From positions 1 through 41,792 of IMG/VR virus record IMGVR_UViG_3300035701_000088: DNA of 41,792 bases; one strand, given 5' to 3'. Positions 1-41,792 of this stretch are shown here, in pieces. Source of the DNA: a virus. The stretch's first letter is position 1; every line of letters starts with the position of its first letter. The position numbers and the translations under genes were made by a program. The notes under the pieces were generated by a model that worked only from the letters and a program-made list of their open reading frames with translations, made no database searches and was not told the DNA's origin.

Positions 1-15
1 TTGAGGGAGATAAAT

Positions 16-109
16 GGATTATATTAATCAAATAATACAAGGCGATGCCTTTTACAATCTAAATAAAGTTGTTCTCTGTAAGCAAGAATATTGGAAGACA
101 TTAGTTGTC
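16..109. repeat. 94-bp terminal direct repeat, left copy
   Basis: Positions 16-109 are identical to 41699-41792. The match stops at base 15, where the two ends diverge although each provides a ribosome binding site and an ATG for the same methyltransferase-like N-terminus. The simplest reading is a circular or circularly permuted genome of about 41,683 bp whose assembly closed here, with the first 15 bases coming from a sequence variant. Confidence 0.9.
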
Positions 110-503
110 CATTACCTTTTTGCCGACCACCACGATTACCACCACGTTCTGAAGTTTTTATTGTATTCTTGCTTTGACGAAGTTTTAAAATCCTTTGTGC
201 ATTTGATTTCTTTATTAAAAGATATGGTAAAAGTTCTTTACATATCTTTGAAGCAAGTAAATCACTGGCTTGATAGCAATATAAAAGATTACCTTTGGCA
301 CAATGTGGTTTCTCTTTATAATAATTTCCTCCAAAGATTTTTTGAAAAAGTTTTATGGCTCCTTCATCAATCATTCTTATTTGTATTCTTTCGTGATAAG
401 TTGGACTTGGACAATGACGAGCATATTTTGATTTTTTTATACCAACATATCCCTCACCATCTACAATACCTGCTAAATAAATTATGGTTTCTTTTCTATT
501 CAT
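24..503 (-). CDS. LAGLIDADG homing endonuclease (free-standing, antisense)
   Basis: Encodes a 159-residue single-motif LAGLIDADG endonuclease. The motif LAGIVDGEG lies at residues 10-18, followed by the family's usual beta-strand/helix pattern and the LLPYLLIKKSNAQ segment. Such enzymes cut a long DNA site and spread their own gene. The ATG at 503 is chosen because AAAGGAGG lies just upstream of it and a near-consensus promoter (526-554) lies before that; the open frame extends further upstream but without such signals. It is one of only two clear minus-strand genes. Its 3' end overlaps a methyltransferase N-terminal fragment on the plus strand (from 41685 round the junction), suggesting that it inserted into or beside that gene. 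Confidence 0.85.
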   Translation of the reverse strand: MNRKETIIYLAGIVDGEGYVGIKKSKYARHCPSPTYHERIQIRMIDEGAIKLFQKIFGGNYYKEKPHCAKGNLLYCYQASDLLASKICKELLPYLLIKKSNAQRILKLRQSKNTIKTSERGGNRGGRQKGNGQLMSSNILAYREQLYLDCKRHRLVLFD

Positions 504-525
504 ATATCTATCCTCCTTTATATAT

Positions 526-554
526 AGTATACCACAGAAGTGAGGATAAGTCAA
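526..554 (-). promoter_or_regulatory. Sigma-70-type promoter of the antisense homing endonuclease
   Basis: Read on the minus strand, -35 TTGACT (549-554), a 17-nt spacer and -10 TATACT (526-531) preceded by TGG, which also makes an extended -10. The SD and ATG follow about 20 nt later. The gene therefore carries its own promoter, divergent from the methyltransferase start at 579. Confidence 0.8.
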
Positions 555-578
555 AAGAAGAAAGTGAGGTGATGATAT

Positions 579-2263
579 ATGGAATGGATAAATAAAATCC
601 ATTTGGGGGATGCTTTAACAATATTAAAACAAATGCCTAATGAATTTGTTAATACTATTATTACAAGTCCCCCTTATTGAATTGGGGACTTCGGGACTAC
701 GGTATTGAACCTATTATTTGGGATGGGGTAGAAGGGTGCGAACACGAATGGGGAGCATATATTACTGACCCTGTGCATCCAAAGGCAAGGAGATGTACAA
801 AATGTGGTCGTTTCGGAATTACAAAAAGGATAATAGAAAATAAAACTATAACTATATGTGATAATTGCAATAATTTAATTACAGAATCAGAATCAGATAC
901 TTATGGTTTAAAATCACAACAAGGTAAAAAAAGATGGCAACATGGAGAAATAAAAACTGAAGAAGTTAAACAAGGCAATTTCTGTCTTAAATGCTCTGCC
1001 TGGCGAGGTTCTCTTGGGCTTGAACCAACTTTTGAGCTTTATATTAAGCACCTATGCGACATCTTTGACCAGGTGAAAAGGGTGATGAGGAAGGACGGGA
1101 CTTGCTTTGTCAATCTCGGCGATTCTTATTCGGGGAGTGGTAAGGCAGGTAATAATCCCGAATATCAAAGTAAACATACCGAGTTTGGTAAACCTTCAAT
1201 ACACACAGAACGATTTGGTATGCCTACTACAAATATAGGAATACCCTCTAAATCCCTCTGCCTCATTCCTCAACGATTTGCTATTGAAATGACTAAAAGA
1301 AGGGGTTTTATAATCCCTAACGAAAATAATAGAGCTTGGTTAGCTGGGATTATAGAAGGTGAAGGTTGTATCCATATTCATAAAAGAACTGGGGGTAGAA
1401 AAAATCCTACTTATGGAGTTTTTCTTTCTATACACAATACAAATATAAATATGATAGAAAGGATAAAACAATTAACTGGATTAAAAGATAATGTTCAGAC
1501 CACAAATAAAGATAGAGGGTTTACTCTTTATAGATGGAATGCGATGTCAAATAATGGGAAGAATATATTAAGGGAAGTTTACCCGTATTTAGTTACTAAA
1601 AGAGACCAGGCAAGATGTGCTATATATTGTCCTTCTTCTGGTAAAGAAGCAGAAGAATGCTGGGTTAATATTAAAAGAATGCACAATTATCAAGAAGTAA
1701 ATAGAGAATATCCTGAACCACAAATAGGGGGTATAGACCCTTGGATATTACGAAACACTATAATTTGGAAAAAGCCGAATTGTATGCCCTCAAGTGCTAA
1801 TGACAGGTTTACGGTGGATTTTGAGTATCTGTTTTTCTTTGTGAAAAGCAAGAGCTATTGGTTTGAACAGCAGTTTGAGAATATAAAAGCAGAGAGTAAG
1901 GAAAGATATAAATATGCTTTTAAAGGGAATAAAGCATGGCGAGATGATCCAAATTCTCTATATAAAGATTATCAATCAATGGAGCATTCAGAACAAGGCC
2001 GCAATAAGCGTTGTGTCTGGACTATACCGACTCAACCTTTTCCAGAGGCACACTTTGCCACCTTTCCAGAAAAGTTAATCGAAACACCTATTAAGGCAGG
2101 GTGTCCGCAAGGCGGGATAGTTTTAGACCCCTTTTCGGGAGCAGGGACTACAGCAGTAGTAGCTAAAAAGCAGGGTAAAAAGTATATCGGGATTGAGTTA
2201 AAGCAGGAGTATATAGATATGGCAAATAAGAGATTAAGGAAAATAGCGGAGAGGTTGTTTTGA
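579..2263 (+). pseudogene. DNA adenine/cytosine-N4 methyltransferase, beta-class order, frameshifted at the SPPY motif
   Basis: The ATG at 579 has a GAGGTG ribosome binding site and encodes 33 residues, from MEWINKIHLGDAL to TSPPY, then TGA at 678. The remainder continues in the -1 frame from 677 (NWGLRDYG...), with CxxC pairs (about residues 40/43, 61/64 and 103/106 of that part), LNLGDSY-like VNLGDSY, the target-recognition region, and motif I DPFSGAGTT at residues 484-492. Motif IV before motif I is the beta-class order. Removing 5 bp (an ATTGA-type partial duplication at 677-683) would restore SPPYWGLRDYG. As read, the catalytic motif is separated from the SAM-binding part, so the enzyme is probably inactive unless this is an assembly error. 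A TTG at 677 could start the second part but has no SD. A LAGLIDADG domain is inserted at 1307-1741. Confidence 0.8.
1307..1741 (+). mobile_element. In-frame LAGLIDADG endonuclease domain inside the methyltransferase
   Basis: Between MTKRRG and WILRNTIIWKKPN, which would normally be contiguous in this methyltransferase family, lie about 145 residues with LAGIIEGEG and the downstream pattern EVYPYLVTKRDQA of LAGLIDADG endonucleases. The insert keeps the reading frame. It shows no intein splice signals (no Cys/Ser at the start, no His-Asn at the end) and is too short to also hold a group I intron core or intein splicing domains. It therefore looks like an endonuclease domain fused without self-splicing. 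Exact borders are uncertain by a few codons. Confidence 0.75.
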
Positions 2264-2272
2264 GGAGGTAAT

Positions 2273-3028
2273 ATGGCGGAAGTAAAATGGATTAAGTTAT
2301 TAACTGAGATGTTTGATGATGAAAAGATTAAGTTAATTGAAGCAGTCCCTGAAGCGGATATGATATTGGTTATATGGATAAAATTATTAACCTTAGCAGG
2401 TAAGAAAAATATGAACGGCTATATCTTTTTAACTGAAAATATTCCCTATACTGATGAAATGCTTGCTACTCTTTTTAACCGTCCGATTAATACTGTTAGG
2501 TTAGCACTGGAGACTTTTAAGAATTTTGGGATGATCAATTACAATGGAGAAGGTCAAATTAAAATAACTAATTGGGAGAAGCACCAGAATATTGATGGAA
2601 TGGATAAAATAAGGGAACAGAATAGAATAAGGGTTCAAAGATTTAGAGATAAACCAAAAGAGATACTCCCCCCTGCTACCCCCCTTAATAAAGAAAGAAA
2701 AGAAGAAGATAAGATAAGATTAGATAAGATAAGAGAGAAACATTACAGTAACGTTACATTAAAAGGAATAGAATTTGTTAAAATATTCAATGATTATAAG
2801 GAGATGAGAACTAAACTAAAAAAACCTATGACATTAAGAGCAGAAGAATTAGTTATAAAAGAATTAGATAAATTATCATGTAACGTTACAGAACAGATTA
2901 AAATATTAGAACAAAGTATTATGAATAGCTGGCAAGGAGTATTCCCATTAAAAAATAAAGATACCCCTAAAAAGATGATGGGGATAGATGAGGCTTTAAA
3001 AATAGTTAATGGGAAGGAGGTGAAATAA
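2273..3028 (+). CDS. Phage replisome organizer / replication initiation protein
   Basis: The 251-residue protein has an N-terminal domain (about 1-120) matching the phage replisome organizer family: KWIKLLTEMFDDEKIKLIE, ILVIWIKLL, ENIPYTDEMLATLFNRP. This is a winged-helix origin-binding domain. A Lys/Arg/Asp-rich linker (about 125-160) is followed by a C-terminal helical segment ending in WQGVFPLKNK that resembles DnaD-type or helicase-recruiting tails. The ATG has an SD (GAGGAGG) that overlaps the end of the methyltransferase frame by spacing. In related phages the origin lies inside this gene, and repeats at 2708-2889 fit that. It heads the replication genes. Confidence 0.85.
   Translation: MAEVKWIKLLTEMFDDEKIKLIEAVPEADMILVIWIKLLTLAGKKNMNGYIFLTENIPYTDEMLATLFNRPINTVRLALETFKNFGMINYNGEGQIKITNWEKHQNIDGMDKIREQNRIRVQRFRDKPKEILPPATPLNKERKEEDKIRLDKIREKHYSNVTLKGIEFVKIFNDYKEMRTKLKKPMTLRAEELVIKELDKLSCNVTEQIKILEQSIMNSWQGVFPLKNKDTPKKMMGIDEALKIVNGKEVK
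2708..2889. other. Candidate replication origin inside the replisome organizer gene
   Basis: Two perfect 12-bp direct repeats GATAAGATAAGA (2708-2719 and 2723-2734) are followed by two copies of the palindrome GTAACGTTAC (2748-2757 and 2880-2889). Iterons plus AT-rich repeats within the initiator gene are typical of phage theta origins. The GATAAGA repeats fall in a Lys/Ile/Arg/Asp linker, so part of the repetition may reflect codon bias. Confidence 0.4.
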
Positions 3029-3196
3029 TTGGAATTTAGAATAAAAAAAAATAGAATTTTAATAATACCTCAAACTGAAATGGAGGAAGCATATTTAGAA
3101 GAAGTATATAAATTGAAAAATGCGGGTGATAAAGTGCAAGCCACTCGTGTAAATGCTATGGGTTTACATTGCTGGGCATATTTAGAAATTAAATAA
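3029..3196 (+). CDS. Small protein of unknown function (55 aa)
   Basis: A TTG start follows an excellent SD (AGGAGGTG at 3015-3022) directly after the stop of the replication gene. The 55-residue product begins MEFRIKKNRILIIPQTE and contains an EEAYLEEVYKLKNAGDKV helix. No family is recognised. Tight packing between two replication genes and the strong SD argue that it is translated. Confidence 0.6.
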   Translation: MEFRIKKNRILIIPQTEMEEAYLEEVYKLKNAGDKVQATRVNAMGLHCWAYLEIK

Positions 3197-3212
3197 AGGA
3201 GGTAATAAACCA

Positions 3213-3575
3213 GTGAATAAAAAGAATTTTGATCTAATGATGAATAAGTTTTGTAAGGTGTTTGAGAGGACTTTAGACGCAGAGGTATTAGCAATATATT
3301 TTAATATGTTTAACGAAATACCGGATAGCCAGGTGAATACTATCATCCGCAACTGCCTCAAGAAGTGTCATTACTTTCCGAGGCCTGCTGATGTCTTTAG
3401 CAGTTATGACGAAACTGCAATGGAGAGTCATAAGGTAGTGAAGATCGTCTTAACGGAGGAACAAAGGGAACAGAATTTACAGCGGATAAGGAAGGCTCAA
3501 GAGGATTTAAAGACGGTTAAAAGAGGAAGGGGGGTGAGTAAATGCCAAGTGAATTTGCAGAAGCAAGAAAACTAA
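3213..3575 (+). CDS. Possible helicase loader / G39P-like replication protein
   Basis: GTG start with SD AAGGAGGT nine bases upstream. The 120-residue protein has a helical N-terminal pattern (FCKVFERTLDAEVLAIYFNM ... IRNCLKKCHYFPRPADV) that resembles small phage proteins loading or inhibiting the replicative helicase, where the phrase 'fFPkpadl/ei' follows a helical bundle. The C-terminal third is basic and charged. Position immediately after the replisome organizer supports a helicase-loading role; family membership is inferred only. Its end overlaps the next gene by 34 bp. Confidence 0.55.
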   Translation: MNKKNFDLMMNKFCKVFERTLDAEVLAIYFNMFNEIPDSQVNTIIRNCLKKCHYFPRPADVFSSYDETAMESHKVVKIVLTEEQREQNLQRIRKAQEDLKTVKRGRGVSKCQVNLQKQEN

Positions 3576-3742
3576 TGAATGAAACTTTTTTAGAAGATAA
3601 AGATTTGTATTATGGTTATCAATCAAATATTGCCATGCTTTTATACGATGAGCAAGTAAGAAATGGCAAACCTATTAATTACAGAGACCACGAAAATAGA
3701 AATGTAATCGCAAAAAAAATATTAAATTTGATATTTTTGTAA
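3542..3742 (+). CDS. Small protein of unknown function (66 aa)
   Basis: ATG preceded by a GGGGGGTGAG ribosome binding site lying inside the end of the previous gene, in another frame. The protein is mostly helical (EARKLMNETFLEDKDLYYGY) with a C-terminal NRNVIAKKILNLIFL amphipathic helix. No family is recognised. Confidence 0.6.
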   Translation: MPSEFAEARKLMNETFLEDKDLYYGYQSNIAMLLYDEQVRNGKPINYRDHENRNVIAKKILNLIFL

Positions 3743-3755
3743 GGGGGACGAAGAG

Positions 3756-3959
3756 ATGAAAACAACAGAAATCCCAGTATATTGCTGGCAATGCGGGAAA
3801 AGATTTTATATCGAAATTACTAATGGTTTTTGCGGTGGATGTAACAAAGAAACTGATGCCAGATGGGAACGCTTTGGGAAAAGATTATTGGTATCTTGTG
3901 AAGAATGTGGAATGACTATTATTGAAGATGAAAATAGATTTGATATGGAGGAAAAATAA
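3756..3959 (+). CDS. Small zinc-ribbon protein (67 aa)
   Basis: Three CxxC pairs are visible (CWQC, CGGC, CEEC) in 67 residues, consistent with one or two structural zinc sites. No catalytic motif is seen. The stop codon abuts the ATG of the next gene, so the two are probably translated together. Function unknown; binding of nucleic acid or a host protein is plausible for such ribbons but only inferred. Confidence 0.65.
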   Translation: MKTTEIPVYCWQCGKRFYIEITNGFCGGCNKETDARWERFGKRLLVSCEECGMTIIEDENRFDMEEK

Positions 3960-4313
3960 ATGTATTACCAAACTTATATGCAGCAATATTACTTAGAGCA
4001 CAAGGAAAAAATAAAAAAGCAATCTATGGAATGGAGAGAGAAGAATCCTGGCAGGTTAAAAATTATACAAAAAAGATATAAAACAAAACATGGAAAAGTA
4101 TTGGATAGGGATTTTAGAGAAGAAAAGATTGAAGTATTACCTTTTAAGGAAAGGGTGAGCCAGGAAACATTAGCTAAAATGAAGGAGAATAGTCAGGTTA
4201 ATCAGAAACTTGTTAAAAGATATTTTCCGAAAGACGATGAATCGGTTTATGAATTTTTGAGAAGATGTAGAACTGAATCCAATTACAAAAATATAAAAGA
4301 GGGGTGTTATTAG
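3960..4313 (+). CDS. Basic protein with repeats like those of the HNH endonuclease N-terminus (117 aa)
   Basis: Begins MYYQTYMQQYYLEHKEKIKK followed by SMEWREKNPGRLKIIQKRY, a Lys/Tyr/Trp-rich pattern close to the repeated YMKKWHKEHPEYNKQYY units of the HNH protein at 5365-6006. The C-terminal part (about 60-117) is different and ends YEFLRRCRTESNYKN. It has no HNH residues. It may bind DNA through the repeat region, or be a remnant related to the endonuclease. Start ATG abuts the preceding stop. Confidence 0.6.
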   Translation: MYYQTYMQQYYLEHKEKIKKQSMEWREKNPGRLKIIQKRYKTKHGKVLDRDFREEKIEVLPFKERVSQETLAKMKENSQVNQKLVKRYFPKDDESVYEFLRRCRTESNYKNIKEGCY

Positions 4314-4646
4314 ATGAATAAAAACTTAGACTTATTAAAGCAAGAATTTTTTGATGTGAGTTATGAAGGGATATTGAAATATCTTATCCCCGTTTTGGAA
4401 GATTTTGATAAGCAGATAACTGAATTAGAAAAATACGCTCAAGAATTTTTAAACTATAGAGAAATAAGCAAATTACAGATTAAATTAAAAGAATTGGGAG
4501 AAAAGATTAAGAAATTAGAGCAGGCACAAACTTATTTCCCTCCTATGGAAATGGAATATCAAATTGACGGTTATGATAATCGAATAGGCGGGCAAGATGA
4601 CCGAGGGAATATATTCAATTTATATGAAAAGAAAGGAGATGAATAA
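4314..4646 (+). CDS. Coiled-coil protein of unknown function (110 aa)
   Basis: An ATG just after the preceding stop, with a GAGGGG-type SD. Residues about 35-72 form a heptad-like charged helix (QITELEKYAQEF ... KLQIKLKELGEKIKKLEQ). The C-terminus is acidic and Gly-rich. No family is recognised. Confidence 0.6.
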   Translation: MNKNLDLLKQEFFDVSYEGILKYLIPVLEDFDKQITELEKYAQEFLNYREISKLQIKLKELGEKIKKLEQAQTYFPPMEMEYQIDGYDNRIGGQDDRGNIFNLYEKKGDE

Positions 4647-5072
4647 GTGAAGACACAAGAAGCGATTGAAATAAATGATAAAGAATTAATTAAGTTAATT
4701 GAAGATTTACAATTTGCTGAAGGAGATATTTTGGAGCGTAAATTTACAGAGAAATTAAAAAAAGACGATGGAGATTATCATGATAATAATAAGTTATTTG
4801 TTGTTGGCAGTCCAGGACCAGGGGCAAAGGTAGAAATATACTGGGTAAAATCGTGGGGGTTTGATAGACCTGATTATGGGTATATATTTACCTTACCAAT
4901 TGGAGGTAATTATGATGATATTTTTATGAGTGGAATAATCCATATCCCAAATCCACAAGGCGGGGAAAAATGTAACGAAGATGCAGAATGGGTTTATTTA
5001 GACAGACTTTTAGAAAATGAAAATATTGAAAAAATCAAGATTTTTGAAGAAAGAAAGGAGATGATTAAGTGA
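4647..5072 (+). CDS. Protein of unknown function (141 aa)
   Basis: GTG start with SD AAAGGAGATG. Acidic N-terminal half, then a region rich in aromatic residues, glycine and proline (VEIYWVKSWGFDRPDYGYIF). No family is recognised. Its TGA overlaps the GTG of the next gene (GTGA), a translational coupling arrangement. Confidence 0.6.
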   Translation: MKTQEAIEINDKELIKLIEDLQFAEGDILERKFTEKLKKDDGDYHDNNKLFVVGSPGPGAKVEIYWVKSWGFDRPDYGYIFTLPIGGNYDDIFMSGIIHIPNPQGGEKCNEDAEWVYLDRLLENENIEKIKIFEERKEMIK

Positions 5073-5368
5073 ATACGAAGGAAGCGATTCAATTTTTAAA
5101 AGTTGAAATTAAATGTCTTGAGAAAGAAATTGAAATTTGTAATCGAAATAATGATATAGATATACAAGTAATTGAAGCTAATAGAAATATAATTATAAAA
5201 TATAATCAGGTAATTATCCTACTTCAGCAGGGGGAGAAGTATAAGAATTATAAGTTGATGTGGGAAGAATTTAAGATATATGCAGAGGCAAGACCTTGTA
5301 GTGTGGCTCTACATTTACGGTGTAGAGATTATGAGCAAAAATACTTTCCAAAGGAAACTAATGAATGA
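5069..5368 (+). CDS. Protein of unknown function (99 aa)
   Basis: GTG start overlaps the previous stop by four bases, with SD AAAGGAG. N-terminal half is a predicted long helix (EAIQFLKVEIKCLEKEIEIC) rich in Ile and Glu; the C-terminal half contains ARPCSVALHLRCRDYEQKYFP. The start resembles 4647-5072 (KTQEAIEI versus NTKEAIQF), a short similarity only. ATGA overlap with the next gene. Confidence 0.6.
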   Translation: MNTKEAIQFLKVEIKCLEKEIEICNRNNDIDIQVIEANRNIIIKYNQVIILLQQGEKYKNYKLMWEEFKIYAEARPCSVALHLRCRDYEQKYFPKETNE

Positions 5369-6006
5369 ACAGAGAAGAAAATAAAAAGTATATGAAAAAA
5401 TGGCACAAAGAACATCCTGAATATAATAAACAATATTATAAAGAAAGTAGTGAATGGAAAACTAATAATTTAGAACATTGCAAAAAGTATATGAAACAAT
5501 GGCGTGAAAAAAATTCTAATTATATGAAAGAATATCGTAAACAATATAATTTTAATAATGCTAAAAGAATTAAAGTATATATGAAACAATGGCGAGGTGA
5601 TAATACTAAAAAAATTAGAATATATGAGAATCAATGGCGGGAAAATAGATATAAAACAGATTTAAAATTTAATCTTAATATTAAAATGTCAAGAGGAATA
5701 AATTCATCAATAAAAAATAATAAAAATGGTAGGCATTGGGAAACCTTTCTAAATTATACCTTAAAGGATTTAATCAAAAGATTAACAAAAACAATGCCAG
5801 AAGGTTATAATTGGCAAGATTATCTAAATGGAGAACTTGAAATTGATCATATAATCCCTAAAAGTAAATTTAACTTTACAAAACCAGAACATCCAGATTT
5901 CAAGAGATGTTGGGCATTAAATAATCTTCAATTATTACCAATGAGAGAAAATCGAATTAAAAGTGATAAATTAACAAGACCGTTTCAACTTGCATTAAAA
6001 ATGTGA
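5365..6006 (+). CDS. HNH homing endonuclease-like protein
   Basis: A 213-residue protein with a C-terminal HNH nuclease motif: EIDHIIPKS (Asp161-His162), then NNLQLLP (Asn187) and NRIKSDK (Asn196/Lys199), the usual beta-beta-alpha metal-finger residues. The first 95 residues are four to five degenerate repeats of a K-Y-M-K-x-W-R/H-x-x-N/H type, probably DNA-binding. Such HNH proteins are common mobile genes in phages. The start overlaps the previous stop (ATGA). It makes the third endonuclease-like insertion in this early region. Confidence 0.85.
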   Translation: MNREENKKYMKKWHKEHPEYNKQYYKESSEWKTNNLEHCKKYMKQWREKNSNYMKEYRKQYNFNNAKRIKVYMKQWRGDNTKKIRIYENQWRENRYKTDLKFNLNIKMSRGINSSIKNNKNGRHWETFLNYTLKDLIKRLTKTMPEGYNWQDYLNGELEIDHIIPKSKFNFTKPEHPDFKRCWALNNLQLLPMRENRIKSDKLTRPFQLALKM

Positions 6007-6404
6007 AAAGAAGGCGAAGAATGAAAGCAGTGAAATTAAACTTAATAGGTAGACCAATTACTAAAAAAAATTCTCAGAGAATAGTATTAACAAAAAATAA
6101 TAAAAGATTTATTATTCAAAGCAAACAATATCTTGATTATGAAAATAATTGTTTGTGGCAACTGAAAGCACAATATAAGGATGAAACCATAAAAAGTAAA
6201 TTGAACTTAAAAGCTTATTATTATATGCCAGATAGAAGAATACCAGACTTGATTAATTTATTACAATCTACTTGCGACATATTAGAAAAAGCAAGAATAA
6301 TAGAAAATGATAAAAATATAATATCTTTTGATGGTTCAAAAATAATGGGGATTGACAAGGAGAATCCGAGGGCGGAAATAATTATAGAAGGAGTTGAAAA
6401 GTAA
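6003..6404 (+). CDS. rusA: RusA-family Holliday junction resolvase
   Basis: The protein shows RusA landmarks: N-terminal LIGRPITKKNSQRI, central YLDYENNCLWQLK, and the catalytic region RRIPDLINLLQSTCDILEKA followed by IIENDKNI with conserved Asp residues. RusA cuts four-way junctions and in phages resolves replication and recombination intermediates before packaging. The GTG at 6003 overlaps the preceding stop; an in-frame ATG at 6021 behind a GAAGGCGAAG tract is an equally good start, giving 127 residues. It works logically with the RecT/Bet protein at 38863. Confidence 0.85.
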   Translation: MKRRRRMKAVKLNLIGRPITKKNSQRIVLTKNNKRFIIQSKQYLDYENNCLWQLKAQYKDETIKSKLNLKAYYYMPDRRIPDLINLLQSTCDILEKARIIENDKNIISFDGSKIMGIDKENPRAEIIIEGVEK

Positions 6405-6432
6405 GGGTGATTTTAATAAAAAAGGAGGAAAT

Positions 6433-6468
6433 ATGAATAAATTAAAAGAATTAAGCATAACAAAATGA
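6433..6468 (+). other. Very short open frame with perfect SD (11 codons)
   Basis: AAAGGAGGAA precedes ATG with ideal spacing, but the frame stops after 11 codons. A one-base shift would extend it by about ten more residues. It could be a leader peptide or the remnant of a small gene. Nothing else is seen between 6405 and 6517. Confidence 0.3.
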
Positions 6469-6517
6469 AATAATTAATGATACAAAGCAAAAATAAATTT
6501 GACAGACTAAAGATTTA

Positions 6518-6739
6518 TTGCTTTTTAAAGGAGTTGATGATAGAATAGAAAAAATAGAGATAAGATGTGTAAAATGTGGAAAGAGAATTTTTGATGGATC
6601 TCCAGGGATGGATTATCTTGGAATACCTAAAGTAATTGAATTGAAATGTCCTCATTCATATTTAGGTCATAGGTGTGGGGCGATTAATATTATTACTTGC
6701 AGGATAGAGGAGAAGGTGGTTGTGAGGTTGAAGGAATGA
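6518..6739 (+). CDS. Com-like small zinc finger protein
   Basis: The product contains IEIRCVKCGKRIFDG and, about 25 residues later, IELKCPHSYLGHRCG, the pattern of the Mu Com-type zinc finger family (mRNA-binding translational regulator in phage Mu). The spacing between the second pair of cysteines is longer than in Com, so metal binding may differ. The TTG at 6518 is the only conventional start but lacks an SD; AAAGGAG at 6527-6533 points to a start near 6542-6545 where only ATA is in frame. The start is therefore uncertain. Confidence 0.6.
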   Translation: MLFKGVDDRIEKIEIRCVKCGKRIFDGSPGMDYLGIPKVIELKCPHSYLGHRCGAINIITCRIEEKVVVRLKE

Positions 6740-6969
6740 ATATAAATAAAAAGGAAGAAAAATTTCTAAAAGATTTAGGGGAAGCAATATTAAATTATTT
6801 AAAAAATGGAATAGGTACGGTTAATATTGATGATTTTAAATATACTAATAAAGGGAAGGATTGGTATAAGATGTCATTTTACTTTAAGTTTCCATCAGCA
6901 GATATAACTGTTAAAAAAGTAATGGAAAAAGCTCAGTTTGGTATTACAGTAACGAAGAATTTATGTTAA
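6736..6969 (+). CDS. Small protein of unknown function (77 aa)
   Basis: The ATG at 6736 overlaps the stop of the Com-like gene (ATGA), with a GAAGGA tract upstream. The open frame runs back to 6697 but that extension lies inside the preceding gene. N-terminal charged helix, then an alternating pattern (WYKMSFYFKFPSADITVKK) suggesting beta strands. Last gene of the early cluster before the late promoter region. Confidence 0.55.
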   Translation: MNINKKEEKFLKDLGEAILNYLKNGIGTVNIDDFKYTNKGKDWYKMSFYFKFPSADITVKKVMEKAQFGITVTKNLC

Positions 6970-7061
6970 ATTGTAGAAGGTTTTTTAAAGCATGGAATAA
7001 TAAATATAGTAATAAGTATTGACTTTATAAATTTTAAAACTAAATAACCGAGAGCTACCCG

Positions 7062-7108
7062 ATAGCCAGTCTTGAAAGCAGAAATTGCTTTGAGGTCTGG
7101 CTATTTTT
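7062..7108 (+). terminator. Long hairpin with U-tract before the terminase genes
   Basis: ATAGCCAG (7062-7069) pairs with CTGGCTAT (7097-7104), and the inner arm AAAGCA (7075-7080) pairs with TGCTTT (7086-7091); the complete stem has only two mismatches and a GAAAT loop, then TTTTT. It probably ends early transcription. Its upstream half, AGAGCTACCCGATAGCCAGT, is closely similar to the hairpin at 12223-12284. Confidence 0.75.
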
Positions 7109-7116
7109 GTTATAAT
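7090..7116 (+). promoter_or_regulatory. Candidate late promoter upstream of the terminase genes
   Basis: A perfect TATAAT at 7111-7116 lies 35 bases before the terminase gene, just after the hairpin. The best -35 is TTGAGG (7090-7095) at a short 15-nt spacing, so the promoter is weak by consensus or needs an activator. An additional TTGACT at 7019-7024 has no good -10 box. Confidence 0.4.
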
Positions 7117-7123
7117 CTATTAA

Positions 7124-7137
7124 CTCGGGGCCCCGAG
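7124..7137. other. GC-rich perfect 14-bp palindrome before the small terminase gene
   Basis: CTCGGGGCCCCGAG is a perfect inverted repeat in otherwise AT-rich DNA, located between the TATAAT box and the SD (AAGGTG) of the terminase gene. It could be an operator, a leader hairpin, or part of the packaging recognition site, which often lies beside terS. Confidence 0.6.
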
Positions 7138-7151
7138 CAAGGTGATTTATT

Positions 7152-7679
7152 ATGAAATTAAAAAGAACTTTACGAGAAAGAAAATTTATTAAAGCATATA
7201 TTGAGAATAATGGAAATGCAACCGAAGCATATTTAATTATAAATCCTAAAACTGAAAGAGAGAGAGCCAGAGAATATGGTTATAGAATGTTACAAAAAGT
7301 TGACATTTCAATTGCTGAACTTTTAAATGAAATGGGCATAACCGATGCTTATCTTAATCAAAAATTAAACGAAGGACTTGAAGCTACAAAGGTTGTTTCT
7401 GTTATACCAATAAGATCCAAAGAAGCACAACCTAATTCTCCTGACTTACCTAATGCTAATTCGAGAAATGTAGAATTTGTTGATGTAGAAGATTATCCGA
7501 CAAGACATAAATATTTAGATATGGCTTATAAACTAAAAGATAAATACCCCACCGAAAAAAAGAACATAGATTTGAATGTTCAAGGTTCATTAGAAGTCAA
7601 TAGTGAACTCGATAAGAAGTTAGCTCAATTAGATATTAAAGACCTTATAAAATTAAGTAAATTAAATGCAGATAAATGA
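7152..7679 (+). CDS. terS: Terminase small subunit
   Basis: A 175-residue protein with the family's N-terminal DNA-binding pattern: LRERKFIKAYIENNGNATEAY (helix-turn-helix) and a C-terminal DIKDLIKLSKL helix. It recognises the packaging start on concatemeric DNA and recruits the large subunit. Gene order (small subunit, then large subunit overlapping by 14 bp) supports the call. SD AAGGTG precedes the ATG. Confidence 0.85.
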   Translation: MKLKRTLRERKFIKAYIENNGNATEAYLIINPKTERERAREYGYRMLQKVDISIAELLNEMGITDAYLNQKLNEGLEATKVVSVIPIRSKEAQPNSPDLPNANSRNVEFVDVEDYPTRHKYLDMAYKLKDKYPTEKKNIDLNVQGSLEVNSELDKKLAQLDIKDLIKLSKLNADK

Positions 7680-9087
7680 GATTAATTATATTCGGGAACG
7701 TGCCAGAATAGTATTAGCCAGAAAATTCTTTTGGCATTTTTGCCTATATATGGATGAAGATTTCTTTATCCGGCGACAGAAAATATTAAAACCGCAGGCC
7801 GAAGCATTGCAATTAGTATCCGAAGGTAAAATATTACATCTTGGTATATGCGACCCGCCGCGGACCGGGAAGAGTTATATCATCTCATTATGGTGTGCTT
7901 GGGAATTAGGCAACAAACCAACTGGTTGTATTATGAGGAATAGTTGCTCAGATACACTTGCAGAAGATTTTAGTTATGACATTAGAGGCTGGATTGCCGG
8001 GAGTATTAAGTATAAACAAATATTCCCGAATATGGAATTAAGTAAGGATAAGCATAGAATTGATAACTGGGCGGTTACATTAGCCGATAAGAACTCTTAT
8101 TTCTGCGCCGGTGTGGGCGGGACAATAATCGGTAAGGGTTGCAATTTAGCAGCTATAATTGACGATTCGATTAAAAATATAGATGAGGCTTTGTCCGAAC
8201 CGGTCCTTGAAAAGAAATGGAAATGGTATACCGCAACACATAAATCACGATTAGAAAGTGGTTGTCCTGAAATATTCATCAATACCCGCTGGAGCAGGCG
8301 GGATATATTCGGCAGGTTGGATGCACGAGGATTTTTTGATCCGGAGAATGGCGGAAAGAAAATTATCATTGCCGCACTCGACGAGAATGGTGAAAGTTTC
8401 TGTCCTGACGTAAAGACTACTAAAGAATTACTTGAAGTCAAGAATATGACCGACGAAATGATATGGCAGGCGGAATACCAGCAGAACCCGATTGAAGCAG
8501 AAGGGATATTATTACCGATAGAACAGTTGAAGCGGTTTACTCTTGATGAATTATTAGCCAATAAAGAAACAAGAGAAGTAAAAGCACCTGACGGAATTAG
8601 GGGTAGGGTTGACACAGCAGAAGAAGGAACTGATTACTTTTGCTCGGTAGTTGCCTTTATTTATGGCAATAAGGTTTATATCGTTGATGTTATTTTTACG
8701 CAAGAAGGCACAGAAATCACAGAACCTAAGCTGGCACAGCAATTAATTGACTGGCATGTAGAAATAACAGTAATTGAATCAAACTTTGGTGGTAAATCCT
8801 TTGCTCGAGGTGTAAAGAAAATATTAGTAGAGAAAGATAATAGATGTTTAGTAAAGACAAAGGTTACCACAAGAAATAAGGAAACAAGGATATTAATGAA
8901 AGCGGCCTATATCAAAGAATACTTTGTTTTTAGGAGTGATTATAAAGCGGGTAGTGATTATGATAAATTTATGATTAACCTTACCAGTTATATGAAAGCA
9001 GGAACCAGCGTTCATGATGACGCTCCCGATACAGTAACAGCACTGGCTGAAGATATCGAACGTCCGGCAATTTGTTTTTTAAAGTAA
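7666..9087 (+). CDS. terL: Terminase large subunit
   Basis: 473 residues, normal length. The ATPase domain has Walker A PPRTGKS (residues 64-70) and Walker B AAIIDD (162-167). The C-terminal RNase H-like nuclease shows Asp316 (GRVDTAEE), Glu371 (VIESNFGG) and the DDAPD cluster (451-455). It is the packaging motor that cuts concatemers and drives DNA into the head through the portal. Start ATG lies within the end of terS. Confidence 0.95.
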   Translation: MQINEINYIRERARIVLARKFFWHFCLYMDEDFFIRRQKILKPQAEALQLVSEGKILHLGICDPPRTGKSYIISLWCAWELGNKPTGCIMRNSCSDTLAEDFSYDIRGWIAGSIKYKQIFPNMELSKDKHRIDNWAVTLADKNSYFCAGVGGTIIGKGCNLAAIIDDSIKNIDEALSEPVLEKKWKWYTATHKSRLESGCPEIFINTRWSRRDIFGRLDARGFFDPENGGKKIIIAALDENGESFCPDVKTTKELLEVKNMTDEMIWQAEYQQNPIEAEGILLPIEQLKRFTLDELLANKETREVKAPDGIRGRVDTAEEGTDYFCSVVAFIYGNKVYIVDVIFTQEGTEITEPKLAQQLIDWHVEITVIESNFGGKSFARGVKKILVEKDNRCLVKTKVTTRNKETRILMKAAYIKEYFVFRSDYKAGSDYDKFMINLTSYMKAGTSVHDDAPDTVTALAEDIERPAICFLK

Positions 9088-9108
9088 ATTTATAAAGGAA
9101 GTGGTTTT

Positions 9109-10605
9109 ATGTTAAATGAGATTCTACAAAAAATTCAATCAGGTTCATTTTCTAAGGAAGAAATTTTAAAAGACCTCATTAAGGATGATTTAGAGAGCGA
9201 TATAAAAAAGAGAATGGCTGAAGGGGTGGCCTATTATGGTAACGAACCTGACATATTAGATGAGGATTTCCGAAAATATAATGTTGAAGGGATAGCTTAT
9301 ATTGATTATACCAAAAGCAATAGACATATCACTAATAATTTCCAAAAACTATTAGTTGATCAGAAGGCCTCTTACATTATAGGAAATCCGATAGTAATTG
9401 ATTTTCAAAATGAGAATGTATCTGATGAAGAAAAAGAAACGGCCATTAATGATGTTGATAATATACTAGGCGAATCCTTTGAAGATACTATAAACGATTG
9501 GATTGTAGGAACGTCTAATAAAGCCTGGGAAATAGTGCATATTTTTATAGATGATGAAGGTAATTTTAAATATGAGATCGTTCCTTCAGAGCAGATTATC
9601 CCCATATATGATACCACTCACGAAAAACAAATTAATCAAGTTATCCGCTATTATGAAGTTACTCATATTGACAAAGTATCAAAACAAAAATCAATACGTT
9701 ATGCTGTTGAATGGTGGACTGCAATAGATGTAACCTATTATTTACAGAACGATAAAGGTGATTATGAACTTAATGTCAATTATGACCCGAATCCCGCACC
9801 TCACTTCCTTACCTATAACACTAGTAATGAAAATACAAAACAAGGGCAGGGTTGGGATAAAGTACCATTTATATTGCTTTCTAATAATTCAAAACAAACT
9901 ACAGATTTAGAACCGATTAAACGATATATTGATGCTTACGATGCAGTTACTTCGGGATTCTTAAACGATATTTCCGACATTCAAACTGCTATCTGGATTT
10001 TAAAAGGTTACGAGGGAACTGACTTATCCGAATTTATGCAAAACTTAATAAAATTTAAGGCCATTAAACTTGATGCTGACGAACATGCTGGGGCGGCACC
10101 GGAACGATTAGAGATACCAGTTGAAGCTCGCAAGGTTATATTAGCACTACTCGACGATAAGATATATTCTATCGGGCAGGGTGTTGACCTTAATAAATTA
10201 GTAGCCAATACTTCTGGGGTAGCACTAAAAATTTTATTTACTGGGCTTGATATGAAGGCAAATACACTGATCCGCAAACTGAAAAAATCTTTTGAAGAAT
10301 TAATATGGTTTGTATGTGAATATATTAACCGAACCGAAAAGCAGATTTATGATTATAAGGATTTTGGATTTATAATTAATAAATCGACTATCTATAATAT
10401 TGCTGAACTATGTCAAAATATTGTAGTAATGAGTCCCTTTATGAGCAAACAAACCGCAGTAGCAAATAACCCATTTGTCGAAGACGTAAAAGCTGAGATA
10501 GAGCAAATGGATAGAGAGAAGGCTGACGAAATAGATGCTTATGGTGGAAGTATAGGAAAGGAGAATAATGAAGAAGAACCGGAAGGAAACCCAGAAGAAG
10601 TTTGA
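9109..10605 (+). CDS. Portal protein, SPP1 gp6 type
   Basis: 498 residues, typical length. Characteristic segments include RMAEGVAYYGNEPDI, NRHITNNFQKLLVDQKASYI followed by IGNPI, IVPSEQIIPIYD, and GFLNDISDIQTAIWILKGY. Twelve copies form the ring at one head vertex that is the DNA channel and terminase docking site. Position after the large terminase is canonical. The acidic Glu/Asn-rich tail overlaps the next gene. Confidence 0.9.
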   Translation: MLNEILQKIQSGSFSKEEILKDLIKDDLESDIKKRMAEGVAYYGNEPDILDEDFRKYNVEGIAYIDYTKSNRHITNNFQKLLVDQKASYIIGNPIVIDFQNENVSDEEKETAINDVDNILGESFEDTINDWIVGTSNKAWEIVHIFIDDEGNFKYEIVPSEQIIPIYDTTHEKQINQVIRYYEVTHIDKVSKQKSIRYAVEWWTAIDVTYYLQNDKGDYELNVNYDPNPAPHFLTYNTSNENTKQGQGWDKVPFILLSNNSKQTTDLEPIKRYIDAYDAVTSGFLNDISDIQTAIWILKGYEGTDLSEFMQNLIKFKAIKLDADEHAGAAPERLEIPVEARKVILALLDDKIYSIGQGVDLNKLVANTSGVALKILFTGLDMKANTLIRKLKKSFEELIWFVCEYINRTEKQIYDYKDFGFIINKSTIYNIAELCQNIVVMSPFMSKQTAVANNPFVEDVKAEIEQMDREKADEIDAYGGSIGKENNEEEPEGNPEEV

Positions 10606-10912
10606 GAAGATTAGAATTGTATCAAGTAATTTTAAGATTACTTATCATGATGTTGTAAGAGATGAGGACGGAAAATTATTAGAAGGTCAAATAGTAGAGG
10701 CAAAAAAAGAAATATTAATAGATAAAAATTTAGATTACCAGACAACATTACAAGTAATTTTGCATGAAGCTATGCACGGGATAAAATGGGAAATGTGTTT
10801 TGACATAAAAGACGAAAATATAAATACTCAACTTACTACAGGAGTTACCTGTTTCATTCGGGATAATCCAGAATTTATTATGGAGTATATGAGAGTGTTA
10901 AATGGGAAATAA
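10568..10912 (+). CDS. Putative zinc metallopeptidase (HEXXH)
   Basis: 114 residues with HEAMH at 66-70, preceded by TLQVILHE-type helix, the signature of gluzincin peptidases. The preceding segment ITYHDVVRDEDG...GQIVEAKKEILID resembles a small phage family related to ImmA/IrrE peptidases. Substrate unknown; it could process a head protein or a host regulator. Its start lies inside the end of the portal gene in another frame, after GGAAAGGAG. Confidence 0.65.
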   Translation: MKKNRKETQKKFEKIRIVSSNFKITYHDVVRDEDGKLLEGQIVEAKKEILIDKNLDYQTTLQVILHEAMHGIKWEMCFDIKDENINTQLTTGVTCFIRDNPEFIMEYMRVLNGK

Positions 10913-11060
10913 TATTATACAAATAAGAAATCCTCGTTCAGGATATTATATTAAAATAGACAGGAGCAAAGGTAAAATAATTTCACACAAAAAGACAGAG
11001 GGAGCTTATAAAAATATTCCTATAGTTAAAAAGGATGATAATGAACCAAACTGTATTTAA
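10902..11060 (+). CDS. Small conserved-looking phage protein (52 aa)
   Basis: ATG at 10902 lies inside the end of the metallopeptidase gene. The product reads IQIRNPRSGYYIKIDRSKG then IISHKKTEGAYKNIPI, a sequence type seen as a short gene near the minor head genes of other phages. Function unknown. It overlaps the next gene by about 20 bases, consistent with a tightly coupled head operon. Confidence 0.6.
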   Translation: MGNNIIQIRNPRSGYYIKIDRSKGKIISHKKTEGAYKNIPIVKKDDNEPNCI

Positions 11061-11952
11061 TACTTATTGGCAAAAGAGAATTATACTCAGGGCATCTAAA
11101 TATTGGCAAAATACTAAAAATGTATCTAAAGCGATACAAAAGGTCTATGTCCAGAATTATAATCAATTACAAAAAGAAGTGGCCTATCTCTACGAGAAAT
11201 TTATGAAAACTGGGAAGGGCGCTTATAAGGCAACTTATATAAAGCAATTAATGACTGATATAGATCCTAATCTAATAGATTTATTTATGAAGCAAAATAA
11301 AGAGATGAAGGTATTATTCGGTGATACTTATCAGAATGAATTTTATAATTCTATATTTGATTTAGGTAAGGGTGGAATGAAGTTTTCTTTTACTCCTTTA
11401 AATTCTAAAGCACTTCAGAAAGTATTAACCTATCCCTGGAGTGGTGCAGGATTTTCGGATAGGCTCTGGGAAAACAAATCTAAACTTTATTATAATTTAA
11501 AGCAGACACTAACACAAGGCTTGATACAGGGGCAGGATTTTGGCACGATGACCCGCAATTTAGCCGGTAGAATGGATGTATCCTATAAGCAGGCCAATGT
11601 ATTAGTGCGGACAGAAACTCAACACTTCATGAATCAAGCTCATAAAGATACTTATGAGGAAGCGGAGATAGAGGAATATATTTTTTCTGCTGCATTTGAA
11701 GAGGGTACTTGTGAAGAATGCGGGGCGCTTGATGGCCAAACATTTTTATTATCGGAAGCTATCGTTGGAAAAAATTATCCGTTAATCCATCCTAATTGTA
11801 GATGTGATACGATTCCTGCTCTTGGCCAAAGTAGAACTGGCACAAGAAGCGCTAAAATTGGTGATGAGTGGGTAGAAGTACCTGAAACTATGACCTTTAA
11901 AGAATGGAAGGATAAAAACGAGTTGGCGTATTTGAATCCGCTTGCAAGTTAG
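11041..11952 (+). CDS. Minor head protein, SPP1 gp7 / Mu F type
   Basis: 303 residues from the ATG at 11041, which has AAAAGG at proper distance; ATG 11035 is also possible. The C-terminal half is diagnostic: VLVRTETQHFMNQA, then FEEGTCEECGALDGQTF and YPLIHPNCRCDTIP. This family associates with the portal and is needed for head morphogenesis and DNA ejection. Order portal, minor head, scaffold, capsid is standard. Confidence 0.9.
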   Translation: MNQTVFNTYWQKRIILRASKYWQNTKNVSKAIQKVYVQNYNQLQKEVAYLYEKFMKTGKGAYKATYIKQLMTDIDPNLIDLFMKQNKEMKVLFGDTYQNEFYNSIFDLGKGGMKFSFTPLNSKALQKVLTYPWSGAGFSDRLWENKSKLYYNLKQTLTQGLIQGQDFGTMTRNLAGRMDVSYKQANVLVRTETQHFMNQAHKDTYEEAEIEEYIFSAAFEEGTCEECGALDGQTFLLSEAIVGKNYPLIHPNCRCDTIPALGQSRTGTRSAKIGDEWVEVPETMTFKEWKDKNELAYLNPLAS

Positions 11953-11966
11953 TATATAATATTAAT

Positions 11967-12173
11967 ATGGCTATACGTGATCCGAAATATGGTAAGCAAA
12001 TAGTTTATTATGATTGTGATATTAAGGCGGTTACTTCCGCACTTGACCCTGATGATACTTTTTATTATTATAAAGATAAGTATATCGGGACTTTAAGAAT
12101 GTCTTGTAAAAATGGGCAAGTTGGAATTAGTTTTAGTTTTGATGAAAAATTTATAGATAATAAAAATATTTGA
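11967..12173 (+). CDS. Small protein of unknown function (68 aa)
   Basis: Short frame after the minor head gene, with predicted beta strands (KQIVYYDCDI, TFYYYKDKYIGTLRM). No clear SD is seen before the ATG. No family is recognised. Its stop codon overlaps the -35 box of the promoter at 12170. Confidence 0.45.
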   Translation: MAIRDPKYGKQIVYYDCDIKAVTSALDPDDTFYYYKDKYIGTLRMSCKNGQVGISFSFDEKFIDNKNI

Positions 12174-12198
12174 CATTATAATTTAAGTTTAGTATAAT
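12170..12198 (+). promoter_or_regulatory. Perfect consensus sigma-70 promoter
   Basis: TTGACA (12170-12175), exactly 17 nt, and TATAAT (12193-12198). Transcription should begin near 12205. This is the best promoter in the window and lies inside the head operon. The first feature in its transcript is the hairpin at 12223-12284, then the 12307, scaffold and capsid genes. Confidence 0.85.
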
Positions 12199-12222
12199 AA
12201 ATAAATAAAATTGAATATTTGT

Positions 12223-12284
12223 AGAGCTCCAAGAGAGCCAGTTTACAGAATGTAAAAAGCATTCTTGACTGGCTCTTTTTTTTT
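12223..12284 (+). terminator. Hairpin with nine-U tract: attenuator or small-RNA terminator
   Basis: AGAGCCAGT (12234-12242) pairs perfectly with ACTGGCTCT (12268-12276) and is followed by nine T residues. Inside, AGAATG can pair with CATTCT, or alternatively TTTACA (12242-12247) with TGTAAA (12251-12256); the two inner pairings exclude each other. With the promoter at 12170 it would give an RNA of about 80 nt, or act as an attenuator for the scaffold and capsid genes. It resembles the hairpin at 7062-7108 in sequence. Confidence 0.75.
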
Positions 12285-12306
12285 GTTTATAAGGAGATAA
12301 TTTATT

Positions 12307-12537
12307 ATGCCTTTTTCAAATGAGCACAGTTGCCGAATTAAGAATCCTGATTTATTTGAACAGAATAGTTTCAGAAGAATTAAAGAAGGTAGATTATCTA
12401 TTATTATAGGTAAATTAAAAGGACAAGATAAAACTACAACACAGGCTTATAGATATTCAACAGAAGATTGGACTGAAGAAGAGGCAAAAAAGAATTGTGA
12501 AAAATATGGTGGGGAATTTCATCCTGCTAAGAAATAA
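12307..12537 (+). CDS. Small phage protein of the PFSNEHSCRI type (76 aa)
   Basis: Begins MPFSNEHSCRIKNPDLFEQ followed by FRRIKEGRLSIIIGKLKG and TQAYRYSTEDWTEEEAKKNC. This sequence pattern is frequent in phage head regions, alone or beside capsid protease domains, and its role is not established. Start has an AAGGAG SD. It is the first gene after the attenuator-like hairpin. Confidence 0.7.
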   Translation: MPFSNEHSCRIKNPDLFEQNSFRRIKEGRLSIIIGKLKGQDKTTTQAYRYSTEDWTEEEAKKNCEKYGGEFHPAKK

Positions 12538-12629
12538 TCGGGTCAGTCTAAAAGCTCAAGACCTTAAAAAATGAGGCAATCAAAGGTAGGCGGGTAACCT
12601 ATTCAAAACCTAATTGAAAGGAGTTAATA

Positions 12630-13265
12630 ATGTCAGAAATCTTAAAAGAATTACTCGGGGATCTTTACACAGAAGAAATTGGAAAGAAAGTTGGTGACAA
12701 AAAGCTAATAATCTTAGACGAAGGAAAGTATATCCCGATTGAAAAGTTCAATGCAAAATTGGAAGAAATCAAACAGCAAAAAGAAATGATAGATGACAAC
12801 AAGAAGCAGTTGAAGGATTTGGAGAAAAAGGCAAAAGGAAACGAAGAACTTGAAAAGTCAATAAAAGACTTGAGAGCGGAAAACGAAAAGAAAGATGTTG
12901 ATTATCAAATAACCATTACAGCACAAAAAAAAGATTTTGCCGTCCAATCTGCTATCAAAGAATCGCAAGGGAAGAATGTAAAAGCTATTAAGGCATTGCT
13001 GGATATGGAAAAAATAACGGTTGATGATACTGGGATAACTGGACTTTCCGACCAACTAAAAGTACTTAAGGAATCAGATGCCTATTTATTCGGGGAAGAT
13101 AAGATTGTCGGGATACCTGGACATATACCGGAAAGTGAAAAAGGCAGTCCTAAACCAGAAAATTTAGAAACCCAATTAAAAGAGGCACAGACTAAAGGGG
13201 ATCAATTGGCAGTTGTATCCCTGATTAGAAAAATTGCTGAAGTTGAAGCTGCCAAAAATAAATAA
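12630..13265 (+). CDS. Capsid scaffolding protein, GP20 type
   Basis: 211 residues, mostly a charged coiled coil (about 40-110: KLEEIKQQKEMIDDNKKQLK, DLRAENEKKDVDYQ), then a helical segment with VQSAIKESQGKN and a Pro-rich acidic tail. This fits the phage minor structural protein GP20 / scaffold family located directly before the capsid gene. It would template procapsid assembly and then be lost. SD AAAGGAG. Confidence 0.8.
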   Translation: MSEILKELLGDLYTEEIGKKVGDKKLIILDEGKYIPIEKFNAKLEEIKQQKEMIDDNKKQLKDLEKKAKGNEELEKSIKDLRAENEKKDVDYQITITAQKKDFAVQSAIKESQGKNVKAIKALLDMEKITVDDTGITGLSDQLKVLKESDAYLFGEDKIVGIPGHIPESEKGSPKPENLETQLKEAQTKGDQLAVVSLIRKIAEVEAAKNK

Positions 13266-13288
13266 AAAATTAAGGAGATGTTTATAAA

Positions 13289-14221
13289 ATGGCAATAGGT
13301 TACCGTGCTGCCCTGCCGAATTACGCAGGGACATTATTTACTGCTTCGAGAGAACAGACACCATTTTTATCGATGATAGGGGGTATTAATGGTGCAAAAG
13401 TTTCACAATCTTTGAGTTTCCCTATCTCAAGTCAATATGCTCTAACTGGGGTTGCTGCTCCAGCTATTACTGAGACTGCTGCTGCTGCTGGACCACCTGC
13501 TCCTAAGAATTTTACCAGAGGACAAGTTTATAATTCCGTGCAGATATTCCAGGAAGGGATACAAATTTCCTATGTCGTGCAATCTACTATGGCTCAAATG
13601 AGTGGACTTAATATTGCTGGATCAGTCAACAATATATCTGATGAAAAAGATTTTCAGATTATGTTAAGTCTCCAAAAAATAGCGAGAGATGTAGATTATT
13701 GTTTCTTGCATGGTACTAAGGTTGATTATGTTGATCATACTACCGCATTTGCTACTGCAGGAATTGTTACTTCTATAACTTCCAGCACTACTGCAGAGGG
13801 TGGACTTACCCTGACTAAAGCACTATTCAATGCTGCTTTAATCGATGCCTGGGGAAATGGTGCAAAATTTGTTAGACCGGTTATTTTCTGTGGAGCATTC
13901 AATAAGACCAAATTTTCTGACATCTATGGTTATGCTCCTGAAGATAGAAATTATGGTGGATTAAATATTAAGACCATTGAAACTGATTTCGGAGTTATGG
14001 GTATTGTTTTAGAACCTCATTTAACTTCTTCGGTTATATTAGTGGCTGATTTATCGGTATGCAGTCCTGTATTTTGTAACATACCAGGTAAACCAGAATT
14101 ATTCTATGAGGATCTTGCTAAATCTGGAGCTGCAGAGAATGGTCAAATTTTCGGAATGTTAGGTCTTGATTACGGTCCGGAATGGATGCATTTCACTATG
14201 ACTGGGTTGGCGACAGCCTAA
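13289..14221 (+). CDS. Major capsid protein, SU10 / DUF5309 type
   Basis: 310 residues. The N-terminus, LPNYAGTLFTASREQTPFLS then MIGGINGAK, is characteristic of the SU10-like major capsid family (HK97 fold), and the C-terminus has FGMLGLDYGPEWMHFTM. Ala/Thr/Gly-rich composition and higher GC than neighbouring early genes fit a highly expressed structural protein. SD AAGGAGATG. It follows the scaffold, as expected. Confidence 0.85.
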   Translation: MAIGYRAALPNYAGTLFTASREQTPFLSMIGGINGAKVSQSLSFPISSQYALTGVAAPAITETAAAAGPPAPKNFTRGQVYNSVQIFQEGIQISYVVQSTMAQMSGLNIAGSVNNISDEKDFQIMLSLQKIARDVDYCFLHGTKVDYVDHTTAFATAGIVTSITSSTTAEGGLTLTKALFNAALIDAWGNGAKFVRPVIFCGAFNKTKFSDIYGYAPEDRNYGGLNIKTIETDFGVMGIVLEPHLTSSVILVADLSVCSPVFCNIPGKPELFYEDLAKSGAAENGQIFGMLGLDYGPEWMHFTMTGLATA

Positions 14222-14237
14222 AAGGAGATGAACCAAT

Positions 14238-15038
14238 ATGGGTATTAAATATGATGAAATTAGAGAAACTCATTTGAGAGATACTCTTAAAGGTGTGGGC
14301 GATAATAGTGTATATCTTTGGGTATCTAAAAATGGTGATGATACTAATGGCACTGGTTCATTCAACGCTCCCTATAAAACTATAACCAAAGCAATGGCAA
14401 TGGTTACTACTACCAGAAAAATCATAATGGTAATGCCTGGCGAATATTCTGAAGCTGCAATAACGTGGTCAGATGTAAATGGAGTTCAATTAATAGGTGC
14501 TTTTGGTGAAGTATTTGTTTATTTAACAACTGCTGCAACTACTCCAGTTATAACCATACATCCGGCAGTTTCAAGTGCAAACTGGGAAGCAACTTTAAAA
14601 AACATTGAGATTGAATCTGATTTTAATGCAGGGGTATGTTTAAGTGTAGATAGTACTCACCTAACTAAGAAGATGCTCGTTTATCTGAATGATGTTCAAT
14701 TGTCAACAAAGAATGTTACTGATAGTTCTTTGGTAATTGTAAATGCTGGGACTTCTTCGATTAAAGCATATTGTACTGGCACTTATCAAACCTGGGAAGG
14801 TCTGGTAGATTTTACTGCAAAGCATGTAGATGACAGACTACGTATCTATGGTTACAGAATAATAGGAACTGTAACTATGAATGAGGCTGTAGCAGCTGAA
14901 CTTACGCTTATTAGTGTAGGTATCGCAGCAGACCCGACTGTAGATTCTGCTACTCTATATTCTTTAATTAATTGTTGGCACGAATCAGATGCGAACCCGA
15001 ATGTATATACTACACACGTAGATGAATTTTCACAATAA
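14238..15038 (+). CDS. Beta-helix-like (DUF1565 type) virion protein next to the capsid gene
   Basis: 266 residues. Residues about 26-60 read YLWVSKNGDDTNGTGSF, APYKTITKAM, the opening of DUF1565 / pectin-lyase-like beta-helices, followed by alternating short strands. No catalytic residues can be assigned. Its place right after the capsid gene, with strong SD AAAGGAGATG and a terminator after it, suggests a head decoration or head fiber protein. The same opening motif occurs in the exported protein at 29741. Function is inferred from position. Confidence 0.6.
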   Translation: MGIKYDEIRETHLRDTLKGVGDNSVYLWVSKNGDDTNGTGSFNAPYKTITKAMAMVTTTRKIIMVMPGEYSEAAITWSDVNGVQLIGAFGEVFVYLTTAATTPVITIHPAVSSANWEATLKNIEIESDFNAGVCLSVDSTHLTKKMLVYLNDVQLSTKNVTDSSLVIVNAGTSSIKAYCTGTYQTWEGLVDFTAKHVDDRLRIYGYRIIGTVTMNEAVAAELTLISVGIAADPTVDSATLYSLINCWHESDANPNVYTTHVDEFSQ

Positions 15039-15049
15039 ATAAAAAGGTT

Positions 15050-15081
15050 TTGGGGTATCCTTTTAAAAACCCCAATTTTTT
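15050..15081 (+). terminator. Rho-independent terminator
   Basis: TTGGGG (15050-15055) pairs with CCCCAA (15070-15075), followed by six T residues. It lies just after the beta-helix gene and before the SD of the next gene, so it would reduce transcription from head into tail genes. Confidence 0.7.
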
Positions 15082-15095
15082 AGAAAGGAGGAGAT

Positions 15096-15440
15096 ATGAG
15101 GAAACTTGATTTAAAGAATTATACTTACTCAGTGAAGGATCAGCAGGGGGTTACCCGATTACTTCCTTATCAATTTAAGGATGTTTTGGTTAATGTGATA
15201 ACTCATACCAGTTTAGGACTAAACGGACCCGAACTATTAGATATTAATGAGGTAGCAGAGAAAATTGAAAAGGCGAATATGGAAGTTATTTTGACTGATG
15301 TTGATTATCATAAAATAATTGATAATCTCAAAAGGTTTAGGGGTTTTAGCAAGGTTGACATTCAATTCCTGAAACGAATATACGATTGCCCAGAGATACC
15401 TGATGATGGTATGCAAGTTATTAAATTTAGTGAAAATTAA
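15096..15440 (+). CDS. Phage protein of unknown function (114 aa)
   Basis: SD AAAGGAGG precedes the ATG. N-terminal LDLKNYTYSVKDQQGV, TRLLPYQFKDVLVNVI then helices with DVDYHKIIDNLKRFRGF. It resembles small phage proteins found after the capsid gene but no function is known to me. Position suggests a head-tail accessory protein. Confidence 0.6.
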   Translation: MRKLDLKNYTYSVKDQQGVTRLLPYQFKDVLVNVITHTSLGLNGPELLDINEVAEKIEKANMEVILTDVDYHKIIDNLKRFRGFSKVDIQFLKRIYDCPEIPDDGMQVIKFSEN

Positions 15441-15455
15441 GAAAGGAGGAAAAAT

Positions 15456-15740
15456 ATGGTAGATAAAGAGATTAAAGAAGAGGTTAAAAATATTAAAGTA
15501 TTTGGTTCAGGTAGATTAATTAATCCTGAAACTGGTGAATACTTCGTTAGATTTGATGGCAATGGTGAAGCATTAGTAAGTAAGGAAGAAGCACAGACTA
15601 TTAAAAAATATCATAAACAGGTTAGATTTGTAGGACAAAAAGAGAAACCATTTAAACCAGTTGGCTCGAATATGATAAATCTTACCAAGCCAAAATCTTT
15701 TAACGATGTAAAAGTTGGATTCAAAATTCCCGATAAATAA
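15456..15740 (+). CDS. Small protein of unknown function (94 aa)
   Basis: SD AAAGGAGGA precedes the ATG. Charged N-terminus, then FGSGRLINPETGEYFVRFDG, a beta-rich pattern, and a basic C-terminus (KPFKPVGSNMINLTKPKSF). No family is recognised. Part of the head-to-tail block. Confidence 0.55.
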   Translation: MVDKEIKEEVKNIKVFGSGRLINPETGEYFVRFDGNGEALVSKEEAQTIKKYHKQVRFVGQKEKPFKPVGSNMINLTKPKSFNDVKVGFKIPDK

Positions 15741-15755
15741 GGAGATGTAAATGTT

Positions 15756-16094
15756 ATGGATGTTAAATTTTGTACGATTCTTATAACAAAGACAGATTCA
15801 TCCGTCGTAGATTTAGAAGACTGTGATTTATTAGGACTTATTTTGCCGACATTAGATAATGCTAGTTTGACTTTTAAAGTATGTGATACAGCAGGCGGAA
15901 CTTTTGTTACCGTGAAGGATAAAGATGCAACAACGGCATTGACTATTGCCGCAAGTGTTGGTGCTTTTGCAGTAGCTTCAAATATCTTAGATGGATTGAA
16001 AGGTTATCGTTATGTGCAAATTAGTGCCAGTGCAGCACAAAATACCGCAGCCAGAATATTCACCTGGCAACTTAAAAAGAACTGGAGAAGGTAA
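15756..16094 (+). CDS. Beta-rich virion-associated protein (112 aa)
   Basis: SD AAGGAGATG precedes the ATG. The sequence alternates strands: SSVVDLEDCDLLGLILPTLD, SLTFKVCDTAGGTFV, YRYVQISASAAQNTAA. This pattern is common in small structural proteins encoded between the capsid and connector genes of siphophages. Specific role unknown; head decoration or connector accessory is inferred. Confidence 0.55.
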   Translation: MDVKFCTILITKTDSSVVDLEDCDLLGLILPTLDNASLTFKVCDTAGGTFVTVKDKDATTALTIAASVGAFAVASNILDGLKGYRYVQISASAAQNTAARIFTWQLKKNWRR

Positions 16095-16100
16095 AAACTT

Positions 16101-16586
16101 ATGGCTTTAAATATTGAAGAAGTACTTTCGTATTTAAATAATTATTTCGTCTATACTTATGCACCGAATGTATATGTTGATTTTGATGCAGCGACAAAGA
16201 AGATTACCCTTGCTACGGTAGGGGAAATTCTTGATGATTATGCATTGGATATTAAAATTAGTCAATATATTCGTATCGAGGGAAGCAGATTAAATGATGG
16301 TATATATAAAGTAACTGCAGTAGGGACTAATTATGTTACGGTTAATGAAACTTTAATTGATGAATTATCTGATGATGATCTTGACTATGTCACTATCTAT
16401 GAATTGGCTATACCACAGAAATTATTATCTATTGTAACTGAGATGATAGCCTGGACAGGGACAGACAATATCAAATCTGAATCCCTTGGTCCGCATTCTA
16501 TAACTTATGACAGGCCATCTAATGTATTCTCTTCATTTAATGGCAGGATTAAACATTGGAGAAAGGTTGGCTGGAGAAAAGCATGA
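16101..16586 (+). CDS. Head-tail connector (adaptor) protein
   Basis: 161 residues. N-terminal helix, a beta-rich middle (DIKISQYIRIEGSRLNDGI, YKVTAVGTNYVTV), then AIPQKLLSIVTEMIAWTG and the motif IKSESLGPHSITYD, which is typical of SPP1 gp15/HK97 gp6-like adaptors. These sit under the portal and link it to the head-closure protein. The middle beta domain is an addition to the minimal adaptor fold. ATGA overlap with the next gene. Confidence 0.7.
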   Translation: MALNIEEVLSYLNNYFVYTYAPNVYVDFDAATKKITLATVGEILDDYALDIKISQYIRIEGSRLNDGIYKVTAVGTNYVTVNETLIDELSDDDLDYVTIYELAIPQKLLSIVTEMIAWTGTDNIKSESLGPHSITYDRPSNVFSSFNGRIKHWRKVGWRKA

Positions 16587-16897
16587 CCACATTAAGTGAC
16601 TATATGCTGGATAAAACTGTAACACAAAAAAGAAAATCAATAACTGGAGCTAGTGTTGATCCTTGGGCTGATGTAGTAGTTGGTATAAGAATGGCAATAT
16701 ATCCTGCTGGCTCGTTTGCTATGGCAAGTTATCAAAGTCCATATACTAACATTAAATATTCTCATAATGGTTATTGTTTTGTAAGTGCAGCAACTTGGCA
16801 GGTGGGAGATAGGGTAATAGAAGGGTCAATTATTTATACAGTTTTAGAAGTACGAAAATGGGATACGATATTTGAGTTAAAAATGGGGATTATCTAA
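16583..16897 (+). CDS. Head closure (stopper) protein
   Basis: From ATG 16583, which has SD GGAGAAAAGC and overlaps the previous stop, the product has 104 residues beginning MTTLSDYMLDKTVTQKRKSI. A beta-barrel-like pattern follows, with WQVGDRVIEGSIIYTVLEVR near the end, typical of SPP1 gp16-type closure proteins (phage head-tail joining family). A TTG at 16556 would extend it but lies deep in the preceding gene. Its stop shares a base with the next ATG. Confidence 0.65.
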   Translation: MTTLSDYMLDKTVTQKRKSITGASVDPWADVVVGIRMAIYPAGSFAMASYQSPYTNIKYSHNGYCFVSAATWQVGDRVIEGSIIYTVLEVRKWDTIFELKMGII

Positions 16898-17262
16898 TGG
16901 CAAATCTTTTATCGATAGAAGTTCTTGAGGGAATGGAATTAGCGAGACGTTTCCGGGAAAAAGGCGATAAAGTAAAAACTGAAACAGAATTGAATGTTTT
17001 ACAAGCTGGTGTACTTGTAGGCGGTAGAGGTAAGCAGATAGTTCACGTGAAAACCGGAAGATGTAAAGCATCTATTGCCACACAATTAATAGGTGGAAGT
17101 CTTACCACAAAACCATTTTCTCTAACGGGGCCGCAAGTTATTTATGGAGCGGCACTTGAAGCAATGTATCCATATATGGAGCCTGCATTAGAGCAAAGTA
17201 AAGAAGATATAAAGAGATTATTCGGGAATATGGTCACCACAATAATAAGGGGGAAATCTTAA
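16897..17262 (+). CDS. HK97 gp10-like tail completion protein
   Basis: 121 residues with ELNVLQAGVLVGGRGKQIVH, VKTGRCKASIATQ and GPQVIYGAALEAMYPYMEPAL, matching the HK97 gp10 family (A-x-x-x-E-x-G-T-x-x-x-x-x-P-Y-L pattern in variant form). It joins head and tail. TAATG overlap with the previous gene indicates coupled translation. Confidence 0.75.
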   Translation: MANLLSIEVLEGMELARRFREKGDKVKTETELNVLQAGVLVGGRGKQIVHVKTGRCKASIATQLIGGSLTTKPFSLTGPQVIYGAALEAMYPYMEPALEQSKEDIKRLFGNMVTTIIRGKS

Positions 17263-17706
17263 ATGGCTTTAGCAACTGCAGCAATAACGACACTTATAGA
17301 TAATATTATTACAGCACTAAATGCCGCAATTACCTCTACGGCATTGGCAGGAATTGTGGGGGTTTATTTTGGAGATCAAGAAGCCTATAGTGCTTATCCG
17401 GTTATTTGTGTAGGGGCGCCTCCATTACTTAATGAGAATTTCCCAGTTATGGCAGGTCAAGTTGTCCATGATGAAACCTATAATATTCCAATCCTTCTAT
17501 ATGTAGAATATGCCGATACTTTAGCTAATAATAAACTTCTCTATAACTATACTGGAGAAATTAGGACAACATTAAGGAAAAATGATTTTACTGATTTTGT
17601 TTATCAAATTGAAATATTACAGAGTCGTTATGCCTTTGCGCAAAAAGGCGATGTAACTTTGCGAATTAGTGAAACGACTATTCAATATAGAAAAAGAATA
17701 AGTTAA
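17263..17706 (+). CDS. Tail terminator / tail completion protein
   Basis: 147 residues located between the gp10-like gene and the tail tube gene, where the tail terminator is normally found. Predicted N-terminal helix (Ala/Ile/Thr-rich), then beta strands YPVICVGAPP, YNIPILLYVEYAD and a C-terminal strand. Family assignment rests on size, order and pattern. Adjacent ATG to the preceding stop. Confidence 0.65.
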   Translation: MALATAAITTLIDNIITALNAAITSTALAGIVGVYFGDQEAYSAYPVICVGAPPLLNENFPVMAGQVVHDETYNIPILLYVEYADTLANNKLLYNYTGEIRTTLRKNDFTDFVYQIEILQSRYAFAQKGDVTLRISETTIQYRKRIS

Positions 17707-17735
17707 AAATATAAAAAGAAAAGGAAGTGTTTTAA

Positions 17736-19190
17736 ATGCCAATTGGAAACAAAGGATTCATTGGAGTTAAGAAAGAGACTACTTGGGGCTCGAAAGTAGT
17801 AGGTGATAATGATTTTTATTTACCATTTGTTAGTGAAACTCTTACCGCTAATATTGAGAAAATATTATCAGCAGCACAGAGAGGAGTTGTTGATAAACCA
17901 AAATCATATCAAGGGGAAAGGGCTTTTACTGGTGATATTGTTTTAGAAGTTCATCCGGCAAGTTTGGGAGCTATTTTACGAAGTGCTTTCGATGTGCCAG
18001 ATACAGATCCTGCAGGTACAACCGAGACTTTACTGGAAAATTGTGAGGATGCCTGGAATGAGTTAGTGGATGGTGGAGTAATATCTGGATTAGATGTAGT
18101 GGATTATAAAAAAGGTAGTGGTTCAGTGAAGATACAGATTACTGCTGATGTATCGGCAGGTGATATTTGTGCTTCTGAGATTTTAGCTTCCACTGATATG
18201 CATTTAGATACTGCTTTACGGTTCTGGATTAAATCAGATGTGGCCTGTGACGCTTCAGATTTAGCGATAAGAATTTCTGAATCTGTTTTATGTGGAGTTG
18301 GCGGGACTTATAAAGATGTATTAGTCCCTGCCTTAGTTGCTGGAGTATGGACAGAATGCACTGTTACTATGGCTTCTATGACTGATTTCAATGCAGTGAT
18401 AAGTATTGGTTTAATACTGAAAGTAGATAAAGGCGAAATGACCGTCAATATTGATGATATTAGAAGGGTAGTAACTGGAACTGCTGCCACTGCCAAACAG
18501 CATATATTTATACCCAGACAGGATGATTTTCACGCAGATTGTCCTCTCAATCCTTATACTTTAGAAGTTTATCGGGACCAAGGGGATTCCTTCCAATTTT
18601 TAGGAGGGGTGGTAAATACCTTAAAATTAGATTTCTCTACTACTAATAAAATCTTAAAAGCAACTTGTGGAATCATCAGCAAAAATTTAGGTGATGTAGC
18701 AAAGACTTCTGTATCTCTTGAAACTACTAATCCATTTCTCTGGAGTAATGCAGTAATATCAATCGGTGATTCACCTGTCGTTAATAATGATATAGAGAGT
18801 TTCGGAATAGATTATAACAATGCCTGTAGAGCAAAATATACCCTCAACAATACTGTAATACCCAGAAGTATTATCAGAGATGGTTTTAGAACTACAATGA
18901 TTAATTTTGTAATCGATTTTGTGGATAGAACTGAATATAATAAATTTTTATTGGGGACAGAACAGGCTTTTCTAGTAAAGTTTGAAGGTGCAGAAATAGC
19001 TGGCAATGCTGGTGTTTATTATACCCTGCAGATCGATATGCCAAAAGTTCAATATGAAGCTTTCCCGATTAATATTGGTGGACCGGGAAGATTGACCTGT
19101 GCAGTTATTGCAGAAGCTAATTATGATCCAACTGGCGGGGTTTTATATGCCATTAAGGAAAAGTTAATTAATTTAACACCAACATATTAA
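17736..19190 (+). CDS. Major tail tube protein with an inserted carbohydrate-binding-like domain
   Basis: 484 residues, longer than the usual 150-350. The N-terminus (GFIGVKKETTWGSKVV ... AAQRGVVDKPKSYQGERAFTG) and C-terminus are tail tube-like. Residues about 100-247 form a separate beta-sandwich-like module: LLENCEDAWNELVDGG, TALRFWIKSDVACDASDLAI, then MTVNIDDIRRV. The same kind of module occurs in the exported protein at 29741 (residues about 85-255). The insert is likely displayed on the tail surface and may bind glycans; that role is inferred. SD AAGGAAGTG. Confidence 0.8.
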   Translation: MPIGNKGFIGVKKETTWGSKVVGDNDFYLPFVSETLTANIEKILSAAQRGVVDKPKSYQGERAFTGDIVLEVHPASLGAILRSAFDVPDTDPAGTTETLLENCEDAWNELVDGGVISGLDVVDYKKGSGSVKIQITADVSAGDICASEILASTDMHLDTALRFWIKSDVACDASDLAIRISESVLCGVGGTYKDVLVPALVAGVWTECTVTMASMTDFNAVISIGLILKVDKGEMTVNIDDIRRVVTGTAATAKQHIFIPRQDDFHADCPLNPYTLEVYRDQGDSFQFLGGVVNTLKLDFSTTNKILKATCGIISKNLGDVAKTSVSLETTNPFLWSNAVISIGDSPVVNNDIESFGIDYNNACRAKYTLNNTVIPRSIIRDGFRTTMINFVIDFVDRTEYNKFLLGTEQAFLVKFEGAEIAGNAGVYYTLQIDMPKVQYEAFPINIGGPGRLTCAVIAEANYDPTGGVLYAIKEKLINLTPTY

Positions 19191-19205
19191 AAGAAAGGAG
19201 GCATT

Positions 19206-19562
19206 ATGTCTAAAATAAAAATTGGAGATAAAGAATACAAATTAAGCAGGTTAAATTATAAAGATGTCAAAAAAATGAATAGGCATAGAACAGAAAATAA
19301 ATTAGATGATTTAGACTTTGATACTTATATACTTATTTATACTTTACAAAAGGCGAATCCTGATTTTAAAATGACCATCGATGAATTTGATGAAGCATTA
19401 GATATAAATGAAATTGATTTTGTAAGAAAAGAGATTAATGATTATTCAGGATTCAATAAATATATCAAGAAAATACAAGATGAAAAAAATTTAACCCTTG
19501 GGATTGGCAAGAAATTGTCAAAAGATTCACCATTGCCTTTGGTTACGGATATAACGAAATAA
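19206..19562 (+). CDS. Tail assembly chaperone, short form (gpG-like)
   Basis: 118 residues; SD AAAGGAGG. Charged N-terminal half (IGDKEYKLSRLNYKDVKKMN) and helical middle. Located between tail tube and tape measure, where lambda gpG-like chaperones coat the tape measure during tail assembly. The frameshift site at 19484-19493 leads to a longer fusion. Confidence 0.8.
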   Translation: MSKIKIGDKEYKLSRLNYKDVKKMNRHRTENKLDDLDFDTYILIYTLQKANPDFKMTIDEFDEALDINEIDFVRKEINDYSGFNKYIKKIQDEKNLTLGIGKKLSKDSPLPLVTDITK

Positions 19563-19666
19563 TGTCAATCCCCTTAGATGAAATTGTTGATTTCATAGAT
19601 GACGTAGAAGTTCTATATAAAATAAAATTAGAGAGAATGGGAATTGAAACAAAATATAATAAATAA
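19206..19666 (+). CDS. Tail assembly chaperone, -1 frameshift fusion (gpGT-like)
   Basis: After TTA at 19491-19493, a -1 shift continues from 19493 as NPWDWQEIVKRFTIAFGYGY then LDEIVDFIDDVEVLY, ending at TAA 19664-19666; the fusion has about 153 residues. WDWQEIV with a following Ile/Leu/Asp pattern is the typical gpT part. The slippery heptamer A-AAT-TTA (19487-19493), within a run A-AAA-AAT, is correctly phased (X XXY YYZ) and the -1 frame is open only from 19484, which places the shift here. Confidence 0.85.
19484..19493 (+). promoter_or_regulatory. Programmed -1 frameshift site
   Basis: AAAAAATTTA contains two overlapping phased slippery heptamers, AAAAAAT and AAATTTA. Both P- and A-site tRNAs can re-pair after slipping back one base on the second. 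Conserved frameshifting here sets the ratio of the two tail chaperone forms. Confidence 0.8.
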
Positions 19667-19673
19667 ATTAAAA

Positions 19674-20231
19674 TTAATCACATAAAACTATAAGATTAAA
19701 TTTACTAATTTTAGGGTTACTAGTTACCATAGTTTTAAAATTTGCTTTTTGATTAGGATTTAATGTTGTAGGGTCAGAATAACATGTAGTAATGGAAACG
19801 AGTTTACCAAATTTGTCGAGGGCTTGAATTTCTAATCGAACATAATTAGCAATAATTTTACTCGTGTTTTGTAAGATGCCTTCAACATAAATATATTTGC
19901 CAGATTCGCTTGGATAATTAGTCCAATCAACAATTTTTATATTGGCTATCGGTTGTGGTTTTGATTTTATTTCTGGTTCTGGTTCTGGTTCTGGTTTGAA
20001 TATCGTTTGAGGTTGAGATGATTTTTGAAATGATTCGCTTTCTTTTAAAATATAAAATGTGTAACCAAGTTTTAGATAATTATCTTTTACGTTATCTAAA
20101 TTCGTAATCATAATAATATTGCCTTCTTGGTTTTGGATAAAATAAAGTGTGGCATAAGAAAAATTAAAGAAGATTATATTTAAAAAAAATATTAAAGAAA
20201 TGATTAAAAGAAAAGATTTAAGATTTTTCAT
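19674..20231 (-). CDS. Secreted FxLYD-like protein, antisense cargo gene (moron)
   Basis: 185 residues on the minus strand between the tail chaperone and tape measure genes. A Sec signal peptide (KK-rich start, 20-residue Leu/Ile/Phe core, SYA cleavage site at about 27) is followed by a DUF4124-like short segment (TLYFIQNQEGNIIMITNLD), a PEPEPEPE linker and a C-terminal beta domain (IYVEGILQNTSKIIANYVRL ... LNPNQKANF) matching FxLYD-type domains. It has its own promoter and SD (CAGGAGG). This is cargo, not tail assembly; a role in altering the host surface or excluding other phages is inferred. Confidence 0.8.
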   Translation of the reverse strand: MKNLKSFLLIISLIFFLNIIFFNFSYATLYFIQNQEGNIIMITNLDNVKDNYLKLGYTFYILKESESFQKSSQPQTIFKPEPEPEPEIKSKPQPIANIKIVDWTNYPSESGKYIYVEGILQNTSKIIANYVRLEIQALDKFGKLVSITTCYSDPTTLNPNQKANFKTMVTSNPKISKFNLIVLCD

Positions 20232-20259
20232 GATAATATACCTCCTGTTTTTTGATTGG

Positions 20260-20287
20260 ATTATAACATAATCAAATAAATTGTCAA
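20260..20287 (-). promoter_or_regulatory. Consensus promoter of the antisense cargo gene
   Basis: On the minus strand, TTGACA (20282-20287), 16-nt spacer, TATAAT (20260-20265), preceded by TGT to give an extended -10. It drives the 20231-19674 gene independently of the late operon, allowing expression outside the lytic late phase. Confidence 0.85.
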
Positions 20288-20306
20288 ATTAGGGTAAAGG
20301 AATAAA

Positions 20307-22397
20307 ATGGGTGACTATGATTTATTAGTAAAAATAACAGGCGATGCCTCAAATTTAATAAGCGCTTTAGGAAAAGCCAGTAGTAATGTTAGTGATTTTT
20401 CTAAAGGGATAGATAAAATTGGGAAGGGTATGACCATTGTAGGCGGGGCGGTTACTGCTGCCTTTGCATTAATTATTAAAAAGACTGTTGACGTTGGAGA
20501 TGCCTTTAACGATATGAGTCTGCGGACTGGCGTTGCAGTAGAAGAATTATCTGCTCTTGCCTATGCTGGTAAACAAACAGGAACAGATATAGAAGCGATA
20601 GAACTTTCTCTTAAATTCTTAACTCGTGCTATGGATGATACTTCTAAAGGAATTGGAACAGCAAAAGATACCTTTGCGGCATTGGGAATATCGGTTACAG
20701 ATGCAGAAGGAAAATTAAGACCCACTGTTGAGGTAATGAAAGATGTCGCTACTGCTGTTGCGGCAATAGATGATCCTGCTCGACAGGCTGCAGTTGCTAT
20801 GGAATTATTTGGAGCAAGAAGCGGGACTCAATTAGTTCCTTTACTTAAATTAGGAGAAAAGGGTATTGATGACTTAATGAAGAAGGCTGAAGAATTGGGG
20901 ATTGTCCTTTCCACTAAAGAAGCACAGGCGGCTGATGAATTTAAAGACAAAATGAATGACCTTAAAGATGTTTTAGGGGCGGCAGGAAGAGATATAGCGA
21001 ATGTGTTAATTCCTTCTCTCACTGCATTGTCTATAAAAGCAGTAGAGATTATAAAGAAAATTAGAGAATGGGCTGAAGAACATAAAACATTAATAGACTG
21101 GATTGTAAAATTAGGTGCAGGATTAGGGGTTTTGGCAGCAGTTGGGGGGCCGATACTGTTAGCAGTTTCAGCTTTTACGAAAATGCAAGGGGCAATTACT
21201 GCACTCGGAACTATTTCCTCTGGACCAATAGGAATAGCTATTATAGCTATAGCAGGTATTGCAGTAGGAAGTAAATTATTGTATGACCGTCTGGAAGAAA
21301 CCGTAGGTGGAATGCGTGAATTTCGAGAAGAACTCAAAAATATGAGTCTTTTTCAATTAAATTTAGAAATACAGAAACTGACGGATAGTGCCGAACAATT
21401 ACAGAAAAGATTTTCTGAAATACCTAAAGGAATTGGACAACAAGAAATCTTAACAATGATTGATGGAATAAATAAACGATTAAAATTATTATATGAAAGA
21501 AAAGATGAAATTGATAATTTATCTACTTCAATAAGTGGATTTGGAGAACAACTTGAAATAACTGGAGGGAAGATAGAAACTTTTGACGAAATGGTGGCAA
21601 GAATGGCAGAAGAGACTAAAGTGGCAAACGAAGCAATAGCAAAATCTACTCAGGATTTAGCGAATATAATGCAACCTACTTATGATAAGTTATATGAAAT
21701 GAGTCATACAGCAGAAGAGGTTGCTGTTAGAAGTTTAAATGCTCAAAGGGATGCACAAACAGAAGCAGTCAAAGCATTAAATTTATCTACTGATGCACAG
21801 GCAGCGGCACTAACTAAAATATCAGAATTATATAATATTGAAGTAGGATTAATAATCTCAAAGTTGGAAGAAGAAAAGCAAAAACAAATAGAAGTAGCAA
21901 TAATAACCGAAAAAAGTTGGGAAGCAGTAGGTGTAGTCACAAGAAAAATAAGGGGGGAATATGACCCCTTAATAGATAAATTAAAAGAATTAGCGACGGA
22001 AACAGAATCATCTGCAGCAAGGCAAGTTAAAGCAATGCAAACAATAATAGATGCCGCTGGAAAAGTTACTGCCATTAAATTACCTGGTGGCGGGATAATA
22101 TCAACAGAAGCCATCACCGCACCGAATGTAGGAGCAGAATATTATGCTCCTAAACTTCAAGTAGGCACTCCCCTTGTAACGAAAACAGGTTTAGCAGTAA
22201 TTCATAAAGATGAAGCAGTATTAACTCCAGAGCAAAACAAAGCCTATCAAAGCGGTGGGAGTCAATTTACTGTAAATATAAATAATCCAATAATTAGAAA
22301 TGATGACGATATAACTAAAATCAGAAATGAAGTAAAAAGAGCACACGAGGAATTAGTAAGACAATATGGTCGCACAGGTTATGCACCAGCATATTAA
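20307..22397 (+). CDS. Tail tape measure protein
   Basis: 696 residues. The N-terminus (LVKITGDASNLISALGKASS, then FSKGIDKIGKGMTIVGGAV) and the MKDVATAVAAIDDPARQAAV / MELFGARSGTQLVPLL region are typical of TP901-1-like tape measure proteins. Hydrophobic segments at about 265-320 and long helices follow. It sets tail length; at about 0.15 nm per residue roughly 100 nm is expected. C-terminus has the HKDEAVLTPEQNKAY motif. SD AAAGGAA. Confidence 0.95.
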   Translation: MGDYDLLVKITGDASNLISALGKASSNVSDFSKGIDKIGKGMTIVGGAVTAAFALIIKKTVDVGDAFNDMSLRTGVAVEELSALAYAGKQTGTDIEAIELSLKFLTRAMDDTSKGIGTAKDTFAALGISVTDAEGKLRPTVEVMKDVATAVAAIDDPARQAAVAMELFGARSGTQLVPLLKLGEKGIDDLMKKAEELGIVLSTKEAQAADEFKDKMNDLKDVLGAAGRDIANVLIPSLTALSIKAVEIIKKIREWAEEHKTLIDWIVKLGAGLGVLAAVGGPILLAVSAFTKMQGAITALGTISSGPIGIAIIAIAGIAVGSKLLYDRLEETVGGMREFREELKNMSLFQLNLEIQKLTDSAEQLQKRFSEIPKGIGQQEILTMIDGINKRLKLLYERKDEIDNLSTSISGFGEQLEITGGKIETFDEMVARMAEETKVANEAIAKSTQDLANIMQPTYDKLYEMSHTAEEVAVRSLNAQRDAQTEAVKALNLSTDAQAAALTKISELYNIEVGLIISKLEEEKQKQIEVAIITEKSWEAVGVVTRKIRGEYDPLIDKLKELATETESSAARQVKAMQTIIDAAGKVTAIKLPGGGIISTEAITAPNVGAEYYAPKLQVGTPLVTKTGLAVIHKDEAVLTPEQNKAYQSGGSQFTVNINNPIIRNDDDITKIRNEVKRAHEELVRQYGRTGYAPAY

Positions 22398-22410
22398 AAG
22401 GAGATAAATT

Positions 22411-22998
22411 ATGGCGGAAGGCACAATCTCAATAGGTTCGACAACGCTGGATACTCCAATCGGATATACGCACGAGCCGATTAAAGCTGAAACATATGAT
22501 AGAGCTATTCGAGGTAATTTGATAATTAATCGGGCGGTAACCGTAGAGGATCAACCTATCTCAAAATATCGTTTTGAAATATCCGATATTGTGAACAGCA
22601 AAATGCTGGCTATAAAAGCGGAAGCGGTTCATATAAGCAATTTATATTTAATTGATTATTTACAAATAGTAGAAGTATTAAGTGGTGACGGAACTACTAC
22701 TACTTTTTATTCGCAAAGAGAATTATCTGGAGCGACTCCATTGCCAGTAATTACTTTGGGCGGGACATCAAAAACTGTAACCGTTACTGAAGATATTAAT
22801 CCTGCTGCTGGAAATGTCTATGTTAAAGCCAATGTATCAGGCAGGGCAAGGTTTATATTCGGAGACGTGCCACCGGATACAGACGATAATATTATAATCC
22901 AATATGAGCCTAAATATGCGGTTAGGATTATTAGTTTTCGATATGTTGGCAGGATAAAAGATGTGGGCAATTATACCTTGATTTGCGAGGAAGTATAA
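22411..22998 (+). CDS. Tail tip protein, distal-tail-like position (195 aa)
   Basis: SD AAAGGAGAT precedes the ATG. Beta-rich with ITLGGTSKTVTVTEDINP and AVRIISFRYVGRIKDVGNYT. It lies directly after the tape measure, where a distal tail (Dit-like) or baseplate hub adaptor is expected. No clear family signature; the assignment is by position. Confidence 0.55.
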   Translation: MAEGTISIGSTTLDTPIGYTHEPIKAETYDRAIRGNLIINRAVTVEDQPISKYRFEISDIVNSKMLAIKAEAVHISNLYLIDYLQIVEVLSGDGTTTTFYSQRELSGATPLPVITLGGTSKTVTVTEDINPAAGNVYVKANVSGRARFIFGDVPPDTDDNIIIQYEPKYAVRIISFRYVGRIKDVGNYTLICEEV

Positions 22999-23000
22999 AA

Positions 23001-24695
23001 ATGGAAACAATTATAAAATGTTTTTTGGGAGTAAATGCACAACCTGCTGAGCAAAAAACTTATGCTAATATAGCTGGAACATTATTAGTAGACGATAATG
23101 ATTTAGGTAATTTTTTCGGAGTAAGGATTCCCTGTTCACTTACCGTTACCAGAAATGTTGTTGGTGCTTGCCTTAATACCAGTCAGGGAATACGAATTAC
23201 TATTACTGTTGACGGGGAAGATGTAAGTGATTCCTTAGTGGGCAATATAACAATATCGCATAACTTGAATTATATTAGCACTTTTTCATTTAGTTTGGGT
23301 GATCCGAAATATTCCCCATTAGTTGACTCTCATATAGCCGTTAATTCAGTGGTAATAATCACTGCCTATATTAACGGGCAGACGATTAAGATGTTTACAG
23401 GGTTGTTAGATGAGACAAGAACCACTTATGATGGCGGTTATAGATTAAATATTATAGGTAGGGATTATGGGAAGAAATTACTTGATAAGACTATGACCTT
23501 AATCTCAGTTCAGGATTCAGCAAATAAATCAATGAGGGGTTCGATGGTAGAATATCTTGCTGGGCAGGCAGGTATAACCAATATAAACGTGCCTGCTGGT
23601 GATGCAGTTATTATTGACCATAGTTTTCAAGACCAGACTATTTGGGATATGATTCAAAAGGAATGTGCCATAGAAGGTTGGTATGTGAGATTTGACGAAA
23701 ATGGAGTAATGAAGATAAAAACCAGAACTATTAAAACTGACACAACTGATTATCCCGTTGCCGACTGGGAATACGGAGAAGATAAATTTGTCCAATTGGG
23801 TTTGGAAACATCGGATAAGGGTATTATAAATAAAGTAATTATATTAGGTGCAATCTTTGAAGAAGAAACCATAACAATTACACCTGCCGATACTACAGAA
23901 ACTCCTCCAGAAGTGGATGTTCCAGAATCAGAATATACTGAAGATTCTATCCCTGTATCTAAAAGTTTTGTTTTAGGTGAAAGTGTAACCGCTTGGTCTT
24001 ATAGTTCGGGTGGTTATACAGTTACTACTTCTTATAAAGGCCCAATTAAACCTTCTGGATATATCTTCCCCAAATATCAATCTTATGGATTTCATATAAG
24101 TGGAGCTAATATTGTAGATGTAACTTATTCTATAAGCGGTGGAGCACATATAGAGAGTCAGAGTAAAACTGGATGCCTTATCTATCGGGATATACAATCT
24201 ACATTGGATTGGGTGTTTACAGAAAAGGCTTTTTCTGTAACTATCACCATTAAAACTAAAGTAGAAACTGCAGGTGGGGACGTCTGGATTGCTGATAATC
24301 TTCCTGCTGAAGTGGCCGCAGATACAGTTGTATCTACTATAACCTATACGCAGGTAAAAGCATCTGTCGAAGATGCCGCATCTATTGCTTTATATGGCGA
24401 GCGCAAACCTAACAATGAAGGCACTTTAGAATTTCCATTAGCTGAAACAGAAGCACAATGCAAAAGGATAGGGGAAAATATTATATTAGATAGTCATAGA
24501 TTTATTAAACAACCTGATGATAGCGTTCCTTTTAATCCCAAATTAATTGTAGGGGAAACAGTAGAATTTACCGATAAGAAAATTGGTTATGATGAGGATA
24601 GATATTTTGGAGAAGAAGTAATCCATACTATCGACATTGATAAGGAAGGCAAAATAAAAGCTCGCACCAGAACAGGATGTGTTTATTATGCTTAA
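23001..24695 (+). CDS. Tail hub protein, gpD/gp27-like
   Basis: 565 residues from ATG 23001, chosen over the upstream TTG because GAGGAAG lies ahead of it. Features typical of late control D / baseplate hub proteins: GIRITITVDGEDVSDSLVGN, FSFSLGDPKYSPLVD, FTGLLDETRTTYDGGYRL, NIIGRDYGKKLL, then IQKECAIEGWYVRFDENG. A Thr/Ser/Pro-rich insert at about 285-420 looks like an additional beta domain. It joins the tail tip to fibers. Confidence 0.75.
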   Translation: METIIKCFLGVNAQPAEQKTYANIAGTLLVDDNDLGNFFGVRIPCSLTVTRNVVGACLNTSQGIRITITVDGEDVSDSLVGNITISHNLNYISTFSFSLGDPKYSPLVDSHIAVNSVVIITAYINGQTIKMFTGLLDETRTTYDGGYRLNIIGRDYGKKLLDKTMTLISVQDSANKSMRGSMVEYLAGQAGITNINVPAGDAVIIDHSFQDQTIWDMIQKECAIEGWYVRFDENGVMKIKTRTIKTDTTDYPVADWEYGEDKFVQLGLETSDKGIINKVIILGAIFEEETITITPADTTETPPEVDVPESEYTEDSIPVSKSFVLGESVTAWSYSSGGYTVTTSYKGPIKPSGYIFPKYQSYGFHISGANIVDVTYSISGGAHIESQSKTGCLIYRDIQSTLDWVFTEKAFSVTITIKTKVETAGGDVWIADNLPAEVAADTVVSTITYTQVKASVEDAASIALYGERKPNNEGTLEFPLAETEAQCKRIGENIILDSHRFIKQPDDSVPFNPKLIVGETVEFTDKKIGYDEDRYFGEEVIHTIDIDKEGKIKARTRTGCVYYA

Positions 24696-24990
24696 TTTAG
24701 CACAGGCGAACAGACAGAATACGGCAGGAAATATTACTTTTAGAAATACTTATATCACTGCTGAAATAAAAGAAGACCAGGGGAATGGTAAATATAAAGT
24801 TGAGATAGCAGGGTCAGGAAAAGATTATCCTAATGTATTTACCATTGTAACCGACCCTACGTATGTAGTTGGTGACAAAGTTGGTATTCTTTGGGAATAT
24901 GGCAATCGAGAAAAACCTGTTATAGCAGGAATATTAAGGGATATTAAATTTATAGAAGTGACTGGCGGGGTAAACTCGTTAGGCACTTAA
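24688..24990 (+). CDS. OB-fold baseplate protein, gpV-like (100 aa)
   Basis: ATG 24688 overlaps the end of the hub gene. A compact beta barrel pattern is visible: YITAEIKEDQGNGKYKVEIA, VFTIVTDPTYVVGDKVGILW, then REKPVIAGIL. This resembles the OB domain of spike proteins gpV/gp5 without a spike. The next gene carries a related copy. Confidence 0.65.
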   Translation: MLNLAQANRQNTAGNITFRNTYITAEIKEDQGNGKYKVEIAGSGKDYPNVFTIVTDPTYVVGDKVGILWEYGNREKPVIAGILRDIKFIEVTGGVNSLGT

Positions 24991-25007
24991 AGGAGTGAAA
25001 ATGATAA

Positions 25008-25763
25008 ATGAAAAAATTATGGATACTGTTAATAATTATAGGAGTTTTATTTATGTTTAAACCTATTAATTCGATTATAAAGGATTCGATTGGCAATATT
25101 ATTTATCGGGGTAATGTAGTAACTGGAATTGTGGCAACCGATAATGGCGATAAAAGTTACGATGTTTTTATATCTGAATCAGATAGAGCATATCCTCATA
25201 TATTTACATTATCAGCAAATCCTAATTTAGCGGTCGGTGATAAAGTGCGAATTTTATATAAAAATGGTTGTAAAGAATTACCGATTATATTACCACCAAC
25301 GATTGCAATTCCTGCAATAACGGGTGAATGGGTAAGTCCTACAGGATATATTGATGCTTTATATGATGCTTCAAAAGGATGGTTTAATCCAACAAGAATT
25401 TATGATGAAAATTTAGAGAATTATTCCGCATACAATGTATCTAAATTAAGTTGGACTCATTTTATTGAACTTATCCATGAAGCTATGCTTTGTAACAAAG
25501 TTCGTCTTTATGTCGGTTATCTTCTTGGCAATATAGATAAAATTGATATAGATGCCTATTATGACGGAGTATGGCACGATGTTTATGAGGGTGATTATGC
25601 ACACGAATGTGATGAAACTGGTAATCCTTTAGAATGGTATGAAAAATCATTAGATTCTATACAAACAATTACAGAGTTTAGATTTCGTTTTTATAATTCA
25701 CATCCTACAAATAGTTATTTTGCATCAATATGGGAAGTAGATTTTTTTAAAGTAGACGAATAA
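25008..25763 (+). CDS. Membrane-anchored or secreted OB-fold plus discoidin-like protein
   Basis: 251 residues. An N-terminal hydrophobic segment (LWILLIIIGVLFMF) acts as signal or anchor. Residues about 35-95 repeat the OB pattern of the preceding gene (GIVATDNGDKSYDVFISESD, ANPNLAVGDKVRILY). The C-terminal 150 residues (YDASKGWFNPTRIYDENLEN, FIELIHEAMLCNKVRLYVGY, DIDAYYDGVWHDVYEG) are a beta-sandwich domain shared with 31848-32522. It appears to be an exported copy of a baseplate module. Confidence 0.7.
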   Translation: MKKLWILLIIIGVLFMFKPINSIIKDSIGNIIYRGNVVTGIVATDNGDKSYDVFISESDRAYPHIFTLSANPNLAVGDKVRILYKNGCKELPIILPPTIAIPAITGEWVSPTGYIDALYDASKGWFNPTRIYDENLENYSAYNVSKLSWTHFIELIHEAMLCNKVRLYVGYLLGNIDKIDIDAYYDGVWHDVYEGDYAHECDETGNPLEWYEKSLDSIQTITEFRFRFYNSHPTNSYFASIWEVDFFKVDE

Positions 25764-25780
25764 AAAGGCGAGGTGATTAA

Positions 25781-27541
25781 ATGGCAGTAGACCCAAATCC
25801 GAAAATATACAATGCGGCTGATGATGCAGAAATCACCGCTATAAACTTTGGCACTGGAGATGCAGGAAGCTATGAAGATGCTGAAGCAGGAGTAGAATAT
25901 CACGTCTGGAATGATAAGGGATTAGTATTAGGTTCGTCCAGAATGACTTCAGTAAAAATTACTGTCAGGGATGCTGATGGATTAGAAGTAGAAAATGTTA
26001 CTATTCAAAAATGGGCAGAAATTAAATCTACCACTATAGAAATAGGCGCGGATATTGGTAATGGTATTGGAGTTCTTACAGATGAAACCGATGATGATTG
26101 GCCAGAATTTCAAGCGGTGGGGAAAGAGAATTATGCTACTCTTGGAAACATTCCTGCTAACTGTTATAGAGTGATATTCGTTAGGGTGAATATTCCGACC
26201 AGTGCGTTAGGGATAGGATATACTTTTAATATTTATGTGACTAATCAGCAACCTTCCTCTTCTATTGCTAAATGGATTACTGGTTTATGGGGTAACGGTA
26301 TTGTCAATGGAACGCATACCCTCGAAGTTACTGATAATGCAGGTGCAGATTCAAAGATAGATATAGATTCGGGGACTGCTCTTATAAATGATAGAGAAGT
26401 TTATTTAAGTGTGGCACAAACTTATACTATCTCAGTTGTAGCAGGGACTTATAAAATATATCTTACCAGTGTAGGGGTAATAAGTTCAACGACTGGAACG
26501 ATACCCACTAATTCGATATGTCTTGCCTATGTTACCATTGCCGGCGGAGTAGTAACTACTATTGTTGATTATAGAAATATTTATAGTTTTCAAAACTATA
26601 ATAGAATAATTGCACAGCATTTTCAAGATATGATGGCAGCCGATCCTGACGGAATTCACGCCGCGATTACTGGAACAGGTGCAGAACAGGAAGTTACTAA
26701 TGGGATCACTAATCCTGATTATGCAAGGAATATGAGTATAACTACCACAAATATAGCAGCACCTTCCGGTAACGTAATAATCACCGGGATAGTTAGGGGA
26801 GTAAGTGATACTGAAAGCATTGCTATTATAGCAGGAACTATTGCTTATGGTAATAAGGCTTTCGATACAGTAACGAAAATAACCTTACCTGCGGGGGTAA
26901 CTGCTGCCGATACTGTAACAGTAGGATTTTCGGATAAGATAGGATTATCGAGTCAAATAAATGCTATTTCGGCAGTTTTCAAAAAGAAAGTAAATAATAC
27001 AGACAAAACCTCTGAATTAACTGGCAAGGTTAGTGCAGTTTATCATACCGTAGATTGCTCACCGATTGCAGTTTATCAGGACATGGAATTAAGATATGTA
27101 AGAGGCGATGATGGAACTTGGGCCGAAACCCCAGATACGGGAATTGGATATACTATCCCAGTTCAAGCTCTAACTTCAAGTCCTGCCGATGGTGCAACCA
27201 CCTATTTTGGAAATTTACCGAAAGCTCCAGTTACGGTTGCCGCTACCAGTAAAATTTATATCCGAAAAGCAGGAACAATTAAGATAGTGGAAATCTATTG
27301 TTACTCTGGAACGGCAGGAACTAATGAAAGCTGGTCATTATCTATTAGATTAAATGGCACTACCGATTATTTAATTGCCGCAGTTGCGGCAGCGGCCAAT
27401 GAGAGAATATTTAGTAACACTGCATTAAGTATAGCAGTAGTTGCAGGGGATTATATTGAAATTAAAAGTGTGCAACCTACTTGGGTCACCAACCCATTAA
27501 CGAGTATTTTTTCTGGGTATATTTACATAGAAATAAATTAA
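25781..27541 (+). CDS. Large tail fiber / baseplate protein (586 aa)
   Basis: SD AGGCGAGGTG. Begins like upper baseplate/fiber proteins (MAVDPNPKIYNAADDAEITA). The middle, about 295-445, has a domain with DPDGIHAAITGTG, NGITNPDYARNMSITTTN, and TIAYGNKAFDTVTKI that is paralogous to the C-terminus of the exported protein at 27922. The C-terminal jelly-roll-like part ends in a strand-rich segment. No signal peptide, unlike its neighbours, so this is the best candidate for the virion fiber. Confidence 0.7.
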   Translation: MAVDPNPKIYNAADDAEITAINFGTGDAGSYEDAEAGVEYHVWNDKGLVLGSSRMTSVKITVRDADGLEVENVTIQKWAEIKSTTIEIGADIGNGIGVLTDETDDDWPEFQAVGKENYATLGNIPANCYRVIFVRVNIPTSALGIGYTFNIYVTNQQPSSSIAKWITGLWGNGIVNGTHTLEVTDNAGADSKIDIDSGTALINDREVYLSVAQTYTISVVAGTYKIYLTSVGVISSTTGTIPTNSICLAYVTIAGGVVTTIVDYRNIYSFQNYNRIIAQHFQDMMAADPDGIHAAITGTGAEQEVTNGITNPDYARNMSITTTNIAAPSGNVIITGIVRGVSDTESIAIIAGTIAYGNKAFDTVTKITLPAGVTAADTVTVGFSDKIGLSSQINAISAVFKKKVNNTDKTSELTGKVSAVYHTVDCSPIAVYQDMELRYVRGDDGTWAETPDTGIGYTIPVQALTSSPADGATTYFGNLPKAPVTVAATSKIYIRKAGTIKIVEIYCYSGTAGTNESWSLSIRLNGTTDYLIAAVAAAANERIFSNTALSIAVVAGDYIEIKSVQPTWVTNPLTSIFSGYIYIEIN

Positions 27542-27555
27542 GAAAGGAGGATATT

Positions 27556-27897
27556 ATGAAACGAATTTTAGTGTTTGCAATGGTTTTGTGTATGATTCTA
27601 TTACTTTGTGCGGGGGCGCAAGAACAAGGAATAGACCCACTAGGCGATAAAATGAATGATAACAAACCTGGTAAGGTAACTACTCCTATACCTCCACCTG
27701 TACCTGTTGCTAAACCAGTTACACAATTAACGGTTAAAATAATTGACGATATGAACGATAAGGTTGTCGAACTAAATAATTGTATCGTACAGATAGTTGG
27801 GGAATTACATATATGCGAAGACTCGTTCAAATATCAAAATTCCTTTACTGAAGGAGATAAGTACGAGATGGTTATTTGGGTAAAACTTAAAAAATAA
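27556..27897 (+). CDS. Small secreted protein (113 aa)
   Basis: ATG 27556 with SD AAAGGAGG; the frame upstream belongs to the previous gene. Signal peptide (KRILVFAMVLCMILLLCAGA), a Pro/Thr-rich linker (TTPIPPPVPVAKP) and a short domain with VKIIDDMNDKVVELNNCIVQ. A Cys near the signal end could be lipidated, though the residues before it (LLL) do not fit the standard lipobox. Unknown function. Confidence 0.65.
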   Translation: MKRILVFAMVLCMILLLCAGAQEQGIDPLGDKMNDNKPGKVTTPIPPPVPVAKPVTQLTVKIIDDMNDKVVELNNCIVQIVGELHICEDSFKYQNSFTEGDKYEMVIWVKLKK

Positions 27898-27921
27898 ACT
27901 ATGAAAAGAGGTGAAAAAATT

Positions 27922-29181
27922 ATGAAGAAATTAATTGTACTATTAATGGTAGTTTCCTTTTTACTTGTAGGCATAATATCAAATGTCTTTGCTGTAATTG
28001 CTCCCGCAAATGTAGGTCCAACTACTGACTTTCTTGGCGATGTAGGAGTCCCAACTGGGGGCGGATACTATGTCAATGATACTTTAGTTTTGGCTGCAGA
28101 TTCTCTTACTTTTAGCGGAACAGGAACACTTAACGGACTTGATGCAGTAGACGCAACTGGTGAAGATACCATCGAAGCTCTTATCTTTGATGCTGATGCA
28201 GAAAGTATTTTAGGCGTCTGGGAAGTGGCAGATGATGTAGATTTGGTTTTTGGTACTGATGCTAACTGGGCAATAAATTATGATGAAAGTGTCGATGACC
28301 AATTAATCTTTCTTACTGCTGGAACTGCCGCTGGTGCTGTTACCGACCCCTTGTTTGAAATTATAGTAGGTGCTACTCCTACTTCTAATCAAGAAGTGTT
28401 TGGTGTAGCAAAGGGGACTCAAGCGTCGAATACATCGTTGTTTAGCGTTGACGAAGATGGAGACGTTTTAATCCCCGGAACTTTAGGAGTAACTGGAGTA
28501 GTTACTTTGACTACTGCTCTTGGTGCAGACCAGGGTGGAACTGGGGTAGCGAATAACGCAGGGGAAACCTTAACTTTTGTAGGTGATGATGCAGTTGAAT
28601 TTACTACTTCTGGACCAACTACAGTAACGTTACCGACCACTGGAACATTAGCTACTACTGCTGATTTAGCAGCTGCTGGAAACCATATAGACCATTTTAT
28701 GGATGTGGACGCTGCCGATCCTGATTATGTCCACGTAGCAATAGTTGGAACTGGTGCAAGTCAAGATGTTTCTACAGGAATTACTAATCCCGATTTTGGT
28801 AGAAATATTACCGTTACTTCTACTGCCGGTTCGGTTGGAGTGGTTACTATAACTGGAACGACTGCTCTCGGGGCACTTAATGCAACCGATGCAATAACTA
28901 TAGTTGATGGTAGTATTGCTTATGGCGTTAAGGCATTTGTAACCGTAACAAAGATTAATACATCTGTTGCCTTTATCAGTCCTGAAGAAGTTACTATCGG
29001 TATAGGTGACGTAATCGGATTAAGTAATGGAATCAGTGAAGAAGCTGATATATACAACAAGGTCGTTGATGGTGTAAATGAATTTGATGAAATAAGTACA
29101 AAAGGAAATGCTACTAACGAAACTCTGGATTGTGCAACTATTGTACAGAACGAAGATATTACAATTTATTATCATCCGTAA
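27922..29181 (+). CDS. Exported tail fiber-like protein (419 aa)
   Basis: ATG 27922 is preferred over 27901 because AGAGGTG lies ahead of it. Signal peptide (KKLIVLLMVVSFLLVGII, cleavage near NVFA). The middle has the fiber motif DQGGTGVANNAGETLTF and TTVTLPTTGTLATT, common in phage tail fibers. The C-terminal 150 residues (DPDYVHVAIVGTG, TGITNPDFGRNITVTST, SIAYGVKAFVTVTKI) are paralogous to part of the 25781 gene. A fiber with a signal peptide is unusual. Confidence 0.7.
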   Translation: MKKLIVLLMVVSFLLVGIISNVFAVIAPANVGPTTDFLGDVGVPTGGGYYVNDTLVLAADSLTFSGTGTLNGLDAVDATGEDTIEALIFDADAESILGVWEVADDVDLVFGTDANWAINYDESVDDQLIFLTAGTAAGAVTDPLFEIIVGATPTSNQEVFGVAKGTQASNTSLFSVDEDGDVLIPGTLGVTGVVTLTTALGADQGGTGVANNAGETLTFVGDDAVEFTTSGPTTVTLPTTGTLATTADLAAAGNHIDHFMDVDAADPDYVHVAIVGTGASQDVSTGITNPDFGRNITVTSTAGSVGVVTITGTTALGALNATDAITIVDGSIAYGVKAFVTVTKINTSVAFISPEEVTIGIGDVIGLSNGISEEADIYNKVVDGVNEFDEISTKGNATNETLDCATIVQNEDITIYYHP

Positions 29182-29191
29182 TAGATTATAA

Positions 29192-29213
29192 GGGGGCAGG
29201 TAAAACTGCTCCC
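29192..29213 (+). terminator. Hairpin between fiber genes
   Basis: GGGGGCAG (29192-29199) pairs with CTGCTCCC (29206-29213), including one G-U pair. The following TTGATGATTTT is a poor U-tract, so termination would be partial at best. Confidence 0.4.
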
Positions 29214-29239
29214 TTGATGATTTTAAAGTAGGTGAATGT

Positions 29240-29737
29240 ATGAGAAAAAAACTAAATATAATTTTAATCATTTTATTGATATTTAGCTTATTTACCATAA
29301 ATATTAGTGCTATACCTATAGGAGCGAAGGTTGAGGATTTATTCGATTCTACTTTGGCAACCGACCACAGTTATTCTGGATTAACTTTAACCTTAACCGT
29401 AGGGGAATCTGTTGTCTTTGGTGATGTAGTCTATATGAATTGGACGGATAAAGAGGTTAAAAAAGCACAAGCAAATGCCTCTACAACCGTCCCTGCCATT
29501 GGTATAGCATTGGAAACAAAAGCAGATGGGCAAGCTTGTCTTATTCTGGTTTTTGGTTATATACGAGATGATAGTTGGGCATTTACAGCTTCGATGGTTT
29601 ATTTATCCGATACTACGGCAGGTGGAGTTTTAAGTGCTGCACCTTCTGATGCTGGTGACCAAATACAACGACTAGGATTTGCCTTTCACGCCGACAAAAT
29701 GTTCTTTAATCCAAGTTTTGATGTAGGAGAAATTTAA
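29240..29737 (+). CDS. Exported protein with a virion-decoration-like beta domain (165 aa)
   Basis: Signal peptide (RKKLNIILIILLIFSLFTI, cleavage near NISA). The mature part (YSGLTLTLTVGESVVFGDVV, VPAIGIALETKADGQACLI, VYLSDTTAGGVLSAAPSDAG) resembles the DUF2190-like or fiber C-terminal beta domains of phages, where G-x-V-Y-L-S and P-x-x-x-G recur. Likely displayed outside the cell or on the virion. Confidence 0.65.
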   Translation: MRKKLNIILIILLIFSLFTINISAIPIGAKVEDLFDSTLATDHSYSGLTLTLTVGESVVFGDVVYMNWTDKEVKKAQANASTTVPAIGIALETKADGQACLILVFGYIRDDSWAFTASMVYLSDTTAGGVLSAAPSDAGDQIQRLGFAFHADKMFFNPSFDVGEI

Positions 29738-29740
29738 GAT

Positions 29741-31846
29741 ATGAAAAAATTTATTATTGTTTTAACTATATTATTTTTTCTTTTTAGTAGTGCTGTATTT
29801 GCGACAACTTTCTATTTAAATTATGAAAATGGGCTTGATGCTAATGCAGGAGATTCATTTGCCGCTGGTCATCCGTGGAAGACTATTACTTTGGGAGCAA
29901 CAGCGGCCAGAATAGCTCCAGGTGATATTATTCGTATTGCCAAAAGTCCTGCACCTACTTCTATCGGAAATGGGACTTGGACGAGTTTATCTAAAACGGT
30001 TACTTTAGCTACTGCTGGAACAGCAGTTATAGATTTATGTGAAACTGCTTGGACTGGAGCAGGAGATACAACCATAACCAGAACTGCGGTAGCAACTGAG
30101 GGAAAAGAAGGTTCTTATTGTATGCAACTTACCGTAGATGCATCTCCACAAGCAAGTATTTTGCAGGCATACTACGATATTTATACTCACGATACAACTG
30201 TTCATGATTTATCCGCTTATCAAAAAATATCTTTCTGGATAAAAAATCCATTTGGCGCAGTTAATGTTAATAACTGGATAGTTAACTTGTGTTCTGATGT
30301 GGCTGGGGCTACAGTGGTAGATAGTTTTCTTGTCCCCGTACTTGCATCAGCGACTAAATGGGTGCCTTTAACTTTGACTAAAGTTGGTGGGGGAAATTTG
30401 GGGGCATCAATAAAATCGATTGCGATATACTCTGATACATCCACTACTGGAATGGCTTCAAAGTATATCTTTGTAGACGACTTTATTGCCTGCACTACTA
30501 ATGGTTTAAATCTTCAAAGTTTAATATCAAAAAATTCAGCGGAGCAAGGTGGAACAGAAGGTTGGTATGGAATACAAAGTATTAATGGAGTAACAGTTTT
30601 ATTAGATAATGGTACAAGTTGTAAGGGAAATACAGGTAAAGGTTATTCGGGCACAACAGAAACGGTAATTACCTATAAAAGAGAAACAATTAAGACAGCT
30701 ATGGGAGAGGGTAACCCCTCACAAATTCAGGCAATTCAAGATAGTGGAAGTTTAGCAGCGGGCAATATTCAATTTCAAGGCGGATATGATATAACTTCTG
30801 GAGAACAAACGGGAGAAACATTTTTTGACGGATTGAATGGACATGGTTATGGAATATATCTAACTTCTATAAATTATATTACATTTAATTATTTAAATGT
30901 TGTTAGATATAATTACGGATTTAATTTTACCTCCAGTCATTACAATACCATAACCACTCTGTCTAATGCTAATAATAATGATTACTGTGGAATTGCGTTT
31001 GATAGTTGCAATAACAATACCATAACCACTCTGTCTAATGCTAATAATAATGGGAATTATGGAGTTTATTTTAGTAATTCTCATAACAATACCATAACCA
31101 CTTTGTCTAATGCTAATAATAATCTTAATAATGGCGGAGTTTATCATACAGCCAGTAACAACAATGTTATAACTATTTTATCCAATGCTAATAATAATCC
31201 TTATGGAGTTTATTATACTCTTGGTTGCGTTAATAATATTATAAGGTCATTATCAACTACGGGAAATACGACAGGTGGAGTTTATTATAATGCAATTTCA
31301 GCACCAAACTACTTGAATAATGCTTTAATTGCTGAAGGAACGGAAATCAGTTTCACTCCAACTGCTTATTACAATTATCGTATCTATTCTAATAATCATG
31401 ACCAAGATACGACTAAAAATTTCATATACACTGACGGTGGGTTAATTAGTTCAGTAGCAACAGATAGAGTGGGTGGAACTGGGATAATGTGGAAGTTAGC
31501 GGTTACCTCAAATACCAGAACGAGTTTTTATCCCCTCAAATTATCTATTGCTAAAATAGCGGTGGTAGCCAGTAAATTAGTTACCGTAAAGGCATATATG
31601 AAGATTACCAGCACCACTGACATTTTAGGGGCTTTAGTATGCCCTGGTGGACAATTAACGGGCATAACTGTAGCTGATGTTAAAACTAATACGGGAACTG
31701 CAGATACGAGTTGGCACGAACTAACTATAACCTTTACACCAACACAGGCAGGAGTAGTTGAGATTGAAGCGTGGGCTTGGTGGGTAGCAAGTACTGCTGA
31801 TGAGAGTGTCTATGTAGAAGATATGACTATAACACAGGCGGATTAA
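29741..31846 (+). CDS. Exported right-handed beta-helix protein with carbohydrate-binding-like insert (701 aa)
   Basis: Signal peptide (KKFIIVLTILFFLFSSAVFA). A DUF1565-type opening (NGLDANAGDSFAAGHPWKTI) is followed at about 85-255 by a beta-sandwich module (ISFWIKNPFGAV, SKYIFVDDFIAC) like that in the tail tube protein. Residues about 400-500 are NosD/PbH1-type beta-helix coils built on NNNTITTLSNANNN. A C-terminal beta domain (about 560-700) follows. Such helices in tailspikes bind or cleave polysaccharide; no catalytic residues can be named here. Confidence 0.75.
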   Translation: MKKFIIVLTILFFLFSSAVFATTFYLNYENGLDANAGDSFAAGHPWKTITLGATAARIAPGDIIRIAKSPAPTSIGNGTWTSLSKTVTLATAGTAVIDLCETAWTGAGDTTITRTAVATEGKEGSYCMQLTVDASPQASILQAYYDIYTHDTTVHDLSAYQKISFWIKNPFGAVNVNNWIVNLCSDVAGATVVDSFLVPVLASATKWVPLTLTKVGGGNLGASIKSIAIYSDTSTTGMASKYIFVDDFIACTTNGLNLQSLISKNSAEQGGTEGWYGIQSINGVTVLLDNGTSCKGNTGKGYSGTTETVITYKRETIKTAMGEGNPSQIQAIQDSGSLAAGNIQFQGGYDITSGEQTGETFFDGLNGHGYGIYLTSINYITFNYLNVVRYNYGFNFTSSHYNTITTLSNANNNDYCGIAFDSCNNNTITTLSNANNNGNYGVYFSNSHNNTITTLSNANNNLNNGGVYHTASNNNVITILSNANNNPYGVYYTLGCVNNIIRSLSTTGNTTGGVYYNAISAPNYLNNALIAEGTEISFTPTAYYNYRIYSNNHDQDTTKNFIYTDGGLISSVATDRVGGTGIMWKLAVTSNTRTSFYPLKLSIAKIAVVASKLVTVKAYMKITSTTDILGALVCPGGQLTGITVADVKTNTGTADTSWHELTITFTPTQAGVVEIEAWAWWVASTADESVYVEDMTITQAD
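30942..31198 (+). repeat. Four near-identical 38-39 bp repeats in the beta-helix gene
   Basis: Copies begin at 30942, 31014, 31086 and 31161, 72-75 bp apart, each ending TAATGCTAATAATAAT. They encode the core of the beta-helix coil TITTLSNANNN. The first three are nearly identical at DNA level, indicating recent expansion by recombination or slippage. Confidence 0.85.
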
Positions 31847-31847
31847 T

Positions 31848-32522
31848 ATGAAAAGATTATTATTAATTATATTATTTTGTTTCTTTATAACTACAATGGG
31901 ATTTTGCAAATGGTATATTCCAGATATCCATTATGACCCAGATAATTTATGGAATAATGAAACCTTGATTTATGATGATAATGATATAACTGCAGGAGAT
32001 ACTTCAGTTGCAAAATTGACTTGGAGCAGTTTTATTTTATTAGATGTTTATAATGAATTGTATTGTGAGATAATAAAATTTTTAGCTTATCAAAAGGGTG
32101 TTTTGGGAATAGAAAAAATAGATATAGATTTATATTATAATTCTGCTTGGCATGATTTATTTGAGGGAACTTTTATTAATCAAGTATGGAAACAGATTAA
32201 TGTAATACCTTCTCAGTATCTTTATAGTGCAAGAATTCGCTTCTATGCTAGAAAAGCGGATATTGCATATTTTTATGGATTTGAGTATTGGAATATCGGT
32301 ATTGGTGATTTGATTACTATGGATTTTTCTTTTCAGGCGCAACCGTTTATAAATATTACTGCAAAGGATACTATTGATTTAGAAACAATGGATTATGCTT
32401 TTCAGGGGCAACCATTCGTAACTATGATAGAAGCAGTAGCAGGTTGGTCTCATAAATGGAATACTGCGACGATTTCTAAATGGAATAATACAACATTTAG
32501 CAAATGGAATGGATTGGAATAA
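31848..32522 (+). CDS. Exported discoidin-like protein with FQxQPF repeats (224 aa)
   Basis: Signal peptide (KRLLLIILFCFFITTMGFC). Residues about 25-150 are paralogous to the C-terminal domain of 25008-25763 (LWNNETLIYDDNDI, VLGIEKIDIDLYYNSAWHDL, RIRFYARKADIAYF). Then come two repeats MDFSFQAQPF and MDYAFQGQPF and a C-terminal pair of SKWN motifs, as seen at the ends of some phage structural proteins. Probably an adhesin or fiber-tip protein. Confidence 0.65.
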   Translation: MKRLLLIILFCFFITTMGFCKWYIPDIHYDPDNLWNNETLIYDDNDITAGDTSVAKLTWSSFILLDVYNELYCEIIKFLAYQKGVLGIEKIDIDLYYNSAWHDLFEGTFINQVWKQINVIPSQYLYSARIRFYARKADIAYFYGFEYWNIGIGDLITMDFSFQAQPFINITAKDTIDLETMDYAFQGQPFVTMIEAVAGWSHKWNTATISKWNNTTFSKWNGLE

Positions 32523-32537
32523 AGGAGATGATGATAT

Positions 32538-32777
32538 GTGTTAGAAATCTTAAAAATGGCATTGAATAATAGTGTAGCTCTTTTCTTTGCGGTCTTATTT
32601 TATTTAGATTTTAGGAAGAAAATTAATTCTTTAGATAATACAATTTCAAATCATTTGACCCACGCTTTGGATGAAAATACGGCAGTGACTAAAGAAGATG
32701 CAGAGAGTGGTAAAAGGGTAGAGACAGCAATAAATAATCTATGTTCAAAGATAACTGAGTTCATAGAAAAAAAATAA
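32538..32777 (+). CDS. Possible holin, one membrane segment (79 aa)
   Basis: GTG start, SD AAAGGAGATG. One hydrophobic segment at about 8-27 (NSVALFFAVLFYLDF) followed by a basic turn (RKK) and a charged helical tail. Size and layout resemble BhlA/UviB-type holin-like proteins. Another, more typical holin lies at 36309, so this may be an auxiliary lysis protein. Confidence 0.5.
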   Translation: MLEILKMALNNSVALFFAVLFYLDFRKKINSLDNTISNHLTHALDENTAVTKEDAESGKRVETAINNLCSKITEFIEKK

Positions 32778-32795
32778 TAAGGAGGGGATAAAGAA

Positions 32796-33923
32796 ATAGA
32801 TAAGTGTCCAGTTTGTGACTCTAATAAATTAATTAAACGAGGCTTCGATCCTTATAACCAGCAGAAATATCATTGTGAGAATTGTGGAGCATATCCTACG
32901 GAAGGGGCGAAAAGGCATAGGGATAAGAAAGATATAAAACCTATACCTATAAATAAGAAAAAATCTTCTCAAGAAACTTATAAAGATATTGAAGCTATCA
33001 CTAAAAAGGTTATCGATAGTTTAGAACCTAAAAATAGATTAGAACCAGTTATAGAAAAAGGAACTTTGAAAAAAGAAAAGTGGGTACAGGAATTTTCGGA
33101 TCTTCATTATGGTTTGGAAGTCAATCCAATAGAGATAGGAGATTTGGGATATTATAATACCACTATTGCTAAAGAAAGGGTAAATTATCTTGCAGGCACT
33201 ATGGCGAAGATATTAGAGTATTATCCTAACCGACCTGAAGAATTATATCTGATGTTACTTGGCGATAATATGGAAGGTGCTTATATGCGAGGTAATCAAC
33301 AGGCTAATATTGAATTTGGGGTAAGTAGGCAAATAATTGAACTTGAAGAATTGATTACTGATTATATTATTTATTTATCTAAATACTTTCCAGTTATAAA
33401 AATATTTGCTGTTGTAGGCGGTAATCACGGGAGACCTACGGCAAATAAAAAGGACTCATCTCCGAGTGATAATTTAGAGCAGATTATTTATAGCAATATA
33501 AAATATAGACTTAAAGATATTCATAATATATTTTTTGAATATTCCATTGCCAAACACATGATAGTAGAGATTAGCGGAATGAAATTTTGGTTAGAGCATG
33601 GCGATACTTCTAATAGTTGGTTGGGGATACCTTATTATGGACTACAAAGGGAAATGATGAATATTAATAAGATGTTAGCGATATTTAAGGAACATGCTGA
33701 TTTTTTGTTATGCGGACATTTTCATAGTAAGGCAGTTTTTGAAAGTGTAATAATGAACGGGTCATTCGTAGGCGGGGATATACATTCGGTGGGTGATTTA
33801 CGACGAATGGATTTGCCTTCTCAAAAGGTATTTGGAGTTAATGAAAAACACGGAATTGTCTGGGATAGGAATATATTTCTTATAGATGACCCTAGTAAAT
33901 TAAAGGTAAAAATATATAAATAA
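32796..33923 (+). CDS. Calcineurin-like metallophosphoesterase with N-terminal zinc ribbon, probable AUA start
   Basis: Metallophosphoesterase motifs are complete in order: DLHYG (Asp102/His104), GDNMEG (Asp157/Asn158), GGNHGR (Asn210/His211), LEHGD (His268) and GHFH (307-310). The frame is open back to 32781 with no ATG, GTG or TTG before TTG 33066, yet a zinc ribbon (Cys4, Cys7, Cys27, Cys30) is encoded upstream. A perfect SD (AAGGAGGGG, 32779-32787) stands ten bases before ATA 32796. An ATA start, or a sequence error, is therefore likely. Substrate unknown; nuclease or phosphodiesterase activity is expected. Confidence 0.75.
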   Translation: MDKCPVCDSNKLIKRGFDPYNQQKYHCENCGAYPTEGAKRHRDKKDIKPIPINKKKSSQETYKDIEAITKKVIDSLEPKNRLEPVIEKGTLKKEKWVQEFSDLHYGLEVNPIEIGDLGYYNTTIAKERVNYLAGTMAKILEYYPNRPEELYLMLLGDNMEGAYMRGNQQANIEFGVSRQIIELEELITDYIIYLSKYFPVIKIFAVVGGNHGRPTANKKDSSPSDNLEQIIYSNIKYRLKDIHNIFFEYSIAKHMIVEISGMKFWLEHGDTSNSWLGIPYYGLQREMMNINKMLAIFKEHADFLLCGHFHSKAVFESVIMNGSFVGGDIHSVGDLRRMDLPSQKVFGVNEKHGIVWDRNIFLIDDPSKLKVKIYK

Positions 33924-33925
33924 AT

Positions 33926-34388
33926 GGGGGCGTAAGGTTTCAATAGAAGAAATAACACCGTTAAATAGGAGTAGGGCAATCCTAACAGGTGCGAAAAACT
34001 ATACTGCAGTTTGATACCTTTCCCCCACCATATAACGAGAACATCTCGGTAAAGGACTGGCAATGAGTGGAGATAAGGCAAGTAAAGTCGTTCAGTTCAG
34101 ATGTTCTTCCCCCTGCTTTTTGGAGTGGGGTGTCTGACCTATTCGGCAGGGGGTTGCAGTATAAACTCGTTACGCCTCTTAACAATGCGCACCCTGACGG
34201 GTAATACGCCTGTAACAAAAACTACCACAAAAAGCAGGTTTATCAACTGCCCTGTGAGGGCATTGGCTAAAGCAGGGCTTATCTCATCTACCAAGTGCTT
34301 GCCTAAAACGTCAGGCAGGTAGAAGGAGTAACGGGGGCGTTGAGGCGTCCCCTGTTTACAATAGGTTGAAAAGCCTGCACCCTCCACC
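33926..34388 (+). ncRNA. Structured RNA resembling a phage-encoded tmRNA (ssrA-like)
   Basis: A 463-nt gene-free segment, more GC-rich than its surroundings. The 5' end GGGGGCGTAAGGTTTCAATAG and 3' end CTCCACCC resemble tmRNA ends. Five acceptor pairs form (33926-33930 with 34381-34385), including G-U as the third pair, the alanine identity element, and A34386 as discriminator; the sixth and seventh pairs fail. A T-arm-like AGG-TTGAAAAG-CCT (34363-34376) is slightly aberrant. A tag-like frame at 33991-34011 encodes AKNYTAV, then TGA. Helices seen: 34036-34048, 34109-34116 with 34146-34153, 34193-34199 with 34309-34315, 34249-34254 with 34273-34278. The last C where CCA should end is odd. Confidence 0.5.
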
Positions 34389-34405
34389 CTATAAAGGAGA
34401 AATAA

Positions 34406-34720
34406 ATGAAAGTCTATCTCGATAAATATAAAGAGTTTAAGGAAAAGTTTGCAGAGGAGATAATAAATATAAATGAAAAAGAATTATTTGAAAAGTTAGC
34501 AGATATAGAACATCAACGGTGGAGTAGTTGGCAGAAATATCTTCATTCCAAATGTATAAAAAATGAAAATGGAGATTTAACTATTCCTTGTGATTATGTT
34601 AATCATTTAGAGAAACAGATAAATACACCATATTGCGACTTATCAGAAAAAGAAAAAGATAGTGATAGAGAAGAAGTAATGAAATATTGGGATTTAATAA
34701 TTGACGATTGCGAAAAATAA
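34406..34720 (+). CDS. Phage protein related to RyR-domain-like proteins (104 aa)
   Basis: SD AAAGGAGA. The protein contains LADIEHQRWSSWQKYL, DLTIPCDYVNHLEKQINTPY and LSEKEKDSDREEVMKYW, a pattern found in many small phage proteins and similar to RyR domains (E-x-x-H-x-x-W and P-Y...L-S-x-x-E-K-x-x-D). Function unknown; nucleotide or ligand binding is suspected in the family. It directly follows the structured RNA. Confidence 0.65.
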   Translation: MKVYLDKYKEFKEKFAEEIININEKELFEKLADIEHQRWSSWQKYLHSKCIKNENGDLTIPCDYVNHLEKQINTPYCDLSEKEKDSDREEVMKYWDLIIDDCEK

Positions 34721-34825
34721 TTTCTGATACTACCTTTAGGCGGTATATTGAATATGCAATATTACAGATGCAGTAGAGAATAAAGTATAAGCAGTTAAGG
34801 ACAGATAGTTAATATTTTTGTTAAT

Positions 34826-34851
34826 TTGTCACAGTAACTTGTCACAGTAAC
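34826..34851 (+). repeat. Tandem 13-bp direct repeat
   Basis: TTGTCACAGTAAC occurs twice without a gap (34826-34838 and 34839-34851). It could be an operator or iteron; ACAGTAACG also occurs at the palindrome near 2746. The flanking stretch 34721-34878 holds no other gene. Confidence 0.7.
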
Positions 34852-34878
34852 GAATGGGATACTCAGGAGTATACAGAA

Positions 34879-35019
34879 ATGACCTATGAACCTCATATAG
34901 ACTTTAAATATCTTACCGTTGATGAACTTATGGATATGGCTGATGAGATGATAGATAAGAAGGCATTAGAATTGGAATTGGAGATATTAGGGAAGTTGCT
35001 TTATTATGAAAATGATTAA
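34879..35019 (+). CDS. Small acidic protein (46 aa)
   Basis: SD CAGGAG precedes the ATG by nine bases. Product MTYEPHIDFKYLTVDELMDM followed by an acidic Leu/Glu-rich helix. No family is recognised. After its stop, 35020-35221 contains only short hairpins and a 26-codon frame from 35043 that I do not consider supported. Confidence 0.55.
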   Translation: MTYEPHIDFKYLTVDELMDMADEMIDKKALELELEILGKLLYYEND

Positions 35020-35221
35020 ATATATTAGTTGATTATGTCTTAATGAACGAAGATGTTATTTATAGCACTTTCGGGAAATATGTCGTTCTATTCGGCAGTT
35101 CGTTCCGAAATGGAAATAGGTAGTCAAAACATACTACGGTTGTAGTCAATTGAACCTGTAAGAAATACTGATGAGTTCAGTTAGTGCAAAAAATGCACAA
35201 GCTCACAATCAGATACACGAT

Positions 35222-35243
35222 AATAGACAAAAATGTCTATTTT
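35222..35243 (+). terminator. Short hairpin before the endolysin gene
   Basis: AATAGACA (35222-35229) pairs with TGTCTATT (35234-35241), loop AAAA, followed by a short T run. A small hairpin, GTGCA with TGCAC and an A5 loop (35184-35198), lies upstream. Possibly a weak terminator insulating the lysis gene. Confidence 0.45.
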
Positions 35244-35269
35244 AGTGTATAGCAATGAGAGGAGAAGAT

Positions 35270-35734
35270 ATGAATATAAGGCAATGGTATATAAGCAAAG
35301 TATTAATTACATCAGCATATAGAGCGAAGAAGATAACTGGCTTGCCAGCCTCGATTGTAAGTGCACAATGTATTCTGGAAACAAACTGGCTAAAATCTAT
35401 TCCGAAAGATATTGATACCGAGGAAACCTCTAATAACTTATTTGGAATTAAGGCACATACTCACCCTTATGTAGAGTGTATGACGACAGAATATATTAAG
35501 GGGGTTAAGGTGGGAGTGTTGGCAAAGTTTAAAAAGTATAGGAATTACGAGGAATCATTTGTTTCGTATGGAAAATTAATTTTAGAAAATGAGAGATATA
35601 AAAAAGCAGTGGCGGTTAAAGATAATCCAAGAGAATATATTAAAGAAATTTTTAAGGCAGGTTACGCGACCGACCCCGACTACCCTCAAAAGGTTATTGG
35701 CATAGCCGAGAATTGTGGCTATATACCAAAATAA
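35270..35734 (+). CDS. Endolysin: glucosaminidase (GH73-like)
   Basis: 154 residues from ATG 35270, preceded by SD AGAGGAG; ATG 35255 is upstream of that SD and less likely. LPASIVSAQCILETNW carries the catalytic Glu (Glu37), followed by NNLFGIKA and the FKKYRNYEESFVSYGKLI segment of FlgJ/LytG-type N-acetylglucosaminidases. It cleaves cell-wall glycan at the end of infection. No signal peptide, so it needs a holin. Confidence 0.85.
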   Translation: MNIRQWYISKVLITSAYRAKKITGLPASIVSAQCILETNWLKSIPKDIDTEETSNNLFGIKAHTHPYVECMTTEYIKGVKVGVLAKFKKYRNYEESFVSYGKLILENERYKKAVAVKDNPREYIKEIFKAGYATDPDYPQKVIGIAENCGYIPK

Positions 35735-35834
35735 TGGCTTAAAAGTGGCATATCGAAAAATAGGCGGCAAATTCGTTCGTAGTAAGGTTTCTTAAAAAGT
35801 AAGGTCATAGTTGCTTATAAAAAAGGTGTTTTCA

Positions 35835-36011
35835 ATGATAAATAGTATAACTTTTAAAATAATTGTATTAATTTGTTGTCTTATCCTGGCTTTTTTGGTT
35901 GGGGTTTCTATAAAGGATAAAAATGATAAAATCTTTCCTTCTGTAAAGGACGAAGAATGTCAGGGGGGGATATACCCGGAACCAGAAGAATATAAAGGAG
36001 ATGAAAAATAG
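35835..36011 (+). CDS. Small membrane protein, possible spanin-like lysis accessory (58 aa)
   Basis: From ATG 35835 with an AAGGTG SD. One membrane helix (FKIIVLICCLILAFLVGV), then a charged, Pro-rich tail. Located between endolysin and holin genes. The size suggests an accessory lysis protein, but no diagnostic motif is visible. Its last base is shared with the next GTG. Confidence 0.55.
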   Translation: MINSITFKIIVLICCLILAFLVGVSIKDKNDKIFPSVKDEECQGGIYPEPEEYKGDEK

Positions 36012-36106
36012 TGGAAGATATTAATTGGAATATTCTACCGATTATAATTGTGGGGTTTGTTTTAGGAATAGGATATTTAATAGGAAAATACCTTGGAAAA
36101 AAATAA
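36011..36106 (+). CDS. Tiny one-helix membrane protein (31 aa)
   Basis: GTG overlaps the preceding TAG by one base, after SD AAAGGAGATG. Product consists of a polar start (EDINWNILP), a membrane helix (IIIVGFVLGIGYLIG) and a basic end (KYLGKK). Possibly part of the lysis cassette. Confidence 0.5.
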   Translation: MEDINWNILPIIIVGFVLGIGYLIGKYLGKK

Positions 36107-36125
36107 AGAGAGGAGATAAGATAAA

Positions 36126-36266
36126 TTGAATAATCAATATACAACAATACCTTATATAGAAAATAATACAACTGCTGGAACTGTATATTTTAATGAATAT
36201 AGGATATATCCTGATAGTTCCTGTGTTTGGTATAAACTTGTATTTAATTATATTTATTCCTTATGA
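36126..36266 (+). CDS. Small protein of unknown function (46 aa)
   Basis: TTG start behind AGAGGAGA at ten bases. Aromatic-rich product (YTTIPYIENNTTAGTVYFNE). Coding status is uncertain because of the start codon and short length. Confidence 0.4.
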   Translation: MNNQYTTIPYIENNTTAGTVYFNEYRIYPDSSCVWYKLVFNYIYSL

Positions 36267-36308
36267 TTGGGATGGGAACAAAAATTTAAGAGAAAGGAGA
36301 TGAAATAA

Positions 36309-36734
36309 ATGGGAACAATTATATTCGCTTTTGTATACAAGTACTTTTTTGCTATAATACTTACTTACGTCGTAGGAATGTTTAGCAAGGCCCTGGTAAA
36401 AAAATTCGGCGCTGATAGAGCGACTGCAATAAAGGAAACTATTCTATCGGCTATGTTATGGGCAGAGCAAGAATTTGGAATAGGGCATGGTAATCAGAAA
36501 TGGGAAGCAGCTTATAAGAAAATTATAGAGTTACTACAGGCTCAAGGGATTACCTTAACAACCGAAGAACTTCCTATCGTAAAGACCTTAATGAAATCTA
36601 ATATACCAGGCATTAATGCTAAAACTTATAGTGCTGTACCGAAAGAAGTATTACAAGTTAGAGAAATAAAAGGTCTATCCCCAGAAGCTAAATTGCTCGT
36701 TGAAAAGTTAAAGGAAAAATATCCGGTAAATTAA
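36309..36734 (+). CDS. Holin, LL-H family
   Basis: 141 residues. N-terminal membrane helix (IIFAFVYKYFFAIILTYVVG), then a helical domain with ATAIKETILSAMLWAEQEFG, GHGNQKWEAAYKKIIELL, matching the phage LL-H-type holin family (helix, then E-Q/E-x-x-x-G-x-G-x-x-K). It would form membrane lesions that release the endolysin. Last gene of the late unit. SD AAAGGAGATG. Confidence 0.75.
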   Translation: MGTIIFAFVYKYFFAIILTYVVGMFSKALVKKFGADRATAIKETILSAMLWAEQEFGIGHGNQKWEAAYKKIIELLQAQGITLTTEELPIVKTLMKSNIPGINAKTYSAVPKEVLQVREIKGLSPEAKLLVEKLKEKYPVN

Positions 36735-36777
36735 ACCCAGGCTGGTGGGTAATCCAGCACTTCATTTTTTCCTCCTG

Positions 36778-36810
36778 AAAGACCGGGAACACCTCCGCCC
36801 GGTCTTTTTT
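36778..36810 (+). terminator. Strong rho-independent terminator ending the late operon
   Basis: AAAGACCGGG (36778-36787) pairs with CCCGGTCTTT (36798-36807), ten pairs, with continuous T residues to 36810. It separates late genes from the early unit that starts at 36919. Confidence 0.9.
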
Positions 36811-36918
36811 AATTATAAAACAAAAAATAATTAAAAATATTTTCTTCGTAGGAGTATTGATTTATAAGGGTTACAATGAATAGGGAAAAATAATTACAAA
36901 ATATTTCTGAAAAGGGTA

Positions 36919-36948
36919 TTGACATATATATTAACCTTATGTTAGTAT
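36919..36948 (+). promoter_or_regulatory. Probable early promoter
   Basis: TTGACA (36919-36924) with TAGTAT at 36943-36948 (18-nt spacer) or TTAGTA at 36942. The ATG of the HTH gene lies only seven bases after the -10, so transcripts would be nearly leaderless for ATG 36955, or an ATG at 36970 is used. It probably drives the long early unit. Confidence 0.65.
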
Positions 36949-36954
36949 TACATT

Positions 36955-37158
36955 ATGATAATATTAAATATGACTACGAAAGAAAAAATAAATAAAGTAT
37001 TGGAGATCCAAAAGAGGCAGGATATTAAAGATACTGAATTATCTTATCTCCTGGGAGTTAGTTTTTCTACCTGGAGGAACTATAAAATAGGGAAGACCAT
37101 ACCATTTACTCCTGCCATTATTGAGAAGATAGATAGATTTATCAATATCAATTCTTAA
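36955..37158 (+). CDS. Small helix-turn-helix DNA-binding protein (67 aa)
   Basis: TELSYLLGVSFSTWRNYKIG has the spacing of an XRE/Cro-type helix-turn-helix, followed by a TPAIIEKIDRF helix. ATG 36955 or 36970 may start it; no good SD for either. It stands first behind the early promoter and may regulate it. With no integrase in the genome, it need not be a lysogeny repressor. Confidence 0.65.
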   Translation: MIILNMTTKEKINKVLEIQKRQDIKDTELSYLLGVSFSTWRNYKIGKTIPFTPAIIEKIDRFININS

Positions 37159-37164
37159 AGAGAG

Positions 37165-37173
37165 GATAACCGC
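37165..37173 (+). promoter_or_regulatory. Upstream partner of the terminator loop
   Basis: GATAACCGC is exactly complementary to GCGGTTATC in the terminator loop (37291-37299). It lies between an SD-like AGAGAGG and an ATG at 37177. Loop pairing could alter access to this start or the termination itself. Confidence 0.45.
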
Positions 37174-37270
37174 AAAATGATTAAGGTTTTGGAAAAATTA
37201 CTTTACATAAGATATATTGTAGGGCAAAATGAAAAGTTAGATTTAAGACAATTAAATAAGCCAGATAGAG

Positions 37271-37320
37271 ACCGAATATTTTGCAGTTTCGCGGTTATCA
37301 CTGCAAATATTCGGTTTTTT
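37271..37320 (+). terminator. Long terminator hairpin in the early leader
   Basis: ACCGAATATTTTGCAGT (37271-37287) pairs with ACTGCAAATATTCGGT (37300-37315) with one bulged T, loop of 12 nt, then TTTTTT. It lies between the HTH gene and the small early genes, so it can act as an attenuator or anti-termination target. Confidence 0.85.
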
Positions 37321-37357
37321 ATTTCTGGCTTATTTTATTTTAAAAGGGAGGTGAAAA

Positions 37358-37522
37358 ATGTCAAAACATATACCACTAAAGTGGACAGACGAGGAAATTC
37401 GCTATTTTAGAAAACCCACAATGAAGGCAGAACAAACTAATGAGTGGGCCTGGTGGATTTTGTTAGTGGCTTTGATAGTAATGGAAGCAATGGTAGTCTT
37501 AAAAGTTTTAGGGAAAATTTAA
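37358..37522 (+). CDS. Small membrane protein (54 aa)
   Basis: SD GGGAGGTG precedes the ATG ideally. Polar N-terminus with TDEEIRYFRKPTMKAE, then a membrane helix (WAWWILLVALIVMEAMVVL). No family is recognised. First gene after the attenuator-like hairpin. Confidence 0.65.
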   Translation: MSKHIPLKWTDEEIRYFRKPTMKAEQTNEWAWWILLVALIVMEAMVVLKVLGKI

Positions 37523-37545
37523 AAAATATTAATAGGAGGTAAATA

Positions 37546-37731
37546 ATGATAAATGAATTGATTAAGCAATTAGTAAAGCTTCAGAATGAGGCCGTTGATA
37601 ACCACGACAACATAAAAGAAATGAATAGTTATAAATCTTTTTTGAGAGGTAAGGTGGAGGCTTATACCCGGGCAATTTATGCGGTGAAACAGGTGGAACA
37701 TAATTATAAAGAAAGTTTAGGAGGTAAATGA
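37546..37731 (+). CDS. Small helical early protein (61 aa)
   Basis: SD TAGGAGGT before the ATG. Entirely helical prediction (LIKQLVKLQNEAVDNHDNIK ... VEAYTRAIYAVKQVE). Unknown function. It begins a series of small genes with nearly identical AGGAGGTAAATGAA leaders. Confidence 0.6.
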   Translation: MINELIKQLVKLQNEAVDNHDNIKEMNSYKSFLRGKVEAYTRAIYAVKQVEHNYKESLGGK

Positions 37732-37733
37732 AA

Positions 37734-38030
37734 ATGAATAATGTTGAATTATTTTATGAAAGAAAAGCATTGTTAAATACATTTAAAAGTAATATCGAGA
37801 ATAGATATATGTTTTGTGTAATTAATAACGAAGGAAATCTGCACGTGAAACTCAATAGTGATTTAGATGATGTATTAGGAAAAGAAGATAGAAGAGTTAT
37901 ACTCGATATTGTCGGGGATGTAATAAGGGAATCAGAACCAAAAATGAGAGAATGTGTAATTAAAAAATTGACAGAATTTATGGAATATAGCAGAAAACAA
38001 GCCAGAGAGGATTTTGAATTGATTAATTAA
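37734..38030 (+). CDS. Small early protein of unknown function (98 aa)
   Basis: Two ATGs are possible (37728, 37734). AGGAGG at 37719-37724 is nine bases from the second and only three from the first, so 37734 is chosen. Mixed helix/strand prediction with RYMFCVINNEGNLHVKLNSD. No family is recognised. Confidence 0.6.
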   Translation: MNNVELFYERKALLNTFKSNIENRYMFCVINNEGNLHVKLNSDLDDVLGKEDRRVILDIVGDVIRESEPKMRECVIKKLTEFMEYSRKQAREDFELIN

Positions 38031-38042
38031 GGAGGTAAATGA

Positions 38043-38222
38043 ATGGCAATAAATAGTATGCGGTCAATTAAAAATGACATAGAAGAAAGAATAGAAATTA
38101 ATTATAGTCGTAGTTTTGATTTCTATCATGGGTATATTTTAGCTTTATATATGGCAGACATAATAAATACCAGTGAATATAAAGAATTAAGAATGTGGAT
38201 AGAAAGTTTAGATTTAAAATAA
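38043..38222 (+). CDS. Small early protein, paralogue A (59 aa)
   Basis: SD AAGGAGGT before ATG 38043. The product (SIKNDIEERIEINYSRSFDF, YHGYILALYMADIIN, WIESLDLK) closely matches 38432-38632, with one other small gene between. Tandem duplication of an unknown early gene. Confidence 0.65.
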   Translation: MAINSMRSIKNDIEERIEINYSRSFDFYHGYILALYMADIINTSEYKELRMWIESLDLK

Positions 38223-38239
38223 TTTAGGAGGTAAATGAA

Positions 38240-38425
38240 ATGTCTAATGGTCATTTAGTAAAGTATTTAGCACAAGAGAAGGGAATTAGCATAGATGAAG
38301 CTGAAAAAGTGTATGAGGAGAGAAAGAATTTTAGAAGATACTTTAAGGATTTAGATTTTAAGGATTTCGATTTTAAAGGTTTTGATTTTTTAGAATTATT
38401 AAAGAAAAATAAAATAAGGAGGTAA
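38240..38425 (+). CDS. Small early protein with DFKxFDF repeats (61 aa)
   Basis: SD TAGGAGGT. N-terminal helix (LVKYLAQEKGISIDEAEKVY) and a run of short acidic-aromatic repeats (DLDFKDFDFKGFDF), then a basic tail. Function unknown; inserted between two paralogues. Confidence 0.6.
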   Translation: MSNGHLVKYLAQEKGISIDEAEKVYEERKNFRRYFKDLDFKDFDFKGFDFLELLKKNKIRR

Positions 38426-38431
38426 AAATTA

Positions 38432-38632
38432 ATGTCTTTAGATAGCATAGAAAAAATTAAAAAGGATATAAAAGAAAGAATAGAAGTTAATTATATTCGG
38501 AATTTTGATTTCTATCACGGTTATTTAATTGCTTGTTTTATGGCTGACATAATTAAGAGTGGGAAAGAATATGAAAAATTAATAGATTGGATAAAAACTT
38601 TAGATATAAATGGAGGTAAAGAAAATGGATAA
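38432..38632 (+). CDS. Small early protein, paralogue B (66 aa)
   Basis: SD AAGGAGGT. EKIKKDIKERIEVNYIRNFD, FYHGYLIACFMADIIK and WIKTLDI align over the full length with 38043-38222. The C-terminus overlaps the next gene's start. Confidence 0.65.
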   Translation: MSLDSIEKIKKDIKERIEVNYIRNFDFYHGYLIACFMADIIKSGKEYEKLIDWIKTLDINGGKENG

Positions 38633-38870
38633 GCTGACCCCAGAGCAAGAAGACTTAATTAACGATTGTCACGAAAAAAGGTTAATGGATGATTGGGGAA
38701 TTGATGAATTAGTTAATAAAGGCGGTGTAATGATATTACAACCTAAGAAAGAAGAAAAAGAGCATAAAACTATCCCGATTAACCCTGATAAATTTGATGA
38801 AATATTAATCGGGATCGGCAGAAAGAAACCAAATCCAAAAGAAATTAAGGAGGTAAAAGTAAATGTCTAA
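38625..38870 (+). CDS. Small acidic early protein (81 aa)
   Basis: ATG 38625 has GGAGG eight bases ahead; ATG 38610 precedes that SD and is less likely. Product MDKLTPEQEDLINDCHEKRL, then DKFDEILIGIGRKKPNPKE. It overlaps recT by eight bases, so the two are likely coupled. Unknown function. Confidence 0.6.
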   Translation: MDKLTPEQEDLINDCHEKRLMDDWGIDELVNKGGVMILQPKKEEKEHKTIPINPDKFDEILIGIGRKKPNPKEIKEVKVNV

Positions 38871-39861
38871 TGAAGTTAGTAGTCTATCGATAAATGAGAT
38901 TGTCAAATATCAATGGCAAGATACAACTATTGAATTAACTAAAGAAGATGTCAGAAATCTTATTTCTACATCAAAAGATGTAACTGATAAAGAGGTAATG
39001 TTATTTTTACAATTATGTAAGTATCAGAAGTTAAATCCTTTTGTCAGGGAAGCATATCTTATTAAATATGGTAGTTATCCTGCATCTATGGTTGTAGGTA
39101 AAGAAGTCTTTACTAAAAGAGCAGAGGATAATCCTAATTTTGATGGTTACGACATAACTGATAATTGGAAAGCGGGGATACCTTTAGAAGAATTTGAAGT
39201 AACTTGTAAGGTATATCGCAAGAATTTGGCATATCCTATAACTGTAACAGTAAGTTATCCTGAATATGTAGGAACAGATAAAGACGGCAATGTTAATCGT
39301 ATGTGGAAGGGTAAACCAAGAACTATGTTACGTAAAGTTTCTTTAATGCAAGGGTTGCGGGAAGCATTCCCGACTGCTTTAGGTGGACTCTATGAAGAGA
39401 ATGAATTAGACCAACAGACCATACCAAAAGATATAATGCCAAAAGAAGAAAAAAATGAAACTGTTAACGTGTTAAAGGAGTATATCAACAAACCTGCATC
39501 AAAGTTAGAAAAGAAAGATGATTGGGCAAGTGAGAAGCAGGTAAAATTAATCAAGGCAAATATTATAGCAAGCAGTCTAATAACCAAACCTGAAAAGTCT
39601 AAAATACAGGATTATCTTGATAATGGTTTAACGAAGACAAAGGCAAGTGAGATTATCGGGTGGTGGATTGGTGATATAGGGAAAGGTATTACCGGCGAGA
39701 GACAAAAGCGGAATACTGCCAAACCTGATAAGGAAGTAGCAGATAAGCCTACTGGATCAGTAGAGAAATATTTTGATAATCAAAAAGGATTAGATTTAGA
39801 TAAGGCACTAGAATATAAAGAAGGCGAACAAGAAATCACTGATGAGGGTAATTTCCCTTAA
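38863..39861 (+). CDS. bet: RecT/Bet-family single-strand annealing protein
   Basis: 332 residues. VMLFLQLCKYQKLNPFVREA, YLIKYGSYPASMVVGKEVF and the later KPRTMLRKVSLMQGLREAFP are the conserved core of phage recombination protein Bet (RecT superfamily). It anneals complementary single strands during replication-linked recombination. The C-terminal 130 residues are a charged extension with a possible helical binding domain (EKQVKLIKANIIASSL). No partner exonuclease is recognised in the window. SD AAGGAGGT. Confidence 0.9.
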   Translation: MSNEVSSLSINEIVKYQWQDTTIELTKEDVRNLISTSKDVTDKEVMLFLQLCKYQKLNPFVREAYLIKYGSYPASMVVGKEVFTKRAEDNPNFDGYDITDNWKAGIPLEEFEVTCKVYRKNLAYPITVTVSYPEYVGTDKDGNVNRMWKGKPRTMLRKVSLMQGLREAFPTALGGLYEENELDQQTIPKDIMPKEEKNETVNVLKEYINKPASKLEKKDDWASEKQVKLIKANIIASSLITKPEKSKIQDYLDNGLTKTKASEIIGWWIGDIGKGITGERQKRNTAKPDKEVADKPTGSVEKYFDNQKGLDLDKALEYKEGEQEITDEGNFP

Positions 39862-39875
39862 AGATTTAGGATTTC

Positions 39876-39913
39876 AGGAGATAGTTCTTATTCTCAAGTT
39901 CATACTATCTCCT
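39876..39913 (+). other. Perfect 10-bp hairpin after recT (first of a pair)
   Basis: AGGAGATAGT (39876-39885) pairs with ACTATCTCCT (39904-39913), loop of 18 nt. No U-tract follows. The 5' arm contains an SD-like AGGAG that would be sequestered. Could be a processing or binding element. Confidence 0.65.
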
Positions 39914-39918
39914 AAAAT

Positions 39919-39954
39919 GGAAAAGTAGGTGGGGCCGCTCTTACCTACTTTTCC
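39919..39954 (+). other. Perfect 12-bp hairpin after recT (second of a pair)
   Basis: GGAAAAGTAGGT (39919-39930) pairs with ACCTACTTTTCC (39943-39954), loop GGGGCCGCTCTT. It follows the first hairpin after only five bases. No U-tract follows, so it is not a standard terminator; it may stabilise the upstream mRNA end or bind a protein. Confidence 0.7.
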
Positions 39955-40002
39955 CTTGCAATTATATTTTATAAAAATTTATTAAATAGAGGGGTAAATT
40001 AA

Positions 40003-40161
40003 ATGTGGAATGATAAATATACTGAAGAACTTAATAAACTTTTTGATGATTGGCATAAAGAAGCAGATGAGGTAGATAAAAAATATAAAAAGTTACACGA
40101 TGAAATTTCTGATAGATTTCATAAAGAAAAAACTGAAAGAAAATTAAGAGGATTGAATTAA
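40003..40161 (+). CDS. Small charged helical protein (52 aa)
   Basis: GGGG-type SD before ATG. Nearly all Lys/Glu/Asp with aromatic spacing (DDWHKEADEVDKKYKKLHDE), predicted as one long helix. Function unknown. Confidence 0.5.
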   Translation: MWNDKYTEELNKLFDDWHKEADEVDKKYKKLHDEISDRFHKEKTERKLRGLN

Positions 40162-40165
40162 TTAT

Positions 40166-40366
40166 TTGTATAAATATAAATTGATTAATGAGCATAATTC
40201 AAGTAATAAATATGGTAAATGTGAAGTATGTGGTAAATATGCTGATAGTATTTATCATCAAACAGAACTAAAGAAATATAAATTTGGTTATTTTGTAAAT
40301 AACGAATTATGGGGACATAAAGATTGTTTAATAAAGAAAAGGAATTTAAACAATAAAACCACTTGA
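40166..40366 (+). CDS. Small zinc-finger-like protein (66 aa)
   Basis: TTG start, with AGAGG about 15 bases upstream, a poor fit. CEVCGKYADSIYHQ with a later His/Cys (WGHKDC) suggests a zinc site. The region 40367-40410 after it contains only AT-rich spacer. Confidence 0.45.
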   Translation: MYKYKLINEHNSSNKYGKCEVCGKYADSIYHQTELKKYKFGYFVNNELWGHKDCLIKKRNLNNKTT

Positions 40367-40410
40367 TTACTTCGTATTATTTTTATATTAATTAAGTGAG
40401 GTGATTTAGA

Positions 40411-40662
40411 ATGTATACAAATCAAAACGAAATTATAGATAACTACAAACCACATCCAGGGTTTTTTGACTTGTCGGTTAAGCCTAAAGACTTAACTAAA
40501 GCTAAATATGCGAAAGTGTTAAATGCTCAAAATTTTTTAGCGGAGCAAGGTAAGAATATAGATTACTTGGCAAAGTTTGAACCGACAAGATATGAAGATT
40601 TAAAAGAATATTCGGCCATGTATCAGGCGATAGTTTTTAAATATTGGGAGGAGGTAAATTAA
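40411..40662 (+). CDS. Small protein of unknown function (83 aa)
   Basis: SD GAGGTG before the ATG. YKPHPGFFDLSVKPKDLTKA, then a helical C-terminus (NIDYLAKFEPTRYEDLKEYS). No family is recognised. Directly adjacent to the next gene. Confidence 0.6.
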   Translation: MYTNQNEIIDNYKPHPGFFDLSVKPKDLTKAKYAKVLNAQNFLAEQGKNIDYLAKFEPTRYEDLKEYSAMYQAIVFKYWEEVN

Positions 40663-40857
40663 ATGGTTAAAACTGCTTTAGATGAAAAGGATAATCAGTC
40701 TTGCGGGAACTGCTATCTGTATAGCGATAAATTAGGGGTATGTCTGTTAAAGGGCGAGGAAGTGGCTTTTGATGATACCTGCAAGAAGTGGCTAGCGAAG
40801 GATACCTGCAAGGGATGCTTGATAGATTTTAAGAATGAGGATAAAAATAATCTATGA
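40663..40857 (+). CDS. Small cysteine-rich protein (64 aa)
   Basis: SD GGAGGT at the end of the previous gene. Cysteines in CGNCYLY, GVCLLKG, DDTCKKW and CKGC resemble iron-sulfur or zinc-binding small proteins found in phages. Function unknown. ATGA overlap with the next gene. Confidence 0.6.
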   Translation: MVKTALDEKDNQSCGNCYLYSDKLGVCLLKGEEVAFDDTCKKWLAKDTCKGCLIDFKNEDKNNL

Positions 40858-41126
40858 GATCAGAAGATTTTACAATGGAATTATTATGTTGTGAAGAAAC
40901 GATATTAAATGAAATTGAGCATAAAGAATTTAAAAGAAAAGATGTTGCCTTAACTTATTATCTTTGTATGATGTCTTCAGAAAAAATAGATTGGGAAAAA
41001 GTGAATAAAGAAATAATTAGAAGGTGGAGTTTTAGCGGTTTGGAATATATTAAAAAAGAAGCATATAAGAATTATAAACCAAAAAGAAATATAAATATTT
41101 ACAATAGAACTATAAACCAACCATAA
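40854..41126 (+). CDS. Small protein of unknown function (90 aa)
   Basis: ATG overlaps the previous stop. MELLCCEETILNEIEHKEFK, then KIDWEKVNKEIIRRWSFSGL and a basic, aromatic C-terminus. The IDWEKVNKEIIRRWS segment looks like a helical nucleic-acid-binding end. No family is recognised. Confidence 0.55.
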   Translation: MRSEDFTMELLCCEETILNEIEHKEFKRKDVALTYYLCMMSSEKIDWEKVNKEIIRRWSFSGLEYIKKEAYKNYKPKRNINIYNRTINQP

Positions 41127-41127
41127 A

Positions 41128-41175
41128 AATACTATAAATAATATTAGGTTTTCTATAAAAAAGATAAGAAAGACG
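41128..41175 (+). repeat. Dispersed direct repeat, copy 1
   Basis: AATACTATAA...AATAATATTAGGTTTTCT...GATAAGAAAG; matches 41400-41457, which has an extra ten bases. Both copies begin just after a stop codon of a small gene. In the interval 41127-41224 only a short frame with CPEC and no SD is seen. Confidence 0.7.
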
Positions 41176-41224
41176 TATGCCCTGAATGTATGATAGATTT
41201 TTCTAAGAATAAGGAATTGGATAT

Positions 41225-41398
41225 ATGAAAGTATATTACAGGATATGCTCAGAATGTAATGAATGCAGACCTTATCTAACTTATTTTCTAAGTAAAGAAG
41301 AGAATAAAAAATTGACTGAAGAAGAAAGAAAATTATGTGAGGAATGTTATAAGGATAAAAAGTTTTGGGAGAAGAAATTTCCTAAAAATAATCTATAA
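41225..41398 (+). CDS. Small zinc-ribbon protein (57 aa)
   Basis: ATG with an AAGGAA tract upstream. Cysteines in ICSECNECRPY and LCEECYKD form two CxxC pairs, suggesting one zinc site. Similar in style to the other small CxxC proteins of this early region. Confidence 0.55.
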   Translation: MKVYYRICSECNECRPYLTYFLSKEENKKLTEEERKLCEECYKDKKFWEKKFPKNNL

Positions 41399-41399
41399 G

Positions 41400-41457
41400 A
41401 ATACTATAAGGATTTTGAAAATAATATTAGATTTTCTATAAAAAGATAAGAAAGTCG
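41400..41457 (+). repeat. Dispersed direct repeat, copy 2
   Basis: Second copy of the 41128-41175 repeat with a ten-base insertion (GGATTTTGAA). It lies between two small genes and suggests duplication of a gene-plus-spacer unit. Confidence 0.7.
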
Positions 41458-41501
41458 GACCGGGCAGTTAGATTTAGATATTAGGTTTTGAGGAGATAAT
41501 A

Positions 41502-41684
41502 ATGGAACATAAATTAAAACATCAATCTTCATTTATTGTAGTTGTACTTCGGTCTTTAAGACATAAGGCGTGTGTTCGTTGTGGAGAAAAAATAGATTCT
41601 CTTGAGGAATCTTTTGAGCATTGGGAGAAAGCTTTAAAGGTATCAAAACAAAATCAGTTAAGAATATTTGAAAAGGTAGGATAA
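41502..41684 (+). CDS. Small protein with CxxC motif (60 aa)
   Basis: SD GAGGAGAT. Product contains RHKACVRCGEKIDSLEESFE, one CxxC pair only. Its stop is directly followed by the ATG of the truncated methyltransferase N-terminus. Function unknown. Confidence 0.6.
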   Translation: MEHKLKHQSSFIVVVLRSLRHKACVRCGEKIDSLEESFEHWEKALKVSKQNQLRIFEKVG

Positions 41685-41792
41685 ATGAAATATCCAGAGG
41701 ATTATATTAATCAAATAATACAAGGCGATGCCTTTTACAATCTAAATAAAGTTGTTCTCTGTAAGCAAGAATATTGGAAGACATTAGTTGTC
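41685..41792 (+). pseudogene. Methyltransferase N-terminal fragment running off the window
   Basis: MKYPEDYINQIIQGDA is a DNA methyltransferase N-terminus (compare INKIHLGDAL at 579). It continues round the junction to 16-109, where the sequence becomes the antisense of the homing endonuclease C-terminus. Only about 16 residues are methyltransferase-like; the remainder is probably not meaningful coding sequence. Confidence 0.6.
41699..41792. repeat. 94-bp terminal direct repeat, right copy
   Basis: Identical to 16-109. See the left copy for interpretation. Confidence 0.9.

Follow-up and report, generated by a model that had tools for sequence, protein, structure and literature searches.

Tail fibres are understood as cytoplasmic parts of the virion. 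The fibres and tailspikes of the Caudoviricetes, among them Klebsiella phage depolymerases and TSP2 and TSP4 of CBA120, resemble the module described here in their position in the tail block, in the beta-helix (here in the product of gene 29741; genes are called by their first position) and in sequence, with relatives in phages and in the Methanosarcina virus MetMV. However, those compared (lambda, T7, P22 and homologues) have no signal, whereas five or six proteins have one here.

Single phage-encoded exported proteins are already known, including one predicted signal in the fibre-like PblB (PMC4508584). PblB, a streptococcal prophage adhesin, combines tail-fibre homology with a predicted signal peptide and a carbohydrate-binding end; in S. 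mitis it is released through permeabilisation in the lytic cycle, and PblB of SF100 is shown without a signal peptide (PMC4508584). Comparison with this literature shows that PblB and the present module are both fibre-like with predicted signals, but PblB is a single large protein, and a family with signal-bearing and signal-less counterparts, present here, is not described for it in PMC4508584. The T5 lipoprotein Llp blocks the receptor that T5 itself uses, and progeny are kept from adsorption to the fragments of lysed cells (PMC9586334). Llp works like the proteins below in being an exported phage protein with the effect that we propose as masking; unlike them it is a small lipoprotein of the periplasmic side, not derived from fibres, and the six proteins here have no lipobox. 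Lambda Lom (PMC12309495) is likewise a signal-bearing gene inside a tail-fibre block, but it is a single gene for an outer-membrane beta-barrel with no fibre domain. In the open-access literature we found no report of a fibre module with mostly signal-bearing genes and signal-less relatives.

Gene order, relatives and host

The window, a virus record of 41,792 bases (IMG/VR IMGVR_UViG_3300035701_000088, positions 1-41,792), has a siphovirus-like gene order: terminase, SPP1-type portal, major head protein, tail genes, tape measure, tail-tip genes, the fibre module (25008-32522), a glucosaminidase endolysin and a holin. The module occupies the tail-fibre position of this order, and in all relatives seen it sits within structural and lysis genes. 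Relatives, numbered with an L, were found with the conserved tail protein upstream of the module; their genes are automatic calls. The features concerned are:

23001..24695, plus strand, conserved tail protein (phrog_1887), the query by which relatives were found
24688..24990, plus strand, signal-less OB-like paralogue of 25008, 100 aa
25008..25763, plus strand, 251-aa protein with an optional hydrophobic leader (25008-25052), an OB-like domain and a variable C-terminal region
25040..25055, plus strand, Shine-Dalgarno AGGAG and in-frame internal ATG (Met16, 25053) within the leader, a probable second start
25781..27541, plus strand, signal-less fibre protein, 586 aa, with a conserved N-terminal domain and a C-terminal region holding a domain shared with 27922
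27556..27897, plus strand, 113-aa signal-bearing protein: signal 27556-27618 (AGA↓Q, the arrow marking the predicted cut), Pro-rich linker, conserved domain
27922..29181, plus strand, 419-aa signal-bearing fibre protein; signal 27922-27993 (VFA↓VIAP)
29240..29737, plus strand, 165-aa signal-bearing protein; signal 29240-29311 (ISA↓IP); cement/fibre-tip-type domain (weak Pfam Phage_cement_2, phrog_12121)
29741..31846, plus strand, 701-aa signal-bearing beta-helix protein; signal 29741-29803 (VFA↓TTFYLNYENG)
31848..32522, plus strand, 224-aa protein; signal 31848-31907 with a weak site (MGFC↓K), middle part shared with 25008, C-terminal DYAFQGQPF module

The glucosaminidase endolysin indicates that the host is a bacterium. 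A GTDB-wide scan with the tail protein retrieved only two contigs of one WOR-3 MAG and nothing else among the 147 genomes of the phylum. The holin of the window was found in none of the 147 WOR-3 genomes, and other WOR-3 genomes contain related domains without signals. On these three grounds (single MAG, absent holin, signal-less domains) we did not accept WOR-3 as the settled host and treat it as a weak lead; the two contigs may be misbinned. The holin (PF09682, 36309-36734) is 96% identical in DNA to that of L030 (11985-12404), and this near-identity suggests a common host for phages whose heads differ.

Several genes elsewhere in these genomes were noted in passing. Immediately ahead of its tape-measure gene the window has, on the other strand, a signal-bearing gene (19674-20231, minus) with an FxLYD domain (NF038353), and small signal-bearing minus-strand genes fill the same slot in L013 (7019-7579), L017 (6857-7246), L011 (6362-6517) and L016 (3849-4007); the slot is likely an accessory-gene site, judging by its content. 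At 677-2263 the window encodes a DNA methylase (N6_N4_Mtase) with a LAGLIDADG-like insertion (about residues 218-299) that may be an intein or homing endonuclease. In L013, a contig binned as WOR-3, a predicted lipoprotein with a caspase-like domain (18129-18977; NF047832, below cut-off) adjoins signal-bearing fibre genes. L031 has two signal-bearing genes (4015-6369 and 6434-6838) amid head and neck genes, outside its fibre module. Related genes of about 165 aa lie near the fibre and lysis genes of L013 (14119), L014 (14086), L031 (11252) and L007 (14059), and by eye only they have the look of transglutaminase-type cysteine peptidases. The uncultured phages L063-L069 have two to six signal-bearing genes each in their fibre and lysis regions, and several of the signals are lipobox-like.

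Export signals in the fibre module

In the sequence-only reading, six genes of the module (25008, 27556, 27922, 29240, 29741 and 31848) were taken to encode one set of exported proteins that start with Lys or Arg, a hydrophobic core and usually a V/I-x-A cleavage site. All six genes are present at the coordinates given, each with a ribosome-binding site. We scored signals with a simple heuristic (charge, 10-residue hydrophobic core, -3/-1 rule) and not with a trained predictor. The N-termini of all six proteins have K/R followed by a hydrophobic core (10-residue Kyte-Doolittle mean 3.2-3.6), and 6/6 have a positive n-region and, close to the N-terminus, an uncharged core at least about 10 residues long. 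By this heuristic scorer strong signals occur in 6/7 module genes versus 2/58 other genes of the window (hypergeometric P 2e-6). Over 13 loci the counts were 27/55 in the module versus 16/267 outside it (Fisher P 1e-13, a value that is too small and only indicative because the loci are related). The L016 module has 1/5 signal genes once the leader of its 25008 homologue, missed in the 13-locus tally, is counted.

None of 141 internal Met positions in the window's called genes scored. When all ATGs followed by 45 open codons were taken, 9 of 262 scored, about the number of genuine signal genes. None of the lambda, T7 and P22 structural proteins tested scored, and Lom, Rz, Rz1 and Bor did. Chance hydrophobicity and mis-called starts were rejected on the internal-Met control and the presence of ribosome-binding sites. 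A lipobox search of the six proteins gave no match, and we rejected a lipoprotein identity for them on that result.

Signal-peptidase-I-like sites, with small residues at -3 and -1, were seen in 27922 (VFA↓V), 29741 (VFA↓T), 29240 (ISA↓IP) and 27556 (AGA↓Q). The basic and hydrophobic N-termini described for all six proteins are therefore as claimed, but the cleavage motif is less general: the likeliest cuts of 27556 and 29240 are AGA↓Q and ISA↓IP, the site of 31848 (MGFC↓K) is weak and doubtful, and 25008 has no clear site.

Working signal peptides usually change fast in sequence while keeping their hydrophobicity and cleavage residues. The signal of 27922 compares in this way with that of its L030 homologue: 11/13 changed codons are non-synonymous in the signal and 26/104 in the mature part, and the cleavage residues and hydrophobicity of the signal are kept despite the amino-acid changes. 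This retention, together with the match of the mature parts to signal-less fibre modules elsewhere, upholds the view that the signals are real and not a product of chance. From these features 27556, 27922, 29240, 29741 and probably 31848 are, with good confidence, predicted to be Sec-exported, and at least the first four would be cleaved by signal peptidase I.

The six genes do not form one uniform set, as had been supposed. The leader of 25008 behaves differently: it is present in 11 of 14 homologues and absent from those of L007, L009 and L011, which begin at the internal Met. All 14 have AGG(A/G)G 7-9 bases 5' of the equivalent ATG, and in the leader-bearing homologues this motif is embedded in codons for I/L-G-V or I-G-G. 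Because the leader is optional and precedes a conserved Shine-Dalgarno sequence and internal ATG, 25008 looks like a dual-start gene rather than one with a simple signal peptide; the simplest reading of the sequence is that it probably makes two products from two starts. The short product would be a virion hub and the long one a membrane-directed form. We place this leader outside the signal set because L016 keeps it while its other fibre genes are signal-less. The OB-like part proposed for 25008 rests on 31% identity to the neighbouring 24688-24990. Pfam did not confirm the proposed discoidin-like domain, although the region common to 25008 and 31848 does exist.

Signal-less counterparts and a shared cassette

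The mature parts of the exported-type proteins have relatives without signals. The 29741 and 29240 mature domains, and the domain shared by 25781 and 27922, all have homologues in phages. For 29741 we found ten signal-less relatives, nine from IMG/VR (including L016, 67% identical) and one from MetMV; L024 and L025 carry an identical sequence and were counted once. These relatives begin with M-x(1-2)-(Y/F/W)Y(L/M/V)D, which aligns just past the predicted cut at residue 21, and DNA similarity of 29741 to L016 and L024 begins at 29805, one base into codon 22. A second family, which we take to be DUF2341, consists of fibres that bear a signal in L004, L013 and L053 but lack one in 12 other loci; in nine of the 12 the gene begins at the mature N-terminus or close to it, and in the remaining three the domain lies inside a longer protein. 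The three signals end in GxC (GFC, GDC and GYC), like that of 31848. We rejected missed signals as an explanation for the signal-less genes: in none of the ten beta-helix relatives does an in-frame upstream start add a signal, and the same holds for the nine DUF2341-type genes.

The beta-helix description of 29741 was borne out by an AlphaFold2 model of moderate quality (mean pLDDT 65.9, best in residues 370-530), which is a right-handed beta-helix. With Foldseek the model matched tailspikes at low TM-scores, resembling tailspike depolymerases and carbohydrate-binding modules; Pfam gave a weak CBM_11 match. The model of 27922 was too poor to be used for its fold.

An initial search for relatives with 29240 alone as query found none. 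In the window its domain is a separate signal-bearing protein; in L063-L069 (L064 and L065 being near-identical) and L072 it makes up the C-terminal part of fibres that bear a signal. The 25781 homologue of L016, which has no signal, also ends in this domain, and no signal accompanies it in L071, L073-L076 or Silicibacter phage DSS3phi2. As for the DYAFQGQPF module of 31848, L016, L021, L022, L024, L027 and MetMV have it as a gene without a signal, located at the beta-helix gene or close to it.

A 27556-type gene lies directly 5' of a 27922-type gene in the window, L004, L030 and L031. The 27922 homologue of L030 is 91% identical, yet L030 and the window have different head and portal genes, and DNA matches between the two are confined to 27700-29275 (85%), the holin and a short stretch of 25781. 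On sequence grounds, the signal-bearing cassette 27556-27922, which recurs in L030 and L031, is one that moves between phages whose head genes differ. At its C-terminus 27922 has a domain paralogous to the C-terminal region of 25781, and L030 and L031, otherwise different phages, repeat the arrangement of a signal-less protein with the shared domain followed by the exported-type pair; both observations strengthen the suggested pairing of exported proteins with the non-exported fibre 25781. The N-terminal domain of 25781, conserved among its relatives, is missing from the exported proteins, and we infer that it would be the docking part.

Surveying related phages, as the sequence-only reading had advised, thus showed that signal-bearing fibres recur beside signal-less counterparts of the same modules. 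Besides the window, a dozen or more contigs of uncultured phages have signal-bearing genes of tail-fibre type; such genes turn up again where the head genes are different, and seven or more additional contigs have them too. Because the signal-less state is the common one, the signals look as if they had been grafted onto fibre modules of the ordinary kind, although in any single case either gain or loss of a signal may apply.

Possible roles of the exported proteins

In the mechanism that we propose, 27556, 27922, 29240, 29741 and probably 31848 would enter the Sec route and be cleaved. Such targeting and cleavage would place their mature domains, of fibre, tailspike and cement type, at work outside the cytoplasm; Sec alone delivers to the periplasm only. 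There they may occupy or alter the infected cell's glycans or receptors, and those of the debris once the cell has lysed, which would keep progeny from being wasted on dead envelopes. Masking would also hinder competing phages, as 27922 and the signal-less fibre 25781 of the same phage have related domains. We favour masking because the export signals stand on fibre-type domains that lie next to a signal-less fibre with a related domain. The whole reading, of Sec-exported and processed fibre-type proteins that act outside the cytoplasm with receptor masking as preferred role, is a tentative one; masking of receptors or glycans as the main role is possible though rather doubtful.

The main rival, which we consider somewhat unlikely, is that these proteins are fibres of the virion: once exported, they would fold and form trimers in the periplasm and be added to the tails when the compartments mix at lysis. 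The genes do occupy the tail-fibre place in the gene order, and their mature parts match fibre modules that are signal-less in other phages and are presumably, for that reason, assembled in the cytoplasm. Within the window neither 29741 nor 31848 is matched by a signal-less counterpart, so virion use is conceivable for them. However, the exported proteins are without the conserved N-terminal domain of 25781, and keeping fibres in another compartment brings no obvious benefit. Moreover, L007 and L009 have no fibre genes past the 25781 homologue, and the extra set therefore looks dispensable.

Secreted polysaccharide depolymerases or glycan binders, loosening the surrounding matrix before or at lysis, are an unlikely explanation of the module as a whole. 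For 29741 by itself the model, like tailspike depolymerases and carbohydrate-binding modules, and the CBM_11 match mean that it could equally be an extracellular depolymerase; but the fold similarity is general only, and 27556, 27922 and 31848 are left unexplained. Very improbably, the hydrophobic N-termini stay uncleaved as host-membrane anchors or membrane-active virion segments. This would suit 25008 and 31848, which have no clear cleavage site, but four of the six proteins have normal sites, and the predicted cut of 29741 coincides with the start of its signal-less homologues. We give least credence to adhesins of lysogenic conversion serving the bacterium and not the phage, the role proposed for PblB of pneumococcal prophages, a protein with a predicted signal peptide and homology to tail fibres (PMC4508584). 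No integrase was seen among the window genes examined (the family search covered part of the genes), and the position of the module among structural and lysis genes in every relative seen speaks against it.

Taken beyond this window, receptor masking would mean that a group of uncultured phages repeatedly makes exported decoys by adding Sec signals to fibre genes. The signal-less fibre would be kept for virions, and decoys with related domains would coat host receptors for self-protection and competition; we regard this wider reading as doubtful. The question is directly testable because one module exists with and without a signal (29741 and its L016 homologue). If the reading is true, receptor-binding proteins serve some phages in a second, extracellular way, or else are assembled by a different route; either outcome would alter the annotation of fibres and views of superinfection, adsorption to debris and matrix clearance.
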